In this document: positions 1-64,000 of the stretch, one piece after another
How positions within the stretch are numbered: the stretch's first letter is position 1
How the letters are laid out: every line of letters starts with the position of its first letter
NCBI GenBank assembly: GCA_024398715.1
Contig: JAKSIP010000004.1
Location: 1-64,000 of the forward strand
DNA from: Bacteroidaceae bacterium
GTDB lineage: Bacteria > Bacteroidota > Bacteroidia > Bacteroidales > Bacteroidaceae
Length of the DNA: 64,000 nt
Reading direction: 5' to 3'
Program-made: the position numbers and the translations under genes
Notes under the pieces: model-generated
Told to the model about the DNA's origin: nothing
The model's database searches: none
Seen by the model: only the letters and a program-made list of their open reading frames with translations

Positions 1-94
1 CGGTGTTCGCAAATGAAATCTCCTGAAATATAAACACGTTCAGAAGTTCTTTTGGACAGGCGTGGTGTTCGCACGGTGTTCGCAGAGCATGAAA
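1..94. other. non-coding stretch with three GGTGTTCGCA copies
   Basis: No convincing gene is visible here. The ten-base word GGTGTTCGCA occurs three times, at 2-11, 64-73 and 75-84, the last two in tandem with one base between. The stretch may be the edge of a larger repeat region that continues to the left of the window. Confidence 0.4.
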
Positions 95-95
95 A

Positions 96-123
96 AAGCA
101 CTTACGTTTTAGCGTAAGTGCTT
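96..123 (-). terminator. rho-independent terminator behind tRNA-like unit
   Basis: An 11-bp perfect stem (96-106 with 113-123) with a six-base loop is followed on the minus strand by a run of T. It lies just downstream, in minus-strand sense, of the tRNA-like 3' end at 136. It is the last of four such unit-plus-terminator arrangements. Confidence 0.75.
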
Positions 124-135
124 GATTTTCAGAGT

Positions 136-192
136 GGGCCATCTAGGACTTGACTGCGAAGCTGATGAGGACCCCGAAGCGGGTCCGAATAA
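136..192 (-). repeat. tRNA-like unit, 3' part (split copy)
   Basis: Read on the minus strand this segment ends in CCTAGATGGCCC plus A, the same 3' end as the real tRNA at 858-931. Its inner 44 bp (149-192) recur identically at 546-589. Joining 136-148, one copy of the 44 bp and 590-605 gives exactly 73 nt, the length of the tRNA body. The unit therefore looks like one tRNA-like element split by the insertion at 195-542. The core carries a perfect GGACCC/GGGTCC stem. Confidence 0.6.
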
Positions 193-194
193 GG

Positions 195-542
195 CTCAGT
201 GGAAATTTAGTAGGGGAATTAATTTCTCCGAAAATGATCCATTTGTATATTGCATATTACAACCAACCGCGCCCCGCACTGCAAAGCACATTTGGTACGA
301 AAAACCGCCTCCTGCCGTACCAACCGCACTGCGAACCGCATTCCGTACGAAAAAACGCCTCTTACCGTACCAAATGCACCGCAAACCGCATTCCGTACGA
401 AAAACCGCCCCCTGCCGTACCAACCGCGCCCCCGCATTTGGTTGAATTTCATACACAACACATACTCCACAATACACTTGCCTCCTAATAATACTACTAC
501 AAATCATCCTATTTTGTTCTTTCCCACTAAATTTCCACTGAG
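195..542. mobile_element. MITE-like element with terminal inverted repeats, no transposase
   Basis: The ends 195-211 and 526-542 are perfect 17-bp inverted repeats (CTCAGTGGAAATTTAGT on the left), extended by a near-match GGG. The 348-bp interior has no credible gene but contains a 50-bp tandem repeat. The element is bracketed, with 2-3 bp between, by a perfect 44-bp direct repeat (149-192 and 546-589). That is far longer than an ordinary target duplication, so recombination between neighbouring copies is as likely as transposition. Confidence 0.5.
295..430. repeat. 50-bp tandem repeat, about 2.7 copies, palindromic subunits
   Basis: The word GTACGAAAAA recurs at 295, 345 and 395, giving a 50-bp period. 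Each period has about 27 bp running from GTACGAAAAA to CCGTACC, whose ends pair, and a linker of about 23 bp rich in AACCGC. The layout (palindrome plus linker, 50 bp) is close to that of the 52-bp array at 52285-52522, although the sequences differ. Confidence 0.75.
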
Positions 543-545
543 TCG

Positions 546-605
546 CTTGACTGCGAAGCTGATGAGGACCCCGAAGCGGGTCCGAATAACCGAAGGTGAA
601 AGCTC
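546..605 (-). repeat. tRNA-like unit, 5' part (split copy)
   Basis: This is the second half of the split 73-nt unit. On the minus strand it begins GAGCTTTCACC, against GGGCTTT in the true tRNA and in the intact unit at 749-821. It then carries the 44-bp core shared with 149-192. Its 3' end is replaced by the inverted-repeat element that starts at 542. Confidence 0.6.
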
Positions 606-617
606 TATAAACAAAAA

Positions 618-637
618 ATCCGCCCCGAAGGACGGAT
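618..637 (-). terminator. terminator hairpin behind tRNA-like unit D
   Basis: The stem ATCCG/CGGAT with an inner CC/GG and CGAA loop is followed on the minus strand by TTTTTT. It sits three bases beyond the tRNA-like 3' end at 641. Confidence 0.65.
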
Positions 638-640
638 AGT

Positions 641-711
641 GGGCCATCTAGGGGGCGGGGTGTGGGGTGTCCCCACTAACAAAGCGAAGCGGTTCAAGCC
701 CGTAGGTCCAC
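641..711 (-). repeat. degenerate tRNA-like unit D
   Basis: The minus-strand 3' end is again CCTAGATGGCCC plus A, but the body is GC-rich and unlike the other units. It contains a GTGGGG/CCCCAC palindrome at 661-675. At 691-711 a diverged, oppositely oriented copy of the tRNA 3' end is visible (minus strand GTGGACCTACGGGCTTGAAC). About 71 nt lie between the two ends, so the unit keeps tRNA length. Function unknown. Confidence 0.4.
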
Positions 712-712
712 A

Positions 713-746
713 AAAAAAGGAGAAGCAATTCCGCTTCTCCTTTTTT
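713..746 (-). terminator. strong terminator behind tRNA-like unit B
   Basis: A 14-bp perfect stem (713-726 with 733-746) is made of AAAAAAGGAGAAGC and its complement around a six-base loop. It ends in a T-run on both strands, so it could act bidirectionally. It directly follows the tRNA-like 3' end at 749 in minus-strand sense. Confidence 0.8.
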
Positions 747-748
747 GT

Positions 749-821
749 GGGCCATCTAGGGCTTGACTGCGAAGCTGATGAGGACCACGCAGTGTGTCCG
801 AATAACCGAAGGTGAAAGCCC
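749..821 (-). repeat. intact 73-nt tRNA-like unit B
   Basis: On the minus strand the unit begins GGGCTTT and ends TCAAGCCCTAGATGGCCC plus A. Both ends are identical to the CAT tRNA at 859-931, and the length is the same (73 nt). The middle is unrelated: there is no D-arm consensus, no anticodon arm and no 5' half of the T stem. A hairpin of the form GGAC-CAC/GTG-GTCC takes its place. The split unit has GGACCC/GGGTCC at the same position, so the stem is kept while the bases change. This is a tRNA mimic or pseudo-tRNA; no role is known to me. Confidence 0.65.
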
Positions 822-834
822 TGCCAATAAAAAA

Positions 835-854
835 GCCGTTCCAATCGGAACGGC
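835..854 (-). terminator. terminator of the CAT tRNA
   Basis: An 8-bp perfect stem, GCCGTTCC (835-842) with GGAACGGC (847-854) and a four-base loop, is followed by TTTTTT on the minus strand. It starts four bases after the tRNA 3' end. Confidence 0.85.
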
Positions 855-857
855 ATG

Positions 858-931
858 TGGGCCATCTAGGGCTTGAACCTAGGACCTCCAGATTATGAGT
901 CTGTTGCTCTAACCAACTGAGCTAAAAGCCC
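858..931 (-). tRNA. tRNA with anticodon CAT (Met, or Ile2)
   Basis: A full cloverleaf can be drawn on the minus strand: acceptor GGGCTTT pairing with ATGGCCC (with one U-U and one G-U), a D arm with AGCTCAGTTGGTTAGAGC, anticodon loop CTCATAA, T arm CTAGG-TTCAAGC-CCTAG and discriminator A at 858. No CCA is encoded. The anticodon is CAU. Without the identity bases being tested it could be elongator tRNA-Met or the lysidine-modified tRNA-Ile2; it is not an initiator by any clear sign. It has its own promoter upstream and terminator downstream. Confidence 0.93.
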
Positions 932-943
932 TGAAAACTTGCG

Positions 944-974
944 CAAAGATAATACCTTTTGTTTGTTCTGCAAA
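944..974 (-). promoter_or_regulatory. Bacteroidota-type promoter of the CAT tRNA
   Basis: On the minus strand TTTG (971-974) and TATCTTTG (944-951) are separated by exactly 19 bp. This matches the TTTG / TAnnTTTG promoter of this phylum. The tRNA 5' end lies 12 bp downstream of the -7 element. Confidence 0.8.
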
Positions 975-1048
975 ATTTTTTTCTTCTATTTTTTTGTTGT
1001 ATATTCGCATGTCAAATGCTTAGAACAATATATTCCTGATAATAACAA

Positions 1049-2176
1049 ATGGTGGAAATAATTTCTGTCAGCGGTAGAAGGGGACTCAGAAAGTTCATAC
1101 ATTTCAACTACAGGCTGTATAAAGGCAACCCGTATGCTGTCCCGGAGTTGTATTTTGACTTGGAGAGGACACTGAATCCCAAAAAGAATGCTGCATTTGA
1201 GTTCTGTAAGGCCAAATACTTCATGGCATTGAAGGATGGCAAGGAGGTAGGGCGTATTGCAGGTATAATCAATGATCATGCAAACCAGCGCTGGCAGGAA
1301 AAGACGGTCCGGTTCGGATGGATTGATTTTGTAGAAGACATAGAGGTTGCTCAGGCTCTGCTTGAAGCAGTGGCAGACTGGGGACGTGAAAACGGAATGG
1401 AAAAGATTGAAGGGCCGCTGGGCTTTGCGGATTTTGACCGTGAGGGCATGCTTACCGAAGGTTTTGACCAGCAGTCTACAATAGCTACTCCGTATAATCC
1501 GCCGTTTTATCCCCAATTTATGGAACAGCTTGGATATCAGGTTGGGAACAAGTGGCTGGAAATGCGTATTACTGTCCCGGAGACATTGCCGGAACGTCAT
1601 GCCAAGATTGCTGATTTTGTAATGAACCGCTACAAACTGCATTTTGTGGAGTTCAAGAGTATAAAGGAACTGGCTCGGGAATGGGGATATAAAATGTTTG
1701 AAGTATTCAACAAGGCGTACGTTGATATCTATGGTTTTTATCCTTTGTCCCAAGGACAGATAGAACAGTATATAAAACAGTACATAAGCCTGGTTGACCG
1801 CAGAATGATATCTCTGATTGCCAATGACAGGGATGAAGTGGTAGCTGTAGGAATAGCAATGCCTTCGTTGAGCGATGCGTGTCAGAAAGCGAACGGACGT
1901 CTGCTGCCGTCCGGCTGGTGGCATCTGCTGAAAGCTATGTACTGGAAGTATTCAAAGGTACTTGACCTGCTGCTTCTTGGTGTTGTCCCCGAATATCAGA
2001 GTATGGGTGTGAATTCCATATTGCTTGAACACATGGGGCAGAATTTCAAGAAAATGGGTTTCCAATTTGCTGAGACCAATCTTGAAATGGAGTCGAATAC
2101 GCAAGTCATTGCCATGTGGAAGGCTTTTGATTGCAAAATACACAAACGCCGTTGTACATTCATAAAACAATTGTAA
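1049..2176 (+). CDS. GNAT-like acetyltransferase family protein
   Basis: The 375-residue protein looks cytoplasmic, with no signal peptide or membrane segment. The C-terminal part (about 310-330) has the V-PEYQ-MG-NS-L pattern of the acetyl-CoA binding motif A of GNAT enzymes. The N-terminal two thirds contain a conserved stretch ([14 protein letters not shown], near 129-142) that I associate with uncharacterised 370-400-residue GNAT-like proteins common in Bacteroidota. The substrate is unknown. It ends four bases before parE, so the two are probably co-transcribed. A degenerate -7 element (TATATTCG at 1000-1007) lies upstream. Confidence 0.7.
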
Positions 2177-2180
2177 TACT

Positions 2181-4142
2181 ATGTCAGAAGAACTGAATTT
2201 TGAGCAGGAACAGTTTCCTCAGGTAGAATATACCGAGTCCAATATACGCCATATGGACGATATGGAGCATATCCGTACCCGCCCCGGTATGTATATAGGT
2301 AAATTGGGAGACGGTTCTCAGGCAGACGATGGTATTTATGTTCTTCTCAAAGAGATTGTTGACAACAGCATTGATGAGTTCCGTATGCACGTGGGGCGCC
2401 GTGTTGAAATTGATCTGATAGAGAACAGGAGCGTACGTGTGCGCGACTATGGCCGTGGTATTCCTCTTGGCTCTCTTCTTGAAGCGTCGAGCGTGCTCAA
2501 TACCGGCGGCAAATTTGACAGCAAGGCATTCAAAAAGAGTGTGGGACTGAACGGTGTTGGTCTGAAGGCTGTCAATGCCTTGAGTCTGGATTTTTCCGTA
2601 AGCAGTATCAGGGACGGCCAGATGCGCTCCCTTAAATTTCACAAGGGAAAACTTGTAAGCGATGTGACCTGCAGTACTCAGGACGAACATGGTACCGAGG
2701 TCTGTTTTACTCCGGACGAGAAACTGTTTGTGAATTATTCTTTTGCCCCTGCAATTATTGAAACGATGATGCGCAATTATTCGTATCTGAATACAGGGCT
2801 TGCATTCATATACAACGGTCAGAGATTTTTCTCGCGCAGCGGTCTTGAGGATCTGTTGCTTGAACGGATTAGCTCTGATACGCTTTATCCTGTTGTGCAT
2901 CTTCAGGGGGAGGATATAGAAATAGCATTTACTCATACCGGTCAGTACGGAGAGGAGTACTATTCTTTTGTAAACGGACAGTACACAAGCCAGGGCGGTA
3001 CGCACCAGAGTGCTTTCAAAGAGCATATTGCGCGTACCATCAAAGACTTCTACGGCAAAAATCAGGAGGCGGTCGATATCCGTAACGGTATGGTTGCCGC
3101 TGTGGCCATCAATGTGGAGGAACCTATGTTTGAGAGCCAGACCAAGATAAAGCTGGGCTCTCAGACCATGACTCCCAACGGTACTCTTTCCGTGAACAAG
3201 TTCATTGGTGATTTCATAAAGAAAGAGGTTGATGATTTTCTGCACAAGACACCTGCCGTTGCAGACGTGCTCTTGCAAAAGATACAGGATTCGGAAAAGG
3301 AACGTAAGGCCATTGCCGGTGTTACCAAAGCTGCCAGAGAGAAGGCCAAGAAGGCAAACTTTCATAACCGCAAACTGACAGACTGCAAGTTCCATTTCAG
3401 CGATGCCAAGGGCGACCGTATAGAAGAAACGTCAATTTTCATTACCGAGGGTGACAGTGCAAGCGGTTCTATCATCAAGACCCGCGATGTCAATACGCAG
3501 GCGGTTTTCAGTTTGCGCGGCAAACCGTTGAATACGTTCGGACTGACAAAGGAGGTAATCTACAAGAACGAGGAATTCATGCTGCTGCAGGCTGCTCTCA
3601 ATATTGAAGACGGACTTGACGGATTGCGTTACAACAAGGTTATTGTTGCTACCGATGCCGACGATGACGGAATGCATATCCGCACTCTGGTCATTACATT
3701 CTTTTTGCAGTTCTTCCCGGATCTGATAAAGAAAGGTCATGTATATATTCTGCAGACACCGCTTTTCCGCGTGCGTAACAAACGGAAAAAACGGGCGAAA
3801 CTAACTGAGACTACCGGTATCATAACAGAGAAAGGCGAGTTTGAAACAATATACTGTTACACTGACCAGGAACGCATTCAGGCTATCGAAAAACTCGGCC
3901 CCAACCCGGAAATAACCAGATTCAAAGGTCTTGGCGAAATATCTCCCGATGAATTCCGGCATTTTATCGATGAAAACATGCGCTTGGAGCAGGTTACTCT
4001 GCAAAAGACCGATGCCGTCATGAATCTGCTTTCTTTCTACATGGGAAAGAATACAATGGAGCGTCAGAACTTTATTATTGACAATCTGATTATTGAGCAG
4101 GATAAGGTTGAAGAGGATACTGATTTTGCTGATACATTTTGA
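2181..4142 (+). CDS. parE: DNA topoisomerase IV subunit B
   Basis: ParE is the ATPase subunit of topoisomerase IV, which with ParC unlinks daughter chromosomes. The GHKL ATP site is seen as [10 protein letters not shown] (58-67), RDYGRGIP (88-95) and GLNGVGLKA (122-130). The TOPRIM part has ITEGDSASG near residue 420 and the metal-binding TDADDDG near 490. At 653 residues it lacks the insertions that make GyrB longer, and it lies next to coaD, a common arrangement in Bacteroidales; both favour ParE over GyrB. The partner parC is not in the window. Confidence 0.92.
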
Positions 4143-4150
4143 TCCTAAAG

Positions 4151-4588
4151 ATGAAACTCTTTTATGCCGGAACATTTGACCCGTTTACAATAGGTCATCA
4201 GAATGTTGTAAACCGTGCCTTGAAGATGGGCTTTGAGGTTGTTGTAGCTATAGGTGTGAACTCTGAAAAAAATCCCAGCGGGTCAGTCGCAGACCGCCTT
4301 GGTACCATCCGTAAGGTTTTTGCCGGCGTTTCCGGTGTCCAGGTTATGTCTTATAACGGTCTGACAGCCAAAGCCGCAGTCCAGGCTGGCGCCATCGCTC
4401 TGTTGCGCGGTGTACGTAACGTAACAGATTTTGAAGCGGAGAAAGAAATAGCAGCAGTAAACAAGGCTATCAACGGTATTGAAACATTTATGCTGCTGAG
4501 TGAGCCGTCTTTGGAACATGTCAGCAGCACCATTGTCCGCGAGTTGGCATCGTATGGTATTGATACCTCTGAACTGATTGCAAAATGA
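4151..4588 (+). CDS. coaD: phosphopantetheine adenylyltransferase
   Basis: CoaD transfers AMP from ATP to 4'-phosphopantetheine, the penultimate step of coenzyme A synthesis. The N-terminus has the nucleotidyltransferase pattern AGTFDPFTIGH with a T-x-GH motif. The C-terminal part has VSSTIVRELAS, matching the family's ISSTxVRE motif. With ATG at 4151 the length is 145 residues, slightly short for the family. A TTG at 4139 would overlap parE and add four residues that homologues lack, so the ATG is preferred. The stop codon overlaps the start of the next gene. Confidence 0.93.
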   Translation: MKLFYAGTFDPFTIGHQNVVNRALKMGFEVVVAIGVNSEKNPSGSVADRLGTIRKVFAGVSGVQVMSYNGLTAKAAVQAGAIALLRGVRNVTDFEAEKEIAAVNKAINGIETFMLLSEPSLEHVSSTIVRELASYGIDTSELIAK

Positions 4589-6156
4589 AATATAGAATTG
4601 TTTTTCTTGTTTGCCTGTTGTGCGGACAACTTCTGTCTGCACAGAACAATATGGTAGCAGGTCAAGTGAACAAACTGGCACTGGCGCTCAGTGCAATAGA
4701 CATGTTATATGTGGAAAAGGTTGACTGCAATGAACTTGTCAATTCTTCCATCTCTGCGATGGTTGGAAAACTTGACCCTCATTCAACCTACCTTACGGCT
4801 CAGGAGGTTAGCAAGGATCGTGAACTGCTTACCGGTAATTTTGGTGGCATCGGAATACAGTTCAACATTATTGAAGATACGCTGTATGTGCAGCAGACTA
4901 TTGTTGACGGCCCTTCTGAAAAGGTTGGAATTTTGCCCGGAGACCGTATTGTAATGGCAGACACTCTCAATATCACGGGAAAGGATATTACATCGGAATA
5001 TATTCAGTCGGTATTGCGCGGACAGAAAGGTACCGCGGTCCGTTTGGGTGTTGTGCGCCGCGGTTACAGTGAATTGCTGTGGTTCAATGTTGTGCGTGAC
5101 GATATTTCTGTGAACTCTGTTGACGCGTACTACATGTTGACCAAGAAGGTGGGTTACATAAGCATTTCCTCTTTTTCAGCAACAACAGCGCGGGAACTAG
5201 GCTCTGTCTTGAAGGATTTCAAATCCAAAGGTATGAAAACATTGATTTTAGATCTGTGTAATAACGGTGGCGGTTTGCTTGCTGCAGCTGTTGATGTTGC
5301 CTCTCAGTTTCTTTTGAAGGATCAGTTGATTGTATATACCCAGGGACGTGCTTATAAACGGATGAATTATATTTGCAGGGAAGATGGAATCTTTTCTGAC
5401 GGTCAGGTTGTGGTGCTTATTAATGAAAACAGTGCATCGGCAAGTGAAATTGTTGCCGGAGCTATGCAGGACTGGGATCGTGCCACAATAATAGGGCGTC
5501 GTTCGTTCGGCAAGGGACTTGTCCAGAGACCTGTCCCGTTCGATGACGATTCCGAACTGCGCCTGACAATTGCCCATTACTATACTCCTTGCGGCCGCTC
5601 CATACAGAAACCTTATGGCAACGGTATTGATTACTACAATGATTTGTCAGACCGTTATTTCAAAGGTGAACTTGAATCTGCAGACAGTATTCATTTTTCT
5701 GACAGTCTCAAATACAAAACTCTTGTAAAAGCCCGTACCGTTTATGGAGGTGGAGGAATTATGCCAGATGTTTTTGTCCCAATTGATACAACAAGAACTT
5801 CAAATTATTACAGAAGTCTGACATCAAAAGGAATTATTCTGAGCACAATAGCCGGTTTTATGGAAAACAACAAGGATTCTTACAAGAAACTGTACGGAAA
5901 CTTTGACAAGTTCCACAACAGTTTCAGCGTTAATAAATCCGGCCTGATGGATTATCTGGAAACGAAGGCATTGCAGGCGGGTGTTGTCAAGGACAGTATT
6001 ATGAACGAAAGTGAGATGCATTATCTGGAAGTGCAGCTTAAAGCTTTGGTTGCACGTTCATTGTTCACACTAAACCATTATTATTACGAATTGAATCAGA
6101 CCAATCCCATTTATGTGAAAGCATTGGAAGAGACTGGCGTTCTTAAAACAAAATAA
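4585..6156 (+). CDS. S41 family C-terminal processing peptidase (paralogue 1)
   Basis: This is a secreted serine protease of the CtpA/Prc type. A signal peptide (residues 1-19, ending LLSAQ) is followed by a PDZ domain (about 80-160) and the S41 catalytic domain. The Ser/Lys dyad is visible as NENSASASE (Ser285) and FGKG (Lys310), 25 residues apart as in the family. It probably cleaves C-terminal tails of periplasmic or outer-membrane proteins. The ATG overlaps the coaD stop by four bases (ATGA), so parE-coaD-ctp read as one operon. A second S41 protease lies at 50342-51997. Confidence 0.9.
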   Translation: MKYRIVFLVCLLCGQLLSAQNNMVAGQVNKLALALSAIDMLYVEKVDCNELVNSSISAMVGKLDPHSTYLTAQEVSKDRELLTGNFGGIGIQFNIIEDTLYVQQTIVDGPSEKVGILPGDRIVMADTLNITGKDITSEYIQSVLRGQKGTAVRLGVVRRGYSELLWFNVVRDDISVNSVDAYYMLTKKVGYISISSFSATTARELGSVLKDFKSKGMKTLILDLCNNGGGLLAAAVDVASQFLLKDQLIVYTQGRAYKRMNYICREDGIFSDGQVVVLINENSASASEIVAGAMQDWDRATIIGRRSFGKGLVQRPVPFDDDSELRLTIAHYYTPCGRSIQKPYGNGIDYYNDLSDRYFKGELESADSIHFSDSLKYKTLVKARTVYGGGGIMPDVFVPIDTTRTSNYYRSLTSKGIILSTIAGFMENNKDSYKKLYGNFDKFHNSFSVNKSGLMDYLETKALQAGVVKDSIMNESEMHYLEVQLKALVARSLFTLNHYYYELNQTNPIYVKALEETGVLKTK

Positions 6157-6192
6157 ATTAGACAGATTCTAACTATAAAGACGGAAAAAATT

Positions 6193-6200
6193 GTAATTTT
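6193..6200 (+). promoter_or_regulatory. purH: -7 element upstream of purH
   Basis: TAATTTTG fits TAnnTTTG and lies 26 bp before the purH ATG. No good TTTG is seen at the usual spacing, so only the -7 part is supported. Confidence 0.45.
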
Positions 6201-6226
6201 GCACTCAAATATTTCAAATATATCTT

Positions 6227-7750
6227 ATGTCTGAAACTAAAAGAATTAAAAGAGCCCTTGTATCTGTCTTTCATAAGGACGGGCTTGATCAAATCATTAC
6301 AAAACTTCACAATGAAGGTGTTGAACTGATTTCTACAGGCGGAACCAAGACTTTTATTGAGTCTTTGTGTATTCCTTGCCGCTCAGTCGAGAGCCTGACA
6401 AGTTATCCATCCATTCTTGGCGGTCGTGTAAAGACGCTTCATCCTAAAGTTTTTGGAGGTATTCTTGCACGTCGTGATTTTGAAGGAGATTTCAAACAGA
6501 TGGAGGAGTATGATATTCCGGAAATTGACTTGGTTATTGTAGATCTGTATCCTTTTGAACAGACTGTTGCCAGCGGGGCTCCGGAAGCAGACATTATTGA
6601 AAAAATCGATATAGGCGGAATTTCTTTGATTCGTGCCGGAGCCAAGAATTTCAAAGATGTTGTTATTGTAGCAAGCAAGGCACAGTACAAACCTTTGATG
6701 GATATTCTTGAGTCTCAGGGTGCTGAAACAACACTGGAACAGCGCCGTTGGTTCGCTACTGAGGCGTTTGCGGTTTCTTCTTATTATGACAGCGCAATCT
6801 ACAACTGGTTCGGTCAGGGTGGCAATGCCCATTTCCGTTTTGCGGCAGAGGCCGGTCAGGAGTTGCGTTACGGTGAGAACCCACACCAGAAAGGTATGTT
6901 CTATGGTGATTTCGGTGCGCAGTTCGAACAACTTCACGGTAAGGAAATTTCTTACAACAATCTTCTGGACATTAACGCAGCTGTTGATCTGATTGATGAG
7001 TTCAGTACCACTACAGTGGCTATTCTCAAGCATAACAACGCTTGCGGCGTGGCATCGCGTCCAACAATTCTTGAAGCATGGAAAGATGCTCTTGCAGGTG
7101 ACCCTGTATCGGCATTCGGCGGTGTCATCATTTTGAACGGCGGTGTAGGTAAAGAGGCAGCGGAAGAAATTAACAAGATATTCTTTGAGGTGATCATTGC
7201 TCCTTCTTACACACAGGAGGCTTTGGATATTCTGTTCCAGAAAAAGAACCGCATAATTCTTGTCCGCAAGCAGAATCTCAAGAAAGCACAGCAGTTCCGC
7301 TCTGTTCTTGGCGGTGCTTTGGTTCAGGAGTATGACAGCAAGATTGAAACTGCTGCAGATCTCAAGTTTGTTACAAGCCGTCAGCCGTCAGCACAGGAGA
7401 TTGAGGATATGCTGTTTGCCAACAAGATTGTAAAGAACAGCAAGAGCAATTCGATAGTATTTGCAAAGAACGGTCAGCTGCTTGCAAGCGGTGTTGGTCA
7501 GACTTCACGTGTTGACGCACTCAAGCAGGCTGTGGAAAAAGCCCATTCATTCGGTTTCTCACTTGAAGGTGCCGCAATGGCCAGTGACGCATTCTTCCCG
7601 TTCCCTGACTGCGTTGAACTTGCCTTCAATGCTGGTGTAAAGAATGTAATTCATCCGGGCGGCTCCGTACGTGACCAGGAGTCAATTGATTTCTGCCAGG
7701 CACATGATATGTCCATGGCAATCACAGGATTCCGTCACTTCAAACACTGA
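6227..7750 (+). CDS. purH: bifunctional AICAR transformylase / IMP cyclohydrolase
   Basis: PurH carries out the last two steps of de novo IMP synthesis: formylation of AICAR with 10-formyl-tetrahydrofolate, then ring closure. The N-terminal MGS-like cyclohydrolase domain (about 1-145) includes STGGT and the KTLHPKVFGGIL motif near residue 70. The C-terminal transformylase domain has the catalytic KHNNACG near 268 and HPGGSVRDQE near the end. At 507 residues it is of normal length. It stands alone, with its own -7 element upstream and a terminator downstream that it shares with the convergent ricT gene. Confidence 0.95.
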   Translation: MSETKRIKRALVSVFHKDGLDQIITKLHNEGVELISTGGTKTFIESLCIPCRSVESLTSYPSILGGRVKTLHPKVFGGILARRDFEGDFKQMEEYDIPEIDLVIVDLYPFEQTVASGAPEADIIEKIDIGGISLIRAGAKNFKDVVIVASKAQYKPLMDILESQGAETTLEQRRWFATEAFAVSSYYDSAIYNWFGQGGNAHFRFAAEAGQELRYGENPHQKGMFYGDFGAQFEQLHGKEISYNNLLDINAAVDLIDEFSTTTVAILKHNNACGVASRPTILEAWKDALAGDPVSAFGGVIILNGGVGKEAAEEINKIFFEVIIAPSYTQEALDILFQKKNRIILVRKQNLKKAQQFRSVLGGALVQEYDSKIETAADLKFVTSRQPSAQEIEDMLFANKIVKNSKSNSIVFAKNGQLLASGVGQTSRVDALKQAVEKAHSFGFSLEGAAMASDAFFPFPDCVELAFNAGVKNVIHPGGSVRDQESIDFCQAHDMSMAITGFRHFKH

Positions 7751-7781
7751 TTCTAACCGGAAAGGAAATACAAATCCAAAA

Positions 7782-7817
7782 AAAACAAGAGGTTGGCTTT
7801 TCAGTCAACCTCTTGTT
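7782..7817. terminator. bidirectional terminator between purH and ricT
   Basis: A 13-bp stem, ACAAGAGGTTG and complement, with a short loop is flanked by A-runs on the left and T-runs on the right, so it can stop both converging transcripts. One arm lies inside ricT: it encodes the last residues (KQEVD) and abuts its stop codon. Confidence 0.85.
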
Positions 7818-8946
7818 TTTGCCGTTCTGACTTGTCTCTACCATGACCGCCGTGGCGGTTCTTGTGACGGCTTTTGTTCTTGTGGCTGTTCTGTTTGTCA
7901 AAACGGCTCAAATCCGTATCGGCCAGCAGATCCACATGCTTTGGCTCTTTGTTTATGTTTTCGTCTTCTGTCAGAGCGTTGGGCTTGATACCTTTCTTGT
8001 TCATGGCAATAATCTGCATGGCTCTGTCTGCGGATATGGTTACCGTTCCGGCTGCAAATATCTTGTCTGTTGAGTACGTTATCTGTTTCTGAAGGATGTC
8101 TGCCTTGAAATAGTAATATGTTCCGTCCATGGTTTCCAACTCTACTTCTCTTGAGGGGAAATGTTTCAGGACCTCGGCATAAGAGTCAACCTCGTAATTC
8201 AGACAGCATTTCAGTTTTGCGCATTGTCCTGCCAGTTTTTGGGGATTGAGTGACAGATCCTGAAAACGTGCCGCTCCGGTCGATACCGAAACAAACCTGG
8301 TCATCCATGTTGCACAACACAGTTCACGTCCGCATGGGCCTATTCCTCCGATACGGCCTGCCTCCTGACGTGCTCCAATCTGTTTCATTTCAATACGTAC
8401 GTGGAACACATCGGCCAGTACTTTGATGAGTTGCCTGAAATCTACGCGACCGTCTGCAATATAGTAGAATATGGCTTTTCCGCCATCGCCCTGATATTCA
8501 ACATCGCCTATCTTCATCTCAAGGTTAAGGTCTTTTGCAATCTGGCGCGAACGTATCATGGTTTCATGCTCACGCGCTTTTGCCTCCTCATATTTTTCCA
8601 TATCGGCGGGGCGCACCTTGCGGTAAACGCGTTTGAACTCGGTATCCGGTCTGAGTTTGGCTTTCAGCATCTGAAGGGTGACAAGCCTGCCGGTAAGCGT
8701 TACGGTTCCTATGTCATGCCCGGGTGCCGATTCTACTGCAACTACATCGCCTTTCTCCAATGGAAGGTTATTGGAGTTAAGGAAAAATCCCTTGCGGGTT
8801 TTCTTGAACTGGACCTCTACAAAGTTGTCAGGATTGGTTGCATAAGGAATACCTGCAAAATAATCTGTTACACCAAGCTGGCAGTCTCCTTTACAGCATC
8901 CTTTATAGTTGAAACCGGCTTCTGCACCGTAAAATATATCTTCCAT
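7801..8946 (-). CDS. ricT: PSP1 domain protein, RicT (YaaT) family
   Basis: The protein has 381 residues. The PSP1 domain in the first 250 residues carries the family's cysteine-rich signature: CCKGDC near the N-terminus, GPCGRELCCATW, then CAKLKCCLNYE. In Bacillus the homologue YaaT/RicT belongs to a complex with Fe-S clusters that affects RNase Y-dependent mRNA processing; the role in Bacteroidota is not settled. The C-terminal 40 residues are basic and low-complexity (KNKSRHKNRHGGHGRDK). holB lies five bases upstream and is probably co-transcribed. The gldH gene often found beside ricT is not next to it here. Confidence 0.85.
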   Translation of the reverse strand: MEDIFYGAEAGFNYKGCCKGDCQLGVTDYFAGIPYATNPDNFVEVQFKKTRKGFFLNSNNLPLEKGDVVAVESAPGHDIGTVTLTGRLVTLQMLKAKLRPDTEFKRVYRKVRPADMEKYEEAKAREHETMIRSRQIAKDLNLEMKIGDVEYQGDGGKAIFYYIADGRVDFRQLIKVLADVFHVRIEMKQIGARQEAGRIGGIGPCGRELCCATWMTRFVSVSTGAARFQDLSLNPQKLAGQCAKLKCCLNYEVDSYAEVLKHFPSREVELETMDGTYYYFKADILQKQITYSTDKIFAAGTVTISADRAMQIIAMNKKGIKPNALTEDENINKEPKHVDLLADTDLSRFDKQNSHKNKSRHKNRHGGHGRDKSERQKQEVD

Positions 8947-8951
8947 ATTGT

Positions 8952-10076
8952 TTATGATTTCAATAACATTATGAGTTTTACTGACAAATCGAAAAATACC
9001 ATTGTGGCCGATACGTTCTGACCTATATGTTTCTGAGCCAGTTCAAATTCATTCATAATCCCGAAAACATTGCGTTCATTTATGAACGGGGCGAATTTTA
9101 TTGAAAAATTGCTCTCCTGCAATGTCTGGTAATTAATCTGCGGCAAATGGAAATTGTATATGAAATTTTCTCTTATCTGTTTCTGACAATAGTCAAGAAA
9201 ACGTTTCTGCCATTCTCTGCCGCGGGTGGATACAGAACTTGTCCAAGTTTTGAGGTCTGCAATACGGCGTACGTATGCCAATCTCATAAGTTGTACAAAG
9301 ATATCGAAAAATTCTTGATTTTCCTGATTGGATTCCAATTGTTTTATAGCACCAAGCCAACTGCCGCCTGCCAAATGTGATATATTGTCTGCAAGCTGAC
9401 GGTCCAAACGGAATTGGTTGCCTGTAAGATGCTCTGCAATTGTTCCCTGTTCCAGAGGCTTGAAACTTATGCGGCGGCATCGGCTGATAATGGTGTCCAA
9501 CAGCATGTCAGGTGTTTCAGAAACAAGCATGAAAAGAGACTTGGCGGGTGGCTCTTCAAGAAGCTTGAGCAATTTGTTTGATGCCGATTCGTTCATACGT
9601 TCCGGCAACCATATTATGACCGCGCGGTAACTCCCTGATGCACTGGTAAGCTGAAGCCTGGCATTTATGTTGTCTATGTCGTGAACATAAATGGAGACCT
9701 GTTTCTGATCGGGTTCAAGAATTTCCAACCAGTCTTCAAGTTCAAAATAGTCTCTGGATAAAAGCAATGTACGCCATTTGTCCAGAAATTCATCGGACAA
9801 AGGCTTGTCTTCACTTCTCTTTTTGTAAATGGGAAAAATGAAATGCAGGTCAGGATGAATGAACTTGGAGGTTTTGAAGCAGGAGGAACATTTTCCGCAG
9901 GAGTCTGTTTCCTGAGGGTCATGGCACAGCAGATATTGTGCAAATGAAATGGCACTCTGCAGTTTCCCTGTACCGCGTGGTCCTTCCATAAGGATGGCAT
10001 GCGGAATATTGCCCGTCCGGGCATAATCCAGCAACAAATCCTTGATATCCTGTTGGCCTATAACTCTGTTGAACAT
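8952..10076 (-). CDS. holB: DNA polymerase III delta' subunit
   Basis: This is a clamp-loader subunit of the AAA+ family that helps place the sliding clamp on DNA. Walker A is GPRGTGKL near residues 33-40. A zinc-binding cysteine group (SCGKCSSCFK near 60) and the sensor-1 region (LLKLLEEPP, IISRCRRISF) follow as in DnaX/HolB proteins. The length of 374 residues is normal for the phylum. A TAACTTCG-like -7 sequence lies just upstream on the minus strand. It is the first gene of the holB-ricT pair. Confidence 0.88.
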   Translation of the reverse strand: MFNRVIGQQDIKDLLLDYARTGNIPHAILMEGPRGTGKLQSAISFAQYLLCHDPQETDSCGKCSSCFKTSKFIHPDLHFIFPIYKKRSEDKPLSDEFLDKWRTLLLSRDYFELEDWLEILEPDQKQVSIYVHDIDNINARLQLTSASGSYRAVIIWLPERMNESASNKLLKLLEEPPAKSLFMLVSETPDMLLDTIISRCRRISFKPLEQGTIAEHLTGNQFRLDRQLADNISHLAGGSWLGAIKQLESNQENQEFFDIFVQLMRLAYVRRIADLKTWTSSVSTRGREWQKRFLDYCQKQIRENFIYNFHLPQINYQTLQESNFSIKFAPFINERNVFGIMNEFELAQKHIGQNVSATMVFFDLSVKLIMLLKS

Positions 10077-10112
10077 ATAGGCGCGAAGTTACTAATTTTT
10101 TTTTAAAGATTA

Positions 10113-11810
10113 CTAAAATGCGGAGCAACCTGCTAGAATTAGTATTTGTGCGGAAAGGATGCGCAGAAACATTGTCAGCGGATATACTGTAGAATAACTT
10201 ACTGCCGGTGCATTGTGCGATGTCTGTTCGTTGGCATATGCCAATGCAGGAGGGTTTGTGCATGAACCTGCAATGATACCCAGTATGTGGTAATAGTTGA
10301 ATTTCCATTTGAGACGGGCAAACATTGCAACGGTAAAGACGGGAATTGTGGTTATGAGCAATCCTGACAACATGTACAATATACCGTCTCCGGATACTAC
10401 CGTATCAACAAAACTTGCACCTGATTTGATTCCCACGCTGGCAAGGAAAAGAGAAATTCCAAGTTCACGAACCATATATATTGCGCTGGCCTTTGTGTAT
10501 GTGACAAGTCCCATCTTATATCCGAAACGGCCTATCAGAATGGCAACAATGAGCGGACCTCCTGCAATACCCAGTTTGAGCGGTGTCGGCATGCCGGGAA
10601 GCGCAATAGGAATGGAGCCTGCAATGATACCTAACAGAATGCCTACAAACATTGTGGTGATGTTCGGAGTGTCAAGACGTTTCATCTCATTGCCGATACG
10701 GTTGGCTACCGATTTGATTGAACTTTCACTGCCTACAACAGACAAACGGTCTCCTACCTGAAGTACAAGGCTGCTGCTTGCAAACAGTTCTGTACCTGAA
10801 CGGACAACGCGTGTTATTGTTACGTTGTATATGCTTCCAAGATGAAGCTGACCCAGTGTTTTGCCGTTCAGTTTACTCTTTGTTATGACAATCCGGCGTG
10901 ATACCAGTGGTTCCGATTCTACCGTATAATTGTCCCAATCGACCTGGACTTCAAAACCCAGAATGGTTCTGAGCGCTTCGGCATCGGATTCTTCGCTGAC
11001 TATGCGCAGCTGGTCTCCATATTCCACAACGGTGTCTTTGTGAGGTATTATAAGATTTCCGTCGTGAAGCATTCTTGAGCAGATGAATTCACGCTTGAGA
11101 ATATTCCTGATTTCAATAATGGTTTTCCCTGCCAGTCCTTTGTTCTGCATCTGGATAACCTGGCTTGCCGGTCTGCGCTGGCTTTCTTCTTCCTGTTCCT
11201 GTCTGGCAAGCGCCTGCTCTTCCTGTTCAGGTTTGATTTTGCAGATCCATTTTACAAGCAGAGGCATGAGAATGACGCCAAGAACCGCAAAAGGATATGC
11301 ACATGCGTATCCGGTGGCAATGTCGGGTCCTGAATAGCCAAGACTTTGCAGAGCTTCGTCTGCGGCACCCAGACCGGGAGTGTTGGTAACTGCTCCACTC
11401 AATACACCTATCAGCATGGGGTAACTGTTGCCGTTTGTGCGGTCAAAGAATATGTAATAGCATGCTATGGCTACACAAATGTTCAGGATAACCATGCCTA
11501 CGGCAAGTATGTTCATCTGCATTCCTCCTTTCTTGAACGATGTAAAGAAAGAAGGACCTACCTGGAGACCTATGCTGTAAACAAACAGAACAAGGCCGAA
11601 ATCCTGGATAAATCCTATGATTTTTGTGTTGGCTGTGAGTCCGAAATGTCCTGCAATAATTCCAACAAAGAGAATGCATGCAACGCCTAACGATACACCA
11701 AAAATCTTGTATTTGCCAAGGCGTACTCCAAGTGCAATCACTGCGGAATAAAGTAAAATGATGTGTGCAATTGAATCGGGGTTGTGAAACAGTGTTGATA
11801 ACCAATCCAT
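10113..11810 (-). CDS. AspT/YidE/YbjL-family transporter with two RCK-C domains
   Basis: The 565-residue inner-membrane protein has two membrane halves of about five helices each (roughly 15-185 and 375-565), the duplicated AspT fold. Between them lie two TrkA-C-like domains (about 215-365), seen as two copies of a pattern ending in D-L-IV-S-E/GSES. AspT itself is an aspartate:alanine exchanger, but most members are of unknown substrate. The gene is monocistronic and divergent from mutA; a minus-strand TAACTTTG at 11839-11846 is its likely -7 element. Confidence 0.85.
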   Translation of the reverse strand: MDWLSTLFHNPDSIAHIILLYSAVIALGVRLGKYKIFGVSLGVACILFVGIIAGHFGLTANTKIIGFIQDFGLVLFVYSIGLQVGPSFFTSFKKGGMQMNILAVGMVILNICVAIACYYIFFDRTNGNSYPMLIGVLSGAVTNTPGLGAADEALQSLGYSGPDIATGYACAYPFAVLGVILMPLLVKWICKIKPEQEEQALARQEQEEESQRRPASQVIQMQNKGLAGKTIIEIRNILKREFICSRMLHDGNLIIPHKDTVVEYGDQLRIVSEESDAEALRTILGFEVQVDWDNYTVESEPLVSRRIVITKSKLNGKTLGQLHLGSIYNVTITRVVRSGTELFASSSLVLQVGDRLSVVGSESSIKSVANRIGNEMKRLDTPNITTMFVGILLGIIAGSIPIALPGMPTPLKLGIAGGPLIVAILIGRFGYKMGLVTYTKASAIYMVRELGISLFLASVGIKSGASFVDTVVSGDGILYMLSGLLITTIPVFTVAMFARLKWKFNYYHILGIIAGSCTNPPALAYANEQTSHNAPAVSYSTVYPLTMFLRILSAQILILAGCSAF

Positions 11811-11838
11811 GTTTTTTGTAAAAATTCTGATTTGGCTG

Positions 11839-11846
11839 CAAAGTTA
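11839..11846 (-). promoter_or_regulatory. -7 element of the AspT-type transporter gene
   Basis: TAACTTTG on the minus strand lies 28 bp before the ATG. There is no clear TTTG at 19-21 bp. It sits back to back with the mutA promoter in the 140-bp divergent gap. Confidence 0.5.
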
Positions 11847-11875
11847 CATGTTTTATTACATTTGGAGTAAGAATT

Positions 11876-11908
11876 TTTGTCCTATTACTCATTTTTTGTA
11901 TACCTTTG
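11876..11908 (+). promoter_or_regulatory. promoter of the mutA-mutB operon
   Basis: TTTG (11876-11879) and TACCTTTG (11901-11908) are 21 bp apart, followed by 42 bp to the mutA ATG. The leader is too short for a cobalamin riboswitch. Confidence 0.65.
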
Positions 11909-11950
11909 TACAATTGAAACTTTTGTTAAGATTTTATTAACACTATAATT

Positions 11951-13813
11951 ATGGCAAACTGTAAAGAGAAACTGTTCTCAGAGTTCCCTGCCGTGTCAAC
12001 AGAAGAATGGTTGGCAAAGGTGACGGAAGATCTCAAAGGAGCAGATTTTGAAAAGAAGTTGGTTTGGAAAACCAACGAAGGCTTCAAAGTACAGCCTTTC
12101 TATCGTGCCGAGGATATCAAGGATCTTCAGGCAACAAATGCGCTTCCGGGCAAATTCCCGTTCCTGCGCGGTAACAAAAAGAGTGATAATTCATGGCTTG
12201 TTCGTCAGAACATTGTTGTAGAGGATTTCAAGGCCGCTGCTGAAAAGGCTGCAAAGCTTACAACAAAGGGCGTTACATCCGTTTGTTTCAGAGTCAAGGG
12301 CAAGGATGTCTGCAAGGAAAATATTCTTACTCTGATTGCCGGTCTTGATCCGCAGGTTACCGAAATCAATTTCTGCACATGCCAGAAGAAAGCCGTTGCT
12401 TTGGCTGAAATCCTTATGCAGGAGTATGCTGCAAAGAAGTACGATGCCGCAAAGATTCAGGGTTCAATTTCCTATGACCCTATCAACAATATCCTGTCAA
12501 AAGGTAAGGATGTGGAAGATTGGGCTGCAAATGCTGTCCAGCTTGTCAATATCTGCAAGGATTTCAAGAATTTCCGTCCTATTACGGTAAACGCTCTTTC
12601 TCTGAACAATGCAGGTTCCTATATCTATCAGGAACTGGGTTATGCATTGGCTTGGGGTAATGAATATCTGCAGACTCTGACCGATGCCGGCATCGATGCC
12701 GATTTCGCCGCACGTTCCATCAAATTCAACTTTGGTATTTCCGGCAATTATTTCATGGAAATTGCCAAGTTCCGTGCAGCACGCCAGCTCTGGGCTGAGA
12801 TAGTAAAACAGTATGAACCCAAGTGTGATTGCAGTTGCATGATGATTGCAAATGCTGAGACATCGTCTTTCAACCTGACTTTGTTCGACAGTTATGTGAA
12901 TCTTCTGCGTACTCAGACCGAGTCAATGAGCGCAGCTCTTGCAGGTGTCCATTCAATTGTTGTAACTCCGTTTGACAAGGTATATGCCCAACCGGCCGAG
13001 TTCTCCGAGCATCTTGCACGCAACCAGCAGCTTCTTCTCAAAGAAGAGTGCCATTTGGATAAGGTTGTTGATCCTGCTGCAGGTTCATATTACGTTGAGA
13101 CTCTTACCAAATCTATTGCAGAGCAGGCTTGGAAACTGTTCCAGAGTGTTGAGGCAGAAGGTGGTATGCTTGAAGCCGCAAAACAGGGTAAGGTTCAGGA
13201 AGCTATCAATGCAAGCGGTACTGCACGCCGTGAGGCTGCTGCAAAACGCCGCGAGACATTGCTTGGTACAAACCAGTTCCCTAATTTCAATGAAAAGTCA
13301 GACGGCAAGACTCCGCTCGAGTGCTCATGCTGCTGCGAGAATAAGGATAATTGCGAACGCCCGTACGCTACTCTTGACAAAGACCGTCAGGCAAGCCAGT
13401 TCGAGGCTTTGCGTCTGCAGACAGAGAACAGCGGCAAACGCCCTGTTGCTTTCATGCTTACAATAGGAAATCTTGCAATGCGTCAGGCACGTGCACAGTT
13501 CAGCTGCAACTTCCTTGCATGCGCCGGTTATCAGGTAATAGACAACCTTGGTTTCAAGACTGTTGAAGAGGGTGTTGAAGCAGCCATGGCTGCAAAAGCC
13601 GATATTGTGGTTCTTTGCTCAAGCGATGACGAATATGCAGAGTACGGTGTTCCTGCATTCCAGGCTCTGAACGGCCGTGCAATGTTCATCATTGCAGGTA
13701 ATCCTGCATGTGCAGAGGATCTTAAGGCTGCAGGTATTGAGAATTTTATTCATGTACGTTGCAACGTGCTTGAAACACTTAAAGAATATAACGCCAAATT
13801 GGGCATCAAATAA
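11951..13813 (+). CDS. mutA: methylmalonyl-CoA mutase, small (beta) subunit
   Basis: This is the non-catalytic partner of MutB in the adenosylcobalamin enzyme that interconverts succinyl-CoA and (R)-methylmalonyl-CoA, on the route to propionate. The TIM-barrel part (about 1-460) is recognisable, including [13 protein letters not shown]. The C-terminal B12-like domain (from about 490) lacks the DxHxxG cobalamin ligand, as expected for the small subunit. At 620 residues it is of normal length. A cysteine cluster ([13 protein letters not shown], about residues 457-469) lies in the linker between the two domains. mutB follows after eight bases. Confidence 0.93.
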
Positions 13814-13821
13814 TCCTGATC

Positions 13822-15966
13822 ATGAGAAAAGATTTCAGTAAAGTCAATATTAATGCCGGTTTTGATAATGCAAACGGCATGGAGTGGCAGAAGGAGAATG
13901 GGATTGAACCCAATTGGAAAACTCCGGAACTTATAGATGTAAAGCCAGTCTATACGAAAGAGGATCTTGAGGGCATGGAACACTTGAACTATGCCGCCGG
14001 TATAGCACCTAACCTTCGCGGTCCGTATTCAACAATGTACGTAATGCGTCCGTGGACTATCCGCCAGTATGCTGGTTTCTCTACTGCAGAAGAGTCCAAT
14101 GCATTTTACCGTCGTAACCTTGCCAGTGGCCAGAAAGGTCTTTCTGTAGCATTTGACCTTCCTACACACCGCGGTTACAATCCTGATAACGAACGTGTTG
14201 TTGGTGATGTAGGTAAGGCAGGTGTGTCAATCTGTTCTGTTGAGAATATGAAAGTCCTTTTTGCCGGTATTCCGTTGAACAAGATGTCCGTTTCAATGAC
14301 AATGAACGGTGCCGTTCTTCCTATTCTGGCTTTCTACATTACCGCTGCTCTGGAGCAGGGTGCCAAACTTGAGGAACTTCAGGGAACAATCCAGAACGAT
14401 ATATTAAAGGAGTTCATGGTTCGCAACACCTATATATATCCGCCTAAGTTCTCAATGAAGATTATCTCTGATATTTTTGAGTACACTTCTCAGAACATGC
14501 CTAAGTTCAACTCAATATCCATTTCCGGTTACCATATGCAGGAAGCCGGTGCAACAGCCGATATTGAGCTTGCATATACTCTTGCAGACGGTTGGGAATA
14601 TCTGCGTGCAGGTGTTAACGCCGGTATTGATATCGATGCATTCGCTCCGCGTCTGTCATTCTTCTGGGCAATCGGAACAAACCATCTTATGGAGATTGCC
14701 AAGATGCGTGCCGCACGTATGTTGTGGGCAAAGATTGTAAAGACATTCAATCCCAAGAATCCTAAATCTCTTGCATTGCGTACCCACTGCCAGACATCAG
14801 GCTGGTCATTGACAGAGCAGGATCCGTACAATAACGTTGGCCGTACATGTATTGAGGCTATGGCAGCAGCTCTGGGTCATACCCAGTCTCTGCATACCAA
14901 TGCTCTGGACGAGGCTATTGCACTTCCTACAGACTTCAGCGCACGTATCGCACGCAATACCCAGATCTATATTCAGGAAGAGACAAGCGTATGCAAGAAC
15001 GTTGACCCATGGGCAGGTTCATATTATATTGAGTCTCTTACAAACGAACTTGCTCACAAGGCTTGGGAACACATTATGGAAATTGAGAGTCTTGGCGGTA
15101 TGGCCAAGGCAATTGAAAGCGGTGTTCCAAAAATGCGTATCGAAGAGGCTGCTGCCCGTACACAGGCCCGTATTGATTCAGGCGTACAGACAATTGTGGG
15201 TACAAACAAGTACAAACTTGACAAGGAAGAGCCGATTGATATTCTTGAAATTGACAATACAGCTGTTCGCAACGAGCAGATTGAAAGTCTTGAGAAACTC
15301 CGTGCAAACCGTGATGAAGCCGCTGTCCAGAAGGCTCTTGACGCTATTACAGAGTGTGCAAAGACTGGAGAAGGAAACTTGCTTGCACTTGCTGTTGAGG
15401 CAGCCAAGCTGCGTGCATCTCTTGGTGAAATAAGCGATGCCTGCGAAAAGGTTGTAGGTCGTTATAAAGCAGTAATCAGAACTATTTCAGGCGTGTATTC
15501 ATCAGAAAGCAAGAAGGATGCAGACTTTGAGAAAGCTTGCGCCCTGACAGAGGAGTTTGCAAAGAACGAGGGTCGCAGACCGCGTATCATGATTGCAAAA
15601 ATGGGACAGGACGGTCATGACCGTGGTGCCAAGGTTGTTGCTACAGGTTTCGCTGATTGCGGTTTCGATGTCGATATGGGAACATTGTTCCAGACACCGG
15701 CCGAGGCTGCAAAAGACGCTGTTGACAACGATGTCCATGTACTTGGCGTTTCTTCTCTTGCCGCCGGTCACAAAACACTTGTACCGCAGGTAATTGAGGA
15801 ACTCAAGAAACTTGGCCGTGAGGATATCATGGTTGTAGTAGGCGGTGTTATTCCTGCACAGGATTATGATTTCCTGTACAAGTCCGGTGCTGCCGCGATA
15901 TTCGGTCCGGGTACCAATGTTGCCCGTTCGGCTTGTCAGGTGATGGGTCTTTTGAACGGTAAGTGA
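13822..15966 (+). CDS. mutB: methylmalonyl-CoA mutase, large (alpha) catalytic subunit
   Basis: This is the catalytic subunit. The TIM barrel includes [10 protein letters not shown], the CoA/substrate segment [17 protein letters not shown] and [10 protein letters not shown]. The C-terminal domain has the cobalamin-binding DGHDRG motif (near residue 602), followed by [16 protein letters not shown] and GVIPAQD. The length of 714 residues is typical. Neither the epimerase nor the decarboxylase of the propionate route lies in the window. A terminator hairpin follows at 15978-16016. Confidence 0.96.
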
Positions 15967-15977
15967 TTATCTATATA

Positions 15978-16016
15978 AATGTGGAGGTACCTGTGCGGTG
16001 CCCCCACATTTTCATT
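15978..16016 (+). terminator. terminator after mutB
   Basis: An AAATGTGG/CCACATTT outer stem with an inner GGTACC/GGTGCC stem is followed by TTTTC-ATTTA. It separates the mutase operon from the phosphate uptake pair. Confidence 0.75.
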
Positions 16017-16032
16017 TATAAACACATCATCT

Positions 16033-16683
16033 ATGAAGATAGACAAGTTTCTACAGCTTTTTGTAGTAAAAGAGAAAGTTTTTTATCCGCTGTATGTAGA
16101 ACATGCGCAGGTGGGTGTGAAGGCGGCATCGTATCTGGTTGAAACAATAAGTGAAACAGATAGGGAAAAACGTATCAGTCTTACGCGCCGTATAAAGGAA
16201 TGCGAGGTTGAAGCCGATTCCATTACGCTGAATGTGATGAACAAATTGCAGACCGCTTTTGTAACTCCGTTGGACAGGGAAGATATGCACCGTCTTATTT
16301 CCTCTATGGATTCAATGGTGGATATGATTCTTGATTGCGCAAAGAAATTTTCCATATATCAGCCTCAGGGTTCAGACCTGAAACTTATTGAAATTGCGGA
16401 CTATATCAAGAAAGATACGGAAATAACGCTTGATATAGTACAGAATATTGAATTTATCCGTCGTCGCCAGGCTCAGATTGCAGAATTCTGCGAAAAGATG
16501 AAAGAAATAGAGCATATGGTTGACGATATTTATGAAGATTATATGAGCTCCCTGTTCTGTAACGAAAAGAACGTGGTTGAGCTTGTAAAGAAAAAAAATA
16601 TTGTCCAGGCATTGGAAGATGCCACTGACCTTGGCAAGACATTGGCCGACGTGGTCCGTACCATTCTTGTTAAGGTTTGCTGA
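16033..16683 (+). CDS. DUF47 (PhoU-like) phosphate transport regulator
   Basis: The 216-residue, all-helical, cytoplasmic protein belongs to the PhoU-related DUF47 family (TIGR00153 type). It has acidic metal-binding repeats such as ECEVEADSI and EIEHMVDDIYE. Members sit next to Pit transporters and are thought to control them, as here: the Pit gene begins two bases after its stop. The ATG at 16033 is preferred. An upstream in-frame start at 15979 would read through the mutB terminator and add a tail that homologues lack. Confidence 0.88.
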   Translation: MKIDKFLQLFVVKEKVFYPLYVEHAQVGVKAASYLVETISETDREKRISLTRRIKECEVEADSITLNVMNKLQTAFVTPLDREDMHRLISSMDSMVDMILDCAKKFSIYQPQGSDLKLIEIADYIKKDTEITLDIVQNIEFIRRRQAQIAEFCEKMKEIEHMVDDIYEDYMSSLFCNEKNVVELVKKKNIVQALEDATDLGKTLADVVRTILVKVC

Positions 16684-16685
16684 TT

Positions 16686-17744
16686 ATGCTTGCAATAGTA
16701 ATTATTTCCATAGTACTGGCATACGGGTTTACATTCCTCAACGGAATGAACGATGCCGCCAATTGTATTGCATCGGTTATTGCAACCAAAGCCTTGTCGC
16801 CACGTCATGCCCTTGCTTGGGCTGCATTCTGGCAGTTCGCTGCTGCATTCATTTTCCCGCTGACTGTTGCAGGTACCATGGGTCAGGGAATAATTGATCA
16901 GGCCGTTGTAACTCCGCAGATTATATTCTGTGCTCTGGTTGGATCTGTTGTCTGGATTTTCTTCTGTACCAAGAGCGGATTGCCTATATCGGCATCGCAT
17001 GCTCTGATTGGCGGACTTGTGGGCCCTGTATGGTTCGGATTCGGTTGGGAACATGTAATTTCAAGCGGTCTGTTTACTATTGTGGCCTTTATATTTCTTG
17101 CTCCGGTGATAGGTATATTCATGGGCTTTTTTCTGAACTGCCTTATCATGCTGGTTTTCAAGAAATCCAACCGTTTGAAGAGCGAACATGCTTTCAGACG
17201 TATGCAGCTTGTCACAAGTGCGGCATTCTCCTTAGGATTTGGTGGAAATGACGGTCAGAAAACAATTGGTGTTGTTGCCCTTCTCCTTTCCAGCTATATT
17301 GCAGTCAATCCTGACTGTGCTGCCGCAGGTCTGCTTACAGCAGGACCTGATGTGTCTGAAAAACTGTTTACACCGGATGGTATGTATGTTCCCATGTGGC
17401 TGCTGATATCTTCTTATGCAACTATTGTGTTCGGTACCATTATCGGAGGCCGCAAAGTTGTGCGTACATTGGGAGACGGCATTTCCAAACTGACTCCTCC
17501 GCAGGGCTTCTGCGCAGAGATGAGCGGTGCTCTCACCCTGATAATAACTGCGCTTGGCGGAATTCCTGTAAGTACCACGCATACTATCACCGGATCAATT
17601 ATCGGCACGGGACTTACCCGTGGTGCTGCTACTGTAAAATGGGCTACAACAAAGAATATTGTGGGAGCTTGGGTATTCACCATTCCTGCCACGATAATTG
17701 TGTCCGGGTTCCTGTATCTGGCATTCATGGCATTAACATATTAA
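16686..17744 (+). CDS. inorganic phosphate transporter, Pit family
   Basis: The 352-residue inner-membrane protein has about ten helices. It shows both Pit signature repeats: GMNDAANCIASVIATKAL at the N-terminus and GIPVSTTHTITGSIIGTGL near the C-terminus. It imports phosphate, probably with a metal ion, driven by protons or sodium. The ATG at 16686 is used; a TTG three codons upstream overlaps the DUF47 stop. The DUF47-Pit pair is a standard two-gene unit. Confidence 0.92.
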   Translation: MLAIVIISIVLAYGFTFLNGMNDAANCIASVIATKALSPRHALAWAAFWQFAAAFIFPLTVAGTMGQGIIDQAVVTPQIIFCALVGSVVWIFFCTKSGLPISASHALIGGLVGPVWFGFGWEHVISSGLFTIVAFIFLAPVIGIFMGFFLNCLIMLVFKKSNRLKSEHAFRRMQLVTSAAFSLGFGGNDGQKTIGVVALLLSSYIAVNPDCAAAGLLTAGPDVSEKLFTPDGMYVPMWLLISSYATIVFGTIIGGRKVVRTLGDGISKLTPPQGFCAEMSGALTLIITALGGIPVSTTHTITGSIIGTGLTRGAATVKWATTKNIVGAWVFTIPATIIVSGFLYLAFMALTY

Positions 17745-17781
17745 TAAAATATAAAAGGGAGCCTATAACAAAATATTTTTA

Positions 17782-17789
17782 TAACTTTG
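17782..17789 (+). promoter_or_regulatory. tig: -7 element upstream of tig
   Basis: TAACTTTG lies 40 bp before the trigger factor ATG. No TTTG is found at the usual distance. Confidence 0.55.
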
Positions 17790-17829
17790 CGCTCCATTAA
17801 AAGAAACGTTAATTTTAATTTATTATCCA

Positions 17830-19194
17830 ATGAATATTTCATTAGAAAATGTAAGCGCCAATCAGGCACTTCTTACAATCAACCTTCAGAAAGAAGATTG
17901 GTCTGCAAATGTGGACAAGGCTATTAAGGATTACAGAAAGAAAGTTAATATGCCTGGTTTCCGTCCGGGTATGGTTCCTGTACAGCTTATCCAAAAAATG
18001 TATGGAAAAACTATAAAGGCAGAAGAAATCAATAAGATTCTTCAGGATAAGATTTATGCTTACATCAAGGACAATAAGGTTGAAATTCTTGGCGAGCCTA
18101 TGCCTAACGACACAAAAGATGCCGGTCAGGATATTGATGCTGACGAACTTACATTCAACTTTGATATTGCTCTTGCACCCCAGTTCCAGGTAGAGGTTTC
18201 CGCAAAGGACAAGGTTGACTATTACAATATAGAAGTCACAGACCAGATGGTTGACGCACAGGTCAAGTCATACGCAAGCCGTAACGGCAAATATATTGAG
18301 CCAGAGACATATGCAGACAATGATATGGTAAAAGGAACCCTTACCGAACTCGCTGCTGACGGTTCAGCTCTTGAGAACGGTATTGTTGTAAGCGGTGCTG
18401 TCCTTCTTCCTTCTTATCTCAAGAACGAAGACCAGAAGGCTCTGTTTGCAAACGTGAAGAAGGGCGATGTTGTAAAATTCAATCCTTCTGTAGCTTATCA
18501 GGACAATGCAGTTGAAATGGCATCTCTCCTTTCAAAGAAGAAAGAGGAAATTGAGGGTAATAAATCAGATTTCAATTTTGCAATTGAAGAAATCAAGCGT
18601 TTTGTTGAGGGCGAACTGAATCAGGAACTGTTTGATCAGGTATTCGAGAAGGGTACTGTCAAGTCAGAAGAGGAGTTCCGTGCTGCAGTAAAGAAGTCTA
18701 TAGCCGATTCTTATGCTCCGGACAGTGATTATAAATTCCTGCTTGACCTGCGTGACATTCTTATGAAGAAAGTAGGCAAACTTGAATTTGCAGACCAGCT
18801 TCTGAAACGCATAATGAATGAGAATAGCAAGGATGGCAAAGAAATCAGCCAGGAGGATTATGATAAGAGTATTGAACAGCTTACATGGCATCTTATTCAG
18901 GAGAAGCTTATTGCTGCCAATGATATCAAGATAGATAATGACGATGTTCTGGCTCAGGCTAAAGCTGCAACCCGTGCCCAGTTTGCACAGTACGGTATGC
19001 TGAATGTTCCCGATGATCTTCTTGACAACTATGCCAAAGAGATGATGAAGAAACGCGAGACAGTTGACAATCTGGTTCACAACGCTATCGAGAACAAACT
19101 TATTCAGGCAGTAAAGGGTCAGGTTACTCTCAAGGAAAAGAAAGTTTCCGTAGAGGATTTCAACAAGATGTTCCAGGACGCTTCTCAGGAATAA
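17830..19194 (+). CDS. tig: trigger factor
   Basis: This ribosome-associated chaperone meets nascent chains at the exit tunnel. The N-terminal ribosome-binding domain is recognised by KVNMPGFRPGMVPVQLIQ-MYG (about 38-58, the GFRxGxxP signature). The central isomerase-like region is divergent, as is usual in Bacteroidota. The rest is the long helical chaperone domain. At 454 residues it is of normal size. It starts the tig-clpP-clpX set; clpP follows after 17 bases. Confidence 0.92.
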   Translation: MNISLENVSANQALLTINLQKEDWSANVDKAIKDYRKKVNMPGFRPGMVPVQLIQKMYGKTIKAEEINKILQDKIYAYIKDNKVEILGEPMPNDTKDAGQDIDADELTFNFDIALAPQFQVEVSAKDKVDYYNIEVTDQMVDAQVKSYASRNGKYIEPETYADNDMVKGTLTELAADGSALENGIVVSGAVLLPSYLKNEDQKALFANVKKGDVVKFNPSVAYQDNAVEMASLLSKKKEEIEGNKSDFNFAIEEIKRFVEGELNQELFDQVFEKGTVKSEEEFRAAVKKSIADSYAPDSDYKFLLDLRDILMKKVGKLEFADQLLKRIMNENSKDGKEISQEDYDKSIEQLTWHLIQEKLIAANDIKIDNDDVLAQAKAATRAQFAQYGMLNVPDDLLDNYAKEMMKKRETVDNLVHNAIENKLIQAVKGQVTLKEKKVSVEDFNKMFQDASQE

Positions 19195-19211
19195 TTAATA
19201 ATTGACGGATT

Positions 19212-19874
19212 ATGGACGATTTTAGAAAGTTTGCTGTAAAACATCTGAATATGAGTTCTATGACTGTTGACAGTGTTATCAAGGCACAGTCACAGTATCT
19301 CAATCCGTATATATTGGAGGAAAGACAGCTTAATGTAACTCAGATGGATGTCTTTTCCAGACTTATGATGGACCGCATCATTTTTCTTGGAACACAGATA
19401 GATGACTATACTGCAAATACAATACAGGCTCAGTTGCTTTATCTGGATTCCGTAGATTCATCAAAAGACATTTCAATATACGTCAATTCTCCGGGCGGTT
19501 CGGTAACTGCAGGTCTTGGTATTTACGATACCATGCAGTTCATCAACAGCCAGGTGGCAACAATATGTACAGGCGTTGCAGCCAGTATGGCGGCAGTACT
19601 GCTTGTTGCCGGAGCGGAAGGTAAACGTTCTGCCCTTCCACACAGCCGTGTCATGATACATCAGCCGTTAGGTGGTGTCCAAGGCCAGGCAAGCGATATT
19701 GAAATAACGGCAAAAGAGATTCAGAAGTACAAGAAAGAACTTTATACTATCATATCAGAACATTCCCATACTCCGTTTGAAAAGGTTTGGCAGGATTCTG
19801 ACCGTGATTATTGGATGACGGCTCAGGAAGCTCTTGAATATGGTATGATTGATAAAGTGCTAAAGAAAAAATAA
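19212..19874 (+). CDS. clpP: ATP-dependent Clp protease proteolytic subunit
   Basis: ClpP forms the tetradecameric protease chamber that works with ClpX. The catalytic triad is visible: Ser125 in GVAASMAAV, His150 in MIHQPLGG and Asp199 in DRDYWM, with the same spacing as in E. coli. The 220 residues include about 28 extra at the N-terminus, a propeptide-like extension. clpX begins nine bases downstream. Confidence 0.95.
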   Translation: MDDFRKFAVKHLNMSSMTVDSVIKAQSQYLNPYILEERQLNVTQMDVFSRLMMDRIIFLGTQIDDYTANTIQAQLLYLDSVDSSKDISIYVNSPGGSVTAGLGIYDTMQFINSQVATICTGVAASMAAVLLVAGAEGKRSALPHSRVMIHQPLGGVQGQASDIEITAKEIQKYKKELYTIISEHSHTPFEKVWQDSDRDYWMTAQEALEYGMIDKVLKKK

Positions 19875-19882
19875 TTCAGGTT

Positions 19883-21127
19883 TTGGCAACTACTACTAAA
19901 CAGAAAAAGTGCAGTTTCTGCGGACGCTGTGAAAACGAGGTTCCAATGTTGCTTACAGGCCTCAATGCGTACATATGCCCCGATTGTGTTGAACAAGCGG
20001 GGTATCTTGTAGATGAACTGCTTAAAGGAAAAGGCAGAAAAGACAAACCGTCCGACAAGCAACTGGATCTGGCAACATTGCCCAAACCAATGGACATAAA
20101 ACGCAATCTTGACGATTATGTCATTGGTCAGGAGGCGGCCAAACGTTATCTTTCCGTTGCTGTGTACAATCATTACAAAAGATTGCTTCAGGACAAGAAA
20201 GACAGATTGAATGTTGAGATTGAAAAGAGCAACATCATTCTTGTAGGTCCTACCGGTACTGGCAAGACTTTGCTGGCAAAAACCATTTCAAGGTTCCTTA
20301 ATGTTCCTTTTACAATAGTCGATGCCACAGTACTCACTGAGGCGGGTTATGTTGGAGAAGATATCGAAAGCATACTTACCCGTCTGCTTCAGGTTGCTGA
20401 TTACAATGTTGAACAGGCCGAAAAGGGTATTGTGTTCATTGATGAGATTGATAAGATTGCCCGTAAAGGCGATAATCCGTCAATAACCCGCGATGTAAGT
20501 GGCGAAGGAGTCCAGCAGGGTCTTCTCAAGCTTCTTGAAGGTTCTATTGTAAATGTCCCGCCGCAGGGAGGACGCAAGCATCCCGAGCAGAAACTTATTC
20601 CTGTTGATACAAAGAATATACTTTTTATATGCGGTGGCGCTTTTGACGGTATAGAACGAAAGATTGCGCAGAGACTCAATACGCAGATTGTAGGTTTTGA
20701 TGCAGAGAACAAACGTACTGTAATTGACAAGGAAAACCTTATGCGGTATGTTTCTCCGCAAGACCTCAAATCTTTTGGTCTTATCCCTGAAATAATCGGG
20801 CGTTTGCCTATTGTTACCCATCTTGAACCGTTGGACCGTGATGCATTGAGGTCTGTACTTACAGAACCCAAGAATTCATTGGTCAAACAATATGTGGCTT
20901 TGCTTAAGATGGATGGGATAGATCTGGTTTTTGAACCGGACGTTCTGGACTTTATTGTTGACAAGGCTATTGAATTCAAATTGGGAGCAAGAGGCTTGAG
21001 GTCTATTGTAGAGACAATTATGATGGAGAAAATGTATGAACTGCCATCGTCAGGAGTAAAGACATATACAGTCTCTGTTGAATGGGCTAAAGAACAGTTG
21101 GACAAGATTTCGAGTAAAAAATTGTGA
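19883..21127 (+). CDS. clpX: ATP-dependent Clp protease ATP-binding subunit ClpX (TTG start)
   Basis: ClpX is the AAA+ unfoldase partner of ClpP. The N-terminal zinc-binding domain (Cys10, Cys13 and CPDC near 35) leads into Walker A GPTGTGKT (near 115), Walker B VFIDEIDKI and GGAFDGIE. No ATG lies upstream of the zinc-binding cysteines in this frame, so translation must start at a non-ATG codon. TTG at 19883, nine bases after the clpP stop, gives MATTTKQKKCSFCG, an N-terminus of family type. The length is 414 residues. Confidence 0.93.
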   Translation: MATTTKQKKCSFCGRCENEVPMLLTGLNAYICPDCVEQAGYLVDELLKGKGRKDKPSDKQLDLATLPKPMDIKRNLDDYVIGQEAAKRYLSVAVYNHYKRLLQDKKDRLNVEIEKSNIILVGPTGTGKTLLAKTISRFLNVPFTIVDATVLTEAGYVGEDIESILTRLLQVADYNVEQAEKGIVFIDEIDKIARKGDNPSITRDVSGEGVQQGLLKLLEGSIVNVPPQGGRKHPEQKLIPVDTKNILFICGGAFDGIERKIAQRLNTQIVGFDAENKRTVIDKENLMRYVSPQDLKSFGLIPEIIGRLPIVTHLEPLDRDALRSVLTEPKNSLVKQYVALLKMDGIDLVFEPDVLDFIVDKAIEFKLGARGLRSIVETIMMEKMYELPSSGVKTYTVSVEWAKEQLDKISSKKL

Positions 21128-21143
21128 AAATTGTGTTTTTTTA

Positions 21144-21174
21144 TTTGTAACTATTATTCTTGTTGTTAACTTTG
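21144..21174 (+). promoter_or_regulatory. recQ: promoter of recQ
   Basis: TTTG (21144-21147) and TAACTTTG (21167-21174) are separated by exactly 19 bp, 32 bp before the recQ ATG. This gives recQ its own start within the clp gene set and argues against the longer reading frame from 21078. Confidence 0.75.
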
Positions 21175-21206
21175 TTTCTTATTCCAAGAAGATAAAATGT
21201 GTTTTT

Positions 21207-23387
21207 ATGCAAGTTGCAAATATTAATTTGACGGAATTTCTCAAGGTCCATTTCGGATTTGATACCTTTAAGGGTGATCAGGAGGCCATTATCAGAAACC
21301 TTTTGGCAGGGAATGATACGTTTGTCCTTATGCCTACAGGCGGCGGTAAGTCTTTATGCTACCAGTTGCCGGCTTTGCTTATGGAAGGAACGGCAATTGT
21401 TATCTCCCCTCTGATTGCGCTTATGAAGAATCAGGTAGATGCCCTACGCCATTTCGGAGACGATGACAGCGAGGCGCATTTCTTGAATTCCTCTCTTTCA
21501 AAAGTGGCGGTGGAACAGGTTAAAGCTGATATTTTATGCGGAAAGACCAAACTGCTTTATGTAGCTCCGGAATCTCTTACCAAAGAAGAGAATGTTGAGT
21601 TTCTAAAGAAGATCAGAATATCCTTTTATGCAATAGACGAGGCCCATTGCATTTCTGAATGGGGCCACGATTTCAGACCTGAATACCGTAATATCCGTCC
21701 AATAATAAACACATTGGGAAAAGCTCCCGTAATAGCTCTTACAGCAACTGCAACAACCAAGGTCCGCGATGATATCAAGAAGAATCTAGGAATACAGAAT
21801 GCGGTTGATTTCCGTTCTTCCTTCAACCGTCCGAACCTTTACTACGAGGTTCGCCCGAAAAATAAGGATGTTGACAAGGAAATAATACGCTACATAAAGG
21901 CCAACAGCGGAAAAAGCGGAATAGTATATTGTCTGTCAAGGAAGAAAGTGGAAGAATTTGCAGCAATCCTGCAGGCAAATGACATCCCCGCCGCAGCATA
22001 CCATGCAGGTATGGATGCTGCAGCGCGTTCGCAGACCCAGGATGATTTCCTTATGGAAAAAATCGATGTTATTGTTGCTACAATAGCATTCGGAATGGGT
22101 ATTGACAAACCGGACGTAAGATATGTGATACACTATGACGTGCCAAAGAGTCTTGAGGGTTATTACCAGGAGACAGGACGTGCCGGCCGTGACGGAGGAG
22201 AAGGACATTGTCTGGCTTTCTATAACAGCAAGGACATACAGAAACTTGAAAAATTCCTTGAAGGCAAGCCGTTGGCTGAACAGGATATAGGCAAACAGCT
22301 TTTGCAGGAGACATCGGCTTATTGTGAATCCTCGGTGTGCCGTAGAAAACTTCTGCTCCATTATTTTGGAGAGAGTTACGAGGAAGATAACTGCGGAAAC
22401 TGCGACAATTGCCTTGCTCCGCACAAGCATGTGGAGGCTCAGGAACTCCTTGAACTTGTTATTGAAACAGTTCTTGCCGTAAAGGAAGGGTTCAAGAGCG
22501 AATATATTGTTGATGTGCTCATGGGTAAGGAGACCCAACTTATCCAGGACCATATGCACGATGATCTGGATCAGTTCGGAGCAGGTTCTGACGAAGAAGA
22601 AAAGACGTGGGTGGCTGTAATCCGCCAGGCACTCATTGCGGGCTATCTTGAAAAGGATGTAGAGAATTACGGCCTGCTGAAAGTTACCAAAGAAGGGCAT
22701 GATTTCCTGAAAGAGCCGCGCTCTTTCATGATTGTGAAAGATCAGGACTTTGACGAGGAAGAGGATACGCCTATGCATGGCGGCGGTACGTTTGCCGTTG
22801 ATCCTGCACTGTTCTCAATGCTTAAGGATCTCAGAAAGAAAATCTCCAAGAGCCTTAACCTTCCGCCGTACATCATATTCCAGGATCCGTCTTTGGAAGC
22901 AATGGCTACAACATACCCCATCACCCTGGATGAACTCAAGAACATTACGGGTGTTGGAGAAGGAAAGGCAAAACGTTACGGAGAGGAGTTTATCCAACTG
23001 ATCAAGCGCCATGTAGATGAGAACGAGATTGAACGTCCGGAAGACATGCGCGTAAGAACGGTTGCAAACAAATCCAAATTGAAGATAGATATTATCCAGG
23101 CGGTTGACCGCAAGGTTTCTTTGGACGATATTGCTTTCTCAAAGGGTATTGAGTTTGACGAACTTCTTACTGAAATGGAAGCTATTGTGTTCTCCGGAAC
23201 AAAACTGAATATCAATTATTTCATCAATGAAACGATTGATGAAGATAAGGTTGCCGATATTTATGACTATTTCAAGGAATCCGATTCGGAGTCTCTTGAA
23301 GATGCATACGAGGAACTCGGTGATGATTATTCAGAAGAGGAAATACGTCTGGTCCGTATTAAATTTATATCGGAACTAGCTAATTGA
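21207..23387 (+). CDS. recQ: ATP-dependent DNA helicase RecQ
   Basis: This 3'-5' DNA helicase acts in recombination and replication repair. It has Walker A TGGGKSLCYQ, the DEAH box IDEAHCISEWGHDFRPEY, motif VI QETGRAGRDG, and a zinc-binding region (CESSVCRR...CGNCDNC) leading into the RQC winged helix. An HRDC domain follows (about 585-660), then an acidic, helical C-terminal extension rich in Asp/Glu. With the ATG at 21207 it has 726 residues, typical for Bacteroidales RecQ. The start is supported by the promoter just upstream. Confidence 0.93.
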   Translation: MQVANINLTEFLKVHFGFDTFKGDQEAIIRNLLAGNDTFVLMPTGGGKSLCYQLPALLMEGTAIVISPLIALMKNQVDALRHFGDDDSEAHFLNSSLSKVAVEQVKADILCGKTKLLYVAPESLTKEENVEFLKKIRISFYAIDEAHCISEWGHDFRPEYRNIRPIINTLGKAPVIALTATATTKVRDDIKKNLGIQNAVDFRSSFNRPNLYYEVRPKNKDVDKEIIRYIKANSGKSGIVYCLSRKKVEEFAAILQANDIPAAAYHAGMDAAARSQTQDDFLMEKIDVIVATIAFGMGIDKPDVRYVIHYDVPKSLEGYYQETGRAGRDGGEGHCLAFYNSKDIQKLEKFLEGKPLAEQDIGKQLLQETSAYCESSVCRRKLLLHYFGESYEEDNCGNCDNCLAPHKHVEAQELLELVIETVLAVKEGFKSEYIVDVLMGKETQLIQDHMHDDLDQFGAGSDEEEKTWVAVIRQALIAGYLEKDVENYGLLKVTKEGHDFLKEPRSFMIVKDQDFDEEEDTPMHGGGTFAVDPALFSMLKDLRKKISKSLNLPPYIIFQDPSLEAMATTYPITLDELKNITGVGEGKAKRYGEEFIQLIKRHVDENEIERPEDMRVRTVANKSKLKIDIIQAVDRKVSLDDIAFSKGIEFDELLTEMEAIVFSGTKLNINYFINETIDEDKVADIYDYFKESDSESLEDAYEELGDDYSEEEIRLVRIKFISELAN

Positions 23388-23408
23388 TAAAGAATTAAAA
23401 TTATTGAT

Positions 23409-24890
23409 ATGTCATCATTTGTACAAGACAGAGTTGTAATGGACGGCGTAACTTTCGACGACGTTCTGCTTATTCCATCGTATTCCGAAGTTCTTCCTTA
23501 TCAGGTGGCTTTGGGAACAAAGTTTTCACGTAACATTTCTTTGAACATACCGTTTGTAACAGCCGCAATGGATACTGTTACGGAGTCACGTATGGCAATT
23601 GCCATTGCCCGTGAGGGTGGTATCGGTGTTATTCATAAGAATATGAGTATTGTTGAGCAAGCCCGTCAGGTTGCCATTGTCAAGCGTGCGGAAAACGGTA
23701 TGATATATGACCCTATCACCATCAAACGCGATGCCACTGTCGGTCAGGCTCTTGCACTTATGTCTGAATACCATATAGGTGGAATACCTGTTATTGAAAA
23801 TGACGGCAAACTGTGCGGTATCGTTACCAACCGCGATTTGCGTTTCCAGCGTGATGCTACCGAAAAGATTGAGAACGTGATGACAAAAGAGAATCTTGTT
23901 ACAACATATCAGCAGGTTGATATGGAGAAGGCAGCGCAGATTCTTCAGGAGCACAAGATTGAAAAACTCCCGGTTATTGACAATAACGGCAAGCTTATAG
24001 GCCTTATCACATATAAGGATATTACAAAGGCCAAGAACAAACCTATGGCCTGCAAGGACAGTAAGGGCCGTTTGCGTGTTGCCGGTGGTGTTGGAGTTAC
24101 AAACGATACTCTTGACCGTATGTCAGCTCTTGTGGATGCCGGTGTGGATGCCATCATTATTGATACTGCGCATGGTCATACAAAATCTGTCATTGATAAA
24201 CTCAAAGTTGCCAAACAGGCATTCCCCAATATTGACATTGTTGTAGGTAACATAGCAACAGGTGCGGCAGCAAAGGCTCTGGTTGATGCCGGTGCCGATG
24301 CCGTAAAAGTTGGTATGGGTCCCGGTTCAATATGTACAACACGCGTTGTTGCAGGTATCGGTGTACCTCAGATTTCTGCAATTTACGATGTGGCCAGCGC
24401 TATTCAGGGCTCAGGTGTTCCATTGATTGCCGATGGCGGAATACGTTATTCCGGCGATGTTGTAAAAGCTCTTGCTGCCGGTGGTACAAGTGTGATGATT
24501 GGTTCTCTTGTAGCGGGAACTGAAGAATCACCGGGCGATACGATACTGTTTAACGGACGTAAGTTCAAGGCATACCGCGGTATGGGCTCTCTTGAAGCAA
24601 TGGAAGCCGGCTCAAAAGACCGTTATTTCCAATCAGGTACAACCGATGTAAAGAAACTTGTACCGGAGGGTATTGCAGGCCGTGTTCCTTATAAAGGATC
24701 TCTGTACGAGGTTGTATATCAGCTTGTAGGCGGTTTGCGCTCCGGTATGGGATATTGTGGAGCGCCTGATATTGAAGCTCTGCACAATGCCAAATTTGTA
24801 CGCATTACCAATGCGGGTGTTACGGAAAGCCATCCTCACGATATTACAATTACAAGCGAGGCTCCCAATTATACCCGTTCCGGTTTTTAA
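23409..24890 (+). CDS. guaB: inosine-5'-monophosphate dehydrogenase
   Basis: GuaB oxidises IMP to XMP with NAD+, the committed step of GMP synthesis. The barrel contains the catalytic-cysteine loop [10 protein letters not shown] (near 300-310) and the flap segment around [16 protein letters not shown]-domain pair is inserted at about 95-210. At 493 residues it is of normal length. It lies 21 bases after recQ; the two isomerase genes follow. Together with PurH in this window it covers part of purine synthesis, though the genes are far apart. Confidence 0.95.
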
Positions 24891-24908
24891 CCCAGATTAT
24901 TGATGTAA

Positions 24909-26336
24909 ATGAAAAGATATCTGTTTTCTTTTATTGCCTGTTTGTCCGTTTGTACACTCTTTGCCGTTCAAAAACCGGAAAGTGTCCTGTTGAAAATGGA
25001 TGGTGCTGAATTTTCAAATAGGGATTTTGAAGATTTCTGCATATCCAATAACTTGACTGTTGATTCCACATGCGGCAAAAAGAAACTGTATGAATACGTT
25101 TCCTCTTTTGAGAAGCTCAAACTCAAGGTAAGAGAAGCAGAAGAGAACGGATTGGATTCCGATACTGCTTTTGCAAAGGAATTCTCTTCTTACAGGAGCA
25201 AGGAAGCAGCCCCTTATCTGACAGATTCCGCCTACTATGACAGAATGGCCCATTCAATGTTCCAGGAGGCGGTTGATCAGGCTGGAGTTGACGGATATGC
25301 TGAAATAGCAATAATAATGCTGTCTCCTGAAAGCAGATCTGACAAGGATTTGAAAAGAAACGAATTTTTTGCAGACTCTGTCCATGCGGCTCTGAAAAAT
25401 GGTGCGAATTTTGCCGACTATGCAAGACGCCTGTCATCCGATGCCACCAGAGAGAAAGGAGGTTACTACGGAAGAGTGCAGCGCTCCGATTTCCAGGACA
25501 AGATAGTTTCAGACATTATTTTTGCCTTGGATGAGTCAGAACTTTCTGAACCTATTCCCCTGTATGGTGGAAGTTTTCTGATTGTCTATTGTATAACCAG
25601 AGTACGTTTTGACTCTTTTGAGAAGCATGCCCCGTCAATATACAGCTTTATGGAGCAGAACGGGTATCGCGAGAAAGCAATTGAGGAAAAAGGCAAAAAC
25701 CTGATTAGGGAAAACGGTTGGAGCAATCTGACTCCACAACAGGCAATTGCAAGGGAGGATTCTCTTCTTGAGGACAAATACCCCGATTTCAGAAGACTGG
25801 TGTCAGTTTACTATGACGGATTGCTGATGTATAAAATTTCCCAGCAGGAACTTTGGGACAAGATACGGACAGATACGGTTGGTCTGGTCGGATATTTTGA
25901 CAAGCATATAAAAGACTATGAATATCCCGAGCCCGCTTTTCAGGGCTTCCTGATAAAATGCCAGGACGCCCAGCAGTTTGACAGTATCTGTAACTGTTTG
26001 GATCTGTGCAGAACGCAGTTGGATCTCAAGAAACTGATACTTGCCAATAATCTGATCAGTACTGAATGCCAGATTATTGAAGGACCTTTTGTTAAAGGTA
26101 AGAATGCTCATGTGGACAATCTGGTTTACGGCAGTCCTGAAGCAAAACCGGAAAAGAGATATCCTTATATCAATGTCTATGGTAAAATGAGCAGATATCC
26201 GCAGTATTACGAGGTTAAGCAACAGGTGTTCATCGACTACCAGAACTATCTTGAGAACAAATGGGTTAAGGAACTCAAATCCAGATATCACTCCAAGATT
26301 GTAAAAAAATCCCTTAAAGCATTTCTTTGCCGGTAA
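24909..26336 (+). CDS. periplasmic parvulin-type peptidyl-prolyl isomerase (paralogue 1)
   Basis: A signal peptide (1-19, ending LFA) is followed by a helical chaperone-like region. A PpiC/parvulin domain around 130-235 is shown by FADYARRLSSDAT-EKGGYYG-V and SEPIPLYGGSFLIV. The C-terminal half has no further clear rotamase repeat. The 475-residue protein is probably a SurA-like folding factor for outer-membrane proteins. It forms a pair with the next gene, six bases downstream, upstream of ostA. Confidence 0.78.
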   Translation: MKRYLFSFIACLSVCTLFAVQKPESVLLKMDGAEFSNRDFEDFCISNNLTVDSTCGKKKLYEYVSSFEKLKLKVREAEENGLDSDTAFAKEFSSYRSKEAAPYLTDSAYYDRMAHSMFQEAVDQAGVDGYAEIAIIMLSPESRSDKDLKRNEFFADSVHAALKNGANFADYARRLSSDATREKGGYYGRVQRSDFQDKIVSDIIFALDESELSEPIPLYGGSFLIVYCITRVRFDSFEKHAPSIYSFMEQNGYREKAIEEKGKNLIRENGWSNLTPQQAIAREDSLLEDKYPDFRRLVSVYYDGLLMYKISQQELWDKIRTDTVGLVGYFDKHIKDYEYPEPAFQGFLIKCQDAQQFDSICNCLDLCRTQLDLKKLILANNLISTECQIIEGPFVKGKNAHVDNLVYGSPEAKPEKRYPYINVYGKMSRYPQYYEVKQQVFIDYQNYLENKWVKELKSRYHSKIVKKSLKAFLCR

Positions 26337-26342
26337 TATGCT

Positions 26343-27704
26343 ATGAGACTACGGACAGGTATATATATCGCTTTTCTGTTTTGCGCCATTGGTTTGTCCG
26401 CTCAGGACAATGTCATTGATCAGGTTGTTTGGGTTGTAGGAGACGAGGCTATATACAAGTCCGATGTAGAAAACGCCCGTCTTGATGCCGCAAGAAGCGG
26501 TATGTCTTTCGATGGAGATCCCTATTGTATTATCCCGGAAGAATTGGCTCTCAACAAGCTTTTCCTGAATCAGGCTGTTATTGACAGTATCGAGACAAAC
26601 GATATGGAGATTGCCCAGCAGATAGATGCCCGTTTTGCATATTATGTTGAGCAGATGGGTAGCATGGAGCGTGTGGAACAGGCTTTTGAAACTACGGAGA
26701 AGGAACTGCGCGCAGAGTGGTATCAGCCTGTAAAGGACCAGATCATTATTCAGAAAATGCGTGACAAACTGGTTGAGCATGTGAAAGTTACTCCGGCGGA
26801 GGTCCGCAGATTCTGTAAGGACATACCCAAGGACAGTATTCCGTTTGTCCCGACTCAGGTAGAGGTACAGATTATTACTCAGGAACCTAAAATCCCGCAG
26901 ATAGAAATTGACCAGATAAAAGAGCAGTTAAGAGACTTTACTGAGCGTGTCCAGACCGGCAGGGCTCTGTTCTCAACATTGGCTCACCTCTATTCGGAAG
27001 ACCCCGGAACAGCGGCACAGGGTGGGGAGACCGGCTTTTTTGGCCGTGGCGAAATGGTCCCGGAATTTTCTCAGGTGGCATTTTCCCTTACAGATCCCAC
27101 CAAGGTGTCCAAGATTGTGGAAAGCGAATACGGATTCCATATAATCCAGCTTATTGAAAAACGTGGAGATAAGATAAATGTACGTCATATCCTTAGAAAA
27201 CCGCAGGTTGACGATGCCGATATTGACTCATGCCTTCTGAGACTTGATTCTATTGCTGACGCAATACGCAAGGGAGAATTCTCTTTTGAAACCGGAGCCC
27301 AATACATATCTTACGATAAGGATACAAGAAACAACAAAGGTCTTATGAGTTACAGGCAGTATGCGAATGCACCTGCCAATTCAAGATTTGAAATGCAGCA
27401 GTTACCTTATGAGATAGCCCGTCAGGTGCAGAGACTGAAAATAGGAGAGATATCAGATCCTTTTACCATGACCAGCAACAGCGGGAAAGTGATATGCGCT
27501 ATTGTCAAGCTCAAGAACAGGATAGATGGTCATACTGCCAATGTGTCTGAGGATTATCAGATTCTGAAGAATCTTGTCCTTGCTGCCAAACAGGAAAAGA
27601 CCATATCGGAGTGGATTAAAGAACAGCAGAAATCCATATACATACATATCAGTCCGGGTTGGAACAATTGCGAATTCAAATATCCCGGTTGGGTTGTCAG
27701 ATAA
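26343..27704 (+). CDS. SurA-like peptidyl-prolyl isomerase (paralogue 2)
   Basis: The 453-residue secreted protein has a signal peptide ending SAQ near residue 20 and a SurA N-terminal domain (DQVVWVVGDEAIYKSDVE). A first rotamase domain is centred on LYSEDPGTAAQGGETGFFG (about 215-235), and a second begins at INVRHILRKP (about 278). SurA escorts beta-barrel proteins to the BAM machinery. The following OstA-like gene, which acts in lipopolysaccharide export or assembly, fits an outer-membrane biogenesis operon. Confidence 0.85.
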   Translation: MRLRTGIYIAFLFCAIGLSAQDNVIDQVVWVVGDEAIYKSDVENARLDAARSGMSFDGDPYCIIPEELALNKLFLNQAVIDSIETNDMEIAQQIDARFAYYVEQMGSMERVEQAFETTEKELRAEWYQPVKDQIIIQKMRDKLVEHVKVTPAEVRRFCKDIPKDSIPFVPTQVEVQIITQEPKIPQIEIDQIKEQLRDFTERVQTGRALFSTLAHLYSEDPGTAAQGGETGFFGRGEMVPEFSQVAFSLTDPTKVSKIVESEYGFHIIQLIEKRGDKINVRHILRKPQVDDADIDSCLLRLDSIADAIRKGEFSFETGAQYISYDKDTRNNKGLMSYRQYANAPANSRFEMQQLPYEIARQVQRLKIGEISDPFTMTSNSGKVICAIVKLKNRIDGHTANVSEDYQILKNLVLAAKQEKTISEWIKEQQKSIYIHISPGWNNCEFKYPGWVVR

Positions 27705-27709
27705 AAGTT

Positions 27710-29404
27710 ATGCGTTTGAGAGAAAAATTCCTGTCTTATTCAAAATATATATTGTCCGCACTGTTTCTGGTTTGCGGACATAGTTTTCTCTTTGCGCAGC
27801 AGGAAGAGGCTTCAGATTCAACCAACGAAACGATGGTTTATCTGATTCATGCCGATGAAATCCGTCTTGACCGTTTCCTGAATCCCGATGCCCACATACT
27901 TCGCGGAAATGTTGTTTTCCGTCATGACAGTATGTATATGTATTGTGACAGTGCTCTGTTCTATCAGGACAGGAATATGTTCAATGCATACAAGAATATC
28001 AAGGCTGTTCAGGGCGATACATTATTCCTGTATGGAGATTCTCTTTATTACGACGGCGAAAAAAAGATGCTGCGTGTCCGCAACAACGTGAAACTGATAA
28101 ACAATTCACTTGAACTTGTCACGGATAAATTGAATTATGACCGTGCAAAAGAACTGGCCTATTTTTTTGACAACGGGAAAATGTATGACGAAAACAATAC
28201 ACTTTCATCAAAATATGGCGAGTACAGTACCAAAACGGAGATGGCATCATTCTATGGGAATGTTGATCTTGTAAATAAGGACTATACGCTTGATTCGGAC
28301 ACTCTTCTGTATCATACAACATCCAAAATGGCTGTCATTATCAGCCCGACACAAATACGGAACCAGTCCAATCTGATAAATTCCAAACATGGTTTCTTTT
28401 ATACGGACAGAAAGTTCATTATACTTCTTGACCGTTCCATGCTGATTTCTGAAGATTCATTGCGTACAATGACTGCTGACAGTATTGTATATAATGACAA
28501 TGAACATTATGCCCAGGCTTTCGGCAATATTCTTGTAGATGACAACCAGAACAATATGGGTTTGCGCGGCAACTATCTGTATTTCTGTGAACTCAATGAC
28601 TCTATTCTGGTAACGGACATGGCTCAGGCAATTATTGCCCAGGCTCCGGACAGCATGTTCATACATGCCGATACATTCAAGGTTGTCACTTTCTTCAAGA
28701 TGGATACTATAGCCGACGGCACTCTGGTGGCAACCGATTCCGTTCTCTACCGCCAGTTCAGAGGCTATAACAAGGCAAAAGGATATAAATCCGATTTCCA
28801 GTTTATGGCTGATTCCCTGGTTTTCGACAGCCGGGATACCTGCCTGTCAATGTATAAGGACCCTATTATCTGGAGCGATAATCTTCAGGTTTTGGGGGAA
28901 CTTGTAAAGGCTTATATGAATGACAGCACTTTGGATTGGATTAATGTAATAAATCAGGCCCTGTTTGTAGAGCAGACAGATTCCGGATACTATAACCAGA
29001 TATCTTCAAGAGAGATGAAGGCATTCTTCCGTAACGGTCACATGTGGCGTACCGATGCGGACGGTAACGTGCAGGTAGTGTTCTATCCCATAGATCAGGA
29101 CCAGGTGATGATAGGAATGAATACTACATCGGCTCCGAATCTTTCCGCATTCTTTACCGAGCAGAGAACATTGGAGAAAATGAAGATAGTAGGCGCATCC
29201 AAAGGTGTCCTTTATCCTATGGACAAAATCCCCGCAAATAAGAAACATCTTTCCAATTTTGCCTGGTTCAGTTCATTGCGTCCGTATTCCAAAGATGATA
29301 TTTTCCGCTGGAGAACAAAAAATGACAGTCAGAAACTGAAAGTTACCTCTACGCGTAAAGCACCGCTGCCTACTCTTAAAAAGAACAATAAAAGGAAAAA
29401 CTGA
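27710..29404 (+). CDS. OstA-like (LptA/LptD N-terminal domain) protein
   Basis: The 564-residue protein has a signal peptide ending FAQ near residue 33. The N-terminal 300 residues form OstA/LptA-type repeats (ADEIRLDRF, HILRGNVVFRHDSMYMYCDSA, DTLFLYGDSLYYDG), which build the beta-jellyroll that carries lipopolysaccharide across the periplasm. The C-terminus is lysine-rich. The ATG at 27710, six bases after the surA stop, gives a proper signal peptide; the longer frame from 27659 does not. A small membrane protein and mutL follow closely. Confidence 0.82.
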   Translation: MRLREKFLSYSKYILSALFLVCGHSFLFAQQEEASDSTNETMVYLIHADEIRLDRFLNPDAHILRGNVVFRHDSMYMYCDSALFYQDRNMFNAYKNIKAVQGDTLFLYGDSLYYDGEKKMLRVRNNVKLINNSLELVTDKLNYDRAKELAYFFDNGKMYDENNTLSSKYGEYSTKTEMASFYGNVDLVNKDYTLDSDTLLYHTTSKMAVIISPTQIRNQSNLINSKHGFFYTDRKFIILLDRSMLISEDSLRTMTADSIVYNDNEHYAQAFGNILVDDNQNNMGLRGNYLYFCELNDSILVTDMAQAIIAQAPDSMFIHADTFKVVTFFKMDTIADGTLVATDSVLYRQFRGYNKAKGYKSDFQFMADSLVFDSRDTCLSMYKDPIIWSDNLQVLGELVKAYMNDSTLDWINVINQALFVEQTDSGYYNQISSREMKAFFRNGHMWRTDADGNVQVVFYPIDQDQVMIGMNTTSAPNLSAFFTEQRTLEKMKIVGASKGVLYPMDKIPANKKHLSNFAWFSSLRPYSKDDIFRWRTKNDSQKLKVTSTRKAPLPTLKKNNKRKN

Positions 29405-29406
29405 TT

Positions 29407-29712
29407 ATGGGTCTGTTCACTACAAATAAACCGAAAGGATTCAATCATAAGTATATATATTATGATGAACGCAAGGAAAAACTTCAGCAAATAGAAAAAA
29501 AAGCCCAGCGTGAACTTGGTATGGCTCCTCAGGAGTCCTACAACCCGGAGCGTATCCGTGGCCGTTTTGTTGACAGTACAGTACATCTCAAACGTAAAAA
29601 GGAAAAAGGCGGTGCCCGTTTTGCCGTTTCACCGGTACTCCTGTTTGCTCTTATTGTACTGATAATGCTTATGTATTATCTAAAAACCGGCTGTTTGCCG
29701 TTCCAACAGTAA
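29407..29712 (+). CDS. small conserved protein with one C-terminal membrane helix
   Basis: The 101-residue protein is basic in its first 70 residues (GFNHKYIYYDERKEKLQQ) and has one hydrophobic helix at about 73-92 (SPVLLFALIVLIMLMYYL). It starts two bases after ostA and its stop overlaps the mutL ATG (TAATG), so it is translated as part of this operon. I recognise the arrangement ostA-small protein-mutL as common in Bacteroidales but know of no assigned function. A membrane-anchored accessory to envelope assembly is a guess from position only. Confidence 0.75.
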   Translation: MGLFTTNKPKGFNHKYIYYDERKEKLQQIEKKAQRELGMAPQESYNPERIRGRFVDSTVHLKRKKEKGGARFAVSPVLLFALIVLIMLMYYLKTGCLPFQQ

Positions 29713-31562
29713 TGGATAATATAATAAAAGTTTTACCGGACGATGTTGCCGGACAGATTGCCGCAGGCGAGGTAGTGCAGCGCCCGGCATCGGTAGTCAA
29801 GGAACTGCTTGAGAATTCCGTTGATGCGCACTCAACCCGCATCTCTTTGTTTCTTACGGACTCCGGACGTTCTTCCATTAAGGTAATAGACAATGGTTCC
29901 GGTATCTCTTTTGACGATGCCGCCAACGCTTTTCTGCCTCACGCAACCTCTAAGATATCACAGACTGGAGACCTGTTCTCCTTATCAACGTTCGGTTTCA
30001 GAGGCGAAGCGCTTCCTTCCATTGCCGCAATATCCGATGTTGTGCTTAAAACACGCCGCAGTACAGACCAGATAGGTACATTGGTCCAGATTTCCGGTGG
30101 AAAGGTCCTGAAACACCAGCAGGATACTGCCCCTGTCGGCACACAGATAGAAGTCAGGAATATTTTCTTCAATGTGCCGGCAAGACGTAAGTTTCTCAAG
30201 AACGATTCCGTTGAATATACTCACATACTCAATGAATTCAAAAGAGTGGCGATAAGCCATCCTGAGATAGAGTTTGAACTGTTCAATCAGAATAACGCGG
30301 TATATCAGCTCAAGGCTTCTACTTTCAAGCAGCGGATTGTTTCCATCTTCGGAGATAAAATGAACGGTTCATTGCTCCCTGTGGAACTCAATACGGAACT
30401 TGTTTCCATAAACGGATTTGTTTCAAGAACCGATACTACGCGTCAGCGCGGTTATGAACAGTTCTTCTTTGTGAATAACCGTTTCATGAAACATCCTTAT
30501 TTTCATAAGGCTGTCATGGAAGCCTATGACGGTCTGGTGGCAGAGGGAAGTCAGCCTTTCTATTTTTTGAATTTCAGTGTCAAACCGGATCAGATAGATG
30601 TCAATATACATCCTACAAAAACCGAAATCAAATTTGCCAACGAACGTGAAATATGGCAAATCCTCTCTTCAACGGTAAATCAGGCTATTGGGAAATTTGA
30701 GCGTATTACTGAAATTGATTTCGAGAAGGACGATGCTCCGCAGATTCCCGTTTTCTCCGCCGGCAACGGAAAACAGACCATTACGCCGCCGTCTGTGGAT
30801 GTGGACAAATCCTATAATCCGTTCCAAAGCTGCAAATCAGGTTATTACTCCCAGGGGAAATCCGGTGAAAACTGGGAAAACCTTTATGCCCGGTATAAAG
30901 ATAAATCCCAGCAGGTTACAAGTGATGATTGTTTTGAAGATTCCGGTAAAGCTTCTGCGGAATTGAACGGAATAGGAAGCGTGTCTTCTTATATCTGTTT
31001 CCAGTTCCTGTCAAAATACATAGTCACTCCCTGTCCGGAGGGCATTATGATTGTTGACCAGCATAGGGCAAGTGTTCTGATGAATTATTACGATTTTGCT
31101 GCCCGCATAGAAGATTGCAGAGTCTGTTCGCAGCGTCTGCTGTTCCCTGAGCTGTTCACTATTACTCCGGAACAGGCTGAAATGCTGCCTGTTGCCATAC
31201 CCCTGTTGACTGCTTGCGGTTTTGAATTGTCCGATATGGGTGGCGGTGCCGTATCATTGACCGGAGTCCCATCTTCTTTTTTAGGAAAAAATACAGATTA
31301 TGCAGGCCGCATTTCAGATTTGATAGATCTGGCTGTCAGCGATAAGGACTCTGAAATGGAGAAACGTAAGGAATCTTTTGCACGGTATCTTGCCGGACAG
31401 GTCTCCATACCTTATGGCAAGCAGCTTACCAACAGCGATATGTCCTCTATTCTGGATTTTGTGTTTTCCCAGATTGAATCATGTACTGATTCCTGTCGCG
31501 GTATTGACGGAAAACGTCTGTATAACATTATTTCTGCCGATTCAATAGGCCGTCTTTTTTGA
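29712..31562 (+). CDS. mutL: DNA mismatch repair protein MutL
   Basis: The GHKL ATPase domain shows DDVAGQIAAGEVVQRPASV, ELLENSVDA, DNGSGI and FGFRGEALPSIAAIS. The C-terminal dimerisation domain contains DQHRASVLMNYY. I do not see the DQHAxxExxxxE endonuclease motif in full: the sequence reads DQHRASVLMNYYDF. Incision activity is therefore doubtful. At 616 residues it is typical for the order. It is the last gene but one of the guaB-to-32177 run. Confidence 0.93.
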   Translation: MDNIIKVLPDDVAGQIAAGEVVQRPASVVKELLENSVDAHSTRISLFLTDSGRSSIKVIDNGSGISFDDAANAFLPHATSKISQTGDLFSLSTFGFRGEALPSIAAISDVVLKTRRSTDQIGTLVQISGGKVLKHQQDTAPVGTQIEVRNIFFNVPARRKFLKNDSVEYTHILNEFKRVAISHPEIEFELFNQNNAVYQLKASTFKQRIVSIFGDKMNGSLLPVELNTELVSINGFVSRTDTTRQRGYEQFFFVNNRFMKHPYFHKAVMEAYDGLVAEGSQPFYFLNFSVKPDQIDVNIHPTKTEIKFANEREIWQILSSTVNQAIGKFERITEIDFEKDDAPQIPVFSAGNGKQTITPPSVDVDKSYNPFQSCKSGYYSQGKSGENWENLYARYKDKSQQVTSDDCFEDSGKASAELNGIGSVSSYICFQFLSKYIVTPCPEGIMIVDQHRASVLMNYYDFAARIEDCRVCSQRLLFPELFTITPEQAEMLPVAIPLLTACGFELSDMGGGAVSLTGVPSSFLGKNTDYAGRISDLIDLAVSDKDSEMEKRKESFARYLAGQVSIPYGKQLTNSDMSSILDFVFSQIESCTDSCRGIDGKRLYNIISADSIGRLF

Positions 31563-31571
31563 ATTTGTATT

Positions 31572-32177
31572 ATGCGCGGACTCTCTTTGTTTTTATTGTC
31601 TTTATTGACTGCTTTTCTCTTCTCATCGGCTTCTTCTGCTGCTGAAAACGGCCAACCTTTCTATCTTGATTACGGTCATTCTAAGGGTGATAAATTTATT
31701 TCATGGTATTCTGGCGCAAGAGTAGATCTTAAAGAGAGCAAGGAATTCATCAGGCCTGGTGCAGGTGTGATTTTCAATCCGGAGTTCGGTATATATGCCA
31801 GTAAAGACATGTTTCTTTCTTTTGGCATTGACTATACTCAGTATTTCGTAAAAAACAGCAGTTCCACCTTGCAGATTATTGCTTCTGCGTGCGCTGTGAT
31901 TCCTGTTGGACAGAGATTGGATTATATGCCCGGTTTTGGCATGAGCGCCGGTTGCATGAATGCTTCCGGGCGCAACTTTTTCATCTTCACAACATTCCTT
32001 GATTGTGCATCGTTTGAGTACAAATTCAATACCAGGTGGGCTTTGTTGTTCAACTGTATGCGCTTTCAGTATGCCATGACCGATGTGAAAGATTATGGCG
32101 ACACATCCGGTACAGGCATTGACCTCAATTTCAGCCTTTCCGTGTCAGTAGGTTTCCGCTACTTTCTTAAGCAGTGA
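31572..32177 (+). CDS. secreted small outer-membrane beta-barrel-like protein
   Basis: The 201-residue protein has a signal peptide of about 23 residues ending SSA. The rest alternates polar and hydrophobic residues in the manner of beta strands and ends FRYFLKQ, close to an aromatic outer-membrane barrel terminus. I recognise no specific family. It starts nine bases after mutL and ends 15 bases before trpS, which converges on it without an evident terminator. A small porin-like or OmpA-like barrel is the best inference. Confidence 0.6.
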   Translation: MRGLSLFLLSLLTAFLFSSASSAAENGQPFYLDYGHSKGDKFISWYSGARVDLKESKEFIRPGAGVIFNPEFGIYASKDMFLSFGIDYTQYFVKNSSSTLQIIASACAVIPVGQRLDYMPGFGMSAGCMNASGRNFFIFTTFLDCASFEYKFNTRWALLFNCMRFQYAMTDVKDYGDTSGTGIDLNFSLSVSVGFRYFLKQ

Positions 32178-32192
32178 ACGGGAATTCTTATT

Positions 32193-33185
32193 TCAATATA
32201 CTTTGAAACCGATTATACGGCGTACCTCTTTAAGAGTTGCTGAAGCGCTTTCCCGTGCCTTTTCAGCACCCATTTTTGCTACCTTGTCAAGATATTCGGT
32301 ATCGGCATAGAACTGTTTGATCCTTTCGCGGATAGGGTCGGTAGCCAGTACAATATCCTCTGCAAGCTGCTTCTTCAGATCACCGTAGCGTAATGTACAG
32401 TCATTCCACTTCTCATCAAAATATGCATATGTTTCCGGTTTTGAAACTACGCGCATAAGGGTGAACAGGTTTTCAATAATATCAGGACGCTGGCTGTTTG
32501 GAGTCTGTGGCCCGGCATCGGTTACTGCCTTCATTACCTTTTTGCGGATTACCGAAGGTTCATCGTACAAATAGATGCAGTTGCCTTCTGATTTGCCCAT
32601 TTTGCCAGATCCGTCCAGGCCAGGGATTTTAATACCGCCTTCTTTAGCAAGAGAGAACGATGCCGGCTCCGGGAACAAATCCGTGTGATACATTGTGTTG
32701 AAACGGCGTCCGAACTTCCGTGCCATTTCCATATTCTGTTCCTGGTCCTTGCCGACAGGCACTTTATTCGCACGATGGATAAGGATATCGGCAGCCATAA
32801 GTGTAGGGTATGTGAGAAGTCCTGCGTTTACGTTGTCCGGCTGTTTGCGTGCCTTTTCCTTGAAGGATGTTACACGTTCAAGCTCGCCAAGATATGCGTT
32901 CATATTAAGATACAGGTAAAGCTCCAGAACCTCTGGAACATGACTCTGCACATAAAGTGTGGCTTTTTCCGGGTCAACACCGCATGCAAGATATTCAGAC
33001 AATATCGTGCGTACGCTGTTCTGGATATTCTCCGGTGTAGGATGTGTTGTAAGCGAGTGCCAGTCTGCAATAAAGAAATAACTCTTATAATCTTCCTGCA
33101 GTTTCAAAAAACTGGTAATGGCTCCGTAATAATTACCCAAGTGAAGGTTGCCTGTAGGTCTTATACCGCTTAATACAATTTCCAT
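32193..33185 (-). CDS. trpS: tryptophanyl-tRNA synthetase
   Basis: This is a class I synthetase charging tRNA-Trp. The N-terminus reads SGIRPTGNLHLGNYYGA, with HLGN as the HIGH-type motif. GKMGKSEGN near 193-201 is the KMSKS-type loop. The 330-residue length is normal. It is transcribed away from tRNA-Val; TAACTTTG on the minus strand at 33259-33266 is the probable -7 element. Confidence 0.95.
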   Translation of the reverse strand: MEIVLSGIRPTGNLHLGNYYGAITSFLKLQEDYKSYFFIADWHSLTTHPTPENIQNSVRTILSEYLACGVDPEKATLYVQSHVPEVLELYLYLNMNAYLGELERVTSFKEKARKQPDNVNAGLLTYPTLMAADILIHRANKVPVGKDQEQNMEMARKFGRRFNTMYHTDLFPEPASFSLAKEGGIKIPGLDGSGKMGKSEGNCIYLYDEPSVIRKKVMKAVTDAGPQTPNSQRPDIIENLFTLMRVVSKPETYAYFDEKWNDCTLRYGDLKKQLAEDIVLATDPIRERIKQFYADTEYLDKVAKMGAEKARESASATLKEVRRIIGFKVY

Positions 33186-33258
33186 ATCTTATTCTAATAT
33201 TATCTGTATAAAAATTAAGTTTTGCATACAAAATGTCACGCAATTGACTTTGATATTG

Positions 33259-33266
33259 CAAAGTTA
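33259..33266 (-). promoter_or_regulatory. trpS: -7 element of trpS
   Basis: TAACTTTG on the minus strand lies 73 bp before the trpS ATG. No TTTG is found at exact spacing. It shares a 165-bp AT-rich divergent gap with the tRNA-Val promoter. Confidence 0.5.
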
Positions 33267-33296
33267 CAATTTTTTTCAAAAAAACACGTCAAAAGT

Positions 33297-33327
33297 TTTG
33301 TACAACAAAAAATACTCTCTATCTTTG
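33297..33327 (+). promoter_or_regulatory. promoter of tRNA-Val
   Basis: TTTG (33297-33300) and TATCTTTG (33320-33327) are separated by 19 bp. The mature tRNA begins 22 bp after the -7 element. Confidence 0.8.
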
Positions 33328-33349
33328 CACCGCTTTTAAGGGAAAGCAC

Positions 33350-33424
33350 GGGCGTTTAGCTCAGCTGGTTCAGAGCATCTGCCTTACAAGCAGAGGGTCG
33401 GCGGTTCGAATCCGTCAACGCCCA
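33350..33424 (+). tRNA. tRNA-Val (anticodon TAC)
   Basis: A complete cloverleaf is present: acceptor GGGCGTT pairs with AACGCCC, the anticodon loop is CTTACAA, the T arm is GGCGG-TTCGAAT-CCGTC and the discriminator is A. No CCA is encoded. The terminator at 33449-33467 follows. Confidence 0.96.
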
Positions 33425-33427
33425 CAA

Positions 33428-33570
33428 AAAGTCCAAAACAAAGAAAAAAGGTCGCCGAAGGCGGCCTTTGTTGTTATAATCCCATCCTTCCGAGGTGAGT
33501 TTACTCACAACCGGAAGGGTGGGATTGTAACAATATAGTTCGTCAGAACCATATTCTTTGTTTTGGACTT
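33428..33570. repeat. nested inverted repeats after tRNA-Val
   Basis: A 17-bp perfect inverted repeat (AAGTCCAAAACAAAGAA near 33429 and its complement near 33554) encloses two further hairpins. One is the terminator at 33449-33467. The other is a stem of about 20 bp, AATCCCATCCTTCCG pairing with CGGAAGGGTGGGATT, with an inner GTGAGT/ACTCAC. No gene is evident inside. Confidence 0.7.
33449..33467 (+). terminator. terminator of tRNA-Val
   Basis: An 8-bp stem, AGGTCGCC with GGCGGCCT around a GAA loop, is preceded by an A-run and followed by TTTGTTGTT. Confidence 0.75.
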
Positions 33571-33589
33571 CTTGCAGTGTATAGTGCCA

Positions 33590-33683
33590 CGGATGGGCAA
33601 GGTTGCGCAGCAGCCGCGCCAATCCGTCAACTTGCAAATGCCCTACAAAGAAAGGTGACCGAAAGGCCACCTTCTTTGCTTTT
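33590..33683 (+). ncRNA. possible structured RNA or second tRNA 3'-end copy with terminator
   Basis: At 33620-33630 the 11 bp AATCCGTCAAC of the tRNA-Val T-arm region recur, followed after eight inserted bases by GCCC and ACAAAG, again resembling the tRNA 3' end. The segment from GGGCA (33595) to TGCCC (33643) can fold back on itself, with TTGC/GCAA as a second stem. It is closed by the hairpin 33646-33678. This may be a small RNA, or a remnant like the units behind the CAT tRNA; no promoter is seen. Confidence 0.35.
33646..33678. terminator. terminator hairpin near the end of the 33714 gene
   Basis: A stem of about 14 bp, CAAAGAAAGGTGACC against GGCCACCTTCTTTG with one bulge and one mismatch and a GAAA loop, is followed on plus by TTTTT. 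It could also terminate the minus-strand gene at 33714-34061. Confidence 0.65.
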
Positions 33684-33713
33684 TACTGTTTATTTCTATT
33701 TGGAGCGTTGCTC

Positions 33714-34061
33714 TTAGAATATGCGGTTCATAATGTACTGGTTAGGCAGAATGTTGATTGCGTAGAATGTCTTTTCTGAATCAAGGTATGCTGCCAACTG
33801 GTATGTATATGCATCTTTCAGTGCATTGATACGTTCCATCTTTGATTCGCGTGCAATCTTGTCATTTGTAAGAACCTTCTCAAGATCTGTAAGGTAATTC
33901 TGGTAGAAAAGGATTACTGCCTGTGCATCGTCTGTGGAAAGATTCTCAATAAGTACCTTTGCCTCTGGTGCATTGCGGTGAAATGGTACAAAACGCTGTG
34001 CATTTGCTGCTACTGTTACAAACATTGCTACGATCACTGTTGCTAAAACTTTTGCTTTCAT
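33714..34061 (-). CDS. small secreted protein of unknown function
   Basis: The 115-residue protein has a clear signal peptide (1-21, ending ANAQ). The mature part is mostly helical and charged (NLSTDDAQAVILFYQNYLTDLEKVL), with no cysteines and no motif I recognise. It resembles small periplasmic proteins of Bacteroidales in size and layout only. It stands alone between the tRNA-Val downstream region and the folP operon. Confidence 0.65.
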   Translation of the reverse strand: MKAKVLATVIVAMFVTVAANAQRFVPFHRNAPEAKVLIENLSTDDAQAVILFYQNYLTDLEKVLTNDKIARESKMERINALKDAYTYQLAAYLDSEKTFYAINILPNQYIMNRIF

Positions 34062-34244
34062 TGTTGTTATTTTTTTAAATTATACATTCATTCTGTTTTT
34101 GAGCGCCGCCCTTTCTGAACCGCGTTCGGAATATTATAGACGGGTTAAAGAAAAAGGTTAAACAAAAATCTTGTATTTCAGTTAAATTAACACTGAATTA
34201 GCAAATGTTTAGATATATACTTATCAAAATAGCAATTAACGATA
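34062..34244. other. intergenic gap between folP and the small secreted protein gene
   Basis: This AT-rich stretch has no open frame of note. It must hold the promoter of the minus-strand gene at 33714-34061 and the end of the folP operon. I see no clean TAnnTTTG element or terminator hairpin in it. Confidence 0.4.
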
Positions 34245-35036
34245 CTAAAATGGAGCTGTGTGTGCAGCAATATCGTGCACGCGGATAATGGATGCCCCTG
34301 CCTGTATTGCCTGTTTGTCCATAATCAGAGTCTGGGGGAGAACCTGCTCAGGCGTCAACCCCAGCGGTTTGTATATCATGGATTTGCGTGAGATGCCCAC
34401 AAGTATTTTATTGGACGGATAGTATCTTACTATTTCTGACAGATTTTTGAATATCAAGAGGTTCTGCTCCGTAGTTTTGCCAAATCCGAATCCCGGGTCA
34501 AGTATTATCCTGCTTAGTGAATCGGTTCCATTCTGAATTCCAATTGACGCCAGTGAGGTGTCAAAGAATCTGTATAGGGAGTCCATGACCATGTCATCCC
34601 CGAAAGATGTGATATCGTCAGAAAATGTGAGTACATATCTGCATTGCGGATAGCGTGTAAGCAATGAATACATTTCTTTACTGCCACCGCTGACATCGTT
34701 TATGATAGCATTTGGAAAATATTCAAGAACCTGACTTGCAACGGATACACGGAATGTGTCAAAAGAGAGTTCCACACTACCCAAATCTGTGCTGCGCAGT
34801 ATTTCTATCGCTGCATGCAGGCGCTCCCATTCTTCCTGCCCGCTGCAAGGCTCCGCTCCCGGCCGGGTTGAGCAGGCTCCTATATCAAGAATGTGGGCAC
34901 CCTCGCCAATGGCTGAATGAATACGCTTTTTTATGCTGTCGGTCATATTTCCGCCCGGGACAATGAGACGTGAACCCTGCCAGAATGAATCGGGAGTTAC
35001 GTTTATGATGCCCATTATTTGGAAATTCCCTTTCAT
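34245..35036 (-). CDS. folP: dihydropteroate synthase
   Basis: FolP condenses p-aminobenzoate with the dihydropterin pyrophosphate in folate synthesis; it is the sulfonamide target. Key motifs are MGIINVTPDSF at the N-terminus, DIGACSTRPGA (pterin/phosphate loop) and GISRKSMI near the C-terminus. The ATG at 35036 gives 263 residues; longer readings run into the preceding gene. The start overlaps the upstream dehydrogenase stop (ATGA), so it is translationally coupled. In several Bacteroidales folP lies beside cdaA; here cdaA is about 10 kb away. Confidence 0.92.
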   Translation of the reverse strand: MKGNFQIMGIINVTPDSFWQGSRLIVPGGNMTDSIKKRIHSAIGEGAHILDIGACSTRPGAEPCSGQEEWERLHAAIEILRSTDLGSVELSFDTFRVSVASQVLEYFPNAIINDVSGGSKEMYSLLTRYPQCRYVLTFSDDITSFGDDMVMDSLYRFFDTSLASIGIQNGTDSLSRIILDPGFGFGKTTEQNLLIFKNLSEIVRYYPSNKILVGISRKSMIYKPLGLTPEQVLPQTLIMDKQAIQAGASIIRVHDIAAHTAPF

Positions 35037-35872
35037 AACTGAACTGGAAATCCTTTGGAGGTCAGTTGGTCTATGGTTTCTGTCCATAGCCATTCGGATA
35101 GCGGGTGTGTGGTGTATTTCTTTTTGATGGGCTTGAATCTGTTGCCCTTGAAGTATTGCAGTCTGACATCTTTGCTGTTCAGAGCATTGATTGCGGAACG
35201 GGCTCCTTTTTTTGGTGATGCCGTGAACGGACGGAAAATTATGTCTGCCAGCGAATCGTACCAATGTCCCATAACAAGCATGTTGCTGTTCACTATTCCC
35301 GGATCTGAAACGTTGACCCTTTGTCTGATGTGTTTGGACAGTTCTATTGAAAAGAGCAGTAATGCCAATTTTGTCTTTGAGTATGTTCCCAACTGGCTGA
35401 AATCTTTTTCTTCCAACTCAAACAGATTCTTGTGGATTGATGTAAGTCCGCAGGTTAATGAAACCATGTTGACAATCTCTCCATCTGCCGGCATGTCTGG
35501 AGCAAGCATCATTGAGAGCAATGCCGGGCCAAAATAATTTACAGCCATGGTCTTTTCAAAGCCATTGCAGGACAAACCGTATTTGCGGCTGATAACTGCC
35601 GCGTTGTTGAACAGTTTGACAACTTCAATGTTGTCCTCTTTAAGGCCTTTTACAAAATCCGCAACGGATTCAAGCTTTTCAAGATCAAGACGGCGGACCT
35701 CAATGCTGGCGTTCGGAACTTTTTCCAGTATGGATTGTCTTATGTCTTCCCCTTTTGCAAGGTTGCGGCATGCCATAATTACAGAATAGCCCTCTTGTGC
35801 CATTCTGAGTGTAGTCTGGCTGCCAACACTGCCGCTGGCACCAGTTATTACAAGTCTTTGTACTTTTTCCAT
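35033..35872 (-). CDS. short-chain dehydrogenase/reductase (paralogue 2)
   Basis: This is an NAD(P)-binding Rossmann protein of 279 residues from the ATG at 35872. TGASGSVGSQT (near 10-20) is the cofactor loop, NNAAVIS follows strand 4, and YSKTK is the active-site Tyr/Lys. The layout recalls protochlorophyllide-reductase/retinol-dehydrogenase-like SDRs. It overlaps the upstream SDR gene by 25 bp and the downstream folP by four bases. Substrate unknown. Confidence 0.82.
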   Translation of the reverse strand: MEKVQRLVITGASGSVGSQTTLRMAQEGYSVIMACRNLAKGEDIRQSILEKVPNASIEVRRLDLEKLESVADFVKGLKEDNIEVVKLFNNAAVISRKYGLSCNGFEKTMAVNYFGPALLSMMLAPDMPADGEIVNMVSLTCGLTSIHKNLFELEEKDFSQLGTYSKTKLALLLFSIELSKHIRQRVNVSDPGIVNSNMLVMGHWYDSLADIIFRPFTASPKKGARSAINALNSKDVRLQYFKGNRFKPIKKKYTTHPLSEWLWTETIDQLTSKGFPVQL

Positions 35873-36678
35873 AACTTGTTGACAGACCATTTTGGAAGGG
35901 CTGATACTATTGGCGGCAGATAATAGTTCTGGAATCCGGGTTTCATTGTCCTGCGTTTGCGGAACATACCCGTAACCGCTTTTTTGACAAGCCATTGCGG
36001 GGTGTTGATCACTTTGCACTTCACACCTATGTTCATCAGTTTTGGAGACAGTCTGTAAAGTGGCGTGGCAACTGCTGCAGGACATACGGTTGTAACGCTT
36101 ACGCCGAACGGGCGCAATTCAAAATACATGGAACGGCTGAAACTTTTAAGGTATGCTTTTGTGGCAGCGTATGCTGTAATGCCTGGCAAGGGAAATGTGG
36201 ATGCCATTGAAGATATGTTCAGAATGTATCCATATCCGCGTTCCTTCATGTCGTTGCCGAACAGAATGGTGTTGTTGGTATTGGTTAGGACATGAAGTCT
36301 GATCATTGTGTCAAAGCGCGGCATATTGACTGTTGTTGCCTGTGTCCAGAAGAACATGCCTGCGTTGTTTATGAGTATATCTATCTGCAGACCGGACGCT
36401 TTGCAATAGTCAAAAAGTTCCTGCGATGCATTGTCTGTAGCCAGATCCTGAAAGCGTGTAAGAACCTGGGCATTATATTCACGGCGCAACTGTGATGCAC
36501 TCTCTTCCAGTTCGTTCTCTCTGTTGCTTACAATAAGCATCGGACATTCGGCCTTTGCAAACAGCAGCGCATATTGGAAACCCATTCCGGAGCTGCCGCC
36601 GGTAATAAGAACAAACGGTTTGTGACCGTGTTTTTTTGTAAAGCGTCCAACGCTTCTTTCAATAAACCTTACTCCCAT
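35848..36678 (-). CDS. short-chain dehydrogenase/reductase (paralogue 1)
   Basis: The 276-residue SDR has TGGSSGMGFQ (cofactor loop), NNAGMFF, and YAATKAY (active site), with a basic C-terminus (KKAVTGMFRKRRTMK) as in membrane-associated SDRs. It overlaps the upstream flavin oxidoreductase gene by ten bases and the next SDR by 25, so all four genes are tightly coupled. It probably reduces a ketone or oxidises a hydroxyl; the substrate is unknown. Confidence 0.83.
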   Translation of the reverse strand: MGVRFIERSVGRFTKKHGHKPFVLITGGSSGMGFQYALLFAKAECPMLIVSNRENELEESASQLRREYNAQVLTRFQDLATDNASQELFDYCKASGLQIDILINNAGMFFWTQATTVNMPRFDTMIRLHVLTNTNNTILFGNDMKERGYGYILNISSMASTFPLPGITAYAATKAYLKSFSRSMYFELRPFGVSVTTVCPAAVATPLYRLSPKLMNIGVKCKVINTPQWLVKKAVTGMFRKRRTMKPGFQNYYLPPIVSALPKWSVNKLWKKYKDL

Positions 36679-37901
36679 CTTTTTTCCAGTTTGTCAATCT
36701 CTTTCTGCAGTTTTTCCGGAAGATCCCCAACGCATCTGTTGCATTTCATTTCCAGCGTGTACATACGTCCGATACAGTAATTTGAATGCCTGCAGCCGCT
36801 GCATGTAACTGTACCGTCTTTAATTTTATTTACAAAATCGGTGTCGTGTACCAGAGCACGCGCCATCTGCAACGCAACGAAACCATCGTTCAGAACCTGT
36901 TCCATATTGTCTTTCGATGTCATACCTCCTACATATATCAGCGGTATGTCCAGTTCCTGTTTGAATCTTCTGGCTCTTTCAAGGAAAAAAGCATCTTTAT
37001 AGGGAACTGTAGGAATAATCATTCTGCCACACAGACGCAACATGAGCTTGAGCCACCAGAAGTGTTTCATATCCATGTAATGGGCCAAAGTCCTGATTGG
37101 CATTGAACCGCGCATTACTTCCATTGGGGCTTTGCTTACGAAACCGGAAGACAGAACCAGGGCGTGGACTTTCAGACGTTCAAGCTCTTTTGCCACAAGC
37201 AGACATTCATCTTCCTGCATTCCTCTGCGGAAACCGTCTGTCATATTCATCTTGACAATGACTCCCATATCGTCTTTGGCACATTCCATAACCTTGTTGA
37301 TGACAAGACGCATGAAACGCATTCTGTTGTCAAGTGAACCTCCGAACTCATCGTGACGGTGATTGGTGTACGGAGAAAGGAACTGGCTTATCAGGTATCC
37401 GTGTCCGGCATGTATTTCCACACAGTCGAAACCTGCTTTTCTTGCAAGCAGAACGGCATTCCCATAGTCTTCAACTATCTGAATGATTTCTTCTTTTCTG
37501 AGTTTGCGTACAAAAGTGGGCGAGTACAGATTGAAACCGCCGCTGGCACCCACAGGTTTGCAACCGCATGTTGCGCGGTGCGTCATGTTGCCGCAGTGCC
37601 CAAGCTGTATTGACGCTTTGGCACCCTGGGCATGGATGGCATCGGTAATATCTTTGAGAGCGGGAACAATTTCTTCTCTCATCCACAGCTGGTTGGCAAA
37701 AGACAAACCGCTCTGGCATACCGATGCGTATGCAAGCGTGGTCATGCCAACACCGCCGCGGCTGACAGCGACATGGTAATCTTTCAGCATTTGCGATGGG
37801 GAATTGTTGAAAGCCATGTTTTCGAATGCGGCAGATCTGATAACCCTGTTCCTTAATGTTACCGGGCCAATCCGGCATGGTGTGAAAATTATTGAATCCA
37901 T
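36669..37901 (-). CDS. NADH:flavin oxidoreductase, old yellow enzyme family
   Basis: The FMN-binding TIM barrel begins FTPCRIGPVTLRNRVIRSA and includes the active-site region EIHAGHGYLISQFLSPYTNHR and YVGGMTS. Near the C-terminus CSGCRHSNYCIGRMYTLEMK-CNRC resembles the Fe-S cysteine motif of 2,4-dienoyl-CoA reductases. The protein ends at 410 residues, so the C-terminal FAD/NAD domain of those enzymes is absent. The ATG at 37901 is favoured because the family normally starts just before the FTP-IG motif; 37931 is possible. It is the first gene of the OYE-SDR-SDR-folP operon. Confidence 0.85.
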   Translation of the reverse strand: MDSIIFTPCRIGPVTLRNRVIRSAAFENMAFNNSPSQMLKDYHVAVSRGGVGMTTLAYASVCQSGLSFANQLWMREEIVPALKDITDAIHAQGAKASIQLGHCGNMTHRATCGCKPVGASGGFNLYSPTFVRKLRKEEIIQIVEDYGNAVLLARKAGFDCVEIHAGHGYLISQFLSPYTNHRHDEFGGSLDNRMRFMRLVINKVMECAKDDMGVIVKMNMTDGFRRGMQEDECLLVAKELERLKVHALVLSSGFVSKAPMEVMRGSMPIRTLAHYMDMKHFWWLKLMLRLCGRMIIPTVPYKDAFFLERARRFKQELDIPLIYVGGMTSKDNMEQVLNDGFVALQMARALVHDTDFVNKIKDGTVTCSGCRHSNYCIGRMYTLEMKCNRCVGDLPEKLQKEIDKLEKRWE

Positions 37902-37947
37902 AATTGGTATGCAGTCTGTTTTTTGAAACAATGAGTTTTAAACGGTG

Positions 37948-37955
37948 CAAAATTA
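37948..37955 (-). promoter_or_regulatory. -7 element of the OYE-SDR-SDR-folP operon
   Basis: TAATTTTG on the minus strand lies 46 bp before the chosen ATG. It is back to back with the tolC-like gene's TACCTTTG at 37989-37996. Confidence 0.45.
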
Positions 37956-37988
37956 GTTATTTCCACCTTAATATTGAAATATTATGAC

Positions 37989-37996
37989 TACCTTTG
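37989..37996 (+). promoter_or_regulatory. -7 element of the efflux operon
   Basis: TACCTTTG lies 16 bp before the ATG of the TolC-like gene. The upstream element is not clear. Confidence 0.5.
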
Positions 37997-38012
37997 TTGA
38001 AAGTTTTGAAAA

Positions 38013-39284
38013 ATGTGTAAAAAAACAATTTTTGCCGTTTTACTCGGTCTTGTCTGTTGCCCTGTCTTTCCTTTAACGCTGAATGAGTGCTACTCTTTGG
38101 CAAAAGAGAATTATCCGGCAATAAAACAGTATGACCTTATAAGTAAAAGCCGTAATTTTTCTTTTGCTGCCGCATCGGAGGGCTGGATTCCGAAAATTAC
38201 AGTGGAAGGCTCTGTTTCTTACATGTCCAATGTTCCTACTTTGCCGCAGGGATTGGTAAACTCCTTGGGTACCGGCGTTACATATCAGGGAATGAACCAG
38301 TTCCAATATCTTCTTACTGCCGATATTACACAGACTCTGTTTGACGGTGGTGTTTCCCAGTCAAAAAAGCAGCAGGCCCGTTTGCGCCAGGAGGAACTTG
38401 TCAAAGAGGCTGATGTGCAGTTTTATGCCTTGAACAATCAGATTAACGAGCTCTATTTTGCCCTGCTTCTTTTGGAAGAACAGCTTAATCTGAATACTGA
38501 ATTGGTGACTTTGCTGCAGGAAAATGTTGACAGGGTAAGGCTGATGCTGGATGAAGGCGTGGTTATGCCTTCCGATGTCAACGCCATCGAAGCGGAAGTG
38601 CTCATAGCCAAGCAGGGAAGGGTACAGGTGGAATCTTCCTTGAAAGCCTATAAAAGCATGCTTGAGATGATAATAGGTAAAGAGGTGACAGAACTTGAGG
38701 TCCCCCAGATGCCTTTGCAGGCAAGCGGAGTGAATAACAGACCTGAGTTGGACCTGTTTGACCTGCGTATTCAGAGTGCAGAAACGGCCAATGACCTTGC
38801 ACAAAGCATTTCAGCACCAAAGATTGCTCTTTTTGCCAAGGCTTTTTACGGAAATGTGGGGCTGGATCTGTTTGATAACATGATAAACCGTGGCATGAAA
38901 TTCAATTATTTTGGCGGAGTAAGTGTGAAGTGGAATGTTGATAATATATTCCGCAAGAATGGAGCAAGGAAAGGCATGCTGATTGAAAAAGAGGGAATAG
39001 AACTTGAAAAGGAACTCTTTCTTTTCAACAGCAGTATGTTGTCTATGGAGCAGCAGAATCTGATTGACAGCAAACGTCTGCTTCTTGAACAGGATATGGA
39101 AATTATCAAATTGCGCAAAGAAGTGCGCCTGTCCAGTGAGAAAAAACTTGAAAACGGTGTGGCCGATATCTCTGAACTCATACAGTGTATTGCTCAGGAA
39201 AACAGTGCGCGGACATCGGCTGCCCAGCATAGAATAGAATTGGTGAAACATTTGTATGAACTGAAAGCAATCAATAATAACTGA
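38013..39284 (+). CDS. TolC-family outer membrane efflux protein
   Basis: The 423-residue protein has a signal peptide (about 1-20) and begins LTLNECYSLAKENYPAIKQYDL, the usual OEP start. Long amphipathic helices with internal repeat symmetry follow, which form the trimeric outer-membrane channel and periplasmic tunnel. It is the first gene of a five-gene efflux operon with a fusion protein, a double ATPase and two permeases. The fusion protein begins 11 bases after its stop. Confidence 0.88.
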   Translation: MCKKTIFAVLLGLVCCPVFPLTLNECYSLAKENYPAIKQYDLISKSRNFSFAAASEGWIPKITVEGSVSYMSNVPTLPQGLVNSLGTGVTYQGMNQFQYLLTADITQTLFDGGVSQSKKQQARLRQEELVKEADVQFYALNNQINELYFALLLLEEQLNLNTELVTLLQENVDRVRLMLDEGVVMPSDVNAIEAEVLIAKQGRVQVESSLKAYKSMLEMIIGKEVTELEVPQMPLQASGVNNRPELDLFDLRIQSAETANDLAQSISAPKIALFAKAFYGNVGLDLFDNMINRGMKFNYFGGVSVKWNVDNIFRKNGARKGMLIEKEGIELEKELFLFNSSMLSMEQQNLIDSKRLLLEQDMEIIKLRKEVRLSSEKKLENGVADISELIQCIAQENSARTSAAQHRIELVKHLYELKAINNN

Positions 39285-39295
39285 ATGTCAGCACT

Positions 39296-40186
39296 ATGAA
39301 GACAAATCATATTTTTCTTGTTGTCCCGGCTTTGCTTTTTACCGTTTCCTGCAATGATAACGGAGCCGGAACAGCATCCGGTTTTTTTGAGGCGGAAGAG
39401 GTTACAGTTTCAAGCGAGGCCGACGGCCGTCTGCTCAAATTCAACATATCCCAGGGCGATGTGATAAACGTAGGACAGAGTGTTGGTGCCGTTGATTCCA
39501 CCGCCTTGTTCCTGAACCGTCTGCAATTGATTAAAAGCGGACAGTCCGTACAGAGTAACAGACCGGACGTTGAACTTCAGATAAAAGCGCTTGAAGCCCA
39601 ACTGGCTTATCAGGAATCAGAGCAGCAGCGTATCAGAAGACTTGTGGAAGCATCGGCTGTACCTGCAAAGCAACTTGACGATATCAAAGCGTCAATCAAT
39701 ATGCTCAAACACCAGATAAACGCTCAGAAAAGTGTGTTGGAGGGTTCTGTGGGCAGTATCGATGCACAAAGTTCGGCAATTGATATCCAGATAGCATTAT
39801 TGGATGACAGAATATCAAAGTGCCGTTTGACGGCTCCGGTTGGAGGTACGGTTCTCACTACGTACGTTCATCAGGGAGAGTTTACATCTACCGGACGTCC
39901 GTTGTATAAAGTGGCGAATCTTGACGAAATGTCTCTGAGAGCATATATCACTTCTGACCAGTTGGCAGGTATCAGACTTGGTCAGGCAGTTGCAGTGAAA
40001 GCTGTTTTCGGTCATGAGCAGCGTGACTATACGGGGAAAGTGACTTGGATTTCATCGAAAAGCGAGTTCACTCCCAAGAATATACCTACCGATAGCGAAC
40101 GTGCCGATATGGTGTATGCAATCAAGATTGCCGTTCAGAATGATGGTTTTATAAAGATAGGTACATTCGGTCAGGTCAAGTTCTGA
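39296..40186 (+). CDS. HlyD-type membrane fusion lipoprotein (YbhG-like)
   Basis: The 296-residue protein has a lipobox (FTVSC, Cys19), so it is a lipid-anchored periplasmic adaptor. A biotinyl-lipoyl-like half (EVTVSSEADGRLLKFNISQGD) is followed by a coiled-coil hairpin (about 85-165). The second lipoyl half (CRLTAPVGGTVLTTYVHQGEF) and a beta barrel come next. It bridges the permeases and the TolC-like channel. The layout matches E. coli ybhG-ybhFSR. Confidence 0.87.
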   Translation: MKTNHIFLVVPALLFTVSCNDNGAGTASGFFEAEEVTVSSEADGRLLKFNISQGDVINVGQSVGAVDSTALFLNRLQLIKSGQSVQSNRPDVELQIKALEAQLAYQESEQQRIRRLVEASAVPAKQLDDIKASINMLKHQINAQKSVLEGSVGSIDAQSSAIDIQIALLDDRISKCRLTAPVGGTVLTTYVHQGEFTSTGRPLYKVANLDEMSLRAYITSDQLAGIRLGQAVAVKAVFGHEQRDYTGKVTWISSKSEFTPKNIPTDSERADMVYAIKIAVQNDGFIKIGTFGQVKF

Positions 40187-40190
40187 TGCG

Positions 40191-41645
40191 GTGGAGAATT
40201 CTGTTGTAATAGAAAATGTAAGCAAATCGTTCGGGCATGTGAAGGCTTTGTCCGATGTGTCTCTGAACATCAGACAGGCAGAAATGTTTGCCGTAATGGG
40301 TGCCGACGGCAGCGGCCGTACCACTCTGTTCAGACTGATGACATCACTTTCCGTACCCGATTCAGGCTCCATCTCGATTTGTGGTTTTGATACCGTTACT
40401 GAGTATGCTCAGGTAAGAAACTGTATTGGCTATATGCCGGGACGGTTCTCACTATATGGTGATCTGAGCGTTGAGGAAAATCTGAATTTTTTTGCTGCGC
40501 TGTTCGATGTTGATCCCAAAGACAACAGGTATCTGATAAATGAAATATATTCCCAGATAGAACCTTTCAAAGACAGAAAGGCGGCAAAACTTTCCGGAGG
40601 AATGAAACAGAAGCTTGCTTTGTGCTGTGCTCTTATTCACGCACCTAAGGTTTTGTTTCTGGATGAGCCTACTACGGGTATTGACCCGGTGTCGCGAAAG
40701 GAATTGTGGCAGATGCTTAAAAAATTGTCCCAACGCGGCATAACCGTTGTTGCTTCCACTCCATACCTGGACGAGGTCCGCATGTGTTCCCGTGCAGCTC
40801 TTCTTGAAGGTGGGGTTGTTACCCGGGTGGACAGCGCATCTGTAATTGCTGATATGTTTGAAGGCCGTCTTGAGCATCGTGACGCTCCGGCTATCATGCA
40901 GCGCGAGACTGTTATTGATGTTTGCAGCCTTACAAAGCAGTTTGGAGATTTCACGGCAGTTGACAACATATCCTTTTCTGTCCATCGCGGGGAAATATTC
41001 GGTTTCCTTGGAGCTAATGGAGCAGGAAAAACCACAGCCATGCGTATTCTGTGCGGCCTTAGCCGTCCTACCGGCGGATATGGTACAATCATGGGATACG
41101 ATATGAACAACGATTGTGAACTGATAAAACAGCATATTGGCTATATGAGCCAGAAATTTGCTCTGTACAACGATCTTACAGTAATCGAAAATATGCAGCT
41201 GTTTGCCGGAATCTATCGTGTTCCCAAGGAAGAAATAGACAAACGTTGTCTTTCCCTTTTGGAACAGATGCATTTTCTTGACAAGAAGGACAGAATGGTA
41301 GGGACTCTGCCTTTAGGCTGGAAACAGCGTCTGGCTTTTGCTACAGCACTGGTTCATAATCCGCAGGTTGTCTTTCTTGATGAACCTACGGGAGGCGTTG
41401 ACCCGATTGCACGCCGTGATTTTTGGGAAATAATCTACAGGCAGGCAGCTGAAAAGGGAACCACTTTTTTTGTGACAACACACTATATGGACGAGGCCGA
41501 ATATTGTGACAGAATCTCAATAATGGTTGACGGACGCATTGAAGCAATGGACACGCCGTCCAATCTGTGTAAGAAATATTCTGCGGCAAGCATTGATGTC
41601 GTTTTCCATCAGCTGGCCCGCAAGGCACAAAGACAGGAAATATGA
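40191..41645 (+). CDS. ABC exporter ATPase with two fused nucleotide-binding domains (YbhF-like)
   Basis: The 484-residue protein has two ATPase domains. Domain 1 has GADGSGRTT in place of the usual Walker A lysine, with LSGGMKQKLAL, LFLDEPTTGID and no switch histidine (VASTPYLDE). Domain 2 has a canonical GANGAGKTT, a degenerate signature LPLGWKQRLAF, VFLDEPTGGVD and TTHYMDE. The signature and switch changes also occur in YbhF; the K-to-R change I note separately. The start is GTG at 40191, four bases after the fusion protein's stop; the nearby ATG is out of frame. Its stop overlaps the next start. Confidence 0.88.
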   Translation: MENSVVIENVSKSFGHVKALSDVSLNIRQAEMFAVMGADGSGRTTLFRLMTSLSVPDSGSISICGFDTVTEYAQVRNCIGYMPGRFSLYGDLSVEENLNFFAALFDVDPKDNRYLINEIYSQIEPFKDRKAAKLSGGMKQKLALCCALIHAPKVLFLDEPTTGIDPVSRKELWQMLKKLSQRGITVVASTPYLDEVRMCSRAALLEGGVVTRVDSASVIADMFEGRLEHRDAPAIMQRETVIDVCSLTKQFGDFTAVDNISFSVHRGEIFGFLGANGAGKTTAMRILCGLSRPTGGYGTIMGYDMNNDCELIKQHIGYMSQKFALYNDLTVIENMQLFAGIYRVPKEEIDKRCLSLLEQMHFLDKKDRMVGTLPLGWKQRLAFATALVHNPQVVFLDEPTGGVDPIARRDFWEIIYRQAAEKGTTFFVTTHYMDEAEYCDRISIMVDGRIEAMDTPSNLCKKYSAASIDVVFHQLARKAQRQEI

Positions 41646-42721
41646 AAAAACTGCTCAGAGCACTTACGTACAAGGAATTTCTGCATATTCTGCGCGATGT
41701 GCGCACTATTATGCTGATAATTGCCATGCCTATGGTTCTGATTTTCCTGCTGGGTTTTGCCATGTCAACGGACTTGCGCAACATAAATGTGGCATGGATG
41801 TCCGATACTCAGAATGATGCAGTGCGCCGTCTGGTTGAACGCATAGACAACAGCGATTATTTTACTGTTACTGAACGTGTACAGAGTATGGACCGGGTAA
41901 TGTCACTGTCACAGTCCGGAAAGATTGATGCCGCTATACGTTTTGATGAAACCCGTGGAATCCAGATTATCATTGATGCAACCAATCCCAACGTTGGAGC
42001 TACCGCCGGTATATATCTCAAGAGTATAATTGAAGATCATTTTGACAGCGAGAAAGCAGGCTCCGGTTCCCAGGCTGCGGCCGTGCCTGTTGTGCGTATG
42101 CTCTATAATCCCGGAATGCAGAGCAGTTTCAATTTTATTCCCGGCATATTGGGCCTTATCCTGATAATAATATGTTCAATGATGACAGGGGTCTCCATTG
42201 TCAGAGAGAAAGAGGTTGGCACAATGGAGGTGCTGCTGGCATCGCCCGTAAAACCGATGCATATCATGCTGGCAAAATCTGTCCCGTACTTCTGTCTGTC
42301 CTGTATAGATATGGCGCTGATACTTGTGCTGGCACGTTTTGTGATGCATGTACCTATGAGCGGCAATCTGCTGCTGATTATTGCGGTATCGCTGCTCTAT
42401 ACCGTTCTGTCTCTGGCGGTAGGACTGTTTTTCTCTATAGTGACCCGAAATCAGATTACATCTTTGCTGATTTCTGTAATTGTTCTGCTGATACCTACAA
42501 TGATGCTGTCTGACATGATGTTCCCGTTACAGAGTATGGCACCTGTCTTTCAGTGGGTATCCTGTATTATTCCAGGAAGATGGTACGTTGAAGCTATGAG
42601 AAAACTGATGATAGAAGGTCTTTCATTCAGTTATGTATGGAAAGATTTTGCGATTTTGGCCGCAATGACCATTTCTGTAATAGGAATTTCCATAAGAAAA
42701 TTCAAAACAAGATTGCAATAG
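41642..42721 (+). CDS. ABC-2 type permease (YbhS-like)
   Basis: The 359-residue inner-membrane protein has an N-terminal helix (about 20-42), a large periplasmic loop (about 45-170) and five further helices with the ABC-2 motif VREKEVGTMEVLLASPVKP. It is translationally coupled to the ATPase (ATGA overlap) and probably pairs with the next permease to form the heterodimeric channel. The substrate may be drugs or lipids; it cannot be told from sequence. Confidence 0.88.
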   Translation: MKKLLRALTYKEFLHILRDVRTIMLIIAMPMVLIFLLGFAMSTDLRNINVAWMSDTQNDAVRRLVERIDNSDYFTVTERVQSMDRVMSLSQSGKIDAAIRFDETRGIQIIIDATNPNVGATAGIYLKSIIEDHFDSEKAGSGSQAAAVPVVRMLYNPGMQSSFNFIPGILGLILIIICSMMTGVSIVREKEVGTMEVLLASPVKPMHIMLAKSVPYFCLSCIDMALILVLARFVMHVPMSGNLLLIIAVSLLYTVLSLAVGLFFSIVTRNQITSLLISVIVLLIPTMMLSDMMFPLQSMAPVFQWVSCIIPGRWYVEAMRKLMIEGLSFSYVWKDFAILAAMTISVIGISIRKFKTRLQ

Positions 42722-42724
42722 CAT

Positions 42725-43861
42725 ATGTTCAAGTTCCTGTTCATAAAAGAAATGAAACAGTTCTGGCGCAATCCGGCACTGCCCGTTATGGCTGTTGCAT
42801 TTCCTCTGGTGGTTATTCTTGTTCTGCCTTTCCTGGCGACTATGGATGTACGCAATGTCGGAGTCAGTGTTGTTGATTCGGACAATACTCCAACCAGCAT
42901 ACGGCTGACCGGGAAAATTGCCGGATCGGGTTATTTCCATCTTGCCGACAGCAAAACCACTTATTCTCAGGCAATGTCCCAGATTGAACATGGCATTGCA
43001 GATGTCATTATCAGTATCCCATGCGGTTTTGAAGAAAAACTCATTACAGGTCAGGGCGTGGACCTGATGATTTCTGCCAATTCGACCAATGTTACCAAAG
43101 GTTCGCTGGCCAGCAGCCACATAGGGTCCATTATACAGGATTTTGCTGAGGAAATACTTGAAGAAAGAGGCCTGCTCCAAATGCAGCAGTTGCAGCAGTC
43201 TATGAGCGGGGACAATAATGTTTACAGCAATATTGCAGTGCTTAATCTGTTCAATCCTTCTATGGATTACAGAACATTCATGCTACCGGCATATATGGCT
43301 TTGCTGATAATTGTATTGTGCAGTGTGTTCCCTGCATTGGCTATTGTAACCGAGCGTGAACAGGGTACTTTGGAACAGATAAATGTAACTCCGCTTACCA
43401 GAACTTCTTTTATTCTGGCCAAACTTGTTCCTTATATTCTGGTGGGTGTTGTGGCGGAGTCCATTGCATTTGCCGCCGCATATCTGGCCTACGGTTTTGT
43501 ACCGCAGGGAAGTTTCCTTGTATTGTATGCCGCCACAATTCTGATGGCTGCTGCTATGTCTGCCCTGGGATTGCTGATTTCCAATTTTTCAAATACGTTC
43601 CAGCAGGCGGGTTACATGTTTTTCTTTGTAATATTGACTGCCTTGCTTATGGGTGGACTGTTTACTCCTGTATCGTCTATGCCTGATTGGGCAAAATCCG
43701 TATCGTATGCAATGCCTACAACCTATTATATGGATATAATGCGCGGGGTCTATCTGAAAGGGAGCGGATTCGCGCATACCTGGTCCCAGTTTGTCTGGCT
43801 CGCAGGGTTTACACTGCTTTTTTCTGTGGCATCGGTTCTAACATATAAAAAACGTATCTGA
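42725..43861 (+). CDS. ABC-2 type permease (YbhR-like)
   Basis: The 378-residue partner of the preceding permease has the same layout: one N-terminal helix, a periplasmic domain, five C-terminal helices, and TEREQGTLEQINVTPLT as the ABC-2 motif. It starts three bases after the first permease. It is the last gene of the efflux operon, and murF starts two bases later, so murF may be read from the same transcript. Confidence 0.88.
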   Translation: MFKFLFIKEMKQFWRNPALPVMAVAFPLVVILVLPFLATMDVRNVGVSVVDSDNTPTSIRLTGKIAGSGYFHLADSKTTYSQAMSQIEHGIADVIISIPCGFEEKLITGQGVDLMISANSTNVTKGSLASSHIGSIIQDFAEEILEERGLLQMQQLQQSMSGDNNVYSNIAVLNLFNPSMDYRTFMLPAYMALLIIVLCSVFPALAIVTEREQGTLEQINVTPLTRTSFILAKLVPYILVGVVAESIAFAAAYLAYGFVPQGSFLVLYAATILMAAAMSALGLLISNFSNTFQQAGYMFFFVILTALLMGGLFTPVSSMPDWAKSVSYAMPTTYYMDIMRGVYLKGSGFAHTWSQFVWLAGFTLLFSVASVLTYKKRI

Positions 43862-43863
43862 TT

Positions 43864-45174
43864 ATGTCTGTTGAAGAATTGTATAAATTGTACAGAGAGT
43901 GCGGTTGTTCGGTAACTACAGATAGCAGAAACTGTCCGCCGGGATCAATGTTTTTTGCACTCAGGGGAGAAAAATTCGACGGTAACGCCTATGCGGCTTC
44001 CGCATTGGACAATGGGTGCTCATATGCGGTTGTTGACAATCCGTCTGTTGCTGCCGGTCCCGGATTCATTACTGTGGACAATGCACTTGCAGCAATGCAG
44101 AGTCTGGCACGCTGTCACAGATTGCATTTGGGGACGCCTGTGCTTGGAATTACCGGAACCAACGGCAAAACAACCACCAAGGAACTGATTGCCGCCGTTC
44201 TTGGAAAGAAATTCAATCTGTTGGCTACAAAAGGAAATCTTAACAACGCGATAGGGGTGCCCCAGACTGTTCTCTCTTTGAGAGATGAACATGATTTTGC
44301 GGTTGTGGAGATGGGAGCCAGCCATCCGGGTGATATTGATGAACTGGTTAATGTGTCGTGTCCCGATTATGGTATTATAACCAATGTCGGTAGAGCACAC
44401 CTGCAGGGATTCGGCTCATTTGAAGGAGTAAAGAAAACCAAAGGGGAACTGTATGGATTCCTCAAGAAAAAAGAGAATCATAAAGTCTTTGTATTATCTG
44501 ATTCGGCAGATCTGATGCAGATGAGCGCAGGTATGAACCGTATTCTGTATGGCCGGAATGAAGGCATTGTTACAGGACGCCTGTCGTGTTCAAATACGGC
44601 ATATCTTGAATTTGAATGGGAATCAAAGGAATACGGAACAGGAGTACATTCAGTAAAGACCAATCTGGTAGGAGCCTATAATCTGGACAATGTTCTTGCC
44701 GCTGTTGCTATAGGATTGCATTTCGGTGTACCTGCTGCCGATATAGACAATGCCGTTCTGGGTTATGTCCCTTCAAACAACCGTTCACAATTCTTCAAGA
44801 CTGCCGCAAATTCATTGATAATAGATGCATATAATGCCAATCCTACAAGCATGAAAGCTTCTCTGGCTAATTTCAGCGCACTTGATTTGCCGCATAAGAT
44901 GGTGATTCTTGGTGCAATGAGAGAACTTGGAGAATACTCCGTTCAGGAACATGTCCGTGTACTGCATCAGCTTGAAGGTATGAACCTGGAAAAAGTATGG
45001 CTTGTTGGTCAGGAGTTTGATGCTGTCAGGGACAGTGCTTCTCCCTCTTTCAGATTTTTTGAAAATACGGCATGTGTAATTCAGGAGTTGGAGAAATCTG
45101 CACTTCAAGGTTATTCAGTTCTGTTGAAAGGATCCAACAGCAATAATCTGGCCCAACTGAAAGATTTTTTATAG
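43864..45174 (+). CDS. murF: UDP-MurNAc-tripeptide--D-Ala-D-Ala ligase
   Basis: MurF adds D-Ala-D-Ala to the cytoplasmic peptidoglycan precursor. TDSRNCPPGSMFFALRG lies in the N-terminal substrate domain. The ATP loop GITGTNGKTTTKELI (near 97-111) and the central ligase motif EMGASHPGDI follow, with IIDAYNANPTSM in the C-terminal domain. The length of 436 residues is normal. It has no promoter of its own that I can see. Confidence 0.95.
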   Translation: MSVEELYKLYRECGCSVTTDSRNCPPGSMFFALRGEKFDGNAYAASALDNGCSYAVVDNPSVAAGPGFITVDNALAAMQSLARCHRLHLGTPVLGITGTNGKTTTKELIAAVLGKKFNLLATKGNLNNAIGVPQTVLSLRDEHDFAVVEMGASHPGDIDELVNVSCPDYGIITNVGRAHLQGFGSFEGVKKTKGELYGFLKKKENHKVFVLSDSADLMQMSAGMNRILYGRNEGIVTGRLSCSNTAYLEFEWESKEYGTGVHSVKTNLVGAYNLDNVLAAVAIGLHFGVPAADIDNAVLGYVPSNNRSQFFKTAANSLIIDAYNANPTSMKASLANFSALDLPHKMVILGAMRELGEYSVQEHVRVLHQLEGMNLEKVWLVGQEFDAVRDSASPSFRFFENTACVIQELEKSALQGYSVLLKGSNSNNLAQLKDFL

Positions 45175-45217
45175 AAAATTATTACATTTGCCAATTCAAA
45201 CGTAACAGAAAACGTTT

Positions 45218-46000
45218 ATGTGGGATACGCTGCTGAAAATTAGTATAAAGGATGCACTTGATATAATCTGCATTGCAATCCTGATGTTCAATTTCTATAA
45301 ACTTATGCTTAGAAGCGGTTCTTTGAACAAGTTTATAGGAATAGCGTTCTTCTTCATTATCTGGGTGGTGGTTACCCAGATTTTTGACATGCCTATGCTT
45401 TCCTCCGTGCTGAACAAACTGGTTGAGGTAGGCGTTGTTGCTCTGATTATTATCTTTGCTGAGGATATCAGAGGCTTTCTTGGCAAAGTGGGTGACAGGA
45501 CACGTGAAAGTTCCCGCTTTTTCAGCTGGTTTGTTTCTTCCAGGAAAAATTCGAATGTTGCCAAACCGGAATATGTGAATATTGTGGAATCCTGCGCGTC
45601 ATTGAGCAAAAATAAAGTAGGCGCTCTGATAATAATAGAGCAGTCTATGGACATTACACCTTATATCAATATTCTGAGTGTTATTGATGCTGTTCCCAAC
45701 CAGTCTTTGATAGAGAATATTTTCTTTAAGAATTCACCTCTTCACGATGGCGCTCTGATTGTACGTGACAATCGTCTTTATGCAGCAGGCTGTTTTGTCA
45801 AAAACCCTTCAATCAGCGAGTCTCTGCCTAAACATTTCGGCTCAAGACACCGTGCTGCCATGGGTTTGTGCGAACAGACCGATGCTGTAGTCATAGTGGT
45901 TTCGGAAGAAACCGGGCGCATGTCCATTTTCCATAACTCCAGTTATAACCTGAATCTGACAAAAGGTGTTATGATGGAGTACATAAAAAATATTGAATAG
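45218..46000 (+). CDS. cdaA: diadenylate cyclase, CdaA type
   Basis: CdaA makes the second messenger c-di-AMP from two ATP. Three membrane helices occupy the first 85 residues. The DAC domain (about 120-250) carries the DGA motif in SPLHDGALIVRDN and the RHR motif in GSRHRAAMG. At 260 residues it is a typical CdaA. Its usual Firmicutes partners are absent here. A 21-bp inverted repeat directly follows the stop codon. Confidence 0.93.
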   Translation: MWDTLLKISIKDALDIICIAILMFNFYKLMLRSGSLNKFIGIAFFFIIWVVVTQIFDMPMLSSVLNKLVEVGVVALIIIFAEDIRGFLGKVGDRTRESSRFFSWFVSSRKNSNVAKPEYVNIVESCASLSKNKVGALIIIEQSMDITPYINILSVIDAVPNQSLIENIFFKNSPLHDGALIVRDNRLYAAGCFVKNPSISESLPKHFGSRHRAAMGLCEQTDAVVIVVSEETGRMSIFHNSSYNLNLTKGVMMEYIKNIE

Positions 46001-46002
46001 TG

Positions 46003-46023
46003 CCATATTTGCACAAAATATGG
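46003..46023. repeat. inverted repeat between cdaA and groES
   Basis: CCATATTT and AAATATGG are perfect 8-bp arms around GCACA. There is no T-run after it, so it is either a weak terminator of cdaA or an operator for groES. Confidence 0.5.
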
Positions 46024-46056
46024 TGTCAAATTGTCAGTTTTTGTTCAAATTCTTCT

Positions 46057-46073
46057 TTGGCACATTTTTAGCA
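46057..46073 (+). promoter_or_regulatory. sigma-54-like -24/-12 sequence upstream of groES
   Basis: TTGGCAC, four bases beyond the next position, then TAGCA fits the -24/-12 layout of sigma-54 promoters with one mismatch in the -12 box (TAGCA for TTGCA). No TAnnTTTG element and no CIRCE operator are present in this gap. The groES ATG lies 69 bp downstream. Confidence 0.4.
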
Positions 46074-46141
46074 TATTGATTTACGGCGCCTGATGGCGTT
46101 GTAGTGTTTTGATAATGTTGAATTTTTAAAATATTGAAGCA

Positions 46142-46414
46142 ATGAATTTAAAACCATTAGCAGACAGAGTTCTGGTTCTTCCGGCAGCTGCCGAGGAGAA
46201 GACAATCGGCGGTATCATCATTCCTGATACAGCAAAAGAGAAACCATTGAAAGGTGAGGTTCTTGCAGTCGGTAACGGCACAAAAGATGAACAGATGGTT
46301 CTTAAGAAAGGCGATACCGTACTTTATGGCAAGTACGCCGGCACAGAACTTGAGTTGGAAGGCAAAAAATATCTGATTATGCGTCAGAGCGATGTTTTGG
46401 CAGTTTTGGAATAA
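46142..46414 (+). CDS. groS: co-chaperonin GroES
   Basis: The 90-residue lid of the GroEL folding chamber begins [13 protein letters not shown]. It has the mobile loop around [18 protein letters not shown] and ends with the [13 protein letters not shown]-type tail. groEL follows after 19 bases; together they form the standard operon. Confidence 0.97.
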
Positions 46415-46427
46415 TCATTAAAAGTAA

Positions 46428-48181
<1,754 letters not shown>

Positions 48182-48182
48182 A

Positions 48183-48214
48183 ATCCCGGAAGTCTGACAA
48201 ACGGCTTCCGGGAA
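48183..48214 (+). terminator. terminator between groEL and the phosphorylase gene
   Basis: A 9-bp stem TCCCGGAAG with CTTCCGGGA and a loop of about 12 bases is followed by ATTTTA. Confidence 0.7.
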
Positions 48215-48221
48215 TTTTATG

Positions 48222-48229
48222 TACTTTTG
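48222..48229 (+). promoter_or_regulatory. -7 element of the purine nucleoside phosphorylase gene
   Basis: TACTTTTG lies 28 bp before the ATG at 48258. It overlaps the start of the longer reading frame, which supports the shorter protein. Confidence 0.55.
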
Positions 48230-48257
48230 CAGAAACGTATTTCTAAACTCTTACAGT

Positions 48258-49088
48258 ATGGAACTGATGGAACTTGTTAACACATCGGCACAGTTTATTG
48301 GCGATAAACTTCAGGGACGCAAACCGCAGATTGGAATAGTTCTTGGAAGCGGTCTTGGCAAACTTGCAGACAGCATAGAGAATAAAATTGTGATTCCATA
48401 CAAGACCATCCCCGGTTTTGTGCAGTCAACTGCAATAGGACATGCAGGCAATCTTATCTGCGGCACGCTCGGCGGCAAGACTGTTCTTGCCATGCAGGGC
48501 CGTTTCCACTATTACGAAGGCCATTCAATGCAGCAGGTAGTGCACCCAATCAGAACAATGATAAAATTAGGCATCAGGTTCCTGTTCGTTTCCAATGCTG
48601 CCGGTGCAATCAACCGCACTTTTGCCGTTGGAGACATTATGATAATAGACAATCATATAAACCTGTTGCCCAGCCCGCTGATTGGTCCGAATGTTGATGA
48701 GTTCGGTGTCCGTTTTCCTGATATGAGCCGTCCGTACGATACAGACGTTATCCGTATGGCAGACAATATAGGCAAAGAGTTGGGCTACACAAACATAAAA
48801 CATGGCGTTTATCTGTCCAACTCAGGTCCTAACTACGAAACAGCCGCTGAGATCAACTATTACCGTACCATTGGAGCCGATGCTGTAGGCATGTCAACTA
48901 CTCCTGAGGTTATTGCGGCGCGCCATGCCCGTATCCCTGTGTTTGGCTGTTCCGTAATAACAAACGCAACAAGCGATGCCGACAATCCGGTTGAACTTGA
49001 CGGAGACGAGGTGGTGGAGATTGGAAACCGCGCATCTGAAAAGATGGGAAAACTCTTCACAACAATTATTGAAAGAATTGAATTGTAA
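48258..49088 (+). CDS. purine nucleoside phosphorylase
   Basis: The enzyme phosphorolyses inosine and guanosine to the base and ribose-1-phosphate (trimeric PNP family). Motifs are GIVLGSGLGKLAD (phosphate loop), GRFHYYEGH, VSNAAGAIN, GPNYETAAEI and the base-binding NATSD region. From the ATG at 48258 it has 276 residues, the family norm; an ATG at 48267 is also possible. queA follows 20 bases later. Confidence 0.93.
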   Translation: MELMELVNTSAQFIGDKLQGRKPQIGIVLGSGLGKLADSIENKIVIPYKTIPGFVQSTAIGHAGNLICGTLGGKTVLAMQGRFHYYEGHSMQQVVHPIRTMIKLGIRFLFVSNAAGAINRTFAVGDIMIIDNHINLLPSPLIGPNVDEFGVRFPDMSRPYDTDVIRMADNIGKELGYTNIKHGVYLSNSGPNYETAAEINYYRTIGADAVGMSTTPEVIAARHARIPVFGCSVITNATSDADNPVELDGDEVVEIGNRASEKMGKLFTTIIERIEL

Positions 49089-49108
49089 TTTCAAAACGGA
49101 TTCTTATC

Positions 49109-50359
49109 ATGAATAATCCGAAAGATATTCATATTGCGGACTTTAATTATCAGCTGGATGACAAGAGGATAGCAAAATATCCCCTGCCGGTGAGAGACGA
49201 ATCAAAACTTCTTGTTTACAAGCATGGGGAAGTGAGTCAGGATATTTTCAGGAATGTGTATAATTATCTTCCCGAAAATGCTCTTATGATATTCAACAAC
49301 ACGCGTGTTATCCAGGCAAGAATGCATTTCAGAAAAGATAATCCTCAGGAAAAACTGCTTGGCGCACTTATAGAGATATTTCTTCTTGAACCGTATGCTC
49401 CACGTGATTATGAACGGATCTTTTCATGTACCGGCACCTGCGGATGGTTGTGCCTTGTCGGAAACCTGAAACGCTGGAAAGACGGGCCTCTGCATCAGAC
49501 AGTAGTTATTGACGGAAAGGAGATTGAACTGACTGCAGAACGCGGCGATGTAGTCGGGACCAGTTTCCTTATAACATTTACATGGAACAGCAATACCGTG
49601 ACCTTTGCGCAGATTATTGATGCTGTTGGTGAAATTCCTATTCCTCCATATCTTAACCGTGATACGGAAGAAAAGGACAAGACAACATACCAGACCGTAT
49701 ATGCCCGAATAAAGGGCTCTGTTGCCGCACCTACGGCAGGACTGCATTTCACCCCTCAGGTACTGGCAAACATTGACGCGCACAAGGTTGAACGTGAGGA
49801 GGTTACTTTACATGTAGGGGCAGGTACTTTCAGACCGGTAAAGTCAGAAGATATAGGACATCATGAGATGCATACTGAAACAATATCCGTAAGACTTGGT
49901 ACGATAAAGAAACTTATCGCACATGGCGGCAGGGCCGTGGCTGTAGGGACTACGTCGGTCCGGACTTTGGAAAGCCTGTATTATATAGGCGTGGATGTCC
50001 GCTTGAATCCCGCTCTGCATCCCGATGACATCAATGTTCTCCAATGGGAACCGTACGATACCGCACGTCAGATGGAGTACAATTCCATATCAACTGTCCA
50101 GTCTTTGCAATTTCTGGCCGGCTATATGGAAAAACACGGCTTGCAGGTATTGAATGCCCGTACGCAGATAATCATAGCCCCAGGGTACAGGTTCCATATT
50201 GTAGAGCGCATGATTACCAACTTCCATCAGCCGCAGAGTACATTGCTGCTGCTTGTTTCGGCATTTGTCAACGGCGACTGGAAAAAAATCTATGACTATG
50301 CTCTGGAAAAGGATTTCCGTTTCCTGAGTTACGGAGACAGCTCAATTCTGATTCCCTAA
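49109..50359 (+). CDS. queA: S-adenosylmethionine:tRNA ribosyltransferase-isomerase family protein
   Basis: QueA converts preQ1 in tRNA to epoxyqueuosine using the ribosyl part of SAM. Conserved stretches include [33 protein letters not shown] and [36 protein letters not shown]. At 416 residues it is longer than the 350-residue E. coli enzyme, like one of the two QueA types known in Bacteroidota, so the exact role is slightly uncertain. Its last 18 bases overlap the convergent S41 protease gene. Confidence 0.88.
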   Translation: [416 protein letters not shown]

Positions 50360-51997
50360 CAGAGCCTTGAGCCGGGTCTTGTTGCCCAAGACGTTTATTG
50401 CCGAGTCAAGTACTATATCGTCTTTCAGCCCTTGCTGGACTGCTCCGCTTTGGAAATAGTAACGTGTGGCAAGATTGGTTGCAATAAGTATTCTGATATC
50501 TTTTGAAATCGCATCCATGTCTCTGTCGGCATCGTATGCAACTTTGTTTTCAAGTGCTTCAATCTGTTCTTTGGCAATATTGTACAGATGCTCTTCCTTG
50601 GCAACCTGTTTCAGGTCTTCAATCAGATGGTTTGTGGCATTTTTGTATTTGAACCCGTTGTCGGTCATGAATTTCTTGAAATCCCTGTAATCTGCATCTG
50701 TAACGGAAAACTCCTTTAGCGGTGCAATGGTTTTATGTCCAACGCAGTAATTGTTCAGGTAGTCAAAATACTGCTTGCTTACGGAAATGGCATATAGCAA
50801 TTCAGACATGGTGTCAAGCTTGCATTCAATATCGGGCCTTATGCCTCCGCCGTCTCTGACCTGACGACCGTTCATGGTGTAAAAAATGCTGGTCAGACTA
50901 TCCGGAATCAGAGAACCTTTGCCGTTTGAATTGTGCTTGGAATAGTCTATTGCCTGGATGCATCTGCCAGAAGGGATATAATATTTGGCGGTTGTTATTT
51001 TCAAAGTGCCTCCATAAGGCAATGTGCGTGTTGACTGTACCAGTCCTTTACCGAAAGTGCGGTTCCCGATAATGACAGCCCTGTCCAGATCCTGTAACGC
51101 GCCGGAAACAATTTCCGATGCCGATGCCGATGCGTTGTTGACCAGAACAGCAAGCGGAATCTTTGTGTCAACAGGTTTGCTTTTGGTGGCATATTCTCTT
51201 GACTCGGAAGCTTTTGCACCCCTGGTGGTTGTAATGACGGTACCCTCCGGAACAAACAGTCCCGCAATTTTTACCGCCTCGTCCAAAAGACCGCCTCCGT
51301 TATTCCTGAGATCCAGAATAACTCCTTTAATCTTTGAATGCATCAATCCGGTAACGGCATTCCGTACAATCTGTGAGCATCCTTCAGTAAAACTGTCAAG
51401 AAGAATGTACCCATATCCGTTTATGATTCCGTAATAGGGTACTGGCGGAAGGGCTATCGCACTGCGGACAATCTCAATGTCCAATGTGTCCTGAACGCCC
51501 GGACGACGTACCGTTACTGTCAGTTTGCTGTTGGGTGCTCCGCGAAGGTTGTCACTGACAAATTCTGTGGTTTTGTTTTTCATATCCATACCGTCAACAC
51601 GCAGAATCTCATCGCCTGCTTTCAGACCTGCCCTATGTGCAGGCATGTTCTGATAGGGCTCTTCAACTACAATCCAGGGACAATCCTGATATTTCCTGAT
51701 AATGGCTCCAATTCCGGCGTATTTGCCGGTTGTAAGCATTTTGATATCGGATTGTTTGTTCTGCGGGTAATATACAGTATATGGATCTATATCAAGAAGC
51801 ATGTTCTCAATTCCGTTATTTACAATTTTTCCAATGTCAACTGAATCTACATAGTAATTGTCTATAGTACGCAGTACGTTGTGGAAAATTTCTGAATTTT
51901 TCGATATCTCAAAACTGTTGTCTTTTTTTGCCGACAAAATGCATACGGGCAATGTCAGGAACAGGATTACGGATAAAAATGTTATATTTATTCTCAT
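50342..51997 (-). CDS. S41 family C-terminal processing peptidase (paralogue 2)
   Basis: The 551-residue secreted protease has a signal peptide (1-22, ending LSA), a PDZ domain (about 90-170) and an S41 catalytic domain. The dyad is within NNASASASEIVSG and RTFGKGLVQ. It is a diverged paralogue of the 4585-6156 protease. It stands alone on the minus strand; a minus TATCTTTG at 52034-52041 is its -7 element. The 3' end overlaps queA by 18 bp. Confidence 0.9.
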   Translation of the reverse strand: MRINITFLSVILFLTLPVCILSAKKDNSFEISKNSEIFHNVLRTIDNYYVDSVDIGKIVNNGIENMLLDIDPYTVYYPQNKQSDIKMLTTGKYAGIGAIIRKYQDCPWIVVEEPYQNMPAHRAGLKAGDEILRVDGMDMKNKTTEFVSDNLRGAPNSKLTVTVRRPGVQDTLDIEIVRSAIALPPVPYYGIINGYGYILLDSFTEGCSQIVRNAVTGLMHSKIKGVILDLRNNGGGLLDEAVKIAGLFVPEGTVITTTRGAKASESREYATKSKPVDTKIPLAVLVNNASASASEIVSGALQDLDRAVIIGNRTFGKGLVQSTRTLPYGGTLKITTAKYYIPSGRCIQAIDYSKHNSNGKGSLIPDSLTSIFYTMNGRQVRDGGGIRPDIECKLDTMSELLYAISVSKQYFDYLNNYCVGHKTIAPLKEFSVTDADYRDFKKFMTDNGFKYKNATNHLIEDLKQVAKEEHLYNIAKEQIEALENKVAYDADRDMDAISKDIRILIATNLATRYYFQSGAVQQGLKDDIVLDSAINVLGNKTRLKALLGNQN

Positions 51998-52033
51998 TGC
52001 TATATTTTTTTTGAGTTTGTACTAAATTTTCTG

Positions 52034-52041
52034 CAAAGATA
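52034..52041 (-). promoter_or_regulatory. -7 element of the S41 protease gene
   Basis: TATCTTTG on the minus strand lies 36 bp before the protease ATG. The tRNA-Asn -7 element lies only 24 bp away in the opposite direction. Confidence 0.6.
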
Positions 52042-52065
52042 TTTTTTTTTTCAAATAAAAGGATA

Positions 52066-52073
52066 TACCTTTG
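52066..52073 (+). promoter_or_regulatory. -7 element of tRNA-Asn
   Basis: TACCTTTG lies 19 bp before the tRNA 5' end. No TTTG is found at the usual spacing in the T-rich sequence upstream. Confidence 0.6.
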
Positions 52074-52092
52074 CACCGCATTTGAGAAAAAT

Positions 52093-52166
52093 TCTTCCTT
52101 AGCTCAGTCGGTTAGAGCATCTGACTGTTAATCAGAGGGTCCTTGGTTCAAGTCCAAGAGGGAGAG
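52093..52166 (+). tRNA. tRNA-Asn (anticodon GTT)
   Basis: Acceptor TCTTCCT pairs with AGGGAGA; the anticodon loop is CTGTTAA; the T arm is CTTGG-TTCAAGT-CCAAG; the discriminator is G, as usual for tRNA-Asn. CCA is not encoded. Confidence 0.96.
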
Positions 52167-52200
52167 CAGAGAAGTTTAATGGGTTAATAATGGTTGAATT

Positions 52201-52234
52201 GGAGAGATTCCCCCAAGGGGTGTTTCTCCTTTTC
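52201..52234 (+). terminator. terminator of tRNA-Asn
   Basis: A GGAGA/TCTCC outer stem and a CCCC/GGGG inner stem are followed by TTTTCGTTTTA. Confidence 0.7.
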
Positions 52235-52284
52235 GTTTTATACGGGGACACCAATTCTATTAAGTTCGATTGGAAATATTTCAT

Positions 52285-52522
52285 CCTTCGCGTTTTCCCG
52301 CCTTTTTGCGAAGGTTGAGCCGTTTTTTGCCGCCATCCTTCGCGTTTTGGGTCATATTTGCGAAGGTTGATTTGTCGTTGCTTTTCATACCCCGCTTACA
52401 GACCCTTCTGGCGGTGGTCTCATTGCTAAGCTCATTTCAACCTTCGCGTTTTAGACCTTTTTTGCGAAGGCTGAAGCAATTTTCCTTGCCATCCTTCGCG
52501 TTTTAGACCTGTTTTGCGAAGG
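52285..52522. repeat. 52-bp-period array of 30-bp palindromic units
   Basis: Four 30-bp units of the form CCTTCGCGTTTT, eight or so variable bases, TTTGCGAAGG start at 52285, 52337, 52441 and 52493. The steps are 52, 104 and 52 bp, so a fifth unit expected at 52389 is lost or degenerate. The CCTTCGC/GCGAAGG ends pair. The 22-bp linkers are related to one another (TTGA or CTGA at the start, GCCAT at the end in two). Confidence 0.85.
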
Positions 52523-53042
52523 TTTGTATATTATGCTGGGTGGCGGAACATTATAATACCTTTTGCAAGTGGCGCCACCGTCAACAAAGATTGCACACTG
52601 AATTCATTTGCAAATACCGAGCCAATATTGCAACCAAATCACCTTTAGCCGCGATTCCGTGCAATATTGGCACAGGTAACCATACGCACTAACTGCGAGT
52701 GCAGAGACCCCCGAAGAGTTGCAAGCCGCCGATGAGTGCAGGTAACCATACGCACTAACTCAGAGCGTCCTACACCACATATATCCAAATGGATGGTACT
52801 ATGCCGCCTGCAATGCCCGCCTGCAATATTGCCGAAAAATGAATTTTGCAGTGTGACACGGACCCTTTGCGCTGTCGCGGTGCGCTGTCGCGCTTATTAT
52901 ACGGGGACACATTATTCCTGCTGCGCAGTCATGAAGTCAGGCTGCACCTCAGCATAGTTCAAGCGCATGCTTGACTCTGCGTTCGGTTTGCACTGACGTG
53001 CATTTTTTTTGCCAAAATAACCGAAATGTTGCGGTAAATGTG
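52523..53042. other. gene-free stretch with direct and inverted repeats
   Basis: No credible gene is seen. Repeats include a 22-bp direct repeat, CAGGTAACCATACGCACTAA and two more bases, at 52673-52694 and 52739-52760. There is a 12-bp inverted repeat GCCAATATTGCA / TGCAATATTGGC (52621 and 52660), and a tandem GCGCTGTCGCG near 52870. The word TATACGGGGACAC at about 52899 also occurs at about 52239. The end near 52930-52990 resembles an intergenic sequence that I recall recurring in Bacteroidales genomes; this is from memory only. Confidence 0.55.
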
Positions 53043-53050
53043 TATATTTG
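53043..53050 (+). promoter_or_regulatory. pnp: -7 element upstream of pnp
   Basis: TATATTTG lies 29 bp before the pnp ATG. The upstream half is not clear. Confidence 0.5.
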
Positions 53051-53079
53051 CCAAATTTTATTTCTCAAAATTATTTAAG

Positions 53080-55377
53080 ATGAACATTATTAAGAAAGAA
53101 ATCCAGCTCCCCGATGGAAGAGTTATTGAGCTGGAGACCGGGAAACTGGCAAAACAAGCCGATGGAGCAGTCATGCTTAAATGCGGTAAGACTATGCTTC
53201 TGGCCACTGTATGTGCCGCAAAAGATGCAGTTCCCGGTACAGATTTTATGCCTTTGCAGGTAGAGTACAGAGAAAAGTATGCCGCTTTCGGCCGTTATCC
53301 CGGCGGTTTTACCAAGCGTGAAAGCAAACCGTCAGATTACGAGATACTTACATGCCGTCTTGTTGACCGTGCCTTGCGTCCGCTTTTCCCTGACAATTAT
53401 CACGCAGAGGTTTTTGTAAACGTGATACTTTTCTCTGCAGACGGCGAACAGATGCCGGATGCTCTTGCAGGTCTTGCAGCAAGTGCTGCTCTTGCAGTTT
53501 CAGATATACCTTTCCAGGGACCTATCTCTGAGGTACGTGTAGCACGTATCAACGGTGAGTATGTTATTGATCCTACTTTCAAACAGCTTGAGCAGGCTGA
53601 TATGGATGTTATGGTAGCCGCTACCTATGACAATATCATGATGGTTGAAGGTGAAATGAAAGAGGTATCGGAAGAAGATCTTCTTGGTGCTATGAAGGCG
53701 GCTCACGATGAAATCAAGAAACACTGCCTTGTCCAGATGGAACTTACAAAGGAGTGCGGAAAAGAAATCAAGCGCGAGTATTGCCACGAGGTTAATGACG
53801 AAGAACTGCGTCAGGCTGTAAAGGATGGCTGCTATCAGAAATCATATGATCTGGCAGCAGCAGGCAATGCTGACAAACATAGCCGTGAAGACAACTTTAT
53901 GGCTGTACGCGATGAGTTCAAAGAGGCTTATCATGCAGCCCATACAGATTTGTCAGAAGACGAACTTGCAGAGAAAGACGCTTTGATAGACCGTTACTAT
54001 ATGGATGTTGAACGCGACGCGATGCGCCGTTGCATTCTTGACGAAGGCAAACGTCTTGACGGTCGTAAAACAACAGAGATCCGTCCAATCTGGTGCGAGG
54101 CCGGTTATCTTCCTGGTCCTCATGGATCTTCTATCTTTACACGTGGTGAAACCCAGTCTCTGTGCTCTGTAACTCTTGGCACAAAAGACGATGAGAAGAT
54201 GATTGACGATGTTCTTGACCAGCATAACGAGCGCTTCCTTCTCCATTACAATTTTCCACCGTTCTGTACAGGCGAGGCCAAGGCGCAGCGCAGCACAGGC
54301 CGTCGTGAAATTGGTCACGGACACCTTGCATGGCGTGCTCTCAAAGGCCAGATTCCTGAGAATTATCCGTATTGCGTACGCGTTGTAAGTGATATTCTTG
54401 AATCCAACGGTTCTTCTTCAATGGCATCGGTTTGCGCAGGTACTCTTGCTCTTATGGATGCCGGCGTAGCTATCAAGAATCCTGTATCGGGTATTGCCAT
54501 GGGTCTTATCAAGAACCCGGGTGAGGATAAATATGCTGTTCTTTCTGATATTCTTGGAGACGAGGATCACTTGGGTGATATGGACTTCAAGACTACCGGT
54601 ACAAAGAACGGTCTTACCGCAACACAGATGGATATCAAGTGTGACGGACTTTCCTATGATATTCTTGAGAAGGCTCTTGCTCAGGCAAAGGCTGGCCGTG
54701 AATATATTCTGGGCAAGATTCAGGAATGCCTGTTAGAACCGCGTCCTGAACTCAAACCTCATGCTCCGCGTATTGAGACAATGATAATTGACAAGCAGTT
54801 CATAGGTGCTGTAATAGGCCCGGGCGGCAAGATTATCCAGGGTATGCAGGAGGAAACAGGTGCCAAGATTTCCATTGAAGAAATTGATGGTGTTGGCCGT
54901 ATAGAAATTGCCGGCAACAATGCTGAAAGCATCAATGCAGCAGTAGCAAAGATTAAAGCTATCGTAGCTGTTCCGGAGGTTGGCGAAATCTATGACGGTA
55001 CAGTCCGCAGCGTAATGCCTTACGGTCTGTTTGTAGAGATTCTTCCCGGTAAGGATGGTCTTCTCCACATTTCAGAACTTGACTGGAAACGTTATGAGAC
55101 AATAGAGGAAACCGGTTATAAGGAAGGTGACAAGATTCAGGTCAAACTGATTGACATTGAACAGAAAACCGGTAAACTGAAACTCTCCCACAGAGTTCTT
55201 CTTGAAAAACCGGAGGGTTATGTTGAGCGCCCCGAGCGTCCGGCACGTCCGCCGCGTGAGGATCGCGGAGACCGTGGTGACCGCCGTGACAATCGCGGAC
55301 CGCGTCATGACCGTGGTGACCGCCGTGACCGCGGCGAAAAACCGCAGCAGCCGGGACAGGCAGAGAACCAGGAATAA
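53080..55377 (+). CDS. pnp: polyribonucleotide nucleotidyltransferase (PNPase)
   Basis: This phosphorolytic 3'-5' exoribonuclease acts in RNA turnover. Two RNase PH domains (about 1-230 and 310-540) flank the helical linker. A KH domain ([16 protein letters not shown]) and an S1 domain ([20 protein letters not shown]) follow. The last 40 residues are a charged tail rich in RGD/RRD repeats ([14 protein letters not shown]). The ATG at 53080 gives 765 residues and begins just before the conserved [10 protein letters not shown]; the longer frame lacks homology and overlaps the -7 element. Confidence 0.96.
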
Positions 55378-55398
55378 ATTACATTTAAAAATTTTAGT

Positions 55399-56574
55399 AT
55401 GAAAAAGAGCTTTTTGCTACTCTTTTTTGCACTGACCATACTTGCAGCCTGCCAACCGAAAGTTGACAGGCTTGCTGTTAGTGGTAATGTGGAAAACGGT
55501 GCGGGACAGAAACTGTATCTTGAATCTGTGGGGACAACAAAAGTCTCTGTTGTGGATTCGGTATTGCTTGACTCAACATGCAGGTTTGAATTCAAAGTTG
55601 TTGAACCTGCCCATTTTGATCTGTACAGACTCAAATCCGGAGGAAAGGCTGTCACTTTTGCCGTTCTTCCCGGACAGAATGTTGAATTGTATGCTGAATA
55701 TCCCAACCTTAACCTTAATTATACTATCAATGGCGGAGGTCCAAACGATACATTGTATAACCTTATCAAGGAGCAGATTCGGATGGAAGAGGAAATCAGT
55801 CAGATAATCCGCAATTCAAAAGACTCTCACCGCAATCTGAATTCAAAACTACAGGAAAAATTTGCCCAGAACGCCACATATGTCAGAAACAATTACATTT
55901 ACAACAATCCTACCGGTCCTGCCGCCTATTACGCGTTGTTCATCAGTATGAATGGTGCCAGCCTGTTTTCTCCGCTGACAAACAGAAACGATGCCAAGAC
56001 GTTCGCTACTGTGGCATCGGCCTTGGACCTGTATTATCCGGATGATGTAAGGTCAAAGCATCTGAAGAATGTTGCTCTGAAGGCAATGCAGGCCACAAGT
56101 CCTGTAGTGCCCGCTTCTGATTCTGTCCAGCAGTATTTCAACAGCCTTGTCCGTGAAACGGGAATAATTGATGTAAGTCTGCCCAATATTGACGGAAATA
56201 TCAGCAATCTTTCTGATTTGAAGGGAAAGGTGGTGCTTTTGGATTTTACTGCCTATAAGACTGACTACTCTGCAGCGTACACTCTGTTGCTTCGCGATGT
56301 CTATAGCCGTTTCAGCCGCAAGGATTTCGAAATATATCAGATTTCTTTGGACGATGACGAACATTTCTGGATGACTGCCGCCGATCCTCTGCCTTGGATT
56401 GCAGTCCATGATGAGCGCGGTCTTGAATCCCAATATCTCAATATGTATAGAGTAACGGCGCTGCCGTCGGCTTTCCTTATTGACAGTGAAAGCAATATAA
56501 CGGAACGCCTGGTGGCAACAGACAGCCTTACATACAAGATTGCTGCTCTGATAGACAGAAAATACGGGCGTTGA
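55399..56574 (+). CDS. DUF4369-type lipoprotein with thioredoxin-like domain lacking CxxC
   Basis: The 391-residue protein has a lipobox (ILAAC, Cys18). An N-terminal beta-rich domain (about 25-125) follows the DUF4369 pattern, then a helical linker. A C-terminal TlpA/AhpC-like domain (about 255-385) includes ISNLSDLKGKVVLLDFTAY and VTALPSAFLID. Where TlpA proteins have WCxPC, this one has AYKTDYSAAY, so the redox cysteines are missing. It is probably anchored in the envelope; its role is unknown. It lies 21 bases after pnp. Confidence 0.8.
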   Translation: MKKSFLLLFFALTILAACQPKVDRLAVSGNVENGAGQKLYLESVGTTKVSVVDSVLLDSTCRFEFKVVEPAHFDLYRLKSGGKAVTFAVLPGQNVELYAEYPNLNLNYTINGGGPNDTLYNLIKEQIRMEEEISQIIRNSKDSHRNLNSKLQEKFAQNATYVRNNYIYNNPTGPAAYYALFISMNGASLFSPLTNRNDAKTFATVASALDLYYPDDVRSKHLKNVALKAMQATSPVVPASDSVQQYFNSLVRETGIIDVSLPNIDGNISNLSDLKGKVVLLDFTAYKTDYSAAYTLLLRDVYSRFSRKDFEIYQISLDDDEHFWMTAADPLPWIAVHDERGLESQYLNMYRVTALPSAFLIDSESNITERLVATDSLTYKIAALIDRKYGR

Positions 56575-56597
56575 ACTGAAAGATTTTTGCTAAAATA

Positions 56598-56628
56598 TTT
56601 GTATTGTAAATATTAATCATTACTTTTG
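56598..56628 (+). promoter_or_regulatory. greA: promoter of the greA leader
   Basis: TTTG (56598-56601) and TACTTTTG (56621-56628) are separated by exactly 19 bp. The expected start of transcription is near 56635, leaving a leader of about 110 nt before the greA ATG. Confidence 0.75.
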
Positions 56629-56671
56629 TAATCGATAGGCTTGATAGAAAAAGCCTGTTTGTTTGATTTAT

Positions 56672-56712
56672 TTATTCCAACTCCTGTATGCAGATAAGTT
56701 GGAATAACTTTT
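56672..56712 (+). terminator. terminator inside the greA leader (possible attenuator)
   Basis: An 11-bp stem, TTATTCCAACT with AGTTGGAATAA, is followed by CTTTTTTTG. It lies between the promoter at 56598-56628 and greA. A smaller hairpin, AGGCTT/AAGCCT, sits at about 56637-56660. Full termination here would give an RNA of about 75 nt. Confidence 0.7.
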
Positions 56713-56744
56713 TTTGTTGATTCTTTATTTTTTTTTGAATTATT

Positions 56745-57209
56745 ATGGCATATATGTCTGAAGAGGGCTACAATAAACTGGTAGCCGAATTACAGTATCT
56801 GGAAAATGTGCGTCGTCCGGAAATTATCCAGCAGATAGCGGAGGCGCGTGACAAAGGAGATTTGTCTGAAAATGCTGAGTACGATGCAGCCAAAGAAGCT
56901 CAGGGAATGCTGGAGGGTAAGATTGCCCAGTTGAAAATGACAATTGCGGATGCAAAACTGATTGACGAAAGCAAAATTGATACGTCAGAAGTTCAGATTC
57001 TTACCAAAGTCAAACTGCGCAACGCAAAAAGCGGTGCTGTTGTTACATATTCCATTGTTCCTGAGAGCGAGGCTGATCTGAAGCAGGGAAAGATTTCCTG
57101 CAACACTCCCATCGCAAAGGGGCTCTTGGGAAAGAAGGTCGGGGAGAATGCTGAAATTACCGTTCCCAGTGGCAAAATCATTTTTGAGGTCCTTGAAATT
57201 TCAATCTGA
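56745..57209 (+). CDS. greA: transcription elongation factor GreA
   Basis: GreA rescues backtracked RNA polymerase by stimulating transcript cleavage. The N-terminal coiled coil carries the acidic tip (ARDKGDLSENAEYDAAKEAQ, near 43-62). The C-terminal FKBP-like domain follows (SPIAKGLLGKKVGE-type, here TPIAKGLLGKKVGENAEITV). The length of 154 residues is normal. The long structured leader with an internal terminator suggests attenuation. A HIT gene follows after six bases. Confidence 0.95.
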   Translation: MAYMSEEGYNKLVAELQYLENVRRPEIIQQIAEARDKGDLSENAEYDAAKEAQGMLEGKIAQLKMTIADAKLIDESKIDTSEVQILTKVKLRNAKSGAVVTYSIVPESEADLKQGKISCNTPIAKGLLGKKVGENAEITVPSGKIIFEVLEISI

Positions 57210-57215
57210 TCCAAT

Positions 57216-57605
57216 ATGACAATTTTCAGCCGAATAATTGCAGGAGAGATTCCTTGCTATAAGATAGCCGAAAGCGAACATTGCTTTGCTTTTCTTGATA
57301 TCAACCCTATGAAGAAAGGGCATACTCTTGTCATTTCCAAGCGTGAGGATGATTATATTTTCAATCTGCCTGACAATGAATTGGCCGAGCTGCAGCTTTT
57401 TGCCAAGAAAATAGCCATTGCAATCAAAAAGGCTATTCCTTGTGCGCGTGTAGGGCAGGCTGTACTTGGTATGGAAGTTCCGCATACGCATATCCATCTT
57501 ATTCCGTTGGATACTGAAAAGGATATGTTGTTTTCCAATCCCAAATTGAAGCTCTCCAATGAGGAGTTCGAGGAAATTGCCGAATCTATCAGAAAACAGT
57601 TGTAA
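57216..57605 (+). CDS. HIT family nucleotide-binding protein
   Basis: The 129-residue protein of the histidine triad superfamily (HinT-like) carries the active-site motif HTHIHLIPL near residues 90-98 and the N-terminal IFSRIIAGEIPCYKI segment. Members hydrolyse nucleoside phosphoramidates or AMP-lysine adducts; the physiological substrate is unclear. It is probably co-transcribed with greA, a common pairing in Bacteroidota. Confidence 0.92.
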   Translation: MTIFSRIIAGEIPCYKIAESEHCFAFLDINPMKKGHTLVISKREDDYIFNLPDNELAELQLFAKKIAIAIKKAIPCARVGQAVLGMEVPHTHIHLIPLDTEKDMLFSNPKLKLSNEEFEEIAESIRKQL

Positions 57606-57637
57606 CAGACATATTAATCAACTAATAATATAAAAAG

Positions 57638-58363
57638 ATGAATTTTAGAAAACAAACTTATTTATGGGCAGTGTCTGCCTTGATGCTTGCTCTGACATCT
57701 TGCGGCAACAGCGCCAATGCCGGTGCTGAGGCTCAGGATGCTTCAAAGAGTCCTGCACTCAGTAACTATTTTGCTCCAGTTGCCAAACCGGAAGCCAAAC
57801 CTGATGCAGACGGTTTTATCCGTCGTTGGACTTTGTTGGAACCTATTGCAAAACCCAATCGCAGCAATACGGTTTTTGTTGACTCTTATTTGCGTCAGGC
57901 TTTTGTTGAGACCGAATATTTTCCCGGTCAGTTTGATGTTGTTCCAAATGACGGTGACCAGGTAACTGTTGGTGAACAGACTCTTACATGGCATCAGTTT
58001 GACAGCAAACTGTTCAATGTAAAACTTTTCCGTTTTGCTACCGGTCTTGAGAAAGAACGTTACGGCGTTCTGTTCTGGGGTGTTACAGTAATCAATTGTA
58101 CAGAAGCAATTCAGAATGTGAAATTGGCAGCAGGCTCCAATTCCGCATCCATGTGGTGGCTTAACGGTGAGGAGGTATTGCTCCTGTCAGGTGACCGCCG
58201 TATGGTTATGGACGATGGCATGTCAGCTCCTCTTACCCTCAAAAAAGGCAAGAATATTCTTCGCGTTGCCGTTATAAACGGTCCAGGTATGAGTGATTTC
58301 TGCGTACGTTTTGTAGATGAACAGGGAAATCCGGTTAAGAACATTCAGATTACTAACAATTAA
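57638..58363 (+). CDS. lipoprotein with beta-sandwich-like domain, partner of GH43-like enzyme
   Basis: The 241-residue protein has a lipobox (ALTSC, Cys22) and a low-complexity linker rich in Ala, Pro and Lys (about 24-58). A beta-rich domain follows (GVLFWGVTVINC, SASMWWLNGEEVLLL, GKNILRVAVINGPGMSDFCVRF) whose end resembles the jelly-roll modules that accompany glycoside hydrolases. It lies 14 bases before the GH43-like gene, so a surface carbohydrate-binding role is inferred. No specific family is recognised. Confidence 0.6.
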   Translation: MNFRKQTYLWAVSALMLALTSCGNSANAGAEAQDASKSPALSNYFAPVAKPEAKPDADGFIRRWTLLEPIAKPNRSNTVFVDSYLRQAFVETEYFPGQFDVVPNDGDQVTVGEQTLTWHQFDSKLFNVKLFRFATGLEKERYGVLFWGVTVINCTEAIQNVKLAAGSNSASMWWLNGEEVLLLSGDRRMVMDDGMSAPLTLKKGKNILRVAVINGPGMSDFCVRFVDEQGNPVKNIQITNN

Positions 58364-58377
58364 AAGTTATTGAAGAG

Positions 58378-59835
58378 ATGAAAAGACAAAATAGTATATT
58401 GTGCCTTTCTATGTTGGCTGCCAGTTTTTCAACTGCGGCAATTGCACAAATCGGAGCTCCGTTTATTCACGATCCTTCTACAATTGTAGAATGTGACGGT
58501 AAATATTATACATATGGTACCGGAGGCGGTGGTCTTATTTCAGAAGACGGCTGGACCTGGAATGGTGGTGCCATACGTCCGGGCGGTGGTGCCGCTCCCG
58601 ATGCAATGTTCCTTGACGGCCGTTATCTGGTTGCGTACAGTGCAACTGGCGGTGGTCTTGGCGGCGGTCATGCAGGCCGTATATTGACTATGTGGAACAA
58701 GACTATGGATCCAAACTCACCGGATTTTGAATATTCTGAGGCTATTGAAGTTGCCCATTCCGAGGTTGACGAGGATTGCGATGCTATTGATGCAGGTCTG
58801 TTCCTTGATCCTACAACTGGACGTTTGTGGTGCTGCTATGGTACATACTTCGGATTTATCCGTATAGTTGAACTTGACCGTGCAACAGGTGCGCGCAAAG
58901 AGGGCAACAAAGCAGTCAATATAGCTATTGACTGCGAGGCTACCGATATCATTTATCATAACGGATGGTATTACCTTCTGGGAACACATGGAACTTGTTG
59001 CGATGGCGCCAACTCTACATACAACATTGTAGTTGGCCGTTCAAAATCAGTAACAGGTCCTTATCTTGACAATATGGGACGTGATATGGTTAAAGGTGGC
59101 GGTAAAATGGTTATTGCTGCTCATAACCGTGTTACAGGTCCCGGTCACTTTGGACGTTTCATTGTTGACGAGGGTTGTGAGATTATGTCATGCCACTTTG
59201 AAGCTGATTTTGACCAGGGTGGCCGCAGCGTACTTGGCATCCGTCCTTTACTTTGGAAGAATGATTGGCCTGTAGCAGGTGAAAAATTCCAGGAGGGTAC
59301 TTACGAAATCGAATCTGAGCGTCGTGGATACGCACTTGAACTCGCAGTTGACTTTGTCCGTATGAACGGAGGTATGCGCGGTTTCTTTGGCCGTGGAAAT
59401 ACCCAGCCTATGGAACCGTTGAAGAACCAGACCTTGAAAGAGGTTATCGATACATGGCCGAAGGGTGATATTCCAGCCCGTATCGGTGATTATATGTTCC
59501 GTCCTCATCAGAAATGGACTATCACTGCAGCTCCGGACGGTAGCGGTTATCTTGGCGGTCCTTATTATAAGATTGTTATCGAAGGTACAAACCGCGCTCT
59601 TGCTGCCGCTGAGAATTATCAGGTAATAACAGTTCCTGAATTTACAGGTGCTCCTGAACAGCTGTGGAAGATTGAGCAGCTTATTGACGGAACATTCCGT
59701 CTTTCTCCGAAAGCCGCTCCAGGCGTTGCCGATGGCGAACAGGTTATTCTGATTTCTGCAGGTGACAGTACTCCTGCTCTTGGCAAGTACGATTTCAACA
59801 GCGACAATTCAAAGTGGAATTTCAGAAATCATTAA
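58378..59835 (+). CDS. secreted glycoside hydrolase family 43-like protein
   Basis: The 485-residue protein has a signal peptide ending AIAQ near residue 24. A five-bladed propeller-like region (about 25-300) has GAPFIHDPSTIVECDGKYYT, PDAMFLDGRYLVAYSA, DAIDAGLFLDPTTGRLW and EATDIIYHNGWYYLLG. These are the D-P-x-x-I/V and E-x-x repeats of GH43 arabinanases and xylosidases. The last 130 residues look like a ricin-type sugar-binding domain (YKIVIEGTNRALAAAENYQV ... WKIEQLIDGTFRLSPKA). No SusC/SusD genes are near, so this is not a typical polysaccharide utilisation locus. Confidence 0.8.
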   Translation: MKRQNSILCLSMLAASFSTAAIAQIGAPFIHDPSTIVECDGKYYTYGTGGGGLISEDGWTWNGGAIRPGGGAAPDAMFLDGRYLVAYSATGGGLGGGHAGRILTMWNKTMDPNSPDFEYSEAIEVAHSEVDEDCDAIDAGLFLDPTTGRLWCCYGTYFGFIRIVELDRATGARKEGNKAVNIAIDCEATDIIYHNGWYYLLGTHGTCCDGANSTYNIVVGRSKSVTGPYLDNMGRDMVKGGGKMVIAAHNRVTGPGHFGRFIVDEGCEIMSCHFEADFDQGGRSVLGIRPLLWKNDWPVAGEKFQEGTYEIESERRGYALELAVDFVRMNGGMRGFFGRGNTQPMEPLKNQTLKEVIDTWPKGDIPARIGDYMFRPHQKWTITAAPDGSGYLGGPYYKIVIEGTNRALAAAENYQVITVPEFTGAPEQLWKIEQLIDGTFRLSPKAAPGVADGEQVILISAGDSTPALGKYDFNSDNSKWNFRNH

Positions 59836-59850
59836 TTGATTTCACATAAA

Positions 59851-59884
59851 TGAAAAGGGGTGGCCTTCGAGCCACCCCTTTTTT
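59851..59884. terminator. bidirectional terminator between GH43-like gene and birA
   Basis: An 11-bp stem, AAAGGGGTGGC with GCCACCCCTTT around CTTCGA, has T-runs on both strands. It serves the two converging genes. Confidence 0.9.
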
Positions 59885-59893
59885 TGTTCCGTG

Positions 59894-60661
59894 TCAAAGA
59901 ATGAATGAAACCTCTTTGAATTCATAGCGGCGTGCCTGACCGTTCGAGTCTGTCAGCGTAATGCGGCCGGTGCGGTCAACAGAAGATATGCGTGCCATGA
60001 ATTCTCCGTCGGCATCTTTGTACCTGTGCAGTGAGCCATCGTTGCGAAACAGTATTTTCATGTAATCTGCAAAAATCTGCTCTTTTGCCGTTTCGGAATC
60101 TGTTTTCAACATTTCAAGAAATTGTGCAAACTTTGTAATTATGCTGTTCAGCAAATCGGTACAACAATACTCCGTTCCACTGATGTTGGTCATAGATATA
60201 GGATTTGAAGCGTTGCTGGTGAAAACAACTTGGTTTACATCTAGGCCAACTCCTATAATGCAGTTCTGTATGGAGGAACCGCTAAGGTCGTTCTCAATGA
60301 GTATGCCGCCCATCTTCTTCTCCTTATAATATATGTCGTTGGGCCATTTTATGCTTATGCAATCTGAATACGGTGCTCCCAGACTCTCTTTGACAGTTTC
60401 TGAAACTGCTAAAGCAATAGCTGCAGAAATAACGTACTGTTCGTGGGCTTTTATGTAAAGTGGGTGGCACAGAATGCTGAAAAGCAGATTCTTGCCGTCT
60501 TCAGACTCCCAGGAGTTCCCCTGCTGCCCCCGTCCTTTTGTCTGCTGCTTTGCAGTAATGACAGTCAAACGGTCCTGTTCCGGCTTGATTCGTGCCGAGT
60601 ATTCCTTTGCGTAATCATTGGTCGATGCCAATTTTTCTATTTGTATAATATCTGTTATCAT
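59894..60661 (-). CDS. birA: biotin--[acetyl-CoA-carboxylase] ligase
   Basis: BirA activates biotin as biotinyl-AMP and attaches it to carboxylase carrier proteins. It has STNDYAKEY, the ligase loop KGRGQQGNSW (near 42-51), the substrate segment IKWPNDIYY and KMGGILIEN. At 255 residues it lacks the N-terminal DNA-binding domain of E. coli BirA, so it is not a repressor. It stands alone on the minus strand. Confidence 0.93.
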   Translation of the reverse strand: MITDIIQIEKLASTNDYAKEYSARIKPEQDRLTVITAKQQTKGRGQQGNSWESEDGKNLLFSILCHPLYIKAHEQYVISAAIALAVSETVKESLGAPYSDCISIKWPNDIYYKEKKMGGILIENDLSGSSIQNCIIGVGLDVNQVVFTSNASNPISMTNISGTEYCCTDLLNSIITKFAQFLEMLKTDSETAKEQIFADYMKILFRNDGSLHRYKDADGEFMARISSVDRTGRITLTDSNGQARRYEFKEVSFIL

Positions 60662-60813
60662 ATCCTAAGTTCAAACACGAAACGCAATCGGGGAGAAGAA
60701 TTTGAGCCGGACGGCTTTGCCGATTGATTATGACACGAAGATACAACATTTCTCGGAAACTGGATTCTTTACATTCGAATATCCACATAAGTTTTACTTT
60801 CTGTTCATATAAT

Positions 60814-60844
60814 TTTGTAGTATCGAAAACAATTCCTATATTTG
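60814..60844 (+). promoter_or_regulatory. promoter of the DUF4160-DUF2442 pair
   Basis: TTTG (60814-60817) and TATATTTG (60837-60844) are separated by exactly 19 bp. The DUF4160 ATG is 20 bp beyond, so the leader is very short. Confidence 0.75.
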
Positions 60845-60864
60845 CAATGTAAAACACTACCATT

Positions 60865-61104
60865 ATGCCGGAAATATTCAGATTCTACGGTTTCTCGTTC
60901 TTCTTTTACAGTCGCGAGCACGAACCGATTCACGTTCACGTTGAAGGGAACAACGGATATGCAATATATGATCTGCTGGAGGCTTCTTTCGTTCTGCGCG
61001 AGAAGCAGAACATTAAAGCCAATGACATGAAGAAGATAGAAGCTGTAATAGACGAGAACAAGGATATCATAATCAAGCGGTGGAAGGAGCACTTTGAGAA
61101 GTAA
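60865..61104 (+). CDS. DUF4160 family small protein (putative toxin-antitoxin component)
   Basis: The 79-residue protein has the family pattern PEIFRFYGFSFFFYSREHEPIHVHVEGNNG near the start, an HVHV motif conserved in DUF4160, followed by a helical tail. The biochemical activity is not known to me. The next gene (DUF2442 with an HTH-like half) begins after one base. This tight small-gene pair with its own promoter is the layout of a type II toxin-antitoxin module, but that is inference from context. Confidence 0.8.
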   Translation: MPEIFRFYGFSFFFYSREHEPIHVHVEGNNGYAIYDLLEASFVLREKQNIKANDMKKIEAVIDENKDIIIKRWKEHFEK

Positions 61105-61105
61105 A

Positions 61106-61516
61106 ATGAAACTGAGCAAACTTTCTTTTGACAAAGACTTCATCTATGCACAGGATGAAAAAGGAAGGATATACAAGCAGTCCCTTCTATGGTATCCGGC
61201 ATTGATGTCGGCTACTGACCAGCAGCGTCAGAATTATTCCGTGGGCTTCGGAGGCTTTCATTGGAGGGATTTGGATGAAGATATCTCTTTCGAAAGCTTC
61301 GAATACGAGGATGCCGTTCCGTCAACTTTTCAGGAATTTTTCCTTGTCCATAAGGAAATCAATGTGGCCGAATTCGCGAAAAGGATAGGGATAAACGATA
61401 CCCTGATGCGAAACTACATCAACGGCTTCAAAAAACCTTCAAAGATGCGCGAACAGGAGATTATCAACGCCATTCATCAGATAGGCGAAGAGTATCTTGC
61501 ATTCTGCATAGTGTAA
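61106..61516 (+). CDS. DUF2442 family protein with HTH-like C-terminal half
   Basis: The 136-residue protein has an N-terminal DUF2442 part (LSFDKDFIYAQDEKGRIY, RQNYSVGFGGFHWRDLDEDI). The C-terminal half, about 85-133, reads like a Cro/C1-type helix-turn-helix (NVAEFAKRIGINDTLMRNYI). It may bind DNA and regulate its own promoter, as antitoxins do. The ATG at 61106 is used; an in-frame TTG at 61094 would overlap the DUF4160 gene. It is probably co-transcribed with DUF4160. Confidence 0.8.
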   Translation: MKLSKLSFDKDFIYAQDEKGRIYKQSLLWYPALMSATDQQRQNYSVGFGGFHWRDLDEDISFESFEYEDAVPSTFQEFFLVHKEINVAEFAKRIGINDTLMRNYINGFKKPSKMREQEIINAIHQIGEEYLAFCIV

Positions 61517-61573
61517 AACTCATTTCTCATTGGGATCCTTTCTCAAAAATTGCGTTTACAAGTTGAATTCGCA

Positions 61574-61939
61574 TCAGTTCCATAAGGGTGCAAAAAATGC
61601 ATTTTCTATGTGTTCAATATGCATTTTGTTGCCTGTTCCGGTAATTGCTATCACGTCAAATCTTATCTCCAGATCAATGCAGTACCTTTTGACATATGCG
61701 CCGGCAGCTGCAACGATACAGCGTATTTTTTGGTCTGTTATGGCATCGGTTGCATTTCCGTAGCGGTCATTTGCGCGGCGTTTGACCTCAATTATGACCA
61801 GAGTGTCTTCTTTTTTTGCTACAATGTCCAATTCCTTATGGCCGCAGTGCCAGTTGCGGTCAAGAATGGCATATCCCTTCGATTCCAGGAAATTTACCGC
61901 AATCTGTTCTCCGTCGGTCCCATATTCTTTTGCTTTCAT
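61574..61939 (-). CDS. YraN/UPF0102 family endonuclease-fold protein
   Basis: The 121-residue protein has a restriction-endonuclease-like fold with the Holliday-junction-resolvase-type core GTDGEQIAVNFLESKGYAILDRNW, ELDIVAKKEDTLVIIEVKRR (catalytic E, D and ExK). The function is still uncharacterised. The ATG at 61939 is taken because family members begin three to five residues before this core; a longer frame to 62029 runs into the rplM upstream region. Confidence 0.88.
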   Translation of the reverse strand: MKAKEYGTDGEQIAVNFLESKGYAILDRNWHCGHKELDIVAKKEDTLVIIEVKRRANDRYGNATDAITDQKIRCIVAAAGAYVKRYCIDLEIRFDVIAITGTGNKMHIEHIENAFFAPLWN

Positions 61940-62035
61940 AATATTGTCAAGACGGTTTGGATGTGTTTGTAAATGTGCGGCTAAGGTACTAAAAAATACA
62001 GACCGGAAACGAATTTCAAACAAAAACATAAAAAA

Positions 62036-62067
62036 TTTGGTGGAGAAAAAAATATGTTGTACTTTTG
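62036..62067 (+). promoter_or_regulatory. promoter of rplM-rpsI
   Basis: TTTG (62036-62039) and TACTTTTG (62060-62067) are separated by 20 bp. A leader of about 80 nt precedes rplM. Confidence 0.7.
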
Positions 62068-62155
62068 CGCGCCGATTATTATCAACCTTTGGGTATTGAA
62101 TCGTTGGGAAATGAGTCAGACTCCATTAGTTGTATTATTATTAACAATTTAAAGA

Positions 62156-62617
62156 ATGAATACTTTAAGTTACAAAACAATTTCAGCAAACAGCGCCACA
62201 GTAACAAAAGAGTGGGTTGTTGTTGATGCAAAAGACCAGGTGTTGGGTCGCTTTGCCGCTAAAGTAGCAAAATTGCTGCGTGGTAAATACAAACCAAACT
62301 TTACACCGCATGTGGATTGTGGTGATAATGTTATAGTTATCAATGCAGATAAGATTGTATTGACAGGCAAGAAAATGTCTGACAAGATTTATCTGCGCTA
62401 TACAGGCTATCCAGGTGGTCAGAGAGAAATGACTCCTGAACAGCTTCTCAAGAAACCTGAAGGTGCTGCAAGATTAATGACCAGAACTGTTAAGGGTATG
62501 CTTCCTAAGACCAAACTTGGCGATGCTATTCTGAACAATCTTTATGTTTATGCTGGTGCTGAACATCCGCACGAGGCACAGCAGCCAAAAGTAATTGATA
62601 TTAATTCATTAAGTTAA
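62156..62617 (+). CDS. rplM: 50S ribosomal protein L13
   Basis: The 153-residue protein has the L13 features WVVVDAKDQVLGRFAAKVAKLLRGK near the N-terminus and GMLPKTKLGDAILNNLYVYAGAEHPHEAQ near the C-terminus. It is an early assembly protein of the large subunit. rpsI follows after five bases, the universal L13-S9 pair. Confidence 0.97.
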   Translation: MNTLSYKTISANSATVTKEWVVVDAKDQVLGRFAAKVAKLLRGKYKPNFTPHVDCGDNVIVINADKIVLTGKKMSDKIYLRYTGYPGGQREMTPEQLLKKPEGAARLMTRTVKGMLPKTKLGDAILNNLYVYAGAEHPHEAQQPKVIDINSLS

Positions 62618-62622
62618 GCCAC

Positions 62623-63009
62623 ATGGAAACAATAAATGCGTTAGGTCGTAGAAAGAGTGCTGTTGCCCGTGTATATTTGAGCGAGGGTACCGGCAAAATC
62701 ACAATAAACAAGAAGGAACTTAATGTATATTTTCCTTCACCACTGTTGCAGTATATCGTTCTTCAGCCACTCAAGAAACTTGAAGTAGCTGAGAAGTACG
62801 ATGTAAAAGTAAATCTGGTTGGTGGCGGCTACAACGGTCAGGCAGAAGCTTTGCGTCTGGCTATTGCACGCGCTCTTGTAAAAGTAAATGCTGAGGATAA
62901 GAAGACTCTCCGTTCTGAAGGCTTCCTTACACGTGATGCACGTGCCGTTGAGCGTAAGAAACCGGGCCGTCCAAAAGCACGCCGCAGATTCCAGTTCAGC
63001 AAGCGTTAA
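62623..63009 (+). CDS. rpsI: 30S ribosomal protein S9
   Basis: The 128-residue protein begins INALGRRKSAVARVYL and ends in the conserved basic tail KKPGRPKARRRFQFSKR, which reaches the P site. It is the second gene of the L13-S9 unit. Confidence 0.97.
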   Translation: METINALGRRKSAVARVYLSEGTGKITINKKELNVYFPSPLLQYIVLQPLKKLEVAEKYDVKVNLVGGGYNGQAEALRLAIARALVKVNAEDKKTLRSEGFLTRDARAVERKKPGRPKARRRFQFSKR

Positions 63010-63028
63010 TATTTATTTTAATATTATA

Positions 63029-63098
63029 GGGTTTAGTATCTAAACTACCGGGATCTGTCTTGAAAAAGCGGCTACCCGGTGGTTGTTTTTAAAGAACG
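63029..63098 (+). promoter_or_regulatory. two hairpins between rpsI and rpsB (terminator or S2 leader)
   Basis: GTTTAG/CTAAAC around TAT (63031-63045) is followed by ACCGGG/CCCGGT around about 22 bases (63047-63080), then GGTTGTTTTT. This could end the rplM-rpsI transcript or form a control structure for rpsB-tsf. Confidence 0.45.
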
Positions 63099-63114
63099 TA
63101 AACAATTTATCAAA

Positions 63115-63954
63115 ATGTCCAGAACAAATTTTGAACAGCTTTTAGAGGTTGGCTGTCACTTTGGCCACCTGCGTAGAAAATGGAATCCTGCTATGGCTCC
63201 TTATATCTTCATGGAGCGTAACGGTATCCATATCATTGACTTGAACAAGACCGTTGAGGCCATTGACAAGGCTGCAGATGCTCTAAAGAACATGGCTTAC
63301 GAGGGCAAACGTATTCTTTTCGTTGGCACAAAGAAGCAGATTAAGGATGTGGTTGCATCCAAGGTTTCCGCTGTTGGTATGCCGTACGTTATTGAACGCT
63401 GGCCGGGTGGTATGCTCACAAACTTCCCTACAATCCGTAAGGCAGTAAAGAAGATGGCCACAATTGACAAGCTTACAAAGGATGGTACATATTCAAACCT
63501 TTCAAAGCGTGAAATTCTTCAGATTTCCCGTCAGCGTGCAAAATTGGAGAAGAATCTTGGTTCTATTGCCGATTTGAACCGTCTGCCAGGCGCTTTGTTT
63601 GTAATTGACGTATTGAAAGAGAATATTGCTGTACACGAGGCTATCCGTCTTGGTATTCCTGTATTTGCTATTGTTGATACAAATTCTGATCCTACAATCA
63701 TTGATTTCCCAATTCCTGCAAACGACGATGCAACAAAGTCTGTAGAGGTTATTCTTGATGCTTGCTGCTCTGCAATTGCAGAAGGTCTTGCCCAGCGTAA
63801 GGCAGAGAAGGTTGACGAGTCAGCAGAGGAATCAAAAGAGGAGAAGGCAGACCGTCCGCGCAGAGAACGTGTACGTAAGGTAAAACAGCAGGAAACTTCT
63901 TTGGAAGATGCTCCTAAGGCTGAGGAAAAAGCAGAGGAGGCAAAAGAAGCTTAA
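63115..63954 (+). CDS. rpsB: 30S ribosomal protein S2
   Basis: The 279-residue protein begins SRTNFEQLLEVGCHFGHLRRKWNP and contains GIHIIDLNKT, RWPGGMLTNF and DTNSDPTIIDFPIPANDDA, all typical of S2. The last 45 residues are an acidic/basic low-complexity tail (EESKEEKADRPRRERVRK), common in Bacteroidota. The ATG at 63115 matches the family start. The next gene, starting 28 bases on, should be tsf. Confidence 0.97.
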   Translation: MSRTNFEQLLEVGCHFGHLRRKWNPAMAPYIFMERNGIHIIDLNKTVEAIDKAADALKNMAYEGKRILFVGTKKQIKDVVASKVSAVGMPYVIERWPGGMLTNFPTIRKAVKKMATIDKLTKDGTYSNLSKREILQISRQRAKLEKNLGSIADLNRLPGALFVIDVLKENIAVHEAIRLGIPVFAIVDTNSDPTIIDFPIPANDDATKSVEVILDACCSAIAEGLAQRKAEKVDESAEESKEEKADRPRRERVRKVKQQETSLEDAPKAEEKAEEAKEA

Positions 63955-63982
63955 CCGATTAACTATTTAATATTGAATTATT

Positions 63983-64000
63983 ATGGCTATTTCAGTTGCT
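63983..64000 (+). CDS. tsf: start of the next gene, probably elongation factor Ts (partial)
   Basis: Only six codons (MAISVA) are in the window. The call rests on position: rpsB-tsf is a near-universal order, and EF-Ts of this phylum begins in a similar way. Confidence 0.55.

Follow-up and report, generated by a model that had tools for sequence, protein, structure and literature searches.

What are the repeated tRNA 3' ends that trail the tRNA-Met gene at the very start of this contig: RNAs that imitate a tRNA, remnants of integrated elements, or units of another kind? The window, meaning the whole 64-kb stretch of DNA analysed, covers the opening 64 kb of contig C34 in a 2.1-Mb MAG (G000, 98% complete), the contig beginning at position 1, and all of the genomes compared are MAGs. 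A preliminary description had seen a CAT tRNA on the minus strand followed by an array of tRNA-like units, each with its own terminator. ARAGORN confirmed a tRNA-Met at 857-931, and the repeated 3' end, CCTAGATGGCCCA, occurs exactly four times, at 858-870, 748-760, 640-652 and 135-147, with no further copy in the 64 kb when two mismatches were allowed. The parts of the locus are as follows.

857-931, minus strand: tRNA-Met (CAT, elongator type; ARAGORN; Rfam RF00005, 65 bits), the host gene and the source of the repeated 3' end.
829-854, minus strand: terminator T1, part of candidate cassette 1, hairpin GCCGTTCC/GGAACGGC plus a T run, within the 109 bp missing from G027.
746-822, minus strand: unit B, a complete T-arm/core unit (core model, 46.3 bits).
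816-822, minus strand: R'' box AGGGCTT of unit B, complementing its own T-stem 3' strand AAGCCCT at 7/7 positions.
804-814, minus strand: reduced L''/L' hairpin of unit B, CACC-TTC-GGTT, made of the left T-stem strand and its complement (compare L013, L018, L040).
766-803, minus strand: conserved core of unit B, ATTCGG-hairpin-CCTCATCAGCTTCGCAGT, entering the T loop between T55 and C56.
748-765, minus strand: R' half of unit B, CAAGCCCTAGATGGCCCA, a copy of tRNA-Met C56 to A73.
713-746, minus strand: terminator T2, the native tRNA terminator, an inverted repeat that directly follows the tRNA in G027.
654-712, minus strand: bulk of 'Unit C', ancestral downstream flank common to G027 (L023), with no core.
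640-653, minus strand: tRNA 3' end stub CCCTAGATGGCCCA, opening the second candidate cassette (exact-repeat search).
613-637, minus strand: terminator T3 of the second candidate cassette (read from the sequence).
546-606, minus strand: first part of unit D, with R'' AGAGCTT (600-606), CACCTTCGGTT, core (550-587) and CAAG (46.9 bits).
195-542, no strand given: 348-bp repeat bounded by 20-bp inverted ends (CTCAGTGGAAATTTAGT) and containing three tandem units of ~50 bp each, lying between two core copies.
135-192, minus strand: second part of unit D, with a second core copy (153-190) and the tRNA 3' end CAAGTCCTAGATGGCCCA (135-152) (42.7 bits).
1-134, minus strand: left end of a further element targeting tRNA-Met, carrying a hairpin at 96-123 and repeats TGCGAACACC, truncated by the contig start at position 1.

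Two genuine units follow the tRNA-Met of the window, namely B (746-822) and the split unit D (135-192 plus 546-606), and B matched the two halves of D with E values of 1.6e-19 and 3.8e-18, far beyond chance. 'Unit C' of the preliminary description, at 641-711, proved illusory: the ~55 nt with which it opens, after T2, are plain flanking sequence that G027 carries without any tRNA 3' end, and it holds no core. This flank (654-712) opens with an inverted fragment resembling the 3' end of another tRNA, GTGGACCTACGGGCTTGAACC. Nor is the length fixed at exactly 73 nt as had been proposed, orthologous units spanning 66-87 nt. A hairpin followed by T residues does come after the tRNA and the units, but the last of the supposed terminators (92-123) is part of the other element's left end. 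This end lies right behind an intact tRNA-Met in three genomes (G016, G024 and G017), while in G018 it follows a tRNA 3' end cut by the contig border (loci L030, L033, L036 and L055).

The split of unit D is caused by the dispersed 348-bp repeat at 195-542, which is probably an insertion sequence: a 100% identical 348-bp copy lies elsewhere in the same genome (G000:C18:5810-6157), partial relatives occur on contigs C12 and C56, and its end sequence was found near several contig ends of G034. A 44-bp target duplication was ruled out as the origin of the doubled core around the insert, because the full-length copy on C18 has no such 44-bp flanking repeat.

Aligning the units on the core revealed a constant order: the T-arm reverse complement comes first, a short spacer separates it from the left strand of the T-stem, the core follows, and after it come the right strand, continuing into the remainder of the tRNA 3' end, and a terminator. 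The core itself, WTTCGG-hairpin-CCTCAWCA(A)GCTTMGCAGT, is ~30-38 nt long and is inserted between T55 and C56. The middle of each unit had been described as devoid of T-stem features, but most units keep both T-stem strands, which are split by this conserved T-loop insert and preceded by the T-arm reverse complement. In 12 of the 13 units the left part scored best (or equal best) against the T-arm reverse complement of its own tRNA, above the tRNA 5' half. Units behind tRNA-Asn open with AGGACTT and those behind tRNA-Met with AGGGCTT, tracking the respective T-stem sequences AAGTCCT and AAGCCCT, and pairing of the unit 5' end with the T-stem was 7/7 in all Asn units and most Met units. Inverted boxes in the order R''-L''-L'-R' are present, most clearly in L013, L014, L016, L018, L019 and L040; L020, L032 and unit D of the window look decayed. 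Both borders are formed by a direct target repeat, the tRNA sequence from C56 to its end, and the 109-123 bp interior consists of tRNA 3' end, terminator and palindrome/core only, former element content being absent. The junction in tRNA-linked units reads GTCAAGY or GTCGAGY.

This anatomy does not support small RNAs posing as tRNA ends. The opening GGGCTTT, taken earlier for a tRNA-like 5' end, matches the T-arm complement and not the acceptor stem, and the resemblance is a coincidence of tRNA-Met, because the 5' GGGCTTT of this tRNA happens to look like the complement of its T-stem. Acceptor pairing of the unit 5' end was 5-6/7 for Met units (6/7 for real tRNA-Met by the same count), but only 4-5/7 behind tRNA-Asn, 2/7 behind tRNA-Thr, and 1/7 and 4/7 behind tRNA-Gly, against 7/7 in real tRNAs. 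ARAGORN and Rfam gave no tRNA-like call in the units, detecting true tRNAs only. The failed acceptor pairing at the non-Met tRNAs and the variable length led us to reject tRNA mimicry. A hammerhead ribozyme, suggested by an antisense CTGATGA..GAA in the window, was also rejected, since relatives read CUGUUGA or CUUGAUGA, breaking the invariant CUGANGA, and no Rfam match was obtained.

Random decay alone does not account for the array, as the preliminary description rightly held: relatives have it next to tRNAs too, and a portion of it covaries. A covariance model trained on 8 cores scored tRNA-linked cores at 31-70 bits. In the core helix 93.9% of cells were paired and two-sided changes occurred at 4 of the 6 pairs; the observed covariation score was reached by 0/500 shuffles, and slid controls collapsed. 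A further unit behind tRNA-Gly, in G453, brings another stem sequence, GGAC/GTCC. Based on these data, we concluded that selection acts on the structure of the core hairpin. Only one G-U was counted among the standard pairs, which is a weak hint that the constraint acts on DNA rather than on RNA.

A rival source of such covariation would be a structured RNA with a function of its own, transcribed together with the tRNA or by read-through from it, such as a tRNA-derived small RNA or a 3' processing or termination element. Terminators follow many units, there is no evident hairpin between tRNA-Thr and its unit in G443, and several copies away from tRNAs lie between co-directional genes, all of which such an RNA would accommodate. 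It sits poorly with the terminator that adjoins most units on their upstream side, whose U-run stops 0-8 nt short of the units behind tRNA-Met and tRNA-Asn; this gap leaves no room for a promoter and so argues against an independent RNA gene. The failure of acceptor pairing outside Met, the missing Rfam match, the precise absence of units in close relatives and, as a weak hint, the single G-U pair point the same way. We consider a structured RNA quite unlikely, and think it reasonably probable that the unit is an insertion at the DNA level and not a gene for an RNA.

Comparison of orthologous loci showed clean presence and absence. G026 differs from G029/G020 by exactly 123 bp, comprising a tRNA 3' end, terminator and unit, with upstream sequence 83-85% identical, and G000 differs from G027 by exactly 109 bp, corresponding to T1 plus unit B; the flanks align on both sides, upstream identity being 83-89% over both comparisons. 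Because relatives either carry the unit behind other tRNAs or cleanly lack it, a tiny tRNA-targeted insertion unit accounts for the locus better than a tRNA-mimicking RNA. Direct repeats of ~19-22 bp form the borders, so that such filled and empty loci could arise by site-specific recombination or by plain slippage, and empty sites need not signify mobility, loss by slippage being allowed by the repeats. On a RibF tree, itself weak, units at tRNA-Met were scattered, with 5 changes against a mean of 5.4 after shuffling. The same terminator/unit combination faces different downstream genes (L011/L015; L013/L014), which fits movement and equally fits rearrangement of the flanks. Among the MAGs compared, no excised or circular cassette was caught.

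Units were found behind tRNA-Met, tRNA-Asn, tRNA-Gly and tRNA-Thr, as well as in L071, where two copies stand in tandem at a tRNA 3' end of unassigned identity, and the carriers are Ca. Colenecus and related Bacteroidaceae/Prevotellaceae MAGs. The core pattern is present in 12 of 37 genomes of the genus, to which G013 adds one with a single change. Outside the genus, a pattern scan of 84,980 genomes placed tRNA-linked units in three Prevotellaceae MAGs, and one more relative carries them. The preliminary description had proposed looking for the unit next to tRNAs across Bacteroidales: relatives do have it behind several tRNAs, but the order-wide model search was essentially empty, 295 genomes yielding, beside the genome of the window, one weak match at a locus without a tRNA. 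Searches of phages, plasmids and viral contigs gave no match to the core, and a literature search found nothing on the motif or an equivalent.

Recurrence at several tRNAs bears on a further explanation, in which the array is ordinary attR debris: larger tRNA-Met-targeted elements would have inserted in tandem and lost their interiors, leaving 3' ends with terminators. The preliminary description had offered remnants of integration at tRNA 3' ends as its conventional alternative, and this came closer than mimicry, but alone it leaves unexplained a gene-less core common to several tRNAs. The tRNA-Met gene is indeed an integration hotspot, with tyrosine-recombinase islands in its T loop in G004 (L052, G004:C1, about 5 kb) and G003 (L021, G003:C79, contig-cut) and the other element end in several genomes, and the direct repeats and displaced terminators fit. 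Tandem accretion and CIMEs at tRNA 3' ends are known as remnants of ICEs and IMEs (PMC5704250). Like the units, CIMEs have tandem tRNA 3' ends beside an intact tRNA, lack integration genes and share a hotspot with integrase-bearing elements; they differ in being decayed islands with gene content, whereas the units are similarly small (~105-125 bp), contain neither gene nor gene remnant, and have a covarying core and a palindrome rebuilt from the T arm of each host tRNA. One core at several different tRNAs is likewise unexpected for debris, and none of the larger islands that were read ends in the core. We regard attR remnants as rather unlikely.

With moderate confidence we favour the reading that tRNA genes have received, at their 3' ends, gene-less cassettes with a folded attachment-like site, and that these cassettes move or are deleted through the direct repeats of the T loop. 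Each cassette consists of a tRNA copy from C56 to the end, usually a terminator, an imperfect T-arm palindrome arranged R''-L''-L'-[core]-R', and the core, which has the covarying hairpin and ends in GCAGT just before C56. On insertion into the T loop the tRNA would stay intact and gain a terminator, which would keep its transcription tidy, while the old 3' end and terminator would be pushed downstream behind the core; repeated insertion would build an array. Cassettes may be gained and lost when the direct repeats of the T loop recombine; the folded palindrome, in box order formally like attC, would then be the putative recombinase site, and the driver acting in trans might be a tRNA-targeted tyrosine recombinase or XerC/D. 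We propose this recombinase step only tentatively: no recombinase linked to the core was found, although an enzyme acting at tRNA-Met is plausible in the genus because tyrosine-recombinase islands use this gene in G004 and G003. Elements of the tycheposon type use the 3' part of a tRNA as attachment site, restore the tRNA, and carry genes and a recombinase. The cassettes share the first two properties but have neither genes nor a recombinase.

Integron cassette arrays and their attC sites served as a comparison system (review PMC8946536). In both cases arrayed units each end in an imperfect palindrome with the order R''-L''-L'-R', only structure is conserved in the hairpin stem, and insertion occurs at one end of the palindrome. 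In contrast, the integron core site is GTTRRRY and the junction here GTCRAGY, and the cassettes here are gene-less with boxes that correspond to the T arm of the host tRNA. Integron cassettes proper were rejected, given the wrong core site and the absence of any integrase (TIGR02249) above the curated cut-off in the 15 unit-bearing genomes (0/15). It is conceivable, if rather speculative, that the cassettes are a new kind of gene-less recombination cassette, in which a folded site resembling attC takes its boxes from the T arm of the host tRNA, so that one core can be re-targeted to different tRNAs by T-arm matching. We file them among tRNA-targeted non-autonomous elements, with a CIME-like position and an attC-like layout. 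If the proposal is correct, tRNA genes host, besides genomic islands, minimal cassettes whose attachment palindrome derives from the host tRNA, which would provide a small natural system for how tRNA-targeted recombination switches target and would bear on whether integron-like folded sites arose outside integrons. It would also caution against taking repeated tRNA 3' ends for tRNA-like RNAs.

Genus g9 and a few other genomes have intergenic cores without a tRNA context. On the right these cores, too, end in GCAGT, mostly followed by CA, but they lack the T-arm palindrome, so that a single mechanism may not cover both kinds of core. These copies, often inside CATAATT tandem repeats, would suit a miniature element that depends on single-strand transposases of the REP/RAYT or IS200/IS605 type, with the two small hairpins of the core as its ends, as would the d(GCGAAGC) motif on the antisense strand. 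REPs and REPINs are likewise very short, palindromic, non-autonomous repeats, some copies of which are intergenic. The cassettes differ in their low copy number per genome, in a core without a GTAG or CGTC tag, and in the absence of a Y1_Tnp match in the window's own genome (G000, 98% complete); the last two points led us to reject REP identity. Such an element would also leave the T-arm-matched palindrome unexplained, and we judge it very improbable. The non-tRNA cores of genus g9 (L087-L098, L115, L118) and G445 (L101-L104) lie in CATAATT-type tandem or long inverted repeats; several are in sense between co-directional genes, and two sit just upstream of an atpG-like start.

Some further loci depart from the common anatomy. 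In L053 (G031:C19) and L054 (G013:C73), tRNA-Met 3' halves beginning at the anticodon (ACTCATAATCTGG...) have the core in the T loop without a T-arm complement, which we read as a displaced tRNA half where the core inserted or recombined. In G002:C141 (L022/L056), tRNA-Met is followed by 151-bp units in tandem that have a left part (AGGGCTTTCACCTACGGTTAT) as in the other units and a different, longer hairpin core, the array running past the contig end. In L017 (G008:C105), a long palindrome at the tRNA-Met terminator is made up of this terminator, the tRNA 3' end before it and a perfect copy of that end in inverted orientation, and L028 holds a similar inverted tRNA fragment. Within the window, the region behind tRNA-Asn at 52280-52530 contains repeated CCTTCGCGTTTT...TTTTGCGAAGG motifs that by eye are unrelated to the units.
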